Part shown: in pieces, positions 1 through 38,507 of the stretch | Layout: every line of letters starts with the position of its first letter | Position numbering within the stretch: the first letter of the stretch is position 1 | Assembly: GCA_937858715.1 (NCBI GenBank) | Contig: CALLZY010000010.1 | Span: forward strand, 1-38,507 | Source: an uncultured Chitinophagaceae bacterium | GTDB taxonomy: Bacteria; Bacteroidota; Bacteroidia; Chitinophagales; Chitinophagaceae | DNA: 38,507 nucleotides | Direction of reading: 5' to 3' | Made by a program: the position numbers and the translations under genes | Notes under the pieces: model-generated | What the model saw: only the letters and a program-made list of their open reading frames with translations | The model's database searches: none | What the model was told of the DNA's origin: nothing

Positions 1-990
1 CAGTATCCTTACCGGCGCATCAACGGCGGCGATGGCATGCAGGCACAGGTGGACACCAGGGATAACAGTACGGTGTATTCCGGCTGGCAGTTTGGTTATT
101 ACGGCAGGTATAACAAAGAGAAAAAAAGAATGCAGCGCTTCATCAGGCCGCAGCATGAACTGGGAGAAAAACCGCTTCGCTTTAACTGGCAGACACCTAT
201 CCTGCTGAGCAAACACAACCAGGACATACTCTACTTTGGCAGCAACCGCTTTTACCGTTCGCTCAACCAGGGCGATACACTTATTGCCATGAGCAATGAT
301 CTTACGGACGGTAAAGCACCCGGCAATGTGCCTTTCGGAACGATAACCACCATCACCGAATCGCCTCTTCGCTTCGGGTTAATTTATACCGGTACCGATG
401 ATGGCAATGTGCATATCACCAAAGATGGCGGCTACACCTGGCAGCGGCTGGATGCCGACCCGTCTTACGAACTGGTAAGCAAAAAAGCAAAAGCTAAAGA
501 AGACAATGGCAAACTCATTACCCACAACCTTTGGGTAACCCGTGTTACTGCATCGCAGCACAAAGAGGCAAGAGTGTATGTATCTCTTAACGGCTACCGC
601 TACGACAATTTTTTGCCCTATCTCTATGTAAGCAATGACTACGGAGCCTCCTGGAAACAGTTTGGCAAGAACCTGCCCGCCGAACCGGTGAATGTTATAA
701 AAGAAGACCCCAAGAATGACAGCATTTTATATGTTGGTACAGATGGCGGCCTCTATGTAAGCTTTGATGCAGGCAACAGTTTTATGCTGTGGAATGCAGG
801 TATGCCCCTATCGGTGCCGGTGCATGATATTGCCATACAGCATCGGGATAATGAAATAGTGGTGGCCACCCATGGCCGCAGCCTTTATGTAGCCAAGTTA
901 GACGATGTGCAGGCTATTAAAAAAGACCCGGAATGGATGAAGAAAAAACCAAAGCCGAAGAAGGAAGAGAAAGAAGAGGAAGAAGAATGA
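1..990 (+). CDS. Sortilin/VPS10-type BNR-repeat protein, 5' truncated by the window
   Basis: The reading frame is open from base 1, so the gene begins outside the window and only the last 329 codons are visible. It belongs to the beta-propeller proteins annotated as glycosyl hydrolase, VPS10 or BNR-repeat proteins. Asp-box-like motifs are visible: ITKDGGYTW near 420, VSNDYGASW near 630 and VSFDAGNSF near 760, each following a GTDDG/GTDGG-type strand. Such proteins are usually exported, but the N-terminus is missing here. The C-terminus is a strongly charged tail, Lys/Pro-rich and then Glu-rich, which is unusual for a catalytic domain and may be a simple-repeat extension. The substrate is unknown and enzymatic activity is not certain for this family. 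Confidence 0.8.
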   Translation, partial: QYPYRRINGGDGMQAQVDTRDNSTVYSGWQFGYYGRYNKEKKRMQRFIRPQHELGEKPLRFNWQTPILLSKHNQDILYFGSNRFYRSLNQGDTLIAMSNDLTDGKAPGNVPFGTITTITESPLRFGLIYTGTDDGNVHITKDGGYTWQRLDADPSYELVSKKAKAKEDNGKLITHNLWVTRVTASQHKEARVYVSLNGYRYDNFLPYLYVSNDYGASWKQFGKNLPAEPVNVIKEDPKNDSILYVGTDGGLYVSFDAGNSFMLWNAGMPLSVPVHDIAIQHRDNEIVVATHGRSLYVAKLDDVQAIKKDPEWMKKKPKPKKEEKEEEEE

Positions 991-1024
991 TAATTGATAA
1001 TGGATAATTTTCTTCCCAGGGTCT

Positions 1025-1040
1025 GCTCTGCCAAGTTTCC
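1025..1040 (+). repeat. 16-bp direct repeat, copy 1
   Basis: GCTCTGCCAAGTTTCC occurs here and again, identical and in the same orientation, at 2169-2184. The two copies bracket about 1.1 kb holding the 133-aa protein gene and a gene remnant. It could be the footprint of an inserted segment or a dispersed intergenic repeat. Confidence 0.5.
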
Positions 1041-1186
1041 CCCTTGCCAAGCGAGTGTCGGATGGCCTTGTGGTAGTTTTGTGGCACTCGCCGTAATTTC
1101 AAATTGAGTCTTTTAGTATTGGCAAAGAATTACTGCGAGTTAAAAGGATATTAATTTGGCAGCACCGCTTAAAAAACCTGGGGCCG

Positions 1187-1216
1187 CCGGATACAATGCT
1201 ATGCATTGAGACCCGG
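1187..1216. repeat. Inverted repeat/hairpin
   Basis: CAATGC (1194-1199) and GCATTG (1203-1208) form a perfect 6-bp stem with a 3-nt loop, flanked on both sides by CCGG (1187-1190 and 1213-1216), which is self-complementary. No T-run follows, so it does not look like a terminator. Confidence 0.4.
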
Positions 1217-1369
1217 CATTTACATTTACTAACTCTAAAAAATGGCAAATGAAATTAAATTACGTAATGATATACTAAACGCAATGGTGTAATAAAAGGA
1301 AGATAATAAACAAACCATAGATTTTGTAAATTATTTAAATGCCACTTTATAAAAATGTAAAGGGGTTTT

Positions 1370-1771
1370 TTACCGGAAAAGTTTTGGGAGTGTTTTTTCA
1401 AGTACAGCATCCAATGCACTTATCCATAATGTCAAGCGCAACATTTGTTCATCATCAAAATAAATAGCTGTGCTTTTTTGAACAATCGTTTGAAGACCCG
1501 TTTTCAATTTCTCTTTTTCTTCGGCAGTTATCTTTACCAAAATTGTTTTGGGCAAAGAATCAAGTATCGAAAGAGCATCTTCTGCCCTCACACTGGCTTT
1601 CTGCATGAAAATTATGAGCTTCTCATTACCATTATAATACAATGCTGTTTTGAACAGTTCCCTTGCACCGATGTAAGATTTTACAAAACTGTAAGCAGAC
1701 GGCGATTTTTGGGCAATTGCAGAAATTGAAAATAGAATAAGCAGAGTGAATAAGAACAAAACTTTTTTCAT
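1370..1771 (-). CDS. Small secreted protein of unknown function
   Basis: This 133-aa protein starts with a clear signal peptide: MKK, a hydrophobic core around residues 4-17, then an AIAQ-type cleavage site near residue 21. The mature part of about 110 residues is helical and Lys/Glu-rich, with no cysteines and no domain I recognise. The codon pattern and the signal peptide in the same frame make it a credible gene. It is isolated, with about 380 bp of non-coding DNA downstream and more than 500 bp upstream, and lies between the two 16-bp repeats at 1025 and 2169. That position suggests it may have arrived as an insertion, but this is inference. Confidence 0.65.
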   Translation of the reverse strand: MKKVLFLFTLLILFSISAIAQKSPSAYSFVKSYIGARELFKTALYYNGNEKLIIFMQKASVRAEDALSILDSLPKTILVKITAEEKEKLKTGLQTIVQKSTAIYFDDEQMLRLTLWISALDAVLEKTLPKLFR

Positions 1772-1985
1772 CTTTAAAAGTTTGTGCCTTACAGTCCCCT
1801 ATCAGGCGATATTAAAAATTAGCGTGGGGCAGATAGCTTAGGCAGAGAGGGACTGCGAAGACCCTTGAACCAAAAGACTATAAACCCACGCATTACGTGA
1901 GCATAATAGCTTCGTTCTTGGTTCAATTTGAAAATTTGCAGTTTTCTCTACCAGAATTTCAGCTAAACGCTATTACTTAGTTATT

Positions 1986-2115
1986 TCAGTTTCCTTTCAT
2001 TTTTAATTCATCAATTTGTTTTCGTGTCAGCCATGCCGTATTCAAGGCTAAAAAGATGGCATCCTTAAATGAAATCCCTTTTTCCCAATACTTTTTTTTG
2101 CCTCGAATTTTTCAT
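1986..2115 (-). pseudogene. Short broken coding remnant
   Basis: The minus strand encodes a protein-like C-terminus, YWEKGISFKDAIFLALNTAW followed by a helical Lys-rich end and a stop at 1986. An in-frame TGA lies immediately upstream. The ATG at 2113-2115 is in another frame, and the two frames would join if the run of eight A residues near 2092-2099 had seven. I read this as a frameshifted or decayed gene end of unknown family. A sequencing error in the homopolymer is the alternative, which would restore a protein of about 42 residues. Confidence 0.35.
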
Positions 2116-2168
2116 AAATCTCTTATACGAATTTATGTCAATTTAAGCAATTCATAATGGCTGACCCG

Positions 2169-2184
2169 GCTCTGCCAAGTTTCC
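2169..2184 (+). repeat. 16-bp direct repeat, copy 2
   Basis: Identical to the 16 bases at 1025-1040 (GCTCTGCCAAGTTTCC), same orientation. The sequences flanking the two copies differ. Confidence 0.5.
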
Positions 2185-2238
2185 AACTTCGCAGTTATTA
2201 TGTTCTTAATGGTCTCTGACCGCTTCACTATTAAGATA

Positions 2239-2272
2239 AAAGCAAAATGCCGCCCATTCACTGGCGGCATTT
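2239..2272 (-). terminator. Intrinsic terminator of the CoA-transferase gene
   Basis: Read on the minus strand, AAATGCCGCC and GGCGGCATTT form a perfect 10-bp stem around an 8-nt loop, followed by TGCTTTT. It lies just beyond the stop codon of the acetyl-CoA hydrolase/transferase gene. Confidence 0.85.
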
Positions 2273-2295
2273 CTGTTAACCATCATTATTAATCA

Positions 2296-3579
2296 CTAAA
2301 AATGTTTGAACCGTTCCCAGCAGGATTTCTCCAGCATCTCCCTGTCATCAGGGTGGGCAATATTGATAATGGCTTTAGCCCTTTGTTTCAGGTTTTTGCC
2401 CCACAGGTAAGCCACGCCATACTCAGTTACTAAATAATGGATATGTCCACGGGTGGTTACCACACCGGCCCCCTGTTTTAATGTGGGTACTAAGCGGCTC
2501 ACACCTTTGGTAGTGCGGCTGGTCAGTGCAATAATCGGTTTACCGCCTTCGCTCAGTGCAGCACCACGCATAAAGTCCATCTGTCCGCCAATACCGCTGT
2601 ACTGCCGGGTACCGATAGAGTCGGCACATACCTGTCCGGTAATATCCACTTCAATCGCACTGTTAATGGCCACCACTTTGGGATTGCGGCGTATTACATG
2701 CGGGTCGTTCACATAGTCAATATCAATAAATACAAAAGCCGGGTTGTCGTCCACATAGTCGTACAGCTTCCGGGTGCCTACGGCAAAACCTGTTACTGTT
2801 TTATACGGGTGGATGCGTTTCTGCGAGTTGTTGATGACATCCCTTTCAAACAGGTCAATAATACCATCGCTGCACATTTCGGTATGCACACCCAGGTTTT
2901 TATGATTGGTAAGAGATTTCAGCACCGCATCAGGAATAGTACCGATACCCATTTGCAGGGTACTGCCGTCTTCAATCATTCCGGCGATGATCTTACCGAT
3001 CTTCATTTCATCATCACCCAGCTTTTCTCCATAATTCACTTCCGGCAGTTCTTCCTCATGCCATACCATAGAAGTAAAGCGTTTGGTATGTATCAGGCTG
3101 TCGCCATGTGTGCGGGGCACTCTCGGGTTTACCTGTGCAATGATATGTGTGGCTGTATTAACAGCACTGCGGGCCACATCAACTGATACACCCAGTGTGC
3201 AATAGCCATGTTCATCGGGTGGCGATACCTGTATCAGTGCAACATCAATATGCATCTGTTTTCTGAACACATCCGGAATATCACTCAGAAAGATGGGCAC
3301 AAAATCGGCACGGCCATCATTTACAGCCTGCCTTACCGACTCAGAAACAAACATACAGTTGATGTGGAAGTTATCAGTGTATTCCGGTTTATCAACTGTT
3401 ATATCTCCGGCAACGGTAATAAAGGTCAGTTCCACATCTTTGAGTTCGGGAGCCCTTTTGGCCAGGTTTCTTAACAGGTACAGGGGTGTCATGGCACTGC
3501 CCTGCACAAACAGCCTGTGGCCCGATTGTATCACAGATAAGGCCTCTTCAACTGATTTGTAATCGTATTTGCTATCCAT
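2296..3579 (-). CDS. Acetyl-CoA hydrolase/CoA-transferase family protein
   Basis: A 427-aa member of the family that includes acetyl-CoA hydrolase (Ach1) and 4-hydroxybutyrate or butyryl-CoA:acetate CoA-transferases. These enzymes move CoA between acyl groups through a glutamyl-CoA intermediate. The segment GVHTEMCSDGIIDL matches the conserved active-site region, so Glu234 is the likely catalytic residue. An EHGYC segment typical of the family lies near residue 122. The frame is open to an ATG at 3645, but that adds 22 residues without family character. A TAnnTTTG box at 3655-3662 gives a sensible leader only to the ATG at 3579, so I chose that start. The acyl specificity cannot be read from the sequence. 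It probably forms a single-gene unit ended by the terminator at 2239-2272. Confidence 0.88.
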   Translation of the reverse strand: MDSKYDYKSVEEALSVIQSGHRLFVQGSAMTPLYLLRNLAKRAPELKDVELTFITVAGDITVDKPEYTDNFHINCMFVSESVRQAVNDGRADFVPIFLSDIPDVFRKQMHIDVALIQVSPPDEHGYCTLGVSVDVARSAVNTATHIIAQVNPRVPRTHGDSLIHTKRFTSMVWHEEELPEVNYGEKLGDDEMKIGKIIAGMIEDGSTLQMGIGTIPDAVLKSLTNHKNLGVHTEMCSDGIIDLFERDVINNSQKRIHPYKTVTGFAVGTRKLYDYVDDNPAFVFIDIDYVNDPHVIRRNPKVVAINSAIEVDITGQVCADSIGTRQYSGIGGQMDFMRGAALSEGGKPIIALTSRTTKGVSRLVPTLKQGAGVVTTRGHIHYLVTEYGVAYLWGKNLKQRAKAIINIAHPDDREMLEKSCWERFKHF

Positions 3580-3654
3580 AAAAGTTGGTTGAGATGATTT
3601 TTGCTGACCCGAACGCCGAAGAAAGCAAGCAAGCATTCCGGTCATTTATTTATA

Positions 3655-3662
3655 CAAAACTA
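3655..3662 (-). promoter_or_regulatory. Putative -7 promoter box (TAGTTTTG)
   Basis: On the minus strand TAGTTTTG fits the Bacteroidota -7 consensus TAnnTTTG. The expected -33 TTTG is only weakly matched. It would leave a leader of about 70 nt before the ATG at 3579. Confidence 0.4.
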
Positions 3663-3724
3663 ACAGTCGTACGGAAAATATAACTGACATTCCTTACCTG
3701 CATGAATGACAGGCATCAGTAATA

Positions 3725-4144
3725 TTATTGAGCTATCAACCAGTCGATAGCCAGCTCATAGCCCTTCAAACCCAGGCCAAAGATGCTGCCTGCGGCTTTT
3801 GCCGATACATGTGAAATTTTCCGGAAATCTTCTCTTGCATGCACATTGGAGATATGCACTTCCACCACCGGTGCTTTGATGGCCGCAATGGCATCGCCGA
3901 TGGCCACAGAAGTATGTGTGTATCCTGCCGGATTAAAAACAATCCCATCACAACTGTAGCCCACCCGTTGCAGTTCATTAATCAGTTCCCCTTCCACATT
4001 GCTCTGGAAATAGCTGATTTCAATATTTGCATATTTCGTCCTGAGTGTGTCCAGAAATTCCTCGAATGTAACCGTGCCATAGACATCGGTTTCTCTTTTA
4101 CCCAGCAGGTTCAGGTTGGGGCCGTTGATGATGGAGATTTGCAT
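3725..4144 (-). CDS. aroQ: Type II 3-dehydroquinate dehydratase
   Basis: A 139-aa protein, the usual length for the dodecameric type II dehydroquinase. The enzyme converts 3-dehydroquinate to 3-dehydroshikimate in the shikimate pathway. Diagnostic segments are all present: NGPNLNLLGKRE at residues 8-18, the catalytic tyrosine Tyr22 in DVYG, FQSNVEGELI near 46, NPAGYTHTS at 71-79 and EVHISNVHAREDFR from residue 95, containing the active-site His97. The start is an ATG preceded by a TATTTTTG box only four bases upstream, which suggests a leaderless transcript. The chorismate made by this pathway feeds the trp operon in the same window, although the genes are far apart. Confidence 0.96.
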   Translation of the reverse strand: MQISIINGPNLNLLGKRETDVYGTVTFEEFLDTLRTKYANIEISYFQSNVEGELINELQRVGYSCDGIVFNPAGYTHTSVAIGDAIAAIKAPVVEVHISNVHAREDFRKISHVSAKAAGSIFGLGLKGYELAIDWLIAQ

Positions 4145-4148
4145 AAAC

Positions 4149-4156
4149 CAAAAATA
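4149..4156 (-). promoter_or_regulatory. Putative -7 box of aroQ (TATTTTTG)
   Basis: TATTTTTG on the minus strand matches TAnnTTTG and is separated from the aroQ ATG by only gttt. No TTTG is seen at the -33 position. If used, transcription would begin at or within a few bases of the start codon. Confidence 0.35.
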
Positions 4157-4229
4157 ACTGAATTATTGAAAAATACCCGCCGCATGGTATGGCTTCAGTA
4201 TTTATTAAGCAGATATTTGAAATAAAAAA

Positions 4230-4661
4230 ATGACTTTCTTAGAAGCCGTTTACGGCAGCCAGTACTACGAACTACAGCAAAAGGGCAAAGACGGCAACAA
4301 GGCCCGGCTCAACGGTAACCTCGTCCTCGCTGCTTTCATCATACTGTTCCTGTTTACCCTTTTATTGTTGCTGGTAAACTTTGTTCCCGGCTTTGAGAAA
4401 AATTCCTGGAAAGCCATCCGCAATATTTTCGGCAGTGGCTTCAGCGGCCGCACTATTGGCAGGCTGGTTGCCCTTCCGCTGATGGTGGTCATCTATCTTA
4501 TTTGTGCTTTTACAGTGGGCAGTAAGAAAAACTTTGATGCCTATGCCCAGAAGTTTGTGCAATACCCCGATGAAGTAAAGAAGAAAGCACCGATAAAAAT
4601 GCTGCTGCCCTTCCTGCTGGTGCTGCTGGTGTTTTTAGTAATGGCGTTCAGAAAAATGTAA
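4230..4661 (+). CDS. Small three-helix membrane protein of unknown function
   Basis: A 143-aa protein with three hydrophobic segments: about residues 30-52 (LVLAAFIILFLFTLLLLLV), 77-97 (GRLVALPLMVVIYLICAFTV) and 121-139. There are short hydrophilic stretches between them, and the N-terminal 28 residues are polar. I do not recognise a family. It converges with the downstream GNAT gene, with only two bases between the stop codons. A diverged copy of its last 26 codons lies as a gene fragment at 5491-5574, showing that a paralogue once existed nearby or was imported. The start is the first ATG after aroQ's divergent upstream region. Confidence 0.75.
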   Translation: MTFLEAVYGSQYYELQQKGKDGNKARLNGNLVLAAFIILFLFTLLLLLVNFVPGFEKNSWKAIRNIFGSGFSGRTIGRLVALPLMVVIYLICAFTVGSKKNFDAYAQKFVQYPDEVKKKAPIKMLLPFLLVLLVFLVMAFRKM

Positions 4662-4663
4662 TA

Positions 4664-5221
4664 TCAGCCTGCCGGATTGCTGGCCTGACCTGACACCTCT
4701 GCCCTGAGCAGGCTGTACATCAGCAAACTGATATGTTTACCATTTTTTATTTCTGCATCACGCAGTACACCCTCAAAGAAAAAGCCCAGTTTTTCTGCCA
4801 GGCGGCAACTGGCTTCATTGCCTTTTTCAATGACTGCCTCAAGCCGGTTCAACTGCCATTCAGAAAAAAGATATTTTATCATTACCGGCAATACTTCCTG
4901 CATTATTCCTTTTTTTTGAGAAGAGGGCAGTAACCAATATCCAATTTCAGCTTTCTTATGGTCAGCCTCATAATTATTCATGCCACAGGCACCAACAGCC
5001 TTTCCTGTTTGCACTTCAACAATCTTCCACCAGCAGCCTGTTTTATCCCTCCATATTCTTTCATAAAAATCCATTTGCGCAGCGGTACTTTCAAAACTGC
5101 TATAACTAACACCATAATACAACACAACTCCGGGATGCCCCAGCCCTTCAAAAATGAATGCCTGGTCAGCTTTCAGTATTTGCTGCAGGTTATAATTCTC
5201 TGTTTTTAACTCGGGAAACAT
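4664..5221 (-). CDS. GNAT-family N-acetyltransferase, RimJ/RimL type
   Basis: A 185-aa acetyltransferase of the GNAT fold, using acetyl-CoA to modify an amine on a protein or small molecule. The core is visible: beta-4/alpha-3 segment KAEIGYWLLPSSQKKGIMQE at about residues 90-109, with the QxxGxM version of the acetyl-CoA pyrophosphate loop, and the later N-EASCRLAEKLGF segment at 135-147. The resemblance is to RimJ/RimL-type enzymes. The substrate cannot be deduced. The short C-terminal tail after residue 170 is not conserved-looking. It converges tail to tail with the membrane protein gene. Confidence 0.88.
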   Translation of the reverse strand: MFPELKTENYNLQQILKADQAFIFEGLGHPGVVLYYGVSYSSFESTAAQMDFYERIWRDKTGCWWKIVEVQTGKAVGACGMNNYEADHKKAEIGYWLLPSSQKKGIMQEVLPVMIKYLFSEWQLNRLEAVIEKGNEASCRLAEKLGFFFEGVLRDAEIKNGKHISLLMYSLLRAEVSGQASNPAG

Positions 5222-5258
5222 AAAAGGGGATACTCTTCAAAATTGATTTTCACGACCA

Positions 5259-5340
5259 TTGCCACAAAGACACAAAGTCACCAAGAAACACAAAGGTGGT
5301 GTTTTTTCAATTTTCGTGACACTTTGTGTTTTCGTGGCAA
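5259..5340. repeat. Imperfect inverted repeat, MITE-like (CACAAAG family)
   Basis: The left arm begins TTGCCACAAAGACACAAAG near 5259. The right arm (about 5311-5340) reads, as reverse complement, TTGCCACGAAAACACAAAG. Both continue into a GTCAC-type word. About 25 bp of each arm are complementary, separated by roughly 30 bp. Such dyads of short degenerate words occur as dispersed intergenic repeats in Bacteroidota; assignment to that class is by resemblance. Confidence 0.7.
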
Positions 5341-5371
5341 AAAACTTTTGAGACAAGACAGCAGTAAGTTA

Positions 5372-5490
5372 TCAGTTTTTATTCTCTTTTATCATTGCAA
5401 TAAAATCATCAAACAAATAGCGGCTGTCATGCGGGCCGGGTGTGGCCTCGGGGTGATATTGTACCGAGAAAGCTGGCTTGCCCTTCACCC
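5372..5490 (-). pseudogene. Fragment of a second carA (C-terminal tail)
   Basis: The minus strand encodes the last ~40 residues of a carbamoyl-phosphate synthase small subunit, including [12 protein letters not shown] and [10 protein letters not shown]. It is amino-acid identical to the intact carA (7172-8275) over about 34 residues, then diverges to a different C-terminus (KENKN and stop instead of KQSL). Over the shared ~100 bp I count five base differences, all synonymous. The copy therefore diverged while still a functional gene and was truncated later. Everything upstream of the Lys-Gly-Lys-Pro-Ala-Phe segment is gone at the 5490/5491 junction. Confidence 0.85.
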
Positions 5491-5574
5491 AGGAAGAAAG
5501 CACCGATGAAAATGCTCCTGCCCTTTCTGCTGGTGCTGCTGTTGTTTATGGTGATGGCATTTGTGAAGCTATAA
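5491..5574 (+). pseudogene. Fragment of a second copy of the 143-aa membrane protein gene
   Basis: The plus strand reads [18 protein letters not shown] and on to a TAA at 5572-5574, matching the C-terminus of the intact gene at 4230-4661 ([18 protein letters not shown]). There are about five amino-acid changes in 26, plus synonymous ones. It is fused directly to the truncated carA tail, so a deletion joined the interior of a minus-strand carA to the interior of a plus-strand membrane gene that must once have been head-to-head neighbours. Confidence 0.8.
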
Positions 5575-5591
5575 CCAAAACCAGACAGCTC

Positions 5592-7139
5592 CTATTTAAG
5601 ACCAAATGCTGATAAGTCGAACGCTGTCACTTTTTCGAATATCTTGAACATTTCATCCAGGTAATACAAGGTATATACACGGTTCTTAATTACCTGCTCT
5701 TTCATTACATAAGCTTTGCGGTTACCACTAAATTCAGGTTGCTGCATCGGACCTTTTTTTTCAATCTTCTGCACCGTATATTTTGTAGTCGCATTGCTGA
5801 AGTTCACCTCATTAAAACTTGTTTTCCGTACAACCGGATTTGCGTCATTCTTTTTAAACACCAGGCCGGCTACTGCACTTTCATATACGCTGGGGTTTGA
5901 CATACTGCCCGGTATATCACGGATGGGTGCACCGGGAGTTTGAAAACTCATCATAGAATAAGAGCCTATCGAAACAGCATATTCGTTCTCATTAAAATGA
6001 TGGAAGTATAAGGCAATATCCCGCTTGCCCAGTTCTTTGATATACTCCTTTACAGAAATTGGTTCTGCTTTTTCCTTTACCTCATAGGTACCACTGAATA
6101 TCTTTCCTGCTGCGGGAGCCGACTTATACAATACCGGACCATATGCAAAGGCACTTTCCGGTGTATTGCCATCCAGTTTCAAGCTGTACACCAGTTTTTT
6201 GCTCTCTATGTCGAATACACCCAGTACAGCACCATCCTTGTATGCCGTAAGCACCCACACTTTATTATCAAAAATGAGGCTTGAAGTATTGAGTGTATTA
6301 TTCTTCTCCGTCGCGGGAATCAGTTCTTCCACAGAAAAAATATCCGAGCGGATTTTCTTCCAGGTGTTCTTGTCAAAATAGTTTACTTCTGTTACTGGTT
6401 CTGTATCTGATACAGTAAAGATGTATGCCGCAGTATTCTTATAGAAATGAACCTTCTTACGGGTAAGATAAATTATCTGGCTGGTGATAGTGTCAATATC
6501 TTCAAACATCTCCCAGATATCTTTCGGCGTAAACTTTTTCGATTTCTTCAGCGGCAGTTGTGTGGACAAGTCCAGCGGAAAATTCTTCACTGCACCCGTC
6601 TCATCAATGCCACCTACGGTAATACTGCCGCTCCTGTTGGGGTAAACACTAAAGAACCGTTTACCATCGTAAAGCGTTTTGCTGAAATACTTTTTGTCTT
6701 TATCCTGGAAAACAGCCCCGGCCACAACAAAAGTCTGGTCTTTTGTATCCACCACTTCTGCATTGAAATCGGTGTTGCTTCCGGTAATAAGTGTCCAGCG
6801 GTCGTCTTTGTGGGTAAAACTGCCCACCTCAAAATTGTCGTTATTGAACGTACTGTTCTTAGGTGTTGCCACCTCAAAAGTTTTCAGCAGTTTCCAGTCA
6901 ATATTAACAAGGTAAAAGTTAAGCACTTTATTACCGCTTAGCACAACCAGGCGTTCATTGGTGGCACTGTCCTCAAATATATGTCCGCTCATCAGCTTTT
7001 TGCTGAAGGCATTGTTCTTGAAAGTGTAGGGATGCTGAAAAACGATTTTCTGGCTTAAGATACCCTGTTGTGCAAATGAAACGACTGTGCAGAACAATAA
7101 CACAACAAATGCTGCTGTTTTTCTGACTGAAATTTTCAT
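5592..7139 (-). CDS. Secreted protein of unknown function, probably beta-rich
   Basis: A 515-aa protein with a convincing signal peptide: MKISVRK, hydrophobic core at residues 8-21 and a VVSFAQ cleavage region around 24. The remainder is rich in alternating polar and hydrophobic residues, aromatic residues and Gly/Asn turns, as in beta-propeller or beta-sandwich proteins. I recognise no catalytic motif and no sorting domain. It starts 32 bp downstream of the carA stop on the same strand and may be co-transcribed with carA, though a functional link is not evident. The 3' end abuts the pseudogene fragments. Confidence 0.75.
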   Translation of the reverse strand: MKISVRKTAAFVVLLFCTVVSFAQQGILSQKIVFQHPYTFKNNAFSKKLMSGHIFEDSATNERLVVLSGNKVLNFYLVNIDWKLLKTFEVATPKNSTFNNDNFEVGSFTHKDDRWTLITGSNTDFNAEVVDTKDQTFVVAGAVFQDKDKKYFSKTLYDGKRFFSVYPNRSGSITVGGIDETGAVKNFPLDLSTQLPLKKSKKFTPKDIWEMFEDIDTITSQIIYLTRKKVHFYKNTAAYIFTVSDTEPVTEVNYFDKNTWKKIRSDIFSVEELIPATEKNNTLNTSSLIFDNKVWVLTAYKDGAVLGVFDIESKKLVYSLKLDGNTPESAFAYGPVLYKSAPAAGKIFSGTYEVKEKAEPISVKEYIKELGKRDIALYFHHFNENEYAVSIGSYSMMSFQTPGAPIRDIPGSMSNPSVYESAVAGLVFKKNDANPVVRKTSFNEVNFSNATTKYTVQKIEKKGPMQQPEFSGNRKAYVMKEQVIKNRVYTLYYLDEMFKIFEKVTAFDLSAFGLK

Positions 7140-7171
7140 GGACTTTACTTTATGTTTAGAAAAAATACTGC

Positions 7172-8275
7172 TTACAACGATTGTTTTATCATCGCAATAA
7201 AATCATCAAACAAATAGCGGCTGTCATGCGGGCCGGGTGTGGCCTCCGGGTGATATTGTACCGAAAAAGCCGGCTTGCCCTTTACCCTGATGCCCTCAAT
7301 GCTCTGGTCGTTCAGGTTTACATGGGTTACTTCAATATGTTCCGCTTTCTTCACTGCTTCGGGGTCAACACCAAAGCCGTGGTTCTGCGTGGTGATCTCT
7401 GATTTGCCTGTCACTAAATTTTTCACCGGGTGGTTCAGTCCGCGGTGGCCGTGGTGCATTTTAAATGTGCTGATGCCGTTGGCCAATGCCAGCAACTGGT
7501 GGCCCAGGCAAATACCAAACACCGGCTTCTCCTCTTTCAGTATCTGCTTTACAGTGCTTACCGCATAATCCATCGGTGCCGGGTCGCCGGGACCATTGGA
7601 GATAAAATAACCATGCGGTTCAAACCTGTTTACTTCTTCCAGCGGGGTTTTGGCAGGAAATACTTTTACATAAGCTCCCCTGTCAACCATGCACTGCAAT
7701 ATGTTTTTCTTTACACCATAGTCCATCACCGCAATGCGTATCTCCGCATTCTTATCGCCCAGTTCGTAGGTTTCGGTGGTGCTCACCTTGCTGGCCAGTT
7801 CAAGGCCATCCATATTGGGTGTTTCGGCTAATTTCTTTTTCAGTACATCAATATCCGTGGTTTCCGATGAGATGATGCAGTTCATTGCCCCCTTGGTGCG
7901 GATGTGCGCAACCAATGCCCTGGTGTCCACTCCTTCTATCGCCACCACACCGCTTTCCTTCAGGTAATCGTTCACCGAGCCTTTCGCCTGCTTGCGGCTG
8001 TATTGCTCCTCCAGGTTGCGGCCAATAAGACCGTTTATCTTGATGCTGCTGCTTTCCACATCCAGTTCCTTCACACCGTAGTTGCCAATGTGGGCACTGT
8101 TCATTATCAGCACCTGGCCAAAATAGCTGGGGTCGGTAAACACTTCCTGGTAGCCTGTCATGCCGGTGTTGAAACAGATTTCGCCGGTGGTGGTGCCAAC
8201 AGCTCCAAATGCAAAGCCATGAGCTACAGTGCCATCGGCCAATAATAATACAGCGGGGGTTGATGAATGGGACAT
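7172..8275 (-). CDS. carA: Carbamoyl-phosphate synthase small (glutaminase) subunit
   Basis: This subunit hydrolyses glutamine and passes ammonia to the large subunit CarB for carbamoyl phosphate synthesis, the first step of pyrimidine and arginine formation. With the start chosen here it has 367 residues. The N-terminal CPSase domain shows ICFNTGMTGYQEVFTDPSY. The class I glutaminase domain carries GICLGHQ with nucleophile Cys256, and [11 protein letters not shown] with His342 and Glu344. The frame is open to an ATG at 8311, but a TACATTTG promoter box at 8309-8316 overlaps that codon, so the ATG at 8275 is preferred. CarB is not in the window. The C-terminal tail is duplicated as a fragment at 5372-5490. 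Confidence 0.96.
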   Translation of the reverse strand: MSHSSTPAVLLLADGTVAHGFAFGAVGTTTGEICFNTGMTGYQEVFTDPSYFGQVLIMNSAHIGNYGVKELDVESSSIKINGLIGRNLEEQYSRKQAKGSVNDYLKESGVVAIEGVDTRALVAHIRTKGAMNCIISSETTDIDVLKKKLAETPNMDGLELASKVSTTETYELGDKNAEIRIAVMDYGVKKNILQCMVDRGAYVKVFPAKTPLEEVNRFEPHGYFISNGPGDPAPMDYAVSTVKQILKEEKPVFGICLGHQLLALANGISTFKMHHGHRGLNHPVKNLVTGKSEITTQNHGFGVDPEAVKKAEHIEVTHVNLNDQSIEGIRVKGKPAFSVQYHPEATPGPHDSRYLFDDFIAMIKQSL

Positions 8276-8308
8276 TTCTTTTTCGGGTTTCTGTAAAAAC
8301 AAATTGCG

Positions 8309-8316
8309 CAAATGTA
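8309..8316 (-). promoter_or_regulatory. Putative -7 box of carA (TACATTTG)
   Basis: TACATTTG on the minus strand is a full match to TAnnTTTG and lies about 33 bp before the chosen carA ATG. No clear -33 TTTG. It decides against the more upstream start codon. Confidence 0.5.
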
Positions 8317-8375
8317 CGGATGCAGGGCGGATTTGGGGATGGTTTTTTGGGGTAGTTATACACAGGGAGAGACGG

Positions 8376-8448
8376 GGGTCGGAAGTCGGAAGTCGGAGGT
8401 CAGAAGTCGGAGGTCGGAAGATGGTTTAAAGGTTTAAGGGTTTAAAGG
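8376..8448. repeat. Heptanucleotide (GTCGGAA) array followed by GGTTTAAA repeats
   Basis: From about 8376 the sequence reads as degenerate tandem units GTCGGAA / GTCGGAG / GTCAGAA, six or so copies. It is followed at 8423-8448 by three near-copies of GGTTTAAA or GGTTTAAG. Related heptamers occur in trpG (22848-22882), before the DUF2452 gene (about 13572-13600) and, in another version, inside trpE. Confidence 0.75.
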
Positions 8449-8458
8449 TTGTGGTGTT

Positions 8459-8517
8459 GCGGACAGGAGTCCCAACCGAGCGGACAGGAGTTCTAACCGA
8501 GCGGACAGGAGTTCCGG
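8459..8517. repeat. 21-bp tandem repeat, nearly three copies
   Basis: The unit GCGGACAGGAGTCCCAACCGA is repeated in tandem with slight variation (gtccc, gttct, gttcc) and ends at about 8517. No gene overlaps it. Confidence 0.7.
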
Positions 8518-8550
8518 GTCTATTCAATAAACTGTGTCTATAAAGGTTTG

Positions 8551-8625
8551 TGTCGCCCCGATGGGGCTTATTAGAGATTGACTGCTATTTTCTACCAAAC
8601 TGCCGGCCCGCTGGGCCTTGTATTG
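8551..8625. repeat. Dispersed intergenic repeat with two short palindromes
   Basis: Contains GCCCCGATGGGGC near 8554 and GGCCCGCTGGGCC near 8606, separated by a TTTCTACCAA-type spacer. This resembles a class of intergenic repeats I know from Bacteroidota genomes, in which a GCCCC..GGGGC hairpin accompanies TCTACCAA. The minus-strand frame running through it is not a credible gene. Confidence 0.5.
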
Positions 8626-8882
8626 CAGATTTACCGCTGAGTGTTGCACAGAGGAGGGCAAAGGGGCAGCGTTGCGGTTGGCCATTATGCTGCCGCCTGA
8701 ACAGCACGAATAATCAGCAGCACCGAAAAAACTGTCGGGTGTATTTGCGAAACTCCTTTTTTTGCAATTTGAATGTTGCATAAACAATAGTAACCAATTG
8801 AAACCCAAGCTGACAATATTCAGGTTATAAAAAACTAATGTGTTCGTATATTCGCTAATACACACTTTACCTGCTACTTTAA

Positions 8883-10073
8883 ATGGCATCATCCTACTAC
8901 ATTCAATACCATAACGCTGACAATGTCGGTTCTTACCCAACAGAAGATTTAGACTTTGAAACGGATGTAGATTTGTTGACTATTGACAATTCAGTAAAAT
9001 ATGGTTCTTGGATACATACAAGTAAGAAAACTGTTGAAAATGCGGTCGGACATTATTGCTTTTTAATTGTTGGCAAGACAGAGAAAATTAAAAAGTATTA
9101 TCTATGGTCATTTTTTAAAATTGAAGAATACGAAATTGACGACAACGATAAATATATCTTGTACGGACACGGCTATGATTTTGAACGCCCTATTTTATTA
9201 AATGAGTTAGAAAATTTCAATGACTTCAAAAACTATTGTGGCAATTTCGGACTTGGCTTCCAAAATATTGACAAGCACCTTTTTTGTAAGACACTTTCGT
9301 CTTTCACAGACGAGTCTTATCTTTTAGAAAATTCAAAAGATATTTTATTTCCCTCCACTCAACAATATCAAGACGTAATATCAAAATCTTTATCTGAAAA
9401 GCAAATTAAAATATTACAAACACTATATTATTTTCCAGACTCAAGTGCAACAGCCAAAGAGTTAGCAAAAGCTCTTAACTACGAAAGTTATCATGCTGCT
9501 AATAGGCAAATTGGACAAATAGGCAAAGTAATATCACAACAAACTGGCATCGTTCCACCGACATATCATGGAAAGAATGGTGAACAACAAGCATACTTTT
9601 TATTAATAGGCGAATATTATAAAGATACAGGTTGGGAAATGTGGGACGAACTTCAACAAGCATTAAAAAATCTTAACCTTGTTTCAGTTGACACAGATAA
9701 TTCAAATGAACGTTTACCAACAGAGACTTTTCAGTTTGACGAAAAAGAGTTGTTTACGGAAGGGAAAGTTGTCCAGGTTTTTGTAAATCGTTATGAAAGA
9801 AATCAAAAAGCAAGACAAGAATGCATAAGGTATCATGGCGACAAATGTTTTGTTTGCGACTTTGATTTTGGCATGACCTATGGCGACATCGCTAAAGGTT
9901 TCATACATGTTCATCATTTGACACAACTTGCCGATATTAATGAAGAGTACGATGTTGACCCCATCAATGACCTAGTTCCTCTTTGTGCCAACTGTCATTC
10001 AGTAATTCATTTGACAAAGCCTGCAATGACAATTGAAGAACTAAAGAAACGATTGAAGAAAAGCAGCAGGTAA
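8883..10073 (+). CDS. McrA-like HNH endonuclease, candidate type IV restriction enzyme
   Basis: A 396-aa protein with three visible parts. Residues 1 to about 155 form a beta-rich, aromatic-rich domain I do not recognise. Residues 168-225 (KILQTLYYFP, TAKELAKALNY, NRQIGQIGKVI) resemble the small winged-helix region preceding the nuclease in McrA-type enzymes. Residues 314-396 form an HNH nuclease: a zinc knuckle of Cys322/Cys325 and Cys368/Cys371, the HVHH motif with His344-His345, Asn362, and His372/His376. Such enzymes cut DNA with modified bases, commonly phage DNA. The gene is clearly more AT-rich than its neighbours and stands alone between intergenic repeats and an IS110 remnant, with no methyltransferase beside it. 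This fits a stand-alone, horizontally acquired type IV system. The target modification is unknown. Confidence 0.85.
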   Translation: MASSYYIQYHNADNVGSYPTEDLDFETDVDLLTIDNSVKYGSWIHTSKKTVENAVGHYCFLIVGKTEKIKKYYLWSFFKIEEYEIDDNDKYILYGHGYDFERPILLNELENFNDFKNYCGNFGLGFQNIDKHLFCKTLSSFTDESYLLENSKDILFPSTQQYQDVISKSLSEKQIKILQTLYYFPDSSATAKELAKALNYESYHAANRQIGQIGKVISQQTGIVPPTYHGKNGEQQAYFLLIGEYYKDTGWEMWDELQQALKNLNLVSVDTDNSNERLPTETFQFDEKELFTEGKVVQVFVNRYERNQKARQECIRYHGDKCFVCDFDFGMTYGDIAKGFIHVHHLTQLADINEEYDVDPINDLVPLCANCHSVIHLTKPAMTIEELKKRLKKSSR

Positions 10074-10141
10074 CATGAACCTGTGTAAAAAACCAAACAA
10101 AAAGCCAACTATTTTTATAGTTTCGCTGAACAGTAGTTTTG

Positions 10142-10330
10142 TTAATACAAGCTGTTGTGTTTGACCACTGCAAATACCTATTTTAAAAGCTTATTCATTA
10201 CTGCCACTAATGCCTGTTTACCTGTTTTCCCATTAGCTCTTAAACGGTCGTATAGTGTCTTTGCCGGGATATGTTCTGCTGCTGAAGGGCTGCCGGATGG
10301 AAGCGGTAGCTGCTGCACTTCGACCGGCTT
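10142..10330 (-). pseudogene. Remnant of an IS110-family transposase (C-terminus)
   Basis: On the minus strand the stretch AKTLYDRLRANGKTGKQALV and then AVMNKLLK is typical of the C-terminal end of IS110/IS116/IS902 transposases. Translation then meets TAG where the family usually has glutamine, and the same frame continues VFAVVKHN, the expected family ending, to a TAA at 10142-10144. The stop therefore looks like a CAG to TAG change in a decaying gene. No other part of the element is recognisable nearby. Confidence 0.75.
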
Positions 10331-10372
10331 ACTCTTCGGCAAGTTCACCCTTCGGCAAGCTCTGGGTGACAG
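10331..10372. repeat. CTTCGGCAAG-type repeat
   Basis: CTTCGGCAAGTTC and CTTCGGCAAGCTC stand in tandem, followed by TGGGTGAC. This pattern (cttcggcaagctcaGGGTGAC) is a widespread intergenic repeat seen in many bacterial genomes. Here it sits between the IS remnant and the pepE stop. Confidence 0.5.
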
Positions 10373-10373
10373 A

Positions 10374-11075
10374 TCAAAATCCAATCATCGTTCCCGCCTC
10401 CACTTCATAAGGTGCTTTGCCCTGCTCAAAGATGCGGGCGGGGTGCTTGCCTTTTAGCTGCACTTTGTTTTCTTTTATCCGCAGCCAGCTTCCTTCCCGC
10501 AGGCCCACCACGGGTATTTCGTTCTGGGTAAGAAATTCGAGTATGCGGGTTTCTCTTGTTTCGCCGTTGTGTTTAAGTGTGGGGTCGGGGTCGAGATAGT
10601 GCGGGTTGATATTAAAATTAACGAGGCCCATTGCATCAAAGCTTGGGGGATAGACTATGGGCATATCGTTGGTGGTGCGTATGCTGAGCCCGGCAATATT
10701 GCTGCCGGCACTGGCACCCATGTAAGGCATACCGTCTTCAACCCTTGCCCGCAGCACCGGAAAGAGGTTTTGCTCATGCAGTACTTTGGTGAGCAGGAAA
10801 GTATTGCCGCCGCCGGTAAACACACCCTTTGCCTGCTGTATGGCATCTGCAGGGCTGGCAAACGTATGCAGTCCTTTTACTGCAATGCCCAGTGTGGCAA
10901 AGAAGCCGGCAGCTTTGGCCGTGTACTCATCATGCGATAAACCGGATGGCCTTGCATAAGGGATGAACACAATTTCATCAACCCCGCTGAAGAGGTCTTT
11001 TATTTCGTCCTGCAAGTATTCAAGGTATTGGCCGCCAAATAATGTGGAGGTGCTGGCTAACAGTATGTTCTTCAT
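10374..11075 (-). CDS. pepE: Alpha-aspartyl dipeptidase (dipeptidase E, family S51)
   Basis: A 233-aa cytosolic serine peptidase that hydrolyses dipeptides with N-terminal aspartate. The nucleophile is Ser122 in GASAGSN, with Asp137 in TTNDMPI and His159 in INPHYLD. The spacing is the same as the Ser120-Asp135-His157 triad of the Salmonella enzyme. A TGGGN turn (87-91) lies before the active site as in the family. Length and start (MKNILLAS) fit the family. The gene ends against the IS110 remnant and repeats, which may have cost it a native terminator. Confidence 0.93.
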   Translation of the reverse strand: MKNILLASTSTLFGGQYLEYLQDEIKDLFSGVDEIVFIPYARPSGLSHDEYTAKAAGFFATLGIAVKGLHTFASPADAIQQAKGVFTGGGNTFLLTKVLHEQNLFPVLRARVEDGMPYMGASAGSNIAGLSIRTTNDMPIVYPPSFDAMGLVNFNINPHYLDPDPTLKHNGETRETRILEFLTQNEIPVVGLREGSWLRIKENKVQLKGKHPARIFEQGKAPYEVEAGTMIGF

Positions 11076-11105
11076 GAGTTCATTTTTTGTTTTTCGAATA
11101 TACCA

Positions 11106-11257
11106 AATACATGGAACACGGATGACACGGATTGGATGGATGCAAGGCAGACAGAAATAAGAACGGATGATTTTGATAAATCAAAATCCCGGATTGCTGC
11201 ACAGCAGCAATAATCAGTGTTTATCTGTTTAATCTGTGTCATCTGTGTGCTATAACC
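11106..11257. repeat. 152-bp palindromic repeat, copy 1
   Basis: The unit starts at AATACATGGAACACGGATGA and ends at CTATAACC. Its ends are complementary in a degenerate way (ACACGGATGACACGGATT against AATCTGTGTCATCTGTGT). It contains two internal hairpins, GATTTTGATAAATCAAAATC and GCTGC-aca-GCAGC. Confidence 0.85.
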
Positions 11258-11278
11258 TTTTTTTAATTCTCCAGATTC

Positions 11279-11430
11279 AATACATGGAACACGGATGACA
11301 CGGATTGGATGGATGCAAGGCAGACAGAAATAAGAACGGATGATATTGATAAATCAAAATCCCGGATTGCTGCACAGCAGCAATAATCAGTGTTTATCCG
11401 TTTAATCTGTGTCATCTGTGTGCTATAACC
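11279..11430. repeat. 152-bp palindromic repeat, copy 2
   Basis: Same orientation and length as copy 1, with only two base differences that I find (GATATTGATAAATC for GATTTTGATAAATC, and TTTATCCG for TTTATCTG). The near identity points to a recent tandem duplication or ongoing gene conversion. Confidence 0.85.
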
Positions 11431-11453
11431 GTCTTATGATGCTGAAAGCTGCA

Positions 11454-11969
11454 TCATTTAATAAGTCCCTTTGCTTCGGCCACCAGGCAGGCAGTGAGGT
11501 TCATAATCGCTTCCTGTTCTTTGGGGCCCACGTTTACCGTAACGGGTTTTTGTGCATCGCCGGTAAAGATGAAATGTGTAATCTTTTTGGTGCACATGCG
11601 GTTGAGCAAAGTGGTGGGCTGACCCGCACTGTTGCGAAATACAAACTGGAACAGGCCTTCGCAGTTCATAGTGCCCTGGTTGCGGGAGAGTGTTTTAGAT
11701 TTAATGCCTTCGAAATACACTTCAGCCGTTGAGTTATCATCAAGGCACTTGAGCGGCCCGTCAAGCGAAATCAGCACCACTACTTCTTTACTGTCGGCAT
11801 CCACCGTAATGGATGCACCATCTACAAACACAAAGCCGGTGGAAAGTTTTGTTTGTTTGGTAAAGGGGTCTGTTTCCTTTATCAGTTTGCAGGGAGCCTT
11901 TGTAGTGTCTTGTGCCCATGCAGCCAGCGGCAGTAAGAACAGAAAGCAAAAAACTATTTTCTTCATCAT
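11454..11969 (-). CDS. Secreted protein of unknown function
   Basis: A 171-aa protein with a signal peptide (MMKKIVFCFLFLLPLAAWAQ) and probable cleavage after Ala19 or Gln20. The mature part has three or four cysteines (CKLI, KCLDD, MNCEG, RMCTKK), alternating beta-strand-like segments and a C-terminal helix. I recognise no family. It lies downstream of the ybjQ-like and M48 genes on the same strand, 87 bp apart, and could be in the same transcript. Confidence 0.75.
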   Translation of the reverse strand: MMKKIVFCFLFLLPLAAWAQDTTKAPCKLIKETDPFTKQTKLSTGFVFVDGASITVDADSKEVVVLISLDGPLKCLDDNSTAEVYFEGIKSKTLSRNQGTMNCEGLFQFVFRNSAGQPTTLLNRMCTKKITHFIFTGDAQKPVTVNVGPKEQEAIMNLTACLVAEAKGLIK

Positions 11970-12056
11970 GTATTAATTACAATTGAACAGACAGCGGCCG
12001 GGCAATAAGCGTTGCATTGCCCGGTGTGCCTGCAGGTCATCATGGCGTGAATATTA

Positions 12057-12374
12057 TTACAGCCTTACTGCTGTGCCGGTGGCAATAACCATGAGCATAC
12101 TGCCGCCGCTTCCGATGGTTTCAAAATCGAGGTCAACACCCAGGATGCCGTTGGCACCCATGGCCTGTGCTTTTTGTGAAAGCTCACGGAGGGCATCTTC
12201 TTTTGCTTCTTCGAGCACCCTTTCATAGGTTTTGCTTCTGCCGCCGAACACATCACGAAGGCCGGCAAAAATATCTTTGAAGATATTGGCACCGATGATG
12301 CTCTGTGCATTAATAACGCCGAGGTACTCCTGTACAGGGCGGCCGTCAACGGCGCTGGTAGTGGTGATAAGCAT
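12057..12374 (-). CDS. YbjQ/UPF0145 family protein
   Basis: A 105-aa protein matching the YbjQ (UPF0145, heavy-metal-binding domain) family in length and signature: MLITTTSAVDGRPVQEYLGV at the start, GANIFKDIFAGLRDVFGGRS in the middle and ANGILGVDLDFE near the end. Family members assemble into homopentameric rings; the physiological role is not established. The gene lies 5 bp after the M48 protease gene and is surely co-transcribed with it. Confidence 0.92.
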   Translation of the reverse strand: MLITTTSAVDGRPVQEYLGVINAQSIIGANIFKDIFAGLRDVFGGRSKTYERVLEEAKEDALRELSQKAQAMGANGILGVDLDFETIGSGGSMLMVIATGTAVRL

Positions 12375-12379
12375 AGTGT

Positions 12380-13447
12380 TTATTTTAATTTTTCAAAAAT
12401 AGCTTTTAGTTGTGCATCTTCCTCCACAGGTGCTTCTTTAGAGGCTTCTTTGATGTAAGCAATCCGCTTGTCGATATCCGGGTGGCTGCCGAGAAACTCG
12501 GGCAGCATATCAGCCGGTGCAGCTTCTTTGAGGTGAGTGAACAATGATACAAATCCGTCCGGGTTAATTTTCCGTTGTGTTAATATGGCCAGGCCTTCGG
12601 TATCGGCTTCTTTTTCCAGCCTGCGGGAATAGGTAAGCGATTTTAAATCATCAGCATGATTGATTAATACAGAGCTGACAGAACCAAACCTTCCGAACAG
12701 CAAACTGATAAATACTTTTGAGCCAAGCCTTCTGAAAATAGACTTAGTGGAATGTTTGTTGTTGATATGTGTAAACTCATGACTGAGCAGGGCGGCGAGT
12801 TCGGGGTAAGTTTTAATTTGTTTCAGCAGGGCAGTGTACACTACAATGCGTCCGCCGGGAAGCGCAAAGGCGTTCACCACATTATCATTCACCACGGTAA
12901 TCCTGATGTCGTATGCTGTTGGCACTTTCATCGTCCGGAAGAATTCATTGAGTACGGCAGTGGCGGCGGTGTCTTCCTGCTGGTCAAGGTTCATGGAGTT
13001 ATAGACAGCATCGCCGAGTTGCTGTTCTGTCTTAACGGAAACTTTAGAAGCCATCTTTTCGGACAGCCAGGGAACAATGAGCAGGTATAACAGGAATAAC
13101 AGACCAAGAATGCCGATAAGCAGAAGAAAGTTTCTCACCCATTCTTTTCCTCCTTTTCTTTTGTGCCATGCTTTTTGCTGTTCGGCCTGCAGTTCATTTA
13201 TATAAACAAGGGCTTCCTTTCCCGGAATGAATATGACACTGCCGCTTTTTTTGCGGTTGGTGATTTTTGTTTGCTGAGTGGGCAAATCAAAAACAGCATC
13301 CACATCTTTGATAAGCCAGCTTTCCATTTCATTCACTCCGGCATCATTGCGGTAGCCAATACTCAGGTTCTTGTCAAAAATAAGTATGGTGGATTCGGCA
13401 GGGTCTGCCCCGTGAGAAATAAGGTATGAAGCGAAATAGCTTTTCAT
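12380..13447 (-). CDS. M48-family membrane-associated zinc metalloprotease
   Basis: A 355-aa protein. Residues 1 to about 90 form a cytoplasmic-looking domain (ILIFDKNLSIGYRN, a beta-rich domain often found before the protease). One transmembrane helix lies at about 106-126. The M48 peptidase domain carries HEFTH at 223-227, with the third zinc ligand expected in the EKEADTEGL segment near 280. Relatives act in protein quality control at the membrane or periplasm. The frame extends to a TTG at 13465, but the ATG at 13447 (MKSYFASYL) is the natural start. It diverges from the DUF2452 gene and leads the pair with the ybjQ-like gene. Confidence 0.9.
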   Translation of the reverse strand: MKSYFASYLISHGADPAESTILIFDKNLSIGYRNDAGVNEMESWLIKDVDAVFDLPTQQTKITNRKKSGSVIFIPGKEALVYINELQAEQQKAWHKRKGGKEWVRNFLLLIGILGLLFLLYLLIVPWLSEKMASKVSVKTEQQLGDAVYNSMNLDQQEDTAATAVLNEFFRTMKVPTAYDIRITVVNDNVVNAFALPGGRIVVYTALLKQIKTYPELAALLSHEFTHINNKHSTKSIFRRLGSKVFISLLFGRFGSVSSVLINHADDLKSLTYSRRLEKEADTEGLAILTQRKINPDGFVSLFTHLKEAAPADMLPEFLGSHPDIDKRIAYIKEASKEAPVEEDAQLKAIFEKLK

Positions 13448-13524
13448 CTTTGCAATTAAAGGCAAATTAATTCATTTTTTAATTGCAATGTGTTAAGGCA
13501 TGGCTGAAACAATACAGCTTTTCT

Positions 13525-13555
13525 TTTGTTATATGTGCGGAAAACAAAACCTTTG
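13525..13555 (+). promoter_or_regulatory. Putative promoter of the DUF2452 gene
   Basis: TTTG (13525-13528), then 19 bp, then AACCTTTG (13548-13555). The spacing is that of Bacteroidota promoters, and the -7 box differs from TAnnTTTG only in its first base. It supports translation from 13603, since the earlier ATG at 13483 would lie upstream of the transcript. Confidence 0.5.
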
Positions 13556-13602
13556 CAGACGCAGGTTCCAGGCTATCAGACCTCAGACTTCTGACTTCAA
13601 TT

Positions 13603-14391
13603 ATGATACAGGCATATAATTTTTTAGCATCGTGGCAGTTGTTTCCCGAAAAAGGCACTTACGAAAATGGCGAAAGGCCCAAAAGTGGTATTTACAAAAT
13701 TGAAGCGGTGCCTGATTCGAAAGAACTTGTTATCTACCATAACTGGGTAACGCTGGAGAACAATGCTTTTGCTGCCAGCTATAAAATTGTTGCCGACGGT
13801 GACCTGAATGATTTTGACAACCACGAACTGGCCGATAAAGTGCAGGCCCGTTTCCCGGACAGCATCAGTTTTGAAATCCATTTCTATAAAAAAGGTGAAG
13901 TGGTGCTGCATGTGGTGCATGAAATAATGCCTAATGGCTACCTGAAAATAACCCAACAGGGAATAAAAGAAGACGGTAAGGCTTATACCAATTCAGAAAT
14001 ATATCACAAGCAGCTTAGTGTTCTGCCCTACTCGGCCTCTGTTGCCGGTGCTCTTATCAGACCAACGGAAGAAGGCATGATTAAGCACAAGGCCCTGACA
14101 GCAATGGAAGAACAGACCAATATGCAACTGGAACAAATACGCAAACAAATTGAGCTGCTGGCCCTGCAGGCCCATGAAATACAAAAGCGGAAAGACCTGT
14201 CGATGATGATTTACAACGCCAAACTCTCCTTCAAACCCAATATTGGCCAGATATATTACCTGTACGAGAAAAAGGATGACAGTTTTATGTTGTCACTGGT
14301 TTCTCCCAAGGAATGGGGACAACATGGCCCTTTTAAGAAATTCGTAGCTGCCGTTCAGCTTTTGGCCGACCATACATGGAAAGAGCTGTAA
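13603..14391 (+). CDS. Two-domain protein with C-terminal DUF2452
   Basis: A 262-aa protein. Residues 1 to about 125 form a beta-rich domain (FLASWQLFPEKGTYENG, SGIYKIEA, YHNWVTLEN, SFEIHFYKKGEVVLHVVHEI) resembling a small beta-barrel such as a lipocalin-like fold. From about residue 150 the sequence matches DUF2452, the family of human C1orf50: ALIRPTEEGMIKHKA, a long helix, then PNIGQIYYLYEK and LVSPKEWG. No function is established for DUF2452. I chose the ATG at 13603 because the promoter at 13525-13555 and a heptamer repeat occupy the DNA before it; the frame itself extends to 13483. It diverges from the M48 gene. Confidence 0.8.
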   Translation: MIQAYNFLASWQLFPEKGTYENGERPKSGIYKIEAVPDSKELVIYHNWVTLENNAFAASYKIVADGDLNDFDNHELADKVQARFPDSISFEIHFYKKGEVVLHVVHEIMPNGYLKITQQGIKEDGKAYTNSEIYHKQLSVLPYSASVAGALIRPTEEGMIKHKALTAMEEQTNMQLEQIRKQIELLALQAHEIQKRKDLSMMIYNAKLSFKPNIGQIYYLYEKKDDSFMLSLVSPKEWGQHGPFKKFVAAVQLLADHTWKEL

Positions 14392-14515
14392 TTTTTTTGA
14401 GTGAAAATCAATTCTTTAGCTTTTTTACTGCGTATATAAGCGTATTTTTTTGCCAATCAACATACTAAGTGTTTAAACTTAGCGTTTAGTATTTCCATCA
14501 TCCAATATTCTGTCT

Positions 14516-15793
14516 ATGAGAAAAACTATACTCATAACAGGGCTTGTTTTGCTCCTTTCAAAACAAAGCCCAAAAGCCCAGCTACATTTACAGTGGGGCT
14601 CATCATTCTCCCCTTCATGGTCAAACGGCGCTTTAAGCAGAAATGCTCCTAACATCAGTGGCTATAGCGTTGGCTGCAATGCTTCTGTTTCAATCAATGG
14701 CGGAGGAAGTTTTCAACCCGCAATGGGATCTTATGGTTCTCAGTCGCCAACTGTTAGCGGGGCTGTTTTCACTGTTCCGGGTGCTACCAGCCGGATACAG
14801 GTTACCCCAAACTTCAACAATAAAAACAGCTACACAACTATTTCGCTCAGCTTCACCACACTGGCAACAAATGTATCTTTCAGAATTGCAGATATTGACA
14901 AAAACGATGCGTATAGTGATACCTATTTTGACAGGGTTACCATCACCGGGAGCAACGGAAGCAGCACTTTTAATCCAACAATAACCAAGTATGATGCTGT
15001 GACAGACCCGAATTTCTTAATTATCAGCGGCAATTCAGCAAGGGTGAATACGACAAACGGGCAGGCCGGAAATACAGATTCAGATGCCTCCGACCAGCGG
15101 GGAACCATCAATGTAGATTTTGGAACCGCTGCAATTAATACCATTACCATTATTTATGATAATGCACCGGGCTCTGACAATAATCCTGCGGTACAATCTA
15201 TCGCCATAGGCAATGTTTCGTTCACACAGTCAATATTACCTGTAAGCCTTACTGATTTCAGCGGTTATCGGCAGTCGCAGGATGTATTGCTGAAATGGAC
15301 GACCCGCCAGGAAAACAACTCAGCTTCTTTTGATATTGAAAGGAGCAGCGACAACATCAACTGGCAAAAGATCGGAAGTGTTGCAGCCGCCGGTTTTAGC
15401 AATAATGATTTGCATTACTCTTTTAAAGACGTAAATCCGCAAGGCGCTGTTTTACTTTACAGGCTAAAACAGGTTGACACAGACAATAATTACAAGTATT
15501 CATCGGTTGTACGGATTGCCGGCAAAACAATTGAGGGCAGTTTGCAGCTATACCCCAATCCGGTTAAAGACCAACTGGGCATCAGTCTAAGGTCATCGCA
15601 ACAGCAAACAGTGAGTTTGTCATTCACCGACCTTTCTGGCAAACTGGTTAAACAGGAAAACAAGAACCTGTATGCAGGTGAAAATAATATTATGGTCACA
15701 AATTTCGGCACAATAACAAGGGGCATTTATCTTTTGACCATCAGAGATGCCGGTAGAAATGTAATAGCCAGTGCCAAATTTGTAAAAGACTAA
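14516..15793 (+). CDS. Secreted protein with T9SS type A sorting domain
   Basis: A 425-aa exported protein. Residues 1-21 are a signal peptide (MRKTILITGLVLLLSKQSPKAQ). Residues 22 to about 240 are a Ser/Asn/Gly-rich beta-sandwich-like region without a domain I recognise. About 243-345 hold ILPVSLTDFSGYRQ, KWTTRQENNSASFDIERSSD and YRLKQVDTDNNYKYS, the fibronectin-like module very common before sorting domains. The last 80 residues (LYPNPVKDQLGI, GIYLLTI, AKFVKD) form the C-terminal signal recognised by the type IX secretion system, by which the protein reaches the cell surface or medium. The gene stands alone and ends in a strong terminator. Confidence 0.9.
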   Translation: MRKTILITGLVLLLSKQSPKAQLHLQWGSSFSPSWSNGALSRNAPNISGYSVGCNASVSINGGGSFQPAMGSYGSQSPTVSGAVFTVPGATSRIQVTPNFNNKNSYTTISLSFTTLATNVSFRIADIDKNDAYSDTYFDRVTITGSNGSSTFNPTITKYDAVTDPNFLIISGNSARVNTTNGQAGNTDSDASDQRGTINVDFGTAAINTITIIYDNAPGSDNNPAVQSIAIGNVSFTQSILPVSLTDFSGYRQSQDVLLKWTTRQENNSASFDIERSSDNINWQKIGSVAAAGFSNNDLHYSFKDVNPQGAVLLYRLKQVDTDNNYKYSSVVRIAGKTIEGSLQLYPNPVKDQLGISLRSSQQQTVSLSFTDLSGKLVKQENKNLYAGENNIMVTNFGTITRGIYLLTIRDAGRNVIASAKFVKD

Positions 15794-15822
15794 GAACGAT
15801 TTCTACTTCAGGATTATGGGTC

Positions 15823-15864
15823 CCCTGTTCCGAAACCTTGTAAAAGGCCGGAGCAGGGTTTTTT
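15823..15864 (+). terminator. Intrinsic terminator
   Basis: CCCTGTTCCG (15823-15832) pairs with CGGAGCAGGG (15849-15858), one G-T pair, with a 16-nt loop, followed by six T. It ends the T9SS-cargo transcript just before pdxJ. Confidence 0.88.
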
Positions 15865-15877
15865 ATGCTGCATGAGT

Positions 15878-15885
15878 TAACTTTG
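15878..15885 (+). promoter_or_regulatory. Putative -7 box of pdxJ (TAACTTTG)
   Basis: TAACTTTG is a full match to TAnnTTTG and ends four bases before the pdxJ ATG. Nineteen bases upstream lies the T-run of the terminator rather than a TTTG. If used, pdxJ mRNA is leaderless. Confidence 0.45.
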
Positions 15886-15889
15886 TCGC

Positions 15890-16618
15890 ATGAACAGACC
15901 GACAAAACTCTCCGTTAACATCAACAAATTTGCCACTTTGAGAAACAGCCGCGGCGGTGATAATCCCGATGTGGTGAAAGCAGCAATTGATGCACAGCTT
16001 TTTGGGGCAGATGGAGTAACTGTTCATCCCCGGCCTGACGAACGGCATATCCGCTATGCAGATGTAAGAGATATAAAGAAAATTATTACGACTGAATTCA
16101 ACATTGAAGGCAACAGCAGGGAGCAAAAATTTATTGACCTGGTGCTGGAGGTGAAACCCGACCAGGTAACACTCGTTCCCGATGAACTGGGACAGATAAC
16201 CAGCGACCACGGATGGGATACTGTAAAACATAAAGACTACCTTGTTGAAACCATCAGGGTATTTAAAAATGCGGGCATCAGGGTTTCGATTTTCGTTGAC
16301 CCTGTTATTGAAATGGTGGAAGGAGCCGCAGCAACAGGAACAGACAGGATTGAACTCTATACCGAAGGGTATGCCCGGATTTTTGCAACTGGCAAAAAAG
16401 AGGAAGCAGTTGCACCTTATGTTGCCGCTGCTGTAAAAGCAAGGGAGCTTGGCTTAGGTCTTAATGCCGGCCATGACCTTGACCTGCATAATTTAAAATA
16501 CATGAAACAACTTATTCCCTGGCTGGATGAAGTGAGTATTGGTCATGCACTGATCTGCGATGCACTTTATCTTGGTTATGAGAATACTATTCAGTTATAC
16601 AAAAGACAGTTGCAATAG
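15890..16618 (+). CDS. pdxJ: Pyridoxine 5'-phosphate synthase
   Basis: A 242-aa TIM-barrel enzyme that condenses 1-deoxyxylulose 5-phosphate with 3-amino-2-oxopropyl phosphate to pyridoxine 5'-phosphate, the ring-closing step of the DXP-dependent vitamin B6 route. Visible signatures are LSVNINKFATLRN with Asn10, VTVHPRPDERHIR with His46 and Arg48, Glu73 in FNIEGN, TLVPDE, ELYTEGYA and the C-terminal GLNAGHDLDLHN. Length and start are typical. It converges with the TlpA-like gene, the stops being two bases apart. The product, as PLP, is the cofactor of TrpB in this same window. Confidence 0.96.
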   Translation: MNRPTKLSVNINKFATLRNSRGGDNPDVVKAAIDAQLFGADGVTVHPRPDERHIRYADVRDIKKIITTEFNIEGNSREQKFIDLVLEVKPDQVTLVPDELGQITSDHGWDTVKHKDYLVETIRVFKNAGIRVSIFVDPVIEMVEGAAATGTDRIELYTEGYARIFATGKKEEAVAPYVAAAVKARELGLGLNAGHDLDLHNLKYMKQLIPWLDEVSIGHALICDALYLGYENTIQLYKRQLQ

Positions 16619-16620
16619 GT

Positions 16621-17724
16621 TTAGTTACAGCCCAGCACTTCGCACAATTTTTCCCGCAACTCAGGGCCACGAAGGTTTTTGGCAATAATTTTTCCGGAAG
16701 GATCAACGAGAATATTAAAGGGTATTCCTGACACCTTGTATAGCTTGGCTGCCGCATTATCCCAAAACTTCAGATCACTTACATGTGTCCAGGTGAGATT
16801 ATCATCTTTTATGGCAGAAAGCCAGCGGTCCTTTTGCCCGGGTCTGTCGAGAGACACTCCAAACACAGTAAAATTCTTTTCCTTAAAATTGTTGTAGTTC
16901 TCCACCACATTCGGATTTTCCTGGCGGCAAGGGCCGCACCAGCTTGCCCAAAAATCAACCAGCACATATTTGCCTTTAAAAGAAGAGAGAGACACAGGAT
17001 TGCCGGTAGTATCTGGCTGGGTAAAATCCATCGCCTCTGAACCAACAGCACCAATTTTCTTTTCAGCAATAAAATCATTCAGTTTCTTTCCGGCCAGAGT
17101 TTCCTTTGTCTTCTGATTCAGTTTTTCGTAACGGCCTTCCAGCATCATTATATCTTCGTTAAAAGGGAAAGTAGCCGACAGCAGAAACGGTGTAACCACT
17201 GAGTTAGGATTCTTATTCACCAATGTATCAATAGCTTTCTGCACTAATTGTTGTGTTGAGGTATATATGTTCATCATGCTGTCCCGCTGTATGCCGGGTG
17301 GTGTAAAATTGATGGTTGTAGCCAGCGAATTAATCTGCTGGGCCAGGGGCACAAAAGATTTTAGAAAATCTTTAAAAACAACATGAGTTGCAGAACCTTT
17401 TAACTCATAACCAGCAATAGCTTCCCTGGATGCGGAGAATGTAAGCTTTTTGTTCTCCACATAAATTTCGGGCTTTACTCCACTGTTATTAGCACCATCT
17501 CCGATGATGAGCAGACACAACACCGGCTCATCCACTTTTCCTTTTAAGATAAATTTGCCCTTTTTCAATACAGTCGTTGCTAACGGGACAGAAGCACCGT
17601 TTTCATAAAGCTGAATTTCAGTACTGTCAGAATAACCAGTTAATGTACCATCAATGGTAAATCCCTGGTTCTGCGCCAGCATTGACAAAGGGAAGAGGAT
17701 AAATGCAAATAATAATTTCTTCAT
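16621..17724 (-). CDS. TlpA-like thioredoxin-fold protein with DUF4369 domain
   Basis: A 367-aa exported thiol-disulfide oxidoreductase. Residues 1-18 are a signal peptide (MKKLLFAFILFPLSMLAQ). About 22-110 form a DUF4369 domain (FTIDGTLTGYSDSTEIQLYE). A helical linker follows. Residues about 230-365 form the AhpC/TSA-Redoxin-like thioredoxin domain with WCGPC (Cys263 and Cys266) and the cis-proline segment GIPFNIL. Such proteins reduce or exchange disulfides in the periplasm of Bacteroidota, often with a membrane anchor that is not seen here. The gene has its own promoter at 17769-17797, directly behind the trp operon. Confidence 0.92.
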   Translation of the reverse strand: MKKLLFAFILFPLSMLAQNQGFTIDGTLTGYSDSTEIQLYENGASVPLATTVLKKGKFILKGKVDEPVLCLLIIGDGANNSGVKPEIYVENKKLTFSASREAIAGYELKGSATHVVFKDFLKSFVPLAQQINSLATTINFTPPGIQRDSMMNIYTSTQQLVQKAIDTLVNKNPNSVVTPFLLSATFPFNEDIMMLEGRYEKLNQKTKETLAGKKLNDFIAEKKIGAVGSEAMDFTQPDTTGNPVSLSSFKGKYVLVDFWASWCGPCRQENPNVVENYNNFKEKNFTVFGVSLDRPGQKDRWLSAIKDDNLTWTHVSDLKFWDNAAAKLYKVSGIPFNILVDPSGKIIAKNLRGPELREKLCEVLGCN

Positions 17725-17768
17725 GTTTCTGTTTTATTGGCTTCGCCTGATCAGTTGTGCCAAGCATA

Positions 17769-17797
17769 CAAATTTAGTGGTTGCCATTGTAAGCAAA
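17769..17797 (-). promoter_or_regulatory. Promoter of the TlpA-like gene
   Basis: On the minus strand TTTG (17794-17797), 17 bp, then TAAATTTG (17769-17776), a complete -33/-7 pair. The T-run containing the -33 box starts just after the trpA stop. Confidence 0.65.
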
Positions 17798-17807
17798 AAA
17801 ACCGCTT

Positions 17808-18578
17808 TCAGCCTAACACTGACGAGAGAAAGTTTTTTGTGGCTGCATTAACATCTGTGCTGTTTTCCAGGGCCTTAATAAAGGAAGTGCCAATAATGGC
17901 CCCATCAGCAATGCGGCAAACTGCGTCAAAGCTGGCTTTGTCTTTAATACCAAACCCAACGAGCACCGGATTCTTTAGTTTCATTTCCTTCAGCTTTAAG
18001 AGGTATTCTTCTGATGCTGCTTTGCTGTTTTCACCGCCGGTAGTGGATGAAGAAGAAACGGCATACAGGAAACCGCTGCTTAAGCTATCTAATTTTCTTA
18101 CTCTCTCCTCTGAGGTTTCTGGTGTTACCAGGAAAATAAAATCAAGGTTGTATTTTTTAATTACAGCACCGTATTCCGTTTCAAATTCGTATTCAGGTAA
18201 ATCTGGCAATATCAAACCGTCAACCCCAACAGCAGCCGCATCTGCACAAAATTTTTCAAACCCATATTGTAAAACAGGATTCATATAACCCATAAGAACT
18301 ACAGGTAGCGAAACTTCAGTTCTGAAATTCTTAAGTTGCTCAAACAGTTTTTTAATCGTCATCCCATTTGCTAAAGCAACACTGCTGCTGTGCTGTATCA
18401 CCGGGCCATCAGCCAGCGGGTCGCTGTAGGGCATACCCAGTTCAATAATATCTGCACCACCCTGTTGCAATGCTTTCATTATTTCAACTGTTGAGTCAAA
18501 ATGAGGGTAGCCTGCAGTACAGTAAACATTAAGAATAGGCCCTTGCTTCTTTTCAAATATTTCTCTTATTCTGCTCAT
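17808..18578 (-). CDS. trpA: Tryptophan synthase alpha subunit
   Basis: A 256-aa TIM-barrel protein that splits indole-3-glycerol phosphate into glyceraldehyde 3-phosphate and indole, which is channelled to TrpB. The active-site segment IELGMPYSDPLADGPVIQ carries catalytic Glu46 and Asp57, equivalent to Glu49 and Asp60 of Salmonella. GFGIKD, the phosphate-binding loop, lies near residue 206. The frame continues upstream to a TTG at 18596, but ATG 18578 (MSRIREIFEKK) matches the usual start. It is the last gene of the operon, 83 bp after trpB. The run of seven T right after its stop follows only a weak hairpin. Confidence 0.97.
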   Translation of the reverse strand: MSRIREIFEKKQGPILNVYCTAGYPHFDSTVEIMKALQQGGADIIELGMPYSDPLADGPVIQHSSSVALANGMTIKKLFEQLKNFRTEVSLPVVLMGYMNPVLQYGFEKFCADAAAVGVDGLILPDLPEYEFETEYGAVIKKYNLDFIFLVTPETSEERVRKLDSLSSGFLYAVSSSSTTGGENSKAASEEYLLKLKEMKLKNPVLVGFGIKDKASFDAVCRIADGAIIGTSFIKALENSTDVNAATKNFLSSVLG

Positions 18579-18661
18579 CCGGTGACAAATTTTCAATAAT
18601 CAACAACTCAATAAAACAATACACATTTCTGTCCGACAGAGAATTGAGTGTTGACAATTTA

Positions 18662-19900
18662 TTATTGAGTATTATTTTCTAATGCCTTCATATAAGTATC
18701 CAGATCCTTGTCTCCTCTCCCACTTAAACAAATCACCACCACATCATTCTTATTAAAATTAATCATACGCAGGGCATGCAAGGCATGGGCACTTTCAAGT
18801 GCCGGGATGATTCCCTCGAATTTAGCCAGTTCAAATGCTGCATTCAGTGCCTTCTTATCTGTAGCACTCATGAAGGTCGCCCTGCCGGTCTCAAACAAAT
18901 GTGCATGCAACGGCCCAATACCTGGATAATCTAATCCTGCTGATATGCTGTGCGGCTCCACCACCTGCCCGTCTTCTGTCTGCATGAGCAAACTTTTACT
19001 GCCATGCAAAATTCCGGTAGTGCCCAATTGTGTAGTAGCAGCACTCTTGCCGCTGTTGATACCTTCGCCAGCAGCTTCCACAGCAATCAGTTTCACAGAT
19101 GGTTCATCCAGAAAATAATAAAAGGTGCCAGCCGCATTGCTGCCGCCACCCACACAGGCAATTACATAATTGGGCAATTCATTTCCTGTTTTCTCAAGTA
19201 ATTGCATTCGCATTTCTTCGCTTATTACACTTTGAAACCTTGCCACCATATCGGGATAAGGATGCGGCCCCACCACACTGCCAATGATGTAATGCGTATC
19301 GTTCGGATTATTAATCCAGTCTCTTATCGCTTCATTCGTAGCATCCTTTAATGTCTTGCTTCCACTTGTCGCCGGTATCACTGTTGCGCCCAGCATTTTC
19401 ATCCTGGCTACATTGGGTGCCTGCCGTTCAATATCCTTTTCACCCATATATACAATGCACTCCAGACCTTTCAAAGCACATACTGTTGCGGTGGCCACCC
19501 CATGTTGTCCGGCTCCAGTCTCAGCAATAATCCGTTTCTTGCCCAATCGTTGCGCCAGCAATATCTGACCGATGGTGTTATTGATTTTATGAGCACCGGT
19601 ATGGCAAAGGTCTTCCCGCTTCAAAAAAATATGAGCTTTATAACGGTTACTTAACCGCTCCGCATAATATAATGGCGTAGGTCTGCCAACATAATCCCGT
19701 AGCAACTGCTGAAACTCATTTTGAAAACTTTCTTCGTAGATAATTTCCAAATACTTTGTCCGCAGTTCTTCCACATTCTTGTGCAGCATCTCCGGAATGT
19801 ATGCTCCACCAAACTGGCCGTAGTAGCCCTGTTCGTTGGGAAGCCCCTCCAAACCTCCCCGTAAGGGAGGCTTCTGGCCGTTTATTTCATTTGAATCCAT
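18662..19900 (-). CDS. trpB: Tryptophan synthase beta subunit
   Basis: A 412-aa PLP enzyme that joins indole and serine to tryptophan. PLP Lys105 lies in [10 protein letters not shown], catalytic Glu127 in AETGAGQHG, and the phosphate loop GGGSNAAG near 250. The family sequence begins at about residue 26 ([14 protein letters not shown]). The preceding residues, with [11 protein letters not shown], come from a palindromic repeat at 19841-19877 that also occurs at the start of trpG. They are thus an extra N-terminal extension, unless translation starts further downstream. The gene is 171 bp from trpF, an unusually wide gap within this operon. Confidence 0.97.
19841..19877 (-). repeat. Palindromic repeat at the trpB start
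   Basis: CCTCCCC-gtaa-GGGAGG hairpin (19854-19870) with GGGGCTT- and AAGCC-type flanks. On the minus strand it reads in frame as [11 protein letters not shown] of TrpB and is nearly the same as the repeat in trpG at 23206-23236. Confidence 0.8.
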
Positions 19901-20071
19901 TAGCTTATTTTATTTGCGTATTGCTCTTGTTTTACCAGCTTTAGTTTTTCATGGCATCGCCTGTTGTGTCACTCACTTGTACGTCCCGTTTTCATGGCAG
20001 CAATTTCTGCCAAATCGCACTGCGAGGTGCTGACTTCGCAGAGCTCTCCGTTTTTTGTTCCCATCCTCTTC
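19901..20071. other. 171-bp trpF-trpB spacer
   Basis: No gene. A stretch near 19947-19975 (on the minus strand GTGACACAACAGGCGATGCC) is similar to the DNA before the TlpA-like gene (17733-17757, CACAACTGATCAGGCGAAGCC). It may be a dispersed repeat. A second part near 19999-20046 is GC-rich with GCAGCAATTTCTGCC-type symmetry. Confidence 0.4.
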
Positions 20072-20698
20072 TCACTTCATCGCCATCTTAAACTGCAACA
20101 ATTTCGCCATGTCCTTTACCCCCGGTGCTGATTCGAATTTGCTGTTTATATCAACACCAAAGATGTCGGGGTGTTTAAAGGCTTTAACCCTGGCTGCATC
20201 CTCCACCCCTATTCCGCCACTCAGGAAAAATGGCTTTTCGATTTTTGCCTTTGTTAAGATGCTCCAGTCAAACTGCTGGCCAGTTCCCCCGAAACTTTCC
20301 TTTAATCCTCCTGTATCAAACAGGTAATAATCACACACGGCATCATAAGGGGCTACCAGTTCATCAATATTCTCATCACCTGTAATACGGAATGCTTTTA
20401 TCACTTCCACCTCGCTACTCAGATCGTCGCACATTTCCGGACTTTCCTCACCATGCAGCTGTACTACTTCCAACCCGTAATCATCAATAGCATCCAGCAC
20501 ATCAATCATCTCAGGATTTACAAACACTCCTACTTTCTTCAAATCAAAGTCTGCTTTCTTAACATCTCTCTTTGAAAGCTTGTCGCCCACATAACGGGGA
20601 GAATCCTTATAAAAAATGAGTCCCGCAAAATCAATATCGAGTCCGTCGAGTTGTTGCAGCTGTTTCATTTCGGTGATACCGCAAACCTTAATGTTCAT
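20072..20698 (-). CDS. trpF: Phosphoribosylanthranilate isomerase
   Basis: A 208-aa TIM-barrel isomerase converting N-(5'-phosphoribosyl)anthranilate to CdRP, third step of the pathway. The general base Cys6 is in KVCGIT and the general acid Asp128 in LFDTGG. The phosphate-binding motifs FLSGGI and FGVDINSKFE, followed by APGVKD, complete the family pattern. Its ATG overlaps the trpC stop as TAATG, indicating translational coupling. It is a separate protein rather than fused to TrpC. Confidence 0.97.
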   Translation of the reverse strand: MNIKVCGITEMKQLQQLDGLDIDFAGLIFYKDSPRYVGDKLSKRDVKKADFDLKKVGVFVNPEMIDVLDAIDDYGLEVVQLHGEESPEMCDDLSSEVEVIKAFRITGDENIDELVAPYDAVCDYYLFDTGGLKESFGGTGQQFDWSILTKAKIEKPFFLSGGIGVEDAARVKAFKHPDIFGVDINSKFESAPGVKDMAKLLQFKMAMK

Positions 20699-21489
20699 TA
20701 TTGTTGTTTTAGATTATTTACAAAAGTTTCATATGCCATACCAGGGTTCTCTTCTTTCATAAAGGTTTCCCCAATCAAAAAACCCTTAAACCCTGCGCTG
20801 CGCAAAGTTACAATTGCATCCGCACTGCTGATACCACTTTCGGCAATGGCCGGCTTACCAGCAGGGATTTTTTCAATCAGTTGCAGCGAAGTATTAATAT
20901 CCACTTCAAAGGTTTTCAGGTTCCGGTTATTTACACCTATCATACTCACTTCATCACAGTAATGACCCAACTCTGCATCATTATGTACTTCGAGAATGGA
21001 TTCAAGCCCGATACTTTTTGCATAACCGGCAAATTCCTTTACCTGTGCCGGAGTTAAACAGGCCGCAATTAATAAAATCACATCAGCACCAAAAGCTTTC
21101 GATTCGGCTATCTGCCATTTGTCCACAATAAAATCTTTCCGCAACACGGGAATATCTGTTACTACTTTGGTTTGAATCAAATCATCCAAATCACCACCAA
21201 AGAATTCATTATCGGTTAACACAGAAATACCGGCAGCACTTTTATTATAAGCCGTAACAACCGGTTCCACTTCCAGCTCTTTGCTTTTAAACCAGCCCTT
21301 GCTCGGACTCTTCCTTTTAAACTCGGCAATAATGCCTGTGCTGCCAGGTATAAGCAAACTTTGCACCAATGAACGGTTACTTATCTGCCAGAAAAATCCC
21401 TCCCGTTCAAATCGTTCAACCGGACTCTTTTCCTTGAAAGGCTCAATCTCTTTTTTTTTAGCTGCAACTATTTTTTCTAAAATGTCCAT
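20698..21489 (-). CDS. trpC: Indole-3-glycerol-phosphate synthase
   Basis: A 263-aa TIM-barrel enzyme closing the indole ring of CdRP. Family segments: MDILEKIVAAKKKEI at the start, IIAEFKRKSPSKG with the catalytic lysine region at about 53-65, VLTDNEFFGG, LRKDFIVD, and IGVNNRNLKTFEVD and AESGISS near the end. The frame extends to a TTG at 21495, but the ATG at 21489 gives the standard start. It lies 24 bp after trpD and overlaps trpF. Confidence 0.97.
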   Translation of the reverse strand: MDILEKIVAAKKKEIEPFKEKSPVERFEREGFFWQISNRSLVQSLLIPGSTGIIAEFKRKSPSKGWFKSKELEVEPVVTAYNKSAAGISVLTDNEFFGGDLDDLIQTKVVTDIPVLRKDFIVDKWQIAESKAFGADVILLIAACLTPAQVKEFAGYAKSIGLESILEVHNDAELGHYCDEVSMIGVNNRNLKTFEVDINTSLQLIEKIPAGKPAIAESGISSADAIVTLRSAGFKGFLIGETFMKEENPGMAYETFVNNLKQQ

Positions 21490-21513
21490 AAACAACTTTC
21501 AAATAAAATGTAT

Positions 21514-22518
21514 TTAACCTTTAGTGGACTGAATCGAAATCAATTTCTGTAAACAGTCATTTGCTTTACCACTTTCCAGGCTTTGCACTGCTGCAAGATA
21601 GGCCTCATCGTAACTCTTATACCTGCCCGTACAATGCAATGCCATTGCTGCATTAGCCAATACAACCGCATTCTGTGCCCAGGTTCCTTCTCCTTTTAAT
21701 ATGCGGGAAAAAATCTTTGCGGCTTCTTCTATCGAGCTGCCTCCATTAATATCTTCTGGTGATACCATCCGCTTGCCCAATTGCTCTGGTGTCATAATCT
21801 TTTCGCCTTCGTTTGTTATCACCTTTGTATCATTTGTTAAAGATATTTCATCATATCCATCCAGGCTATGAATGATGGTGAATGGTTTACCACTTAATTG
21901 CAATAAATAATTATAAATTCTTGCCATCTCCAGGCTATACACTCCAACTAACTGGAAAGAAGGGTTGGCTGGATTAGCCATCGGCCCCAGCATATTGAAG
22001 AAGGTACGCATGGCAAGATTTTTTCTTATCGGCCCAACTGTTTTTAATGCCGGGTGAAACAACGGCGCATGAAGAAAACAAATATTCGCTTCTTCAATCT
22101 CATTTTTCAGCTTACTGCTATCGCTGCTGAATTTGTATCCCAATTGTTCCATTACATTCGATGACCCGCTGATGGAGGATGCGCCATAATTGCCATGCTT
22201 CGCCACTTTCTGTCCTGTACCAGCCACAATAAAGCAAGCCAGTGTAGAAATATTAAAAGTATTCTTGCCATCGCCACCGGTGCCAACAATATCCATTGTT
22301 TCATGACCATTCAGATCAACCTTTACAGAGAGTTCCAGCAGGGCATCCCTGAAACCCTGTAACTCATCAATTGTTATGCTCCGCATCAGGTAAACTGTCA
22401 TGAAGGCTGTTACCTCATGTTCGTTGTACATTCCTTTGCCAATGTTCACCAATACTTCTTTGGCAGCATCACGGCTAAGTGTTTTGTGTTCGAATAAGTA
22501 TTGTAGTATTTTTTTCAT
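21514..22518 (-). CDS. trpD: Anthranilate phosphoribosyltransferase
   Basis: A 334-aa enzyme transferring phosphoribose from PRPP to anthranilate. The PRPP-binding loop DIVGTGGDGKNTFN lies at 76-89, KHGNYGASS at about 107-115, and the anthranilate-binding GPIRKNLAMRT and NMLGPMANPA segments further on. The N-terminal helical domain is complete. It stands 90 bp after trpG, the gap being filled partly by a palindromic repeat. Confidence 0.97.
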   Translation of the reverse strand: MKKILQYLFEHKTLSRDAAKEVLVNIGKGMYNEHEVTAFMTVYLMRSITIDELQGFRDALLELSVKVDLNGHETMDIVGTGGDGKNTFNISTLACFIVAGTGQKVAKHGNYGASSISGSSNVMEQLGYKFSSDSSKLKNEIEEANICFLHAPLFHPALKTVGPIRKNLAMRTFFNMLGPMANPANPSFQLVGVYSLEMARIYNYLLQLSGKPFTIIHSLDGYDEISLTNDTKVITNEGEKIMTPEQLGKRMVSPEDINGGSSIEEAAKIFSRILKGEGTWAQNAVVLANAAMALHCTGRYKSYDEAYLAAVQSLESGKANDCLQKLISIQSTKG

Positions 22519-22601
22519 GCCACTGTCCTATGAAGAGGAGCTTTGTTTTAAGTTTCTTGTAATGTTATTATCGCTTGAATAGATTATAGCCGGGTTGTAA
22601 A

Positions 22602-22625
22602 GCCCCCTTTAGGGAGTTTGGGGGC
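22602..22625 (-). repeat. Palindromic repeat at the trpG 3' end
   Basis: GCCCCC (22602-22607) and GGGGGC (22620-22625) flank TTTAGGGAGTTT. The repeat contains the trpG stop codon, so the last residues (LGPQTP) are encoded by it. Confidence 0.7.
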
Positions 22626-23271
22626 CTAGCCAATTTCTCAATATCGTTTCTCCATCCGGCGTAAGCACACTCTCCGGATGAAACTGCACTCCCTGCACAT
22701 CATATCGCTTATGTTGCAAAGCCATTACATAACCATTCTCATCCCTTGCTGTTACTTCAAGCTCTGCAGGAAATCCTTCATCACTTACTATCCACGAATG
22801 ATAACGCCCCACCAGAATCTTATCAGGCAATCCTCCAAACAACGAACTTCTGATTTCTGATTTCTGACTTCCTATTTCTATCTCCGTTGCCACTCCATGG
22901 TATACAGTCTCCAGGTTCGTCAGCTTTCCCCCAAAGGCTTCGCCTATCGCCTGATGACCCAAACACACACCTAAGATTGATTTTGTTGCAGCATATTCCT
23001 TTATCAGCGGCAATAACAATCCCGCTTCTTCAGGAATGCCGGGCCCGGGTGAAAGAATGATTTTATCATAGTCTTTCACTTTCTCCAGGGCAATCTGGTC
23101 GTTACGGAAAACATCCACCTTCGTATGTGTTATTTTTTCCACCAGGTGCACCAAGTTGTAGGTGAACGAATCGTAATTGTCAAATACTAATATTTTCGGC
23201 TCCTCCATACCTCCCCGCAGGGGAGGCTTTTGGTTTCCGCTATCAACGAAATCTTTATTTCTTTCTGACAT
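22609..23271 (-). CDS. trpG: Anthranilate synthase glutaminase subunit
   Basis: A 220-aa class I glutamine amidotransferase supplying ammonia to TrpE. Active-site residues are Cys103 in GVCLGHQ and His198/Glu200 in FHPES. The conserved start, ILVFDNYDSFTYNLV, begins only at residue 27. Residues 14-24 (QKPPLRGG, Met, Glu, Glu) come from a palindromic repeat, so translation could instead start at the ATG at 23208 inside that repeat. A heptameric repeat (22848-22882) encodes the odd SQKSEIRSS segment between the VYHGVA and VGRYHSW motifs, and another repeat encodes the C-terminus. It follows trpE by 22 bp. Confidence 0.95.
   Translation of the reverse strand: MSERNKDFVDSGNQKPPLRGGMEEPKILVFDNYDSFTYNLVHLVEKITHTKVDVFRNDQIALEKVKDYDKIILSPGPGIPEEAGLLLPLIKEYAATKSILGVCLGHQAIGEAFGGKLTNLETVYHGVATEIEIGSQKSEIRSSLFGGLPDKILVGRYHSWIVSDEGFPAELEVTARDENGYVMALQHKRYDVQGVQFHPESVLTPDGETILRNWLGPQTP
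22848..22882 (-). repeat. Heptamer repeat inside trpG
   Basis: Plus-strand units TTCTGAT, TTCTGAT, TTCTGAC, then degenerate TTCCTAT and TTCTATC. It is the same family as the GTCAGAA array near carA. It lies within the coding region and encodes IGSQKSEIRS. Confidence 0.75.
23206..23236 (-). repeat. Palindromic repeat at the trpG start
   Basis: CCTCCCC-gca-GGGGAGG hairpin (23210-23226). In the coding direction it reads CAAAAGCCTCCC, CTG, CGGGGAGGT and ATGGAG. The trpB copy differs at only a few positions, and both are read in the same frame as QKPPLRGG. Confidence 0.85.
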
Positions 23272-23293
23272 GAATCTTAAAATTAATAGTGAG

Positions 23294-24751
23294 CTATTTA
23301 TTATGTAACACCAAAGTCCCTCCGGCGGAGGGATTTAGGAAGGTCGCCATCTCTATTGCCTTTTTCAAGGCTCCCAGCTTATTATTCACTTCCTGTAACT
23401 CACTCTCCGGATTGCTGGCAGCGACCACTCCGGCACCTGCCTGGTAAGTAAGTGTGTTGTTCCTGCTTAAAAAAGTCCGGATCATTATTGCATGATTGAA
23501 ACCTCCGTCAAATCCGGCGAAGCCAATTGTGCCGCCATAATAACTTCTGGCTGTTGGCTCATACGCATCAATCAACTGCATCGCTTTAATCTTAGGAGCC
23601 CCGCTTAATGTTCCGGCCGGGAATGTTTTTGCCATCAGTTCGAAAGGATTGCTGCCAGGTTTTACAACTGCAGCCACCTCACTCACTAAGTGTATCACAT
23701 GCGAGAAATACTGCACCTGCCTATAATGTGCCACTTCCACTTCATCACATACACGGCTGAGGTCATTCCGGGCAAGGTCAACCAGCATTACATGCTCTGC
23801 ATTTTCTTTTGCATCATTCAGGAGTTTTTCTTCGAGTTGTTTGTCCTGCTGTTCATCACCGGTACGTTTAAAAGTTCCTGCAATGGGATGTACAACGGCT
23901 TTACCATTATTAATTACTATTTGTGCCTCCGGTGAAGAGCCCATCAGTTTGTAATCTCCATAATCAAAGAAGAATAAATAAGGTGAAGGGTTAATACTGC
24001 GCAAGGCCCTGTACACATTAAATTCATCGCCTGTAAAAGTTTGCTGAAACCTTCTGCTCAGTACAATCTGGAATACATCACCCCGGCGACAACTGGCGAT
24101 TCCCTTCTTCACTATTTCAATGTACTCACCATCTGTCATATTGGAAACCTCCCCGCCAATGGTATTGAACGGATATACCGGAACATCCTTACTCTTAATC
24201 AATGATTCTACTGCAGCCACATCACTATCGACACCTTTTATTTTATTCTCACAAACAAACAGTTCGTCTTTAAAATGATTTACGGCAATGACATATTGGT
24301 AAAGCCTGTATCTCATTAACGGTATATCAGCCGTGAGCCGTGAGCCGTGAGCCGTGAGCCTGAATGTTTCAAAAAACTGAACAGCATCATAAGTAGTGTA
24401 ACCAAATAATCCCTGGGCAAATTTTGCCTCCTTCACTGCACTATCCGCTATCTCAAACCGCTGCATATAATCCCACAGCAGTTGTGATACTTCTCTTTTG
24501 TCCGGCAAAGCTACCTTTTCCGTATTTCGTCCCGGCAGTTTAAACTCTGCATAGTCAGCAGAGCGAATTTCTATTCCGCCAATAGCATTGATACAAATAA
24601 ACGACCAGCTGCTTGTGGATGCATGATAGTCGGTGCTTTCAAGCAGAATGGTGTCCCTGAATTTATCCCGCAGCCGCAGGTAAATACCAACCGGCGTATA
24701 AACATCAGCCAGCATTCTTTTGCAGGTTGTTTGTATTTCTATTTTCTTCAT
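23294..24751 (-). CDS. trpE: Anthranilate synthase component I
   Basis: A 485-aa chorismate-using enzyme; with TrpG it makes anthranilate, the committed step. The N-terminal regulatory segment ILLESTDYH (residues 35-43) contains the LLES motif of tryptophan feedback inhibition. The catalytic chorismate-binding domain has RRGDVFQIVLSRRF, HPIAGTFKRTGDE, AENAEHVMLVDLARND, SGAPKIKAMQ, and GGTIGFAGFDG. Two oddities: a 7-bp tandem repeat (24331-24360) encodes RLTAHGSRLTA in the variable linker, and the last 15 residues (from FLNPSAGG on) derive from a palindromic repeat. Expression is controlled by the attenuator upstream. Confidence 0.97.
   Translation of the reverse strand: MKKIEIQTTCKRMLADVYTPVGIYLRLRDKFRDTILLESTDYHASTSSWSFICINAIGGIEIRSADYAEFKLPGRNTEKVALPDKREVSQLLWDYMQRFEIADSAVKEAKFAQGLFGYTTYDAVQFFETFRLTAHGSRLTADIPLMRYRLYQYVIAVNHFKDELFVCENKIKGVDSDVAAVESLIKSKDVPVYPFNTIGGEVSNMTDGEYIEIVKKGIASCRRGDVFQIVLSRRFQQTFTGDEFNVYRALRSINPSPYLFFFDYGDYKLMGSSPEAQIVINNGKAVVHPIAGTFKRTGDEQQDKQLEEKLLNDAKENAEHVMLVDLARNDLSRVCDEVEVAHYRQVQYFSHVIHLVSEVAAVVKPGSNPFELMAKTFPAGTLSGAPKIKAMQLIDAYEPTARSYYGGTIGFAGFDGGFNHAIMIRTFLSRNNTLTYQAGAGVVAASNPESELQEVNNKLGALKKAIEMATFLNPSAGGTLVLHNK
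23309..23343 (-). repeat. Palindromic repeat at the trpE 3' end
   Basis: CCCTCCGGCGGAGGG (23318-23332) is a palindrome except for its central base, flanked by CAAAGT and ATTTAGGAAGG. It resembles the dispersed CCTAAATCCCTCC..GGAGGGACTTTG class. It encodes the C-terminal tail of TrpE. Confidence 0.75.
24331..24360 (-). repeat. Heptamer tandem repeat inside trpE
   Basis: Four perfect units of CCGTGAG plus CC. Twenty-eight bases of repeat are not a multiple of three, so gain or loss of one unit would shift the trpE frame. It sits in a non-conserved linker of TrpE. Confidence 0.9.
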
Positions 24752-24775
24752 GCCCTGTCCCCTTAAGGGGAAGTT
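24752..24775 (-). repeat. Palindrome between the attenuator and trpE
   Basis: Perfect 12-bp palindrome CCCCTTAAGGGG (24759-24770) within CTTCCCCTTAAGGGGACAGG, eight to twenty bases before the trpE ATG. It could fold over the translation start region, or is one more member of the repeat class scattered through this operon. Confidence 0.65.
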
Positions 24776-24824
24776 TAATTGTTATAAAAATTTGCCTTTC
24801 TCTTCACTACAGGTGGAGATGGGC

Positions 24825-24853
24825 AAAAAATAACCCCGGACATTGCCGGGGCT
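24825..24853 (-). terminator. Intrinsic terminator of the trp attenuator
   Basis: In the RNA sense, CCCCGG-CAATGT-CCGGGG followed by TTATTTTTT, located between the leader peptide and trpE. The left arm with its flank (AGCCCCG, 24847-24853) can alternatively pair with CGGGGCT at 24886-24892, at the end of the leader ORF, forming the antiterminator. Confidence 0.92.
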
Positions 24854-24882
24854 TAATATAATTGTACAATACAGTTATGACA

Positions 24883-24939
24883 TTACAGCCCCGTAAGAGT
24901 TGTATGCCACCACCATGTATTGTTATTGTACTGCTTCAT
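24883..24939 (-). CDS. trpL: trp leader peptide
   Basis: An 18-codon ORF, MKQYNNNTWWWHTTLTGL and stop TAA, with three consecutive TGG codons. Its role is to sense charged tRNA-Trp by ribosome stalling upstream of trpE. The ATG lies only six bases after the promoter's -7 box, so translation probably starts on a leaderless or nearly leaderless mRNA; no ribosome-binding site fits in the space. The CTT-ACG-GGG-CTG end of the ORF overlaps the antiterminator segment, as an attenuator requires. Confidence 0.92.
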   Translation of the reverse strand: MKQYNNNTWWWHTTLTGL

Positions 24940-24945
24940 CTGTTG

Positions 24946-24976
24946 CAAATATAAAAGCTAAACCCAAACCGGCAAA
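24946..24976 (-). promoter_or_regulatory. trp operon promoter
   Basis: TTTG (24973-24976), exactly 19 bp, then TATATTTG (24946-24953): both Bacteroidota elements at ideal spacing. The start of transcription should fall about 24940-24943, next to the leader peptide ATG at 24939. Confidence 0.85.
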
Positions 24977-25008
24977 TTCTTTTTACATTTATAATACAAT
25001 CATCCGTT

Positions 25009-25302
25009 TTGATAATCAACCATACATCTGACAGCAACAAAGGCTTGTTTTTTGTGCAGGAAGGAGCTGATATTCTTGCCAGGCTTGATTATGCCATACC
25101 CGAACCAGGAAAAATGATTATTGAACATACAGAAGTAAACGACGTTCTGCGGGGGCAAAATGTTGGATACCTTTTGGTAAAGTCGGCAGTGGAATATGCC
25201 CGCCTTCAACACCTGAAAATTTTGCCTCACTGTCCATTTGCAGCTGCGCTATTTAAGAAGAAGCCAGAATTGGCTGATGTGCTTCTAAGCTCAACTCTTT
25301 AA
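25009..25302 (+). CDS. Small GNAT-like acetyltransferase (YidJ/CG type)
   Basis: A 97-aa protein of the short GCN5-related family sometimes called Acetyltransf_CG: IIEHTEVNDVLRGQNVGYLLVKSAVEYARLQHLKILPHCPFAA. The acetyl-CoA loop is RGQNVG and the diagnostic Cys-Pro segment is HCPFA. Substrate unknown. No ATG fits the family start; the best start is the TTG at 25009 (Ile-Ile-Asn-His follow), so the N-terminus is uncertain. It diverges from the trp leader with only about 70 bp between start codons, so the two promoters must overlap or interlock. Confidence 0.82.
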   Translation: MIINHTSDSNKGLFFVQEGADILARLDYAIPEPGKMIIEHTEVNDVLRGQNVGYLLVKSAVEYARLQHLKILPHCPFAAALFKKKPELADVLLSSTL

Positions 25303-25384
25303 AACCCTGTTGTGTAAAGATTTACATCAATGGTAAACATTTCACAGGCTTGTTTACTACCTTAGAAATCTAAAATTCTTCCAC

Positions 25385-27823
25385 ATGAGATACAGGTTGC
25401 CACTTCTAACTTTATTAACCAGCTTTGCATTTAGTTTTTTTGTTTCAGCACAGGATGATGTTGCATACAAACTTCCGCCAAAAGACATTACTGATATGCT
25501 CCTCGCCAAACGTTCTCCTTCAGTAAGTGTGGACGATAAAGGCGAATGGATGCTTCTCATGGAAACCAGCAGTTATCCATCAGTAGAAGAACTGGCAAAG
25601 CCTGAATTAAAGATTGCAGGACTGCGGATTAATCCTGCCAACTTTACACCCAGCCGCACCGGGTTTGTCAACAACATTACGCTGCGCAATATTGCAACAG
25701 GTAAAGACTTTTCGATTGCAGGACTTCCTAATCCACTGTTTGCAGGCAACATTTCCTGGAGCCCCGATGACAAGAAGTTTGCTTTCACTCATACCTCTTC
25801 CAGCCGGGTGGACTTATATGTAGTGGACGTTGCTGCTAAAAAAGCAGCGAAAGTGAATAAGGCTCCGCTCAACCTTGTTACCGGCAGTTTTCAATGGTAT
25901 GACAACAGCACCCTGTTATATCGCACCACACTGAAACCTGCATCGGCCGCACCGCCAAAACCAGCTATGCCCAAAGGCCCGGCCACACAGGAGAATTATG
26001 GCAAAGCTTCTCCAAGACCCACTTTCCAGGATTTAATCAAAACCCCATATGACGAACAGCTATATGAATTTTATGCCACCACACAGTTAGTAAAAAACAT
26101 AAGCGGTGTGGAAACTAAAATCGGGCAGCCTGCCATTTACGGAATGGTCAGCATTTCCCCTGATAAAAAATATTTGTTGCAGCGAATTATAAAAAAACCG
26201 TTCTCCTATACAGTACCAGCAAACGGGTTTCCTTCAACAGTGCTGATAACCGACATAAACGGCAAAGCAGTTAAGCAATTGGGCGAACTTCCTTCCTCAG
26301 AAACTGCACCCAGCGGAAATGACAATGTGCAATTTGTTCCCCGTGCCTTTGAATGGAGAGATGATGAACCCGCCACTATTGTTTGGTGTATGCCACTTGA
26401 CAGTGGCCTGATAAAAACAAATGTAGAATATCATGATGCGGTGTATGCCTTAGCGTCTCCTTTTTCCGGCGAAGCCAAACAACTCTTTAAAACAAAGATG
26501 CGTTACTTCGGCACCACATGGGGCAATCAAAGTCTTGCACTCGTAACCGAGGGTCTGCGAAGCAAACAGGCTATGCAAACCAACAAATACAATAGCAGTT
26601 CTGGAGAATTGGAAACTTTATATAAACGAAATATGACTGACGCCTACAGTAATCCTGGCTCCCCGGTAATGGCACCAAATCAATATGGCCTAAATGTATT
26701 GCTGACCATTGACAAAGGCAATAAAATACTTCTAAACAATACCACTGGAAGTTCGCCCAAAGGCGACCTGCCCTTCCTGCTGTCGTATGATGTAAACACC
26801 AAGAAAGCTGATACTATCTGGCGTTGTCGTGAGGATGTATATGAGTATGTGGTGAAGTTGCTGGATGCAGACAAAATGCAGATTCTTACATCTAAAGAAA
26901 GTGAAAAGGAAACACCTAACTACTGGATAAAGAACCTGAAGCTCCGCATTGCCGACAGGCAACTGACTAATTTCACTAATCCTTACCCGCAATTAGACGG
27001 TGTAACTAAAGAAAAAATTAAATACAAAAGAGCAGATGGTGTGGATCTTACCGGCGACCTGTACCTGCCCAAAGGCTATGATAAAAACCGTGATGGCAAA
27101 CTGCCTGTTGTTATCTGGGCCTATCCTGCTGAATACAATTCTGCTGCCGATGCGGCGCAAATAAGGGGCAGTGAACACCGCTTTACCATGGTAAGCTGGG
27201 CATCGCCTGTGTTTTATGTTACACAGGGATATGCTGTTCTGAACAACGCTGAGATGCCTATTGTGGCAACCGGAAAAGATAAAAAGCCTAATGACAATTT
27301 TATTGAGCAGCTTACTATGAATGCCGAGGCGGCCATAAATGTACTTGACTCAATCGGAGCAGGCGACAAAAACCGGATGGCCGTTGGCGGGCACAGCTAC
27401 GGCGCTTTTATGACAGCCAACCTGCTGGCGCATACCAAATTATTCAAAGCCGGTATTGCCCGCAGCGGCGCTTATAACCGCACCCTTACACCGTTCGGTT
27501 TTCAGAATGAAGACCGCACTTACTGGCAGGCACCTGACCTGTACAACAACATGAGCCCTTTCAGCTATGCTGATAAAATAAAAACACCGTTGCTGCTGAT
27601 ACATGGGGATATGGACAACAACACTGGCACTTTCCCGATTCAAAGTGAGCGGATGTTCAATGCCATTAAAGGGCATGGCGGCATTGTTAAGTACATCAGC
27701 CTGCCTTATGAAAGCCACAGCTACCAGGGCAAAGAAAATTTATTGCACATGCTCAATGAACAGTTTCAGTGGTTAGAGAAGTATGTGAAGGGTGTGAATG
27801 GGGATGGGAAAAAAGGATTTTAG
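25385..27823 (+). CDS. Secreted S9 prolyl-oligopeptidase family peptidase, glutamyl endopeptidase-like
   Basis: An 812-aa exported serine peptidase. A signal peptide occupies residues 1-23 (MRYRLPLLTLLTSFAFSFFVSAQ). A beta-propeller domain follows to about residue 560, and then an alpha/beta-hydrolase domain. The nucleophile is Ser671 in GGHSYGAFM, with Asp744 in HGDMDNNTG and His778 in YESHSYQG. The stretch SGAYNRTLTPFGFQNE and the DNNTGTFPIQSERMF segment closely resemble plant chloroplast glutamyl endopeptidase (CGEP), so cleavage after glutamate is plausible though not proven. It is preceded by a TACCTTAG box, a near match to the promoter consensus, about 19 bp before the ATG. Confidence 0.92.
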   Translation: MRYRLPLLTLLTSFAFSFFVSAQDDVAYKLPPKDITDMLLAKRSPSVSVDDKGEWMLLMETSSYPSVEELAKPELKIAGLRINPANFTPSRTGFVNNITLRNIATGKDFSIAGLPNPLFAGNISWSPDDKKFAFTHTSSSRVDLYVVDVAAKKAAKVNKAPLNLVTGSFQWYDNSTLLYRTTLKPASAAPPKPAMPKGPATQENYGKASPRPTFQDLIKTPYDEQLYEFYATTQLVKNISGVETKIGQPAIYGMVSISPDKKYLLQRIIKKPFSYTVPANGFPSTVLITDINGKAVKQLGELPSSETAPSGNDNVQFVPRAFEWRDDEPATIVWCMPLDSGLIKTNVEYHDAVYALASPFSGEAKQLFKTKMRYFGTTWGNQSLALVTEGLRSKQAMQTNKYNSSSGELETLYKRNMTDAYSNPGSPVMAPNQYGLNVLLTIDKGNKILLNNTTGSSPKGDLPFLLSYDVNTKKADTIWRCREDVYEYVVKLLDADKMQILTSKESEKETPNYWIKNLKLRIADRQLTNFTNPYPQLDGVTKEKIKYKRADGVDLTGDLYLPKGYDKNRDGKLPVVIWAYPAEYNSAADAAQIRGSEHRFTMVSWASPVFYVTQGYAVLNNAEMPIVATGKDKKPNDNFIEQLTMNAEAAINVLDSIGAGDKNRMAVGGHSYGAFMTANLLAHTKLFKAGIARSGAYNRTLTPFGFQNEDRTYWQAPDLYNNMSPFSYADKIKTPLLLIHGDMDNNTGTFPIQSERMFNAIKGHGGIVKYISLPYESHSYQGKENLLHMLNEQFQWLEKYVKGVNGDGKKGF

Positions 27824-27852
27824 CCAGACACAAAAAGACAGAAAAACTAAGT

Positions 27853-28374
27853 ATGGACATCTATTCGTCGAAGACAATAATGGCTAAGACAAAGTTCCTT
27901 GGTATATATCAGATTGCCGGAGGGATAATTGGGCTCGGATTATCAATCTGGCTTATCTCACAGCTACAGGATATATCCTTAATGTTACTATTAATATTAC
28001 TTATTGGAGTCCTCCTTTATTTTTTCTCAATTTATTGTGGCATACAGATACTGCAGAAAAAAGATATAGGCTTAAAGTATTCATTGGCGAATCAATATCT
28101 TCAACTTGTAACCTTCACTGTATTTGGTTTTACATTCCAGTATTTTTCCGGAGTATTTGTGGCTATAGGATACGATTTTACGGAATCATTCCTTTTAACC
28201 TTTAATGCTGGTGTTTCTTCTTGGAAAATATCAATTAACACTGACGAAGAAATGCTTTTGTTTAGCTTCAACTTTGTAGCATTCTATCTTATAATATTCA
28301 TAAATAAACTGAGAAAAGAAATTAACGATAAGAAGGTTGAACAAGAACTTGATAGTTTAGGAGGAGAAAAATGA
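27853..28374 (+). CDS. Four-helix membrane protein of unknown function
   Basis: A 173-aa AT-rich gene encoding four predicted membrane segments at about residues 19-38, 40-68, 79-107 and 140-160, with a charged C-terminal tail (KLRKEINDKKVEQELD). No family recognised. The frame is open back into the S9 gene, but the ATG at 27853 (MDIYSSKT), 29 bp after the S9 stop, is the sensible start; ATG 27880 is an alternative. It probably belongs to the transcript of the S9 peptidase. Confidence 0.7.
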   Translation: MDIYSSKTIMAKTKFLGIYQIAGGIIGLGLSIWLISQLQDISLMLLLILLIGVLLYFFSIYCGIQILQKKDIGLKYSLANQYLQLVTFTVFGFTFQYFSGVFVAIGYDFTESFLLTFNAGVSSWKISINTDEEMLLFSFNFVAFYLIIFINKLRKEINDKKVEQELDSLGGEK

Positions 28375-28411
28375 TATTCTGATTATCTGTGTATTTAAAC
28401 TACTTTCTTTT

Positions 28412-28909
28412 ATGCATTTCACTCTTCGCCCCTTTACCCTTGCCGATGCAGATTCGCTGGCCGGATATGCCAACAATTACAATATTGCCAAAAACCTCAC
28501 TAACGCCTTCCCGCATCCTTATACTAAGGATGATGCGGAAAAGTTTATAACCATGGTATCGCAGCACAACCCGGTGCAGGTATTCACTATTGATATTGAG
28601 GGGAGGGCAAGTGGTGGAATTGGCCTGTTTCCGCAGGCAGATATTATGTGCAGGAATGCTGAAATGGGTTACTGGCTTGCCGAACCGTTCTGGGGCAAGG
28701 GCATTATAACAGCAGCCATCCGGCAAATGGTGGAATACGGATTTAAGACATGGGACATTACCCGCATTTATGCCCGGCCTTTCGGCTCCAATATCGCTTC
28801 GCAGAAAGTACTGGAAAAAGCAGGCTTCAGATTAGAAGTCAGGTTTGAAAAAACTATTTTCAAGAATGGTGTGTTTGAAGATGAGTTAATTTATGCTATC
28901 CGGAGATAG
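28412..28909 (+). CDS. GNAT-family N-acetyltransferase, RimJ/RimL type
   Basis: A 165-aa acetyltransferase. The core reads AEMGYWLAEPFWGKGIITAA (acetyl-CoA loop WGKGII), then ARPFGSNIASQKVLEKAGF, the classical RimJ/RimL/YdaF pattern. The N-terminus LRPFTLADADSLAGYANN is also typical. Substrate unknown. It follows the membrane protein gene by 37 bp on the same strand. Confidence 0.92.
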   Translation: MHFTLRPFTLADADSLAGYANNYNIAKNLTNAFPHPYTKDDAEKFITMVSQHNPVQVFTIDIEGRASGGIGLFPQADIMCRNAEMGYWLAEPFWGKGIITAAIRQMVEYGFKTWDITRIYARPFGSNIASQKVLEKAGFRLEVRFEKTIFKNGVFEDELIYAIRR

Positions 28910-28924
28910 GAGACGATATAAAAT

Positions 28925-29012
28925 TTCAACAGAGAGTCAGTGAGAAAAGGAGTTTCGCAGAGATATATCACTCCCTTAACAGCTCTGTGCGACTCTATAC
29001 CTCTGTATCTGA
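28925..29012. repeat. Imperfect inverted repeat (CAGAGAG family)
   Basis: Left part AACAGAGAGTCAGTGAG and GGAGTTTCGCAGAGA; right part CTCTGTGCGACTC and ACCTCTGT. The arms are complementary in a degenerate way (GAGTTTCGCAGAG against CTCTGTGCGACTC). This is the same kind of word-based dyad as at 5259-5340 and 11106-11430, with another word. Confidence 0.5.
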
Positions 29013-29027
29013 GTTGAGTCGTTTGCC

Positions 29028-29052
29028 AAAAAAAGAGGCTCAAAAGAGCCCC
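29028..29052 (-). terminator. Minus-strand terminator-like hairpin
   Basis: In the minus sense, GGCTC-TTTT-GAGCC, then TC and seven T. It is about 210 bp beyond the fusA stop and well after the fusA terminator, so it is either a back-up or ends another transcript. Confidence 0.6.
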
Positions 29053-29067
29053 TTCGGTGTTTTTCAT

Positions 29068-29088
29068 AAATCGGCTTCCGGCCGATTT
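29068..29088. repeat. Perfect 8-bp hairpin
   Basis: AAATCGGC (29068-29075) and GCCGATTT (29081-29088) with loop ttccg; symmetric on both strands. On neither strand is it followed by a long T-run. Confidence 0.5.
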
Positions 29089-29182
29089 AATTGGTTCCAA
29101 AAACGGAGTACCTGCTACTGAAGTATTCACAAAGACAATGCCATCAACAGACGAAACAATTGACCCTGGTTAATTTTTCAAA

Positions 29183-29212
29183 CAAAAAACCCGTCCTTTT
29201 CAGAACGGGTTT
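29183..29212 (-). terminator. fusA terminator
   Basis: Minus sense: AAACCCGT (reverse of 29205-29212), a 10-nt loop, then ACGGGTTTTTTGTTTG. The stem continues into the T-run. It lies about 50 bp beyond the fusA stop. Confidence 0.85.
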
Positions 29213-29259
29213 ACAAAAACTGGTCTGACTTTTTCCATCTGACCAGTCTGATTTATTAT

Positions 29260-31404
29260 TTATGCATTCACCTTACCCTTAACCTTGGCAATTACCTCTT
29301 CGGCAATATTATTTGGTGCAGGATTATAGTGAGAGAACTCCATCGTAGAAGATGCACGGCCTGAACTCAATGAACGGAGCTGTGTTACATATCCAAACAT
29401 TTCGCTCAGCGGCACTTTGGCTTTGATAACCTCGGCACCGGCACGGTTGTCCATACCTTCCAGTATAGCACGGCGGCGGTTAAGGTCACCTGTCACATCA
29501 CCCATATATTGCGCAGGAGTAATTACCTCTACCTTCATAATAGGCTCCAGTAACACAGGTTTTGCTTTTCTTGCTGCCTCACGGAAACCAGCCTTGGCAC
29601 AAAGTTCAAAGCTCATAGAATCAGAGTCAACAGCGTGGAAGCTACCGTCAAACACACGGATCTTCATGTTATCAACCGGATAGTTAGCCAGCACACCTGT
29701 TGTCATTGATTGTTCAAAACCTTTCTGGATAGCCGGTACAAATTCACGGGGAATTGAACCACCAAACAGGTCGTTTACAAACTGGTAGTGCTTATCCGGA
29801 TTCTCAGCTTTCCATTCTGCATCAATTGGGCCCAGTTCAAATTGTATATCGGCAAACTTACCACGGCCACCCGTCTGCTTTTTCAGCGTTTCACGGTGCT
29901 GTACTGTTGCATTAAATGCTTCTTTATATGCCACCATCGGCGCACCCTGGTTCACTTCCACTTTAAACTCACGGCGCATACGATCAACAATGATTTCCAG
30001 GTGCAGTTCACCCATACCACGAAGGATGGTCTGACCGGTATCTTCATCTGTATTTACACGCAGTGTAGGATCTTCTTCTACCAGTTTGGCAATGGCCATA
30101 CCCATCTTATCAACGTCGGCCTGTGTTTTAGGCTCAACGGCGATTGCAATTACCGGCTCAGGGATAAACATGTTCTCCAGTGTAATCGGATGGTCTTCAT
30201 CACACAATGTATCACCGGTTTTTATCTCTTTGAAACCTACTGCAGCACCAATATCGCCAGCTTCGATAAAATCAATAGGGTTTTGCTTATTGGCAAACAT
30301 CTTCATGATACGGCTGATTCTTTCTTTCTTACCGCTTCTTACGTTCAGCACATAAGAACCAGCATCAAGGTGACCGCTGTAACAACGGAAGAAAGCCAGA
30401 CGGCCCACAAACGGGTCGGTCATGATTTTAAATGCAAGCGCCGCAAATGGCTCTTTCGGGTCGGGCTTACGGGTAAGCTCTTCGCCAGTATCAGGATGTG
30501 TTCCTTTTGTATCAGGAATATCAACCGGAGAAGGCAGGTAGCGGCACACTGCATCAAGGGCAGTCTGCACACCTTTATTTTTAAATGAAGAACCGCACAT
30601 CATCGGTACAATGCTCAGGTCAACCGTTGCTTTGCGGATAGCCTCATGCATTTCATCCTCTGTAATGCTGTTGGGATCTTCAAAGAATTTCTCCATCAGA
30701 CGGTCATCATATTCAGCCACAGCTTCCACCAGGTTTGCCCTCCACTCCTGAGCTTCTTCCAGCATATCAGCAGGCACTTCTATTTCATCGAAGGTCATTC
30801 CTTCTGTTTCCATGTGCCAGATAATACCTTTCATCTTAATCAGGTCAACCACACCTTTGAAGTCATCTTCAGCACCAATAGGCAATTGCAGGGGTACTGC
30901 TTTAGATCCCAGCATTTCCTTTACCTGCTTCACTACATTCAGGAAATCGGCACCGGCACGGTCCATTTTATTAACAAAACCGATACGGGGAACACCATAG
31001 CGGTTAGCCTGGCGCCATACAGTTTCACTCTGTGGCTCCACACCGTCAACAGCAGAAAACAGGGCGATAAGGCCATCCAGCACCCTCATACTACGCTCCA
31101 CTTCCACAGTAAAGTCAACGTGGCCCGGAGTGTCGATAATATTAAAGCTATACGCCTTGGTATTGGCATTAGGCTTTCCCTTGTCAGTAGGGAAGTTCCA
31201 TTTACAGCTTACCGCTGCTGATGTGATGGTGATACCCCTTTCCTTTTCCTGTTCCATCCAGTCGGTAGTGGCGGCACCATCATGCACCTCACCAATGCGG
31301 TGTATCATACCAGTGTAGCGGAGTATTCGCTCCGTTGTCGTGGTTTTACCGGCATCAATGTGGGCGGCAATACCAAAGTTTCTCTGAAATTTTAAATCAG
31401 CCAT
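29260..31404 (-). CDS. fusA: Translation elongation factor G
   Basis: A 714-aa GTPase that drives translocation of the ribosome. G1 AHIDAGKT (14-21), switch I RGITIT (56-61), G3 DTPGH (91-95) and G4 NKMD (145-148) are intact, and domains II-V continue to a normal C-terminus ([14 protein letters not shown] near the end). Unlike the common rpsL-rpsG-fusA order, no ribosomal protein gene lies within 670 bp upstream, so here fusA has its own promoter, probably at 31683-31690, with a leader of roughly 270 nt. It is a full-length, housekeeping-like EF-G; whether a second copy exists elsewhere cannot be seen. Confidence 0.97.
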
Positions 31405-31680
31405 GACTACTGTTGTTTATTTTTTGATTTTTAGATTTTAATTTGAATATTATTTTATGTTGTCTGGGTTCTGTCCCCTGTTCATCGTCCCTTGCGTCGC
31501 ACCCGTCAACTGTATATCGCTAATGAACTCATGAGGACCTTTCCGGCCTCAAATTCCCCGGAGATTTCCGCCTTTGGCGGGCTGGGGTTGTTATGGTAGA
31601 TTCAGACTCTCATATACTGCCACTTGAAGAAAAAGCCCTGCCGCTCACCTCCTGTTCATCATAACCTTTCTTAATGGCGG
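31405..31680 (-). ncRNA. Long 5' leader of fusA, possibly structured
   Basis: If the TACCTTTG box at 31683-31690 is the promoter, the fusA transcript begins about 270 nt before its ATG. The leader could form a CCGCC-aaa-GGCGG hairpin enclosed by CCCC/GGGG, and a GAGG..CCTC hairpin. The word GATGAACAGG occurs twice. No known leader motif is recognised; this is a proposal from the sequence alone. Confidence 0.35.
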
Positions 31681-31682
31681 CG

Positions 31683-31690
31683 CAAAGGTA
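31683..31690 (-). promoter_or_regulatory. Putative -7 box of fusA (TACCTTTG)
   Basis: TACCTTTG followed by CGCCGCC on the minus strand is a full match to TAnnTTTG. No TTTG is found 19 bp upstream, so the -33 element is poor. Confidence 0.45.
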
Positions 31691-31864
31691 GGGGTTTTAG
31701 CCGAAAGACGGCTTTCTGCGGTGTACACATTTTAGGAGTTGGAGAAACAAGAAAAAGTCTGCTGTTTAAAATGCAAATAATTGATTTACATATAAAAACG
31801 AAAAAACATCTACCCCATTCACATATTCTCACAGCCAGAAAAAATACCAAGAATAAAAACAGCC

Positions 31865-31913
31865 AGCCTGTATTTCAATTGATTACCATAGCCGTCAATC
31901 GAATAAACAGGCT
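31865..31913. terminator. Terminator-like inverted repeat
   Basis: AGCCTGT (31865-31871) and ACAGGCT (31907-31913), with further partial pairing inside (CAATTGATT against AATCGAATA). On the minus strand it is followed by GGCTGTTTTT, so it could end the transcript of the gene at 32079-33215, about 170 bp away. Confidence 0.45.
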
Positions 31914-32025
31914 ATTTTAAGCAAAATGCAGAAAATCTGAACCAGACCTCCCTTAAACTTGACTTTATGAGAAACACTCTGAAGATGTCATACACAGAAG
32001 AAAAATAAAGAGTTACTGACAGCCT

Positions 32026-32051
32026 GAAACAGAATCTGTAAACAGATTTTG
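32026..32051. repeat. Inverted repeat after the GNAT-like gene
   Basis: ACAGAATCTGT-aa-ACAGATTTTGT forms a hairpin with one G-U pair, about 30 bp beyond the stop of the minus-strand gene. No adjoining T-run is evident, so terminator function is uncertain. Confidence 0.4.
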
Positions 32052-32078
32052 TGAACCCGATCAGGAAACTTATTTGGA

Positions 32079-33215
32079 TCAGAGCCATTTTCCGTAAATC
32101 CGGTAACGTTTATATATTTTGCCACCCAGCTTTTCATATTCACCACACATTGCTGTGTTGGTTTCAAGCACCAGGTGACTGTCAATAGTTTTGAAGTTCC
32201 GCCTGATGGCAGCTTTTAGAATAGCAGTACCCATCAGCACATTAAGGCCAATGCCGCGGTGGCTTTGCTTTATAGCTCCAATCATCATGTCAAGCTGTGT
32301 GGCCTTGCGGGCAGCCGATAGCATGTGTATAAACCCAAACGGAAAGACTTTACCATTGGCTTTCTGAATACCACTGCTCATGTCGGGCAGGGCAACGGCA
32401 AATGCCACCAGTTCATTCTTCCCGTTTACCACCACTTTTACAAAATCAGGATCCAGCACCGGCATATATTGTGCTGCCATATTCCTCATTTCGGTTTCAC
32501 TCATCGGAGAGAAACCATATAAAGGAGTAAATGTTTCATTAACCAGCCGGAACACCGGGATAATCCATTGTTTAAACTGGCGCTTAGAAGTAAATTCCAG
32601 TAACCGTAATTGGTTATTCCGGCACATCCTTTCATGTATCTTTTCATATAACTCCGGAATTTGTTCTGGCACATTTATGCGGTAAGAAACACAGTCCAGT
32701 TTTTTTTCAAATCCTTCGTCTTCCACCAGTTGCTGCAAGTAAGGAGGATTAGTAGGTGTGGCTATTACAGGTAAATGTTCAAACCCTTCCACCTGCAGGC
32801 CCTGAGGGTCTTTATCAGAAAAGCCATAAGGGCCGATGATTTGTGTCATACCTTTTTCCCTGCCCCAACTGGCGACGGTATTTATTAAAGCCCGGCTTAC
32901 GTTCCTGTCATTAACACAATCAAGCTGAAAGAAACGAACTGCCTTCTCCCCCTGCCTTTCATTATACTTATGATGAATGATGCCCATTATACGTCCTGCA
33001 GGTTTGTTGCCTACGAAAGCCAGCCATCTTTTTACTTCAGCATAAGCAAGGGCAGCATTTGTTTTGGGGTTGTGAAACTTCCGCTCATCTATATACACCG
33101 GAGGCACCCAGTTGAGATAGTCCTTATATATCCCTGCCGGCAGATGAATATAACGCCGAAGTAATGCCCCATCGGAAACTTCTTTTATATCAATATCGTT
33201 AGTTAAGGCAGGCAA
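32079..33215 (-). CDS. GNAT-superfamily-like protein, large form
   Basis: A protein of about 378 aa resembling a conserved family of large GNAT-like proteins. Its pattern is YKDYLNWVPPVYIDERKFHNP near residue 30, an RIMGIIHHKYNE segment, IIGPYGFSDKDPQGLQVEGF near 127, and NPPYLQQLVEDEGFEKK. A second acetyltransferase-like half follows (GIGLNVLMGTAILKAA, EYEKLGGKIYKRYRIY). Function and substrate are unknown. The start is uncertain: there is no ATG in frame before residue 80, so TTG at 33215 is taken, but the frame is open further upstream towards the fic stop. It is the last gene of the run from DUF4476 through truA and fic. Confidence 0.75.
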   Translation of the reverse strand: MPALTNDIDIKEVSDGALLRRYIHLPAGIYKDYLNWVPPVYIDERKFHNPKTNAALAYAEVKRWLAFVGNKPAGRIMGIIHHKYNERQGEKAVRFFQLDCVNDRNVSRALINTVASWGREKGMTQIIGPYGFSDKDPQGLQVEGFEHLPVIATPTNPPYLQQLVEDEGFEKKLDCVSYRINVPEQIPELYEKIHERMCRNNQLRLLEFTSKRQFKQWIIPVFRLVNETFTPLYGFSPMSETEMRNMAAQYMPVLDPDFVKVVVNGKNELVAFAVALPDMSSGIQKANGKVFPFGFIHMLSAARKATQLDMMIGAIKQSHRGIGLNVLMGTAILKAAIRRNFKTIDSHLVLETNTAMCGEYEKLGGKIYKRYRIYGKWL

Positions 33216-33254
33216 AGCAAATATCCGGTTCCGGATTCTTATAATGATGTAAAG

Positions 33255-34217
33255 CTATTTCTTTCTTATTCTCTTTCTGCCCTGCATATAGTTTTCAACT
33301 GCCGATTTTTTTGTGTACCAATTGCGGCCTTCTTTGTAAGCATCAATCTTTCCCTGGCGGGCCAGCAGGCTGATATACTCCTGACCGTAAGGTATTTTTT
33401 CATCCTCCACTAAATTTGAAATCAGCTCATAATCCTCACCACTTCCCGGCATGGCATTCAAATAGATGTTCAGGGTACGCTCCAGTGCCTGGCACATCAG
33501 CAGGCATATTTTTTTATAACTGCCTTTGTTTGCCTGGTTCAGCGCCTCATAATATTTGCTACGGTCATTTTTTAAAATAATTGCAGGAGGAAATCCTTCC
33601 TTCATCAGCAGGAGGTTCATAGCCAGTCTTACAGTTCTTCCGTTGCCATCAAAAAAGGGGTGAATCCAAACAAACCGGTGATGAAAAACCGCTGCCAGTT
33701 GAATCGTATTCAGGCTGTCAGGATTGGTGTTGATATAATCAATCAGTTCATCCAGTAAATCAGGAACTTTTTGTGCATTAGGAGGAGTGAAATTAGCTCC
33801 CACAATTCGTACACCACCATTACGCAGCCTTCCGGCAAATTCATCTTCTATACTCCGCATTACCAGCCCATGCAGTGACAAAATATCAATGCTTCGCAGA
33901 GTATAATTACCAGAGACCAGTGTGTACAGATAATCAATCGCCTTTTCATGGTTATGCACTTCAAAATGCTCCCTCAGGGATTTTCCTTTTATAGTGATGC
34001 CTTCCTGCAAAACCATTTTTGTTTCCCGGAGGTTAAGCGTATTTCCTTCAATGCTGTTGCTGTTGTAAGTCCATTCTACAGTAATATCTTCTTTTATCCT
34101 GTTCAGGGCACTTGCAGGCAATGGCCTCGCCTTTACCAGTTTGTCCTTTTTTTCAAAAAGGCGGACATAAACAGGTTTCAGTTCATCCAGACCCAGTATG
34201 TCATTTTCCCATTTCAC
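33255..34217 (-). CDS. Fic-domain protein (class II) with C-terminal DNA-binding domain
   Basis: With the GTG start chosen here, 320 aa. The Fic motif HPFFDGNGRTVR at residues 186-197 transfers AMP or another nucleotide moiety from a nucleotide to a target protein hydroxyl. The auto-inhibitory helix motif SNSIEG (53-58) lies N-terminal, making this class II, kept inactive by its own glutamate. The last 60 residues (EYISLLARQGKIDAYKEGRNWYTKKSAVENYM) resemble an excisionase/MerR-type winged helix. The frame is open to an ATG at 34322 inside truA, but a TACATTTG box (34221-34228) and an inverted repeat (34235-34267) fill the DNA between truA and this GTG, arguing for the shorter protein. Confidence 0.88.
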   Translation of the reverse strand: MKWENDILGLDELKPVYVRLFEKKDKLVKARPLPASALNRIKEDITVEWTYNSNSIEGNTLNLRETKMVLQEGITIKGKSLREHFEVHNHEKAIDYLYTLVSGNYTLRSIDILSLHGLVMRSIEDEFAGRLRNGGVRIVGANFTPPNAQKVPDLLDELIDYINTNPDSLNTIQLAAVFHHRFVWIHPFFDGNGRTVRLAMNLLLMKEGFPPAIILKNDRSKYYEALNQANKGSYKKICLLMCQALERTLNIYLNAMPGSGEDYELISNLVEDEKIPYGQEYISLLARQGKIDAYKEGRNWYTKKSAVENYMQGRKRIRKK

Positions 34218-34220
34218 ACC

Positions 34221-34228
34221 CAAATGTA
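34221..34228 (-). promoter_or_regulatory. Putative -7 box of fic (TACATTTG)
   Basis: A full TAnnTTTG match on the minus strand, three bases before the GTG at 34217, so a leaderless fic mRNA is possible. No TTTG at -33; that position is occupied by the inverted repeat. Confidence 0.45.
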
Positions 34229-34234
34229 CTAATT

Positions 34235-34267
34235 TATCGGATAATAAATAATTATACCTATCCGATA
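34235..34267. promoter_or_regulatory. Operator-like inverted repeat before fic
   Basis: TATCGGATA (34235-34243) and TATCCGATA (34259-34267) are perfect 9-bp inverted arms, 24 bp from centre to centre. They lie immediately upstream of the -7 box, between the truA stop and the Fic coding region. A natural binding partner would be the DNA-binding C-terminus of the Fic protein itself. Confidence 0.6.
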
Positions 34268-34290
34268 TTAAGAAATTTTGCTGAAAATAC

Positions 34291-35016
34291 TCAATACTGC
34301 ACCGAAACCAGAAAAAGTCCATGTGCCGGTACAGCAAAACTTGCTTTGGTGCAGTCTTTGGCTTCAATAATTTGCCTGAACTCTTCAAGAGAAATTTTCC
34401 CACGGCCTGCTTTCAGCATAGTTGCCGTTAATGCCCGCACCATACCACGGAGAAAGCGATTGGCCTTAACATTGTACACCAGGCAATCATTTTCGTTCAG
34501 CCAGCGGCTTTCCAGTATGTTGCACTGAAAAGTTTTTACCTGAGTATTACGTTTAGAAAAAGAAGTAAAGTCATTATACTCTTTCAATATCTCAGCCGCC
34601 TGCTGCATTAACGGCACGTCAAGTTTAAAAGGAAAATAATAAGCACGGTCAGCCAGAAAAGGGTTTTTTTGTTGATAGATGTAATACTTGTATTCACGGC
34701 TGAGCGCATCAAAGCGGCAGTGTGCTTCATCATTCATCTGCCTGATATTTCTTATCACAATATCCGGGGGAAGGATAGCATTTATTTTATAAACAAACTT
34801 TGGATTGATTGTTCCATCGTAATCAAAATGGAAAAAATTCTGTAGTGCATGCACACCGGCATCGGTACGGGATGAGCCGGTCATCACCAGCCTTTCTTTT
34901 TGCAGTATTTCAAAAGCTGTTTCAACTTCCGCCTGAATGGTGTTAGCATTTTCCTGTGACTGAAAGCCACTGTATGCAGTTCCTTTGTATGATACTTCTA
35001 AAAAATAGCGGGGCAT
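34291..35016 (-). CDS. truA: tRNA pseudouridine(38-40) synthase
   Basis: A 241-aa enzyme modifying U38-U40 in the anticodon stem. The catalytic aspartate is Asp52 in GSSRTDAGVHA. The N-terminus RYFLEVSYKGTAYSGFQSQ and the later ALSREYKYYIY, DFTSFSKR and NRFLRGMVRALTATMLKAGRGKIS segments are all typical. The start lies 5 bp after the stop of the DUF4476 gene, indicating one transcript. The stop is followed by the promoter-like DNA of fic. Confidence 0.96.
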   Translation of the reverse strand: MPRYFLEVSYKGTAYSGFQSQENANTIQAEVETAFEILQKERLVMTGSSRTDAGVHALQNFFHFDYDGTINPKFVYKINAILPPDIVIRNIRQMNDEAHCRFDALSREYKYYIYQQKNPFLADRAYYFPFKLDVPLMQQAAEILKEYNDFTSFSKRNTQVKTFQCNILESRWLNENDCLVYNVKANRFLRGMVRALTATMLKAGRGKISLEEFRQIIEAKDCTKASFAVPAHGLFLVSVQY

Positions 35017-35021
35017 AGATA

Positions 35022-36347
35022 TTAGTTGCGGAGCATAGCCCTGAACCTTTTAATATAGTATTCGTCTTTCAATTCGGCCTCAAGTGAAGAAAATCTCTCC
35101 TGGTCAGAAGCACAGTTATAAACAGCATCAAAAAACCTGTACTTGCCTTCTTCATTCAGGAACATGGTACTCAGGTTCTTTATTTGCTGCACAGAAAAGC
35201 ACTTCGATTTGCAGGCCTTTCTTGCTTCGCTGATCATATCATCATCACTTTCTGCTGCAGCCATTACTTTACGCAACTGAAAGAAATCGGCATCAGCAGC
35301 TAATGCAGCACAATTGTTTTTTATTACAGGCTTTTCCGCGGAAGTAACAACTGGCGTAATTGTTACCACATCTTTAGGTTTTTCCTCTTTCACAACCGGC
35401 ACTACAGGGACATCTGCCTTTTGTTCTTCTTTCTTTTCAGGATTGGAAGAAATATCCAAAAACTTCTTTTCTTCCTTTGGCTCTTCTGTTATTACACCAG
35501 CAATTGTTTTGGGCTCCGGTATCAGCAACCGAATAGTATCGCTGTTTCCGTTTGGAAATGAGTCAACATAAACAAGCCCAAAACCTTCGGTTGTGGAACT
35601 TTCAGACCTTTTGCGAACAACAGATTTTCCGTATTCCTTATCCGCGGTGAGCAAAGGTTTTTCTTCAGTTACCACTGGAATTTCTTTCACCTCTGCAACC
35701 TGTTTGGGTTCTTCTTTTACTACAGCCACCTTAGGTTCTTCCTTTACAACAAGCGGTTTTGGTTCTTCTTTCACCACAACGGGTGTCTCTTCTTTTGGTG
35801 TAACCACTTGCGGAATAGATTTTTCCACTGACTTTTCCGTAACGACAACAACCACATCGGGTTGCACAGCAACTGGTTTTTTTTCTTCCACAACTTTTAC
35901 CGGCCTTTCTTTTAATGAAGGATCGTCTGAAGCTTTTGCCAAACCCTCGGTAAAAGGCGACGTATCTTTCCTGACTTCTGCTTTTACTTCCTGACTTCCC
36001 GGTAGCGTTGTGCTGCCCATTTGCACAGTAAGTAACTGACGATCGAATAGCCCCCAACCTTTAACACCAAAATCTTTCAACAAGTAACCATGGTCCTTTT
36101 TGTTTATCGCAACGGAAAAAAAATACTGTGCATTGCTACGGGGAAAACCGATGCTGAATGAATGAGTTGTATCGGTTAGTTTAGAAAGAATAATATACCC
36201 GGAAGCCGAAGAGCTAAATACTTTCTCCTTCATTTGCACAAAAAAGGGCTGATTGGCCTCAGACTGGATATAAACAAAGAAAACTTTCTGGCTAATCGCA
36301 GAAGCTGCGATAAATGTCAGTAAAAGAATGAGGCTTATTTTTTTCAT
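35022..36347 (-). CDS. Secreted DUF4476 protein with Lys/Glu/Val/Pro-rich middle
   Basis: A 441-aa exported protein. Signal peptide 1-20 (MKKISLILLLTFIAASAISQ). N-terminal domain about 21-110, beta-rich (VFFVYIQSEANQPFFVQMKE). A long low-complexity middle, about 115-345, is rich in Lys, Glu, Val and Pro and includes three near-tandem VVKEEPK units around 191-217. A DUF4476 domain runs from about 350 to the end (DDDMISEARKACKSKCFSVQQIKNLSTMF). DUF4476 is widespread in Bacteroidota without known function. The middle resembles a periplasmic spacer. It heads the minus-strand run with truA and has a TAAATTTG box upstream. Confidence 0.85.
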   Translation of the reverse strand: MKKISLILLLTFIAASAISQKVFFVYIQSEANQPFFVQMKEKVFSSSASGYIILSKLTDTTHSFSIGFPRSNAQYFFSVAINKKDHGYLLKDFGVKGWGLFDRQLLTVQMGSTTLPGSQEVKAEVRKDTSPFTEGLAKASDDPSLKERPVKVVEEKKPVAVQPDVVVVVTEKSVEKSIPQVVTPKEETPVVVKEEPKPLVVKEEPKVAVVKEEPKQVAEVKEIPVVTEEKPLLTADKEYGKSVVRKRSESSTTEGFGLVYVDSFPNGNSDTIRLLIPEPKTIAGVITEEPKEEKKFLDISSNPEKKEEQKADVPVVPVVKEEKPKDVVTITPVVTSAEKPVIKNNCAALAADADFFQLRKVMAAAESDDDMISEARKACKSKCFSVQQIKNLSTMFLNEEGKYRFFDAVYNCASDQERFSSLEAELKDEYYIKRFRAMLRN

Positions 36348-36370
36348 GCTTTCCAGGCATTGGTGTAATA

Positions 36371-36378
36371 CAAATTTA
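36371..36378 (-). promoter_or_regulatory. Putative -7 box of the DUF4476-truA unit (TAAATTTG)
   Basis: Full match to TAnnTTTG on the minus strand, about 24 bp before the ATG. No clear -33 element. Confidence 0.5.
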
Positions 36379-36442
36379 GCCCAAAACCAAGCATATTAGA
36401 TGCTCCCGATACAACATCTTGTTAAATACTGTAACCGTTCAG

Positions 36443-36467
36443 CCCATTTATACCTTCAATAAATGGG
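36443..36467. promoter_or_regulatory. Inverted repeat upstream of the M1 peptidase promoter
   Basis: CCCATTTAT (36443-36451) and ATAAATGGG (36459-36467), perfect 9-bp arms, 7-bp spacer. It ends 8 bp before the TAAATTTG box, covering the -33 region, as an operator would. It lies in the shared region between two divergent genes. Confidence 0.5.
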
Positions 36468-36475
36468 TAGCCTTG

Positions 36476-36483
36476 TAAATTTG
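36476..36483 (+). promoter_or_regulatory. Putative -7 box of the M1 aminopeptidase (TAAATTTG)
   Basis: Full match to TAnnTTTG, 19 bp before the ATG at 36503. The -33 position is inside the inverted repeat. Confidence 0.5.
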
Positions 36484-36502
36484 CGGCAATTAAACATCTT
36501 GT

Positions 36503-38507
36503 ATGCAGAAACTCGTTTTCACCCTTTTGACATTATCCCTGTTTGGTGCCGCAGCAGCACAACCCATTGCAAGAGATACATCATGGAAGAAACAATACAG
36601 GGAAACTCCCGCCCGGATCAATAACCTCGTTCATACAAAACTGGAAGTGACGCCAGACTTCAGCAAATCATATTTGTATGGCAAAGCATGGATAACACTT
36701 CGTCCCCATTTCTATCCTACTGATACTCTTACTCTGGATGCAAAAGGAATGGAATTTAAAAAGGTTGCCCTGCAGAAAGGATCTCAACTTATACCACTTA
36801 CTTATGATTATAACGACTGGGAGCTGAGAATAAAATTAGACAGAACATATAAGGCAGCTGACAGCTACACCATTTTTATTGACTACGTAGCAAAACCTGA
36901 GGAGTTTGAAGCAAAGTATGAAAGAAGCGGGATGCTGGGAATAAAAGGTATGTATTTCATCAACCCGACTGGTGAAGAGAAAAACAAACCCACACAAATA
37001 TGGACACAGGGAGAAACCGAGTCTAATTCTGCCTGGTTTCCTACTATTGACAAGAGTAACCAGCGTTGCACACAAGAGTTATCAGTAACTGTTAGCAACA
37101 AATACACCACTCTCAGCAATGGCAAACTGATGAGCCAAAAGAAAAATACAGACGGCACCCGGACTGATTACTGGAAGATGGACCTGCCGCATGCCCCCTA
37201 TCTTTTCTTTCTGGGGGTTGGAGAATATGCTGTGGTAAAAGACAACTGGAAAGGCAAAGATGTGAACTATTATGTCGAGCCAGAATATGCACCCGTTGCA
37301 AAAAAGATATTCGGCAATACACCGGAGATGATGGCCTTCTTTTCAAAAATAACTGGTGTAGAATATCCCTGGATTAAATACTCACAAATTACCGGCAGAG
37401 ATTTTGTAGCCGGTGCTATGGAAAACACAACCGCTACCCTTCACCAGGAAGGGGCACAGCAAGATGCCCGCCAGCTTGTTGATGGCAACAATTGGGAAGG
37501 AACTATAGCCCATGAATTGTTTCACCATTGGTTTGGCGACTATGTTACCACTGAAAGCTGGAGCAACCTGACAGTGAATGAATCATTTGCCAATTACAGC
37601 GAAGTACTGTGGGATGAATATAAATACGGACAGGATGCCGGCGATGAGCACAACTATGAAGACATGCAGAATTATCTTTTCAGCGGCAGCGATAAGAAAG
37701 ACCTTGTACGGTTTCAATATGCACACCGTGAGGATATGTTTGATGCTGTAAGCTATCAAAAAGGCGGACGCATACTGCATATGCTGCGAAACTATCTTGG
37801 CGACAGCGCCTTTTTCAAATCTCTTAATAATTATCTTACCACCAATAAACTAAAATCAGCAGAAGCACACCAGTTGCGCCTGGCATTTGAAGAAGTAACC
37901 GGCAAAGACCTTAACTGGTTTTTTAACCAATGGTATTTTGGCAGCGGTCATCCAACTGTTGACGTGGATTACATTTACAATGATGAGGCAAAAAATGTAA
38001 GCGTAATTTTCAAGCAAACACAAAAAACAGGAAAACTGTTTAAACTGCCACTGGCCATTGATGTATATGAAGGCAGCAATAAAAAGAGATACAATGTATG
38101 GGCAAATAATGCTGTTGACACTTTTACATTCAGCTATTCCAAACGGCCTGACCTTGTAAATGTGGATGGCGATAAAATAATGCTATGGGTAAAAAAAGAC
38201 AACAAAACACTTGACAACTATGTACATCAGTACAGGTATGCTGCCAGATATCTTGACAGAAAAGAAGCCATAGAGTATGCCGCCAAAAGGCTTTCTGAGC
38301 CCAAAGCAGCCGAACTGCTCAAGACAGCTCTAACTGATAAATATGAAGGATTGAGAACATTGGCCATCGGACTTGCAGATATTCGTAAAGAAGCCATCCG
38401 TTTTTCCTGTGAGCCGATATTTGCCGATTTAGCCAAAAACGATAAAAATGCTTTGGTAAGAGCCGCCGCCATATCCAAACTGGGAGATTATGAGAAACCG
38501 GAATATG
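36503..38507 (+). CDS. M1-family metallo-aminopeptidase, 3' truncated by the window
   Basis: The first 668 codons of a secreted zinc aminopeptidase. The signal peptide is about residues 1-20 (MQKLVFTLLTLSLFGAAAAQ). An N-terminal beta-saddle domain binds substrate. The exopeptidase motif GAMEN is at 304-308, and the zinc site HELFH is at 337-341 with the third ligand Glu360. The C-terminal part visible (residues about 590-668) is helical and repeat-like, probably HEAT/ARM-type. Such enzymes trim N-terminal residues from peptides in the periplasm or outside the cell, consistent with the S9 peptidase encoded 9 kb away. The gene has its own promoter and runs off the window end. Confidence 0.95.
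   Translation, partial: MQKLVFTLLTLSLFGAAAAQPIARDTSWKKQYRETPARINNLVHTKLEVTPDFSKSYLYGKAWITLRPHFYPTDTLTLDAKGMEFKKVALQKGSQLIPLTYDYNDWELRIKLDRTYKAADSYTIFIDYVAKPEEFEAKYERSGMLGIKGMYFINPTGEEKNKPTQIWTQGETESNSAWFPTIDKSNQRCTQELSVTVSNKYTTLSNGKLMSQKKNTDGTRTDYWKMDLPHAPYLFFLGVGEYAVVKDNWKGKDVNYYVEPEYAPVAKKIFGNTPEMMAFFSKITGVEYPWIKYSQITGRDFVAGAMENTTATLHQEGAQQDARQLVDGNNWEGTIAHELFHHWFGDYVTTESWSNLTVNESFANYSEVLWDEYKYGQDAGDEHNYEDMQNYLFSGSDKKDLVRFQYAHREDMFDAVSYQKGGRILHMLRNYLGDSAFFKSLNNYLTTNKLKSAEAHQLRLAFEEVTGKDLNWFFNQWYFGSGHPTVDVDYIYNDEAKNVSVIFKQTQKTGKLFKLPLAIDVYEGSNKKRYNVWANNAVDTFTFSYSKRPDLVNVDGDKIMLWVKKDNKTLDNYVHQYRYAARYLDRKEAIEYAAKRLSEPKAAELLKTALTDKYEGLRTLAIGLADIRKEAIRFSCEPIFADLAKNDKNALVRAAAISKLGDYEKPEY

Follow-up and report, generated by a model that had tools for sequence, protein, structure and literature searches.

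What controls the trp genes on the minus strand of a 38,507-nt contig of an uncultured Chitinophagaceae bacterium (CALLZY010000010.1 of assembly GCA_937858715.1; this whole stretch is called the window), and to which known kind of RNA element does the region preceding trpE belong? A first-pass annotation, made from the letters alone, had read this region as a complete trp attenuator and had thought it probably identical with the Bacteroid-trp motif. We conclude, with a probability of roughly 93%, that this element controls the trpEGDCFBA operon by ribosome-mediated transcription attenuation. The first gene of the operon, trpE, matches NCBIfam TIGR00564 with 396 bits (2.5e-118), which does not reach the curated cut-off of 517.7; the curated NCBIfam cut-offs are reached by trpG, trpD, trpC, trpB and trpA and not by trpF. 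Given their order and strand, trpG-D-C-F-B-A are presumably co-transcribed with trpE.

Table 1. Features of the trp leader region and of the operon downstream, in window coordinates.
Feature	Position	Strand	Basis
-33 element TTTG of a Bacteroidota-type promoter	24973..24976	-	sequence; TTG conserved in relatives
-7 box TATATTTG (consensus TAnnTTTG), ending 6 nt before the leader ATG	24946..24953	-	sequence and relatives
Predicted transcription start (+1), giving a 2-nt 5'UTR	24941	-	placement of TAnnTTTG at -12 to -5 in the accessible text of PMC9723704
Leader ORF, 18 codons, stop TAA, peptide MKQYNNNTWWWHTTLTGL	24883..24939	-	translation and comparison with relatives
Three Trp codons in a row, TGGTGGTGG	24907..24915	-	translation; invariant columns in the alignment of 50 leaders
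Default hairpin 1:2, in which the ORF around WWW and CATAC pairs with the post-stop region, enclosing segment 2	24866..24923	-	minimum-energy fold, RNAalifold consensus, complementarity against shuffles
Segment 2, CGGGGCT, 5' strand of the antiterminator, overlapping the last codons	24887..24893	-	sequence, shuffles, reading frames, masked folding
Segment 3, AGCCCCGG, partner of segment 2 or segment 4	24846..24853	-	sequence, terminator scan, swap test
Segment 4, CCGGGGTT, 3' strand of the terminator	24832..24839	-	stem and compensatory changes
T-run of the intrinsic terminator	24825..24830	-	sequence
trpE, anthranilate synthase component I, first regulated gene	23294..24751	-	NCBIfam TIGR00564
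trpG, trpD, trpC, trpF, trpB, trpA	17808..23271	-	best NCBIfam matches

Of the 440 relatives that a TrpE search yielded, we retained the best 80, which come from genera of Chitinophagaceae or Chitinophagales and from MAGs under assorted Bacteroidota labels; as the best 80 of 440, they measure the conservation of the leader in close kin. In 79 of the 81 sequences (the window and its 80 relatives), trpE is preceded within 500 nt by an ORF encoding WW or WWW, and in the two exceptions (L045 and L084) the contigs end 65 and 45 nt upstream of trpE, respectively. Three consecutive Trp codons are found in 78 of these 79 leaders and two in the remaining one (L081), and the start codon is ATG in 76 and GTG in 3. 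The WWW leader announced by the first-pass annotation thus holds, the Trp codons being kept in close relatives and not absent from them, and the locus has the short Trp-codon ORF upstream of trp biosynthesis genes by which ribosome-mediated trp attenuators are recognised. The bare pattern ATG-N21-(TGG)3 occurs seven times in the window's own genome (one of them being this leader) and the reversed control pattern three times, so that the weight lies on the conservation of the leader and not on the pattern. A variant with four consecutive Trp codons, ending FFWWWWHTNSSGVL, was seen in one family member (L139 and L171, genome G021), on the reverse strand upstream of trpE.

The rest of the attenuator anatomy that had been described before trpE is likewise present on the minus strand. 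In the antiterminator, CGGGGCT (24893-24887) can pair with AGCCCCG (24853-24847); the terminator stem (24853-24832) has 8 pairs, 6 of them G-C, closing a loop of 6 and followed by ATTTTTT. Among the relatives, an intrinsic terminator between the leader ORF and the first gene, a further mark of the class, was recognised by script in 77 of the 79 leaders and seen by eye in the other two (L052 and L081), which the script missed because their T-run is lost to an A-tract and which were left out of all structure work. The minimum-energy fold of the RNA from 24941 to 24826 reaches -34.8 kcal/mol (shuffles -25.2, sd 3.5, z -2.75, 2/200 as good) and consists of two hairpins, one between the WWW region and the post-stop region and the other being the terminator. 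The second complementarity that had been proposed to set the default fold, GTACAATA (24931-24924) with TATTGTAC (24871-24864), also exists on the minus strand. In the minimum-energy fold, GTACAATA is unpaired and the adjoining ACAATACA takes the same post-stop stretch; the exact GTACAATA:TATTGTAC helix appears when a ribosome masks the last codons.

We then asked which of these pairings are kept in the relatives, by comparing cognate and swapped duplex energies (2000 permutations) in the 50 non-redundant leaders of the 77. An advantage of cognate pairs is clear for the terminator (0/2000 permutations as good, z -12.7) and for the whole stretch running from the ORF to six nucleotides past WWW with the post-stop region (0/2000, z -3.7), modest for segments 2 and 3 (11/2000, z -2.5) and missing from the pre-WWW segment with the post-stop region alone (583/2000, z -0.55). 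No cognate advantage was found in these 50 leaders for WWWCATACA with the post-stop region alone either (1659/2000, z +0.95), and the pairing of segment 2 with the post-stop region gave z +1.5. Complementarity exceeds that of shuffles in all 50 leaders for segments 2 and 3 (-13.2 vs -7.3 kcal/mol) and for WWWCATACA with the post-stop region, in 34/50 for the pre-WWW pairing and in only 14/50 for segment 2 with the post-stop region. RNAalifold on the alignment of the same 50 leaders (A1) gave 23 pairs, 6 of which changed on both sides; five of these belong to the terminator and the sixth to the base of the WWW hairpin. Because the WWW strand cannot vary, changes in its partner are one-sided (such as G-C to G-U).

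The pre-WWW helix was pursued in further subsets. Six leaders, including that of the window, have NNTW, and in these it again showed no cognate advantage (1803/2000 as good); in the other 71, with redundancy kept, the pre-WWW segment together with the first Trp codon did (3/2000). In 30 fetched loci of the Rfam family Bacteroid-trp (RF01692), the pre-WWW:post-stop helix covaries (0/2000) and exceeds shuffles in 27. As a family-wide feature, the proposed second helix was therefore rejected, being unsupported in the non-redundant 50 and in the six with NNTW: its sequences exist and the whole pairing from the ORF to WWW is supported, but a helix of the GTACAATA:TATTGTAC type alone is not consistently supported in the family.

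The GGGG of segment 2 lies 13-16 nt after the Trp codons in 77/77 leaders; in 76/77, 3-5 nt separate its end from the stop codon. It is found in all three reading frames (48, 18 and 11 of the 77) and the Trp codons stay in frame, which indicates that it is RNA and not peptide that is kept there. The nucleotide beside GGGG gave no clear signal of covariation with its partner (39/50 paired vs 36.8 expected), so that the pairing of segments 2 and 3 rests on an almost invariant core.

To see how a translating ribosome bears on this pairing, we folded transcripts ending before segment 4, all of native sequence, under a 28-nt ribosome mask, counting leaders with P(seg2:seg3)>0.5. This value was exceeded in 22/77 leaders without a ribosome, in 75/77 with the A site at the first Trp codon, in 76/77 with it at the third and in 0/77 with it at the stop codon. 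By folding, the antiterminator, exclusive with the terminator, is thus free under a Trp stall and covered at the stop codon, as expected of the class. That the parts of the attenuator exist, are conserved and exclude one another is established by sequence, comparison and folding together. When any pairing of the terminator arm with upstream sequence was counted instead, 25 of 77 leaders qualified without a ribosome, 77 with the first and 77 with the last Trp codon and 38 with the stop codon; this looser criterion discriminates less because, with the ribosome at the stop codon, it takes in helices other than that of segments 2 and 3. Once segment 4 is present, the terminator wins at equilibrium in 68/77 leaders when the A site holds the first Trp codon and in 76/77 when it holds the third. 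That it wins even under a stall counts against the reading unless the switch depends on the order in which the segments are made (kinetic trapping), as textbook attenuation does.

Ribosome stalling, the kinetics and the response to tryptophan are what we infer for this attenuator. Transcription would begin some 2 nt upstream of the leader ATG, and the ribosome would load at the 5' end of the RNA. When charged tRNA-Trp is scarce, the ribosome would stall on the three Trp codons and break the hairpin between WWW and the post-stop region, leaving segment 2 (GGGG) free to pair with segment 3 before segment 4 is made; no terminator would form and the trp genes would be transcribed. When tryptophan is plentiful, the ribosome would reach the stop codon and cover segment 2, segments 3 and 4 would pair and transcription would end. 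Without a ribosome, hairpin 1:2 would hold segment 2 in most leaders and termination would again be the default, a point against which is that segments 2 and 3 are favoured even then in 22/77. Most likely, the trp genes would be read through only when tryptophan is short.

The promoter reported before the leader is present too; its predicted start, 24941, agrees with that of the first-pass annotation, and it is best read as of Bacteroidota type, with 19 nt between TTTG and TATATTTG. The relatives were examined at the 77 of the 79 leaders that have at least 45 nt of sequence upstream (L083 and L086 were left out). The gap between the end of NAnnTTTG and the leader start measures 3-12 nt in 72/77 of these loci (2.7% in mononucleotide shuffles); with the strict TAnnTTTG this holds in 18/77 (1.0% in shuffles). 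TTG lies 15-25 nt upstream of the box, mostly 19-20, in 71 of the 72 loci that have it. A sigma-70 promoter was set aside: a scan gave a weak 9-of-12 pair, but the conserved elements are TTG and NAnnTTTG. The distance from the box to the start codon is 7 nt in 48 loci, 8 in 10, 6 in 7 and 4 in 6, that is 4-8 nt in 71/77. Three loci outside the 3-12 nt range (L028, L052 and L074) fit 7 nt, as read by eye, if an in-frame upstream ATG is used; one (L077) has the box at 2 nt and another (L042) has no box.

The accessible text of PMC9723704 places TAnnTTTG at -12 to -5, and with this placement the 5'UTR is predicted to measure 0-4 nt in 71/77 loci and 2 nt in the window. None of GGAG, GAGG and AGGA is found at -20 to -4 of the leader start in any of the 77 family loci. 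Such a short 5'UTR would be unusual, since leaderless mRNAs make up 5.5% in F. psychrophilum (accessible text of PMC9723704) and 5'UTRs below 10 nt about 3.7% in B. thetaiotaomicron, in which leader-like sORFs are also remarked on (accessible text of PMC7366714). The layout has a counter-example within the family, a WWW leader with its box 16 nt upstream (G033); in G013 the box stands at 7 nt (by eye). In the window's own genome, the strict layout of promoter and start occurs six times and its reversed control not at all: one site is the trp leader, one precedes an ORF of at least 501 codons (running to the end of the fetched stretch) and four precede ORFs of 3-73 codons. In the 30 RF01692 loci, the box lies 16-20 nt from the ATG in 20, 4-7 nt in 7 and elsewhere or nowhere in 3; the near-leaderless layout is thus not unique to the family, but it is the rule among close kin.

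We lean, with some reserve, towards an attenuator welded to its promoter: a near-leaderless leader (5'UTR of 0-4 nt) whose ribosome would load on the bare nascent 5' end, with no room for a ribosome-binding site, and whose promoter, start codon, Trp codons and switch would form one nearly fixed unit, with the last part of the ORF containing segment 2, in a phylum that has few leaderless mRNAs. Attenuation requires a ribosome that keeps pace with RNA polymerase; the near-leaderless start, if true, would offer a natural case of ribosome loading without a Shine-Dalgarno sequence fast enough to match the polymerase. The literature within reach of our search, with subscription papers mostly outside it, yielded no description of a Chitinophagaceae trp leader or of its start site.

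How far such leaders extend was followed with a model built from the 50 family leaders (R1); in genome tallies with n above 40, stricter filters were used and weak matches were lost. Run across the phylum, R1 scores 67-106 bits in 7 genomes, all of the window's family, the next score being 45 bits. Thirty R1 loci were fetched; a WW leader precedes trpE in all 7 of the strong and in 11 of the 23 weaker loci, but not in the other 12. Four of the 11 same-family genomes of the sample gave no strong R1 match: in G013 and G033 a WWW leader with a divergent tail precedes the gene of a close TrpE, and G030 and G207 have only a TrpE-like paralogue (29-31%). G207, of the genus of the window's genome (2.0 Mb, rated 100% complete), gave no R1 match and its paralogue stands at 29%; it has probably lost, or never had, trpE and the leader. 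Through R1 we also came upon WW leaders with terminators before trpE in other Bacteroidota families (L148 in G350, L140 in G107 and L142 in G339); since tails and terminators differ again there, the trp leader may be one fast-changing group across the phylum.

Whether the window leader is a plain member of RF01692, named in one table row in the accessible text of Weinberg 2010 (PMC2864571), seems to us doubtful, if well worth considering. It has the same place, the same WWW leader and the same logic, and lies in the right phylum, but the curated score is not reached: the covariance model gave no match at E<=10 in positions 24700-25100 of the window (401 nt) or in its own genome, the cut-off of 49 bits is reached in none of 97 family genomes (own included), and no Rfam family reached its cut-off in the window or in the 19 of the 80 relatives that were scanned whole. 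Across the phylum RF01692 is over its cut-off in 27 of 296, 25 of these in one family (f5). A WW leader and a TrpE hit occur together in each of the 30 RF01692 loci fetched, and in 29 of them trpE lies at most 900 nt downstream. Below the cut-off, 20 places in the window's family are listed at E<=1, and a WW leader precedes trpE at 8 of the 10 that were fetched; in the other direction, weak R1 matches fall on at least 13 of the 27 RF01692 sites above the cut-off, counted among the matches listed. Stalling also changes the folding of the RF01692 loci in the same sense, the terminator arm pairing upstream (P>0.5) in 24/30 with the ribosome at the first Trp codon and in 26/30 at the last, against 5 at the stop codon and 8 without a ribosome. 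This came from masked folding, a simple test of segment 2 against the terminator arm having given nothing beyond shuffles. As that complementarity exceeds shuffles in only 8/30, the place of segment 2 in RF01692 loci is uncertain; its best candidate begins 0-12 nt downstream of the stop codon's first base in 27/30, mostly at or after the stop codon, whereas in the family segment 2 lies inside the end of the ORF. Leader tail and terminator differ as well, and the -7 box, 4-8 nt before the start in the family (71/77), is mostly at 16-20 nt in RF01692 (20/30). The weak mutual matches of the two models at the same sites suggest that the family leader is a divergent relative of Bacteroid-trp. Thus, the identity proposed in the first-pass annotation survives as probable kinship and fails at the level of the model: the element is a trp attenuator of a known kind that is not a member of RF01692 by curated score.

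The enterobacterial Trp_leader (RF00513) makes a very improbable label. Its model matches positions 24700-25100 over its full length at 28.9 bits (E=5.6e-4), and the E. coli trp attenuator shares the mechanistic logic and the order of segments, with a WWW hairpin, a segment 2 overlapping the last codons and a terminator. The score stays below the cut-off of 41 bits, none of the 97 family genomes exceeds it, the family loci have none of GGAG, GAGG and AGGA at -20 to -4 (0/77), and the best RF00513 match in the same genome (L101, 34.1 bits) is a plain terminator hairpin with no short WW ORF, so that RF00513 scores carry little weight; the label was dropped. We give equally little credence to a leader RNA or peptide that acts mainly in trans on other genes, with cis attenuation secondary. 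The precedent is rnTrpL and peTrpL of Sinorhizobium meliloti (accessible text of PMC7298713); here, the tail of the peptide shows no conservation of amino-acid sequence, GGGG falling in three frames. According to the same text, the trpLE(G) attenuator of S. meliloti resembles ours in having its Trp leader ORF at or beside the RNA 5' end; it belongs to another phylum, and our family has a predicted 5'UTR of 0-4 nt from a Bacteroidota promoter. Nearer in phylum and alike in mechanism, Flavobacterium psychrophilum, of a different family, shows strong clues for leader-peptide attenuation before amino-acid operons (accessible text of PMC9723704) and a conserved Bacteroid-Trp RNA upstream of its trp operon (accessible text of PMC6414381).

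The ribosome-mediated attenuator described here extends trp attenuation to a family in which RF01692 and RF00513 miss their cut-offs in the 97 genomes examined, and the alignment of 50 leaders with its model could widen the Rfam family. Elsewhere on the minus strand of the window lie a 714-aa elongation factor G-like protein (29260-31404) and a 382-aa ORF with a Fic/DOC domain (33255-34403).
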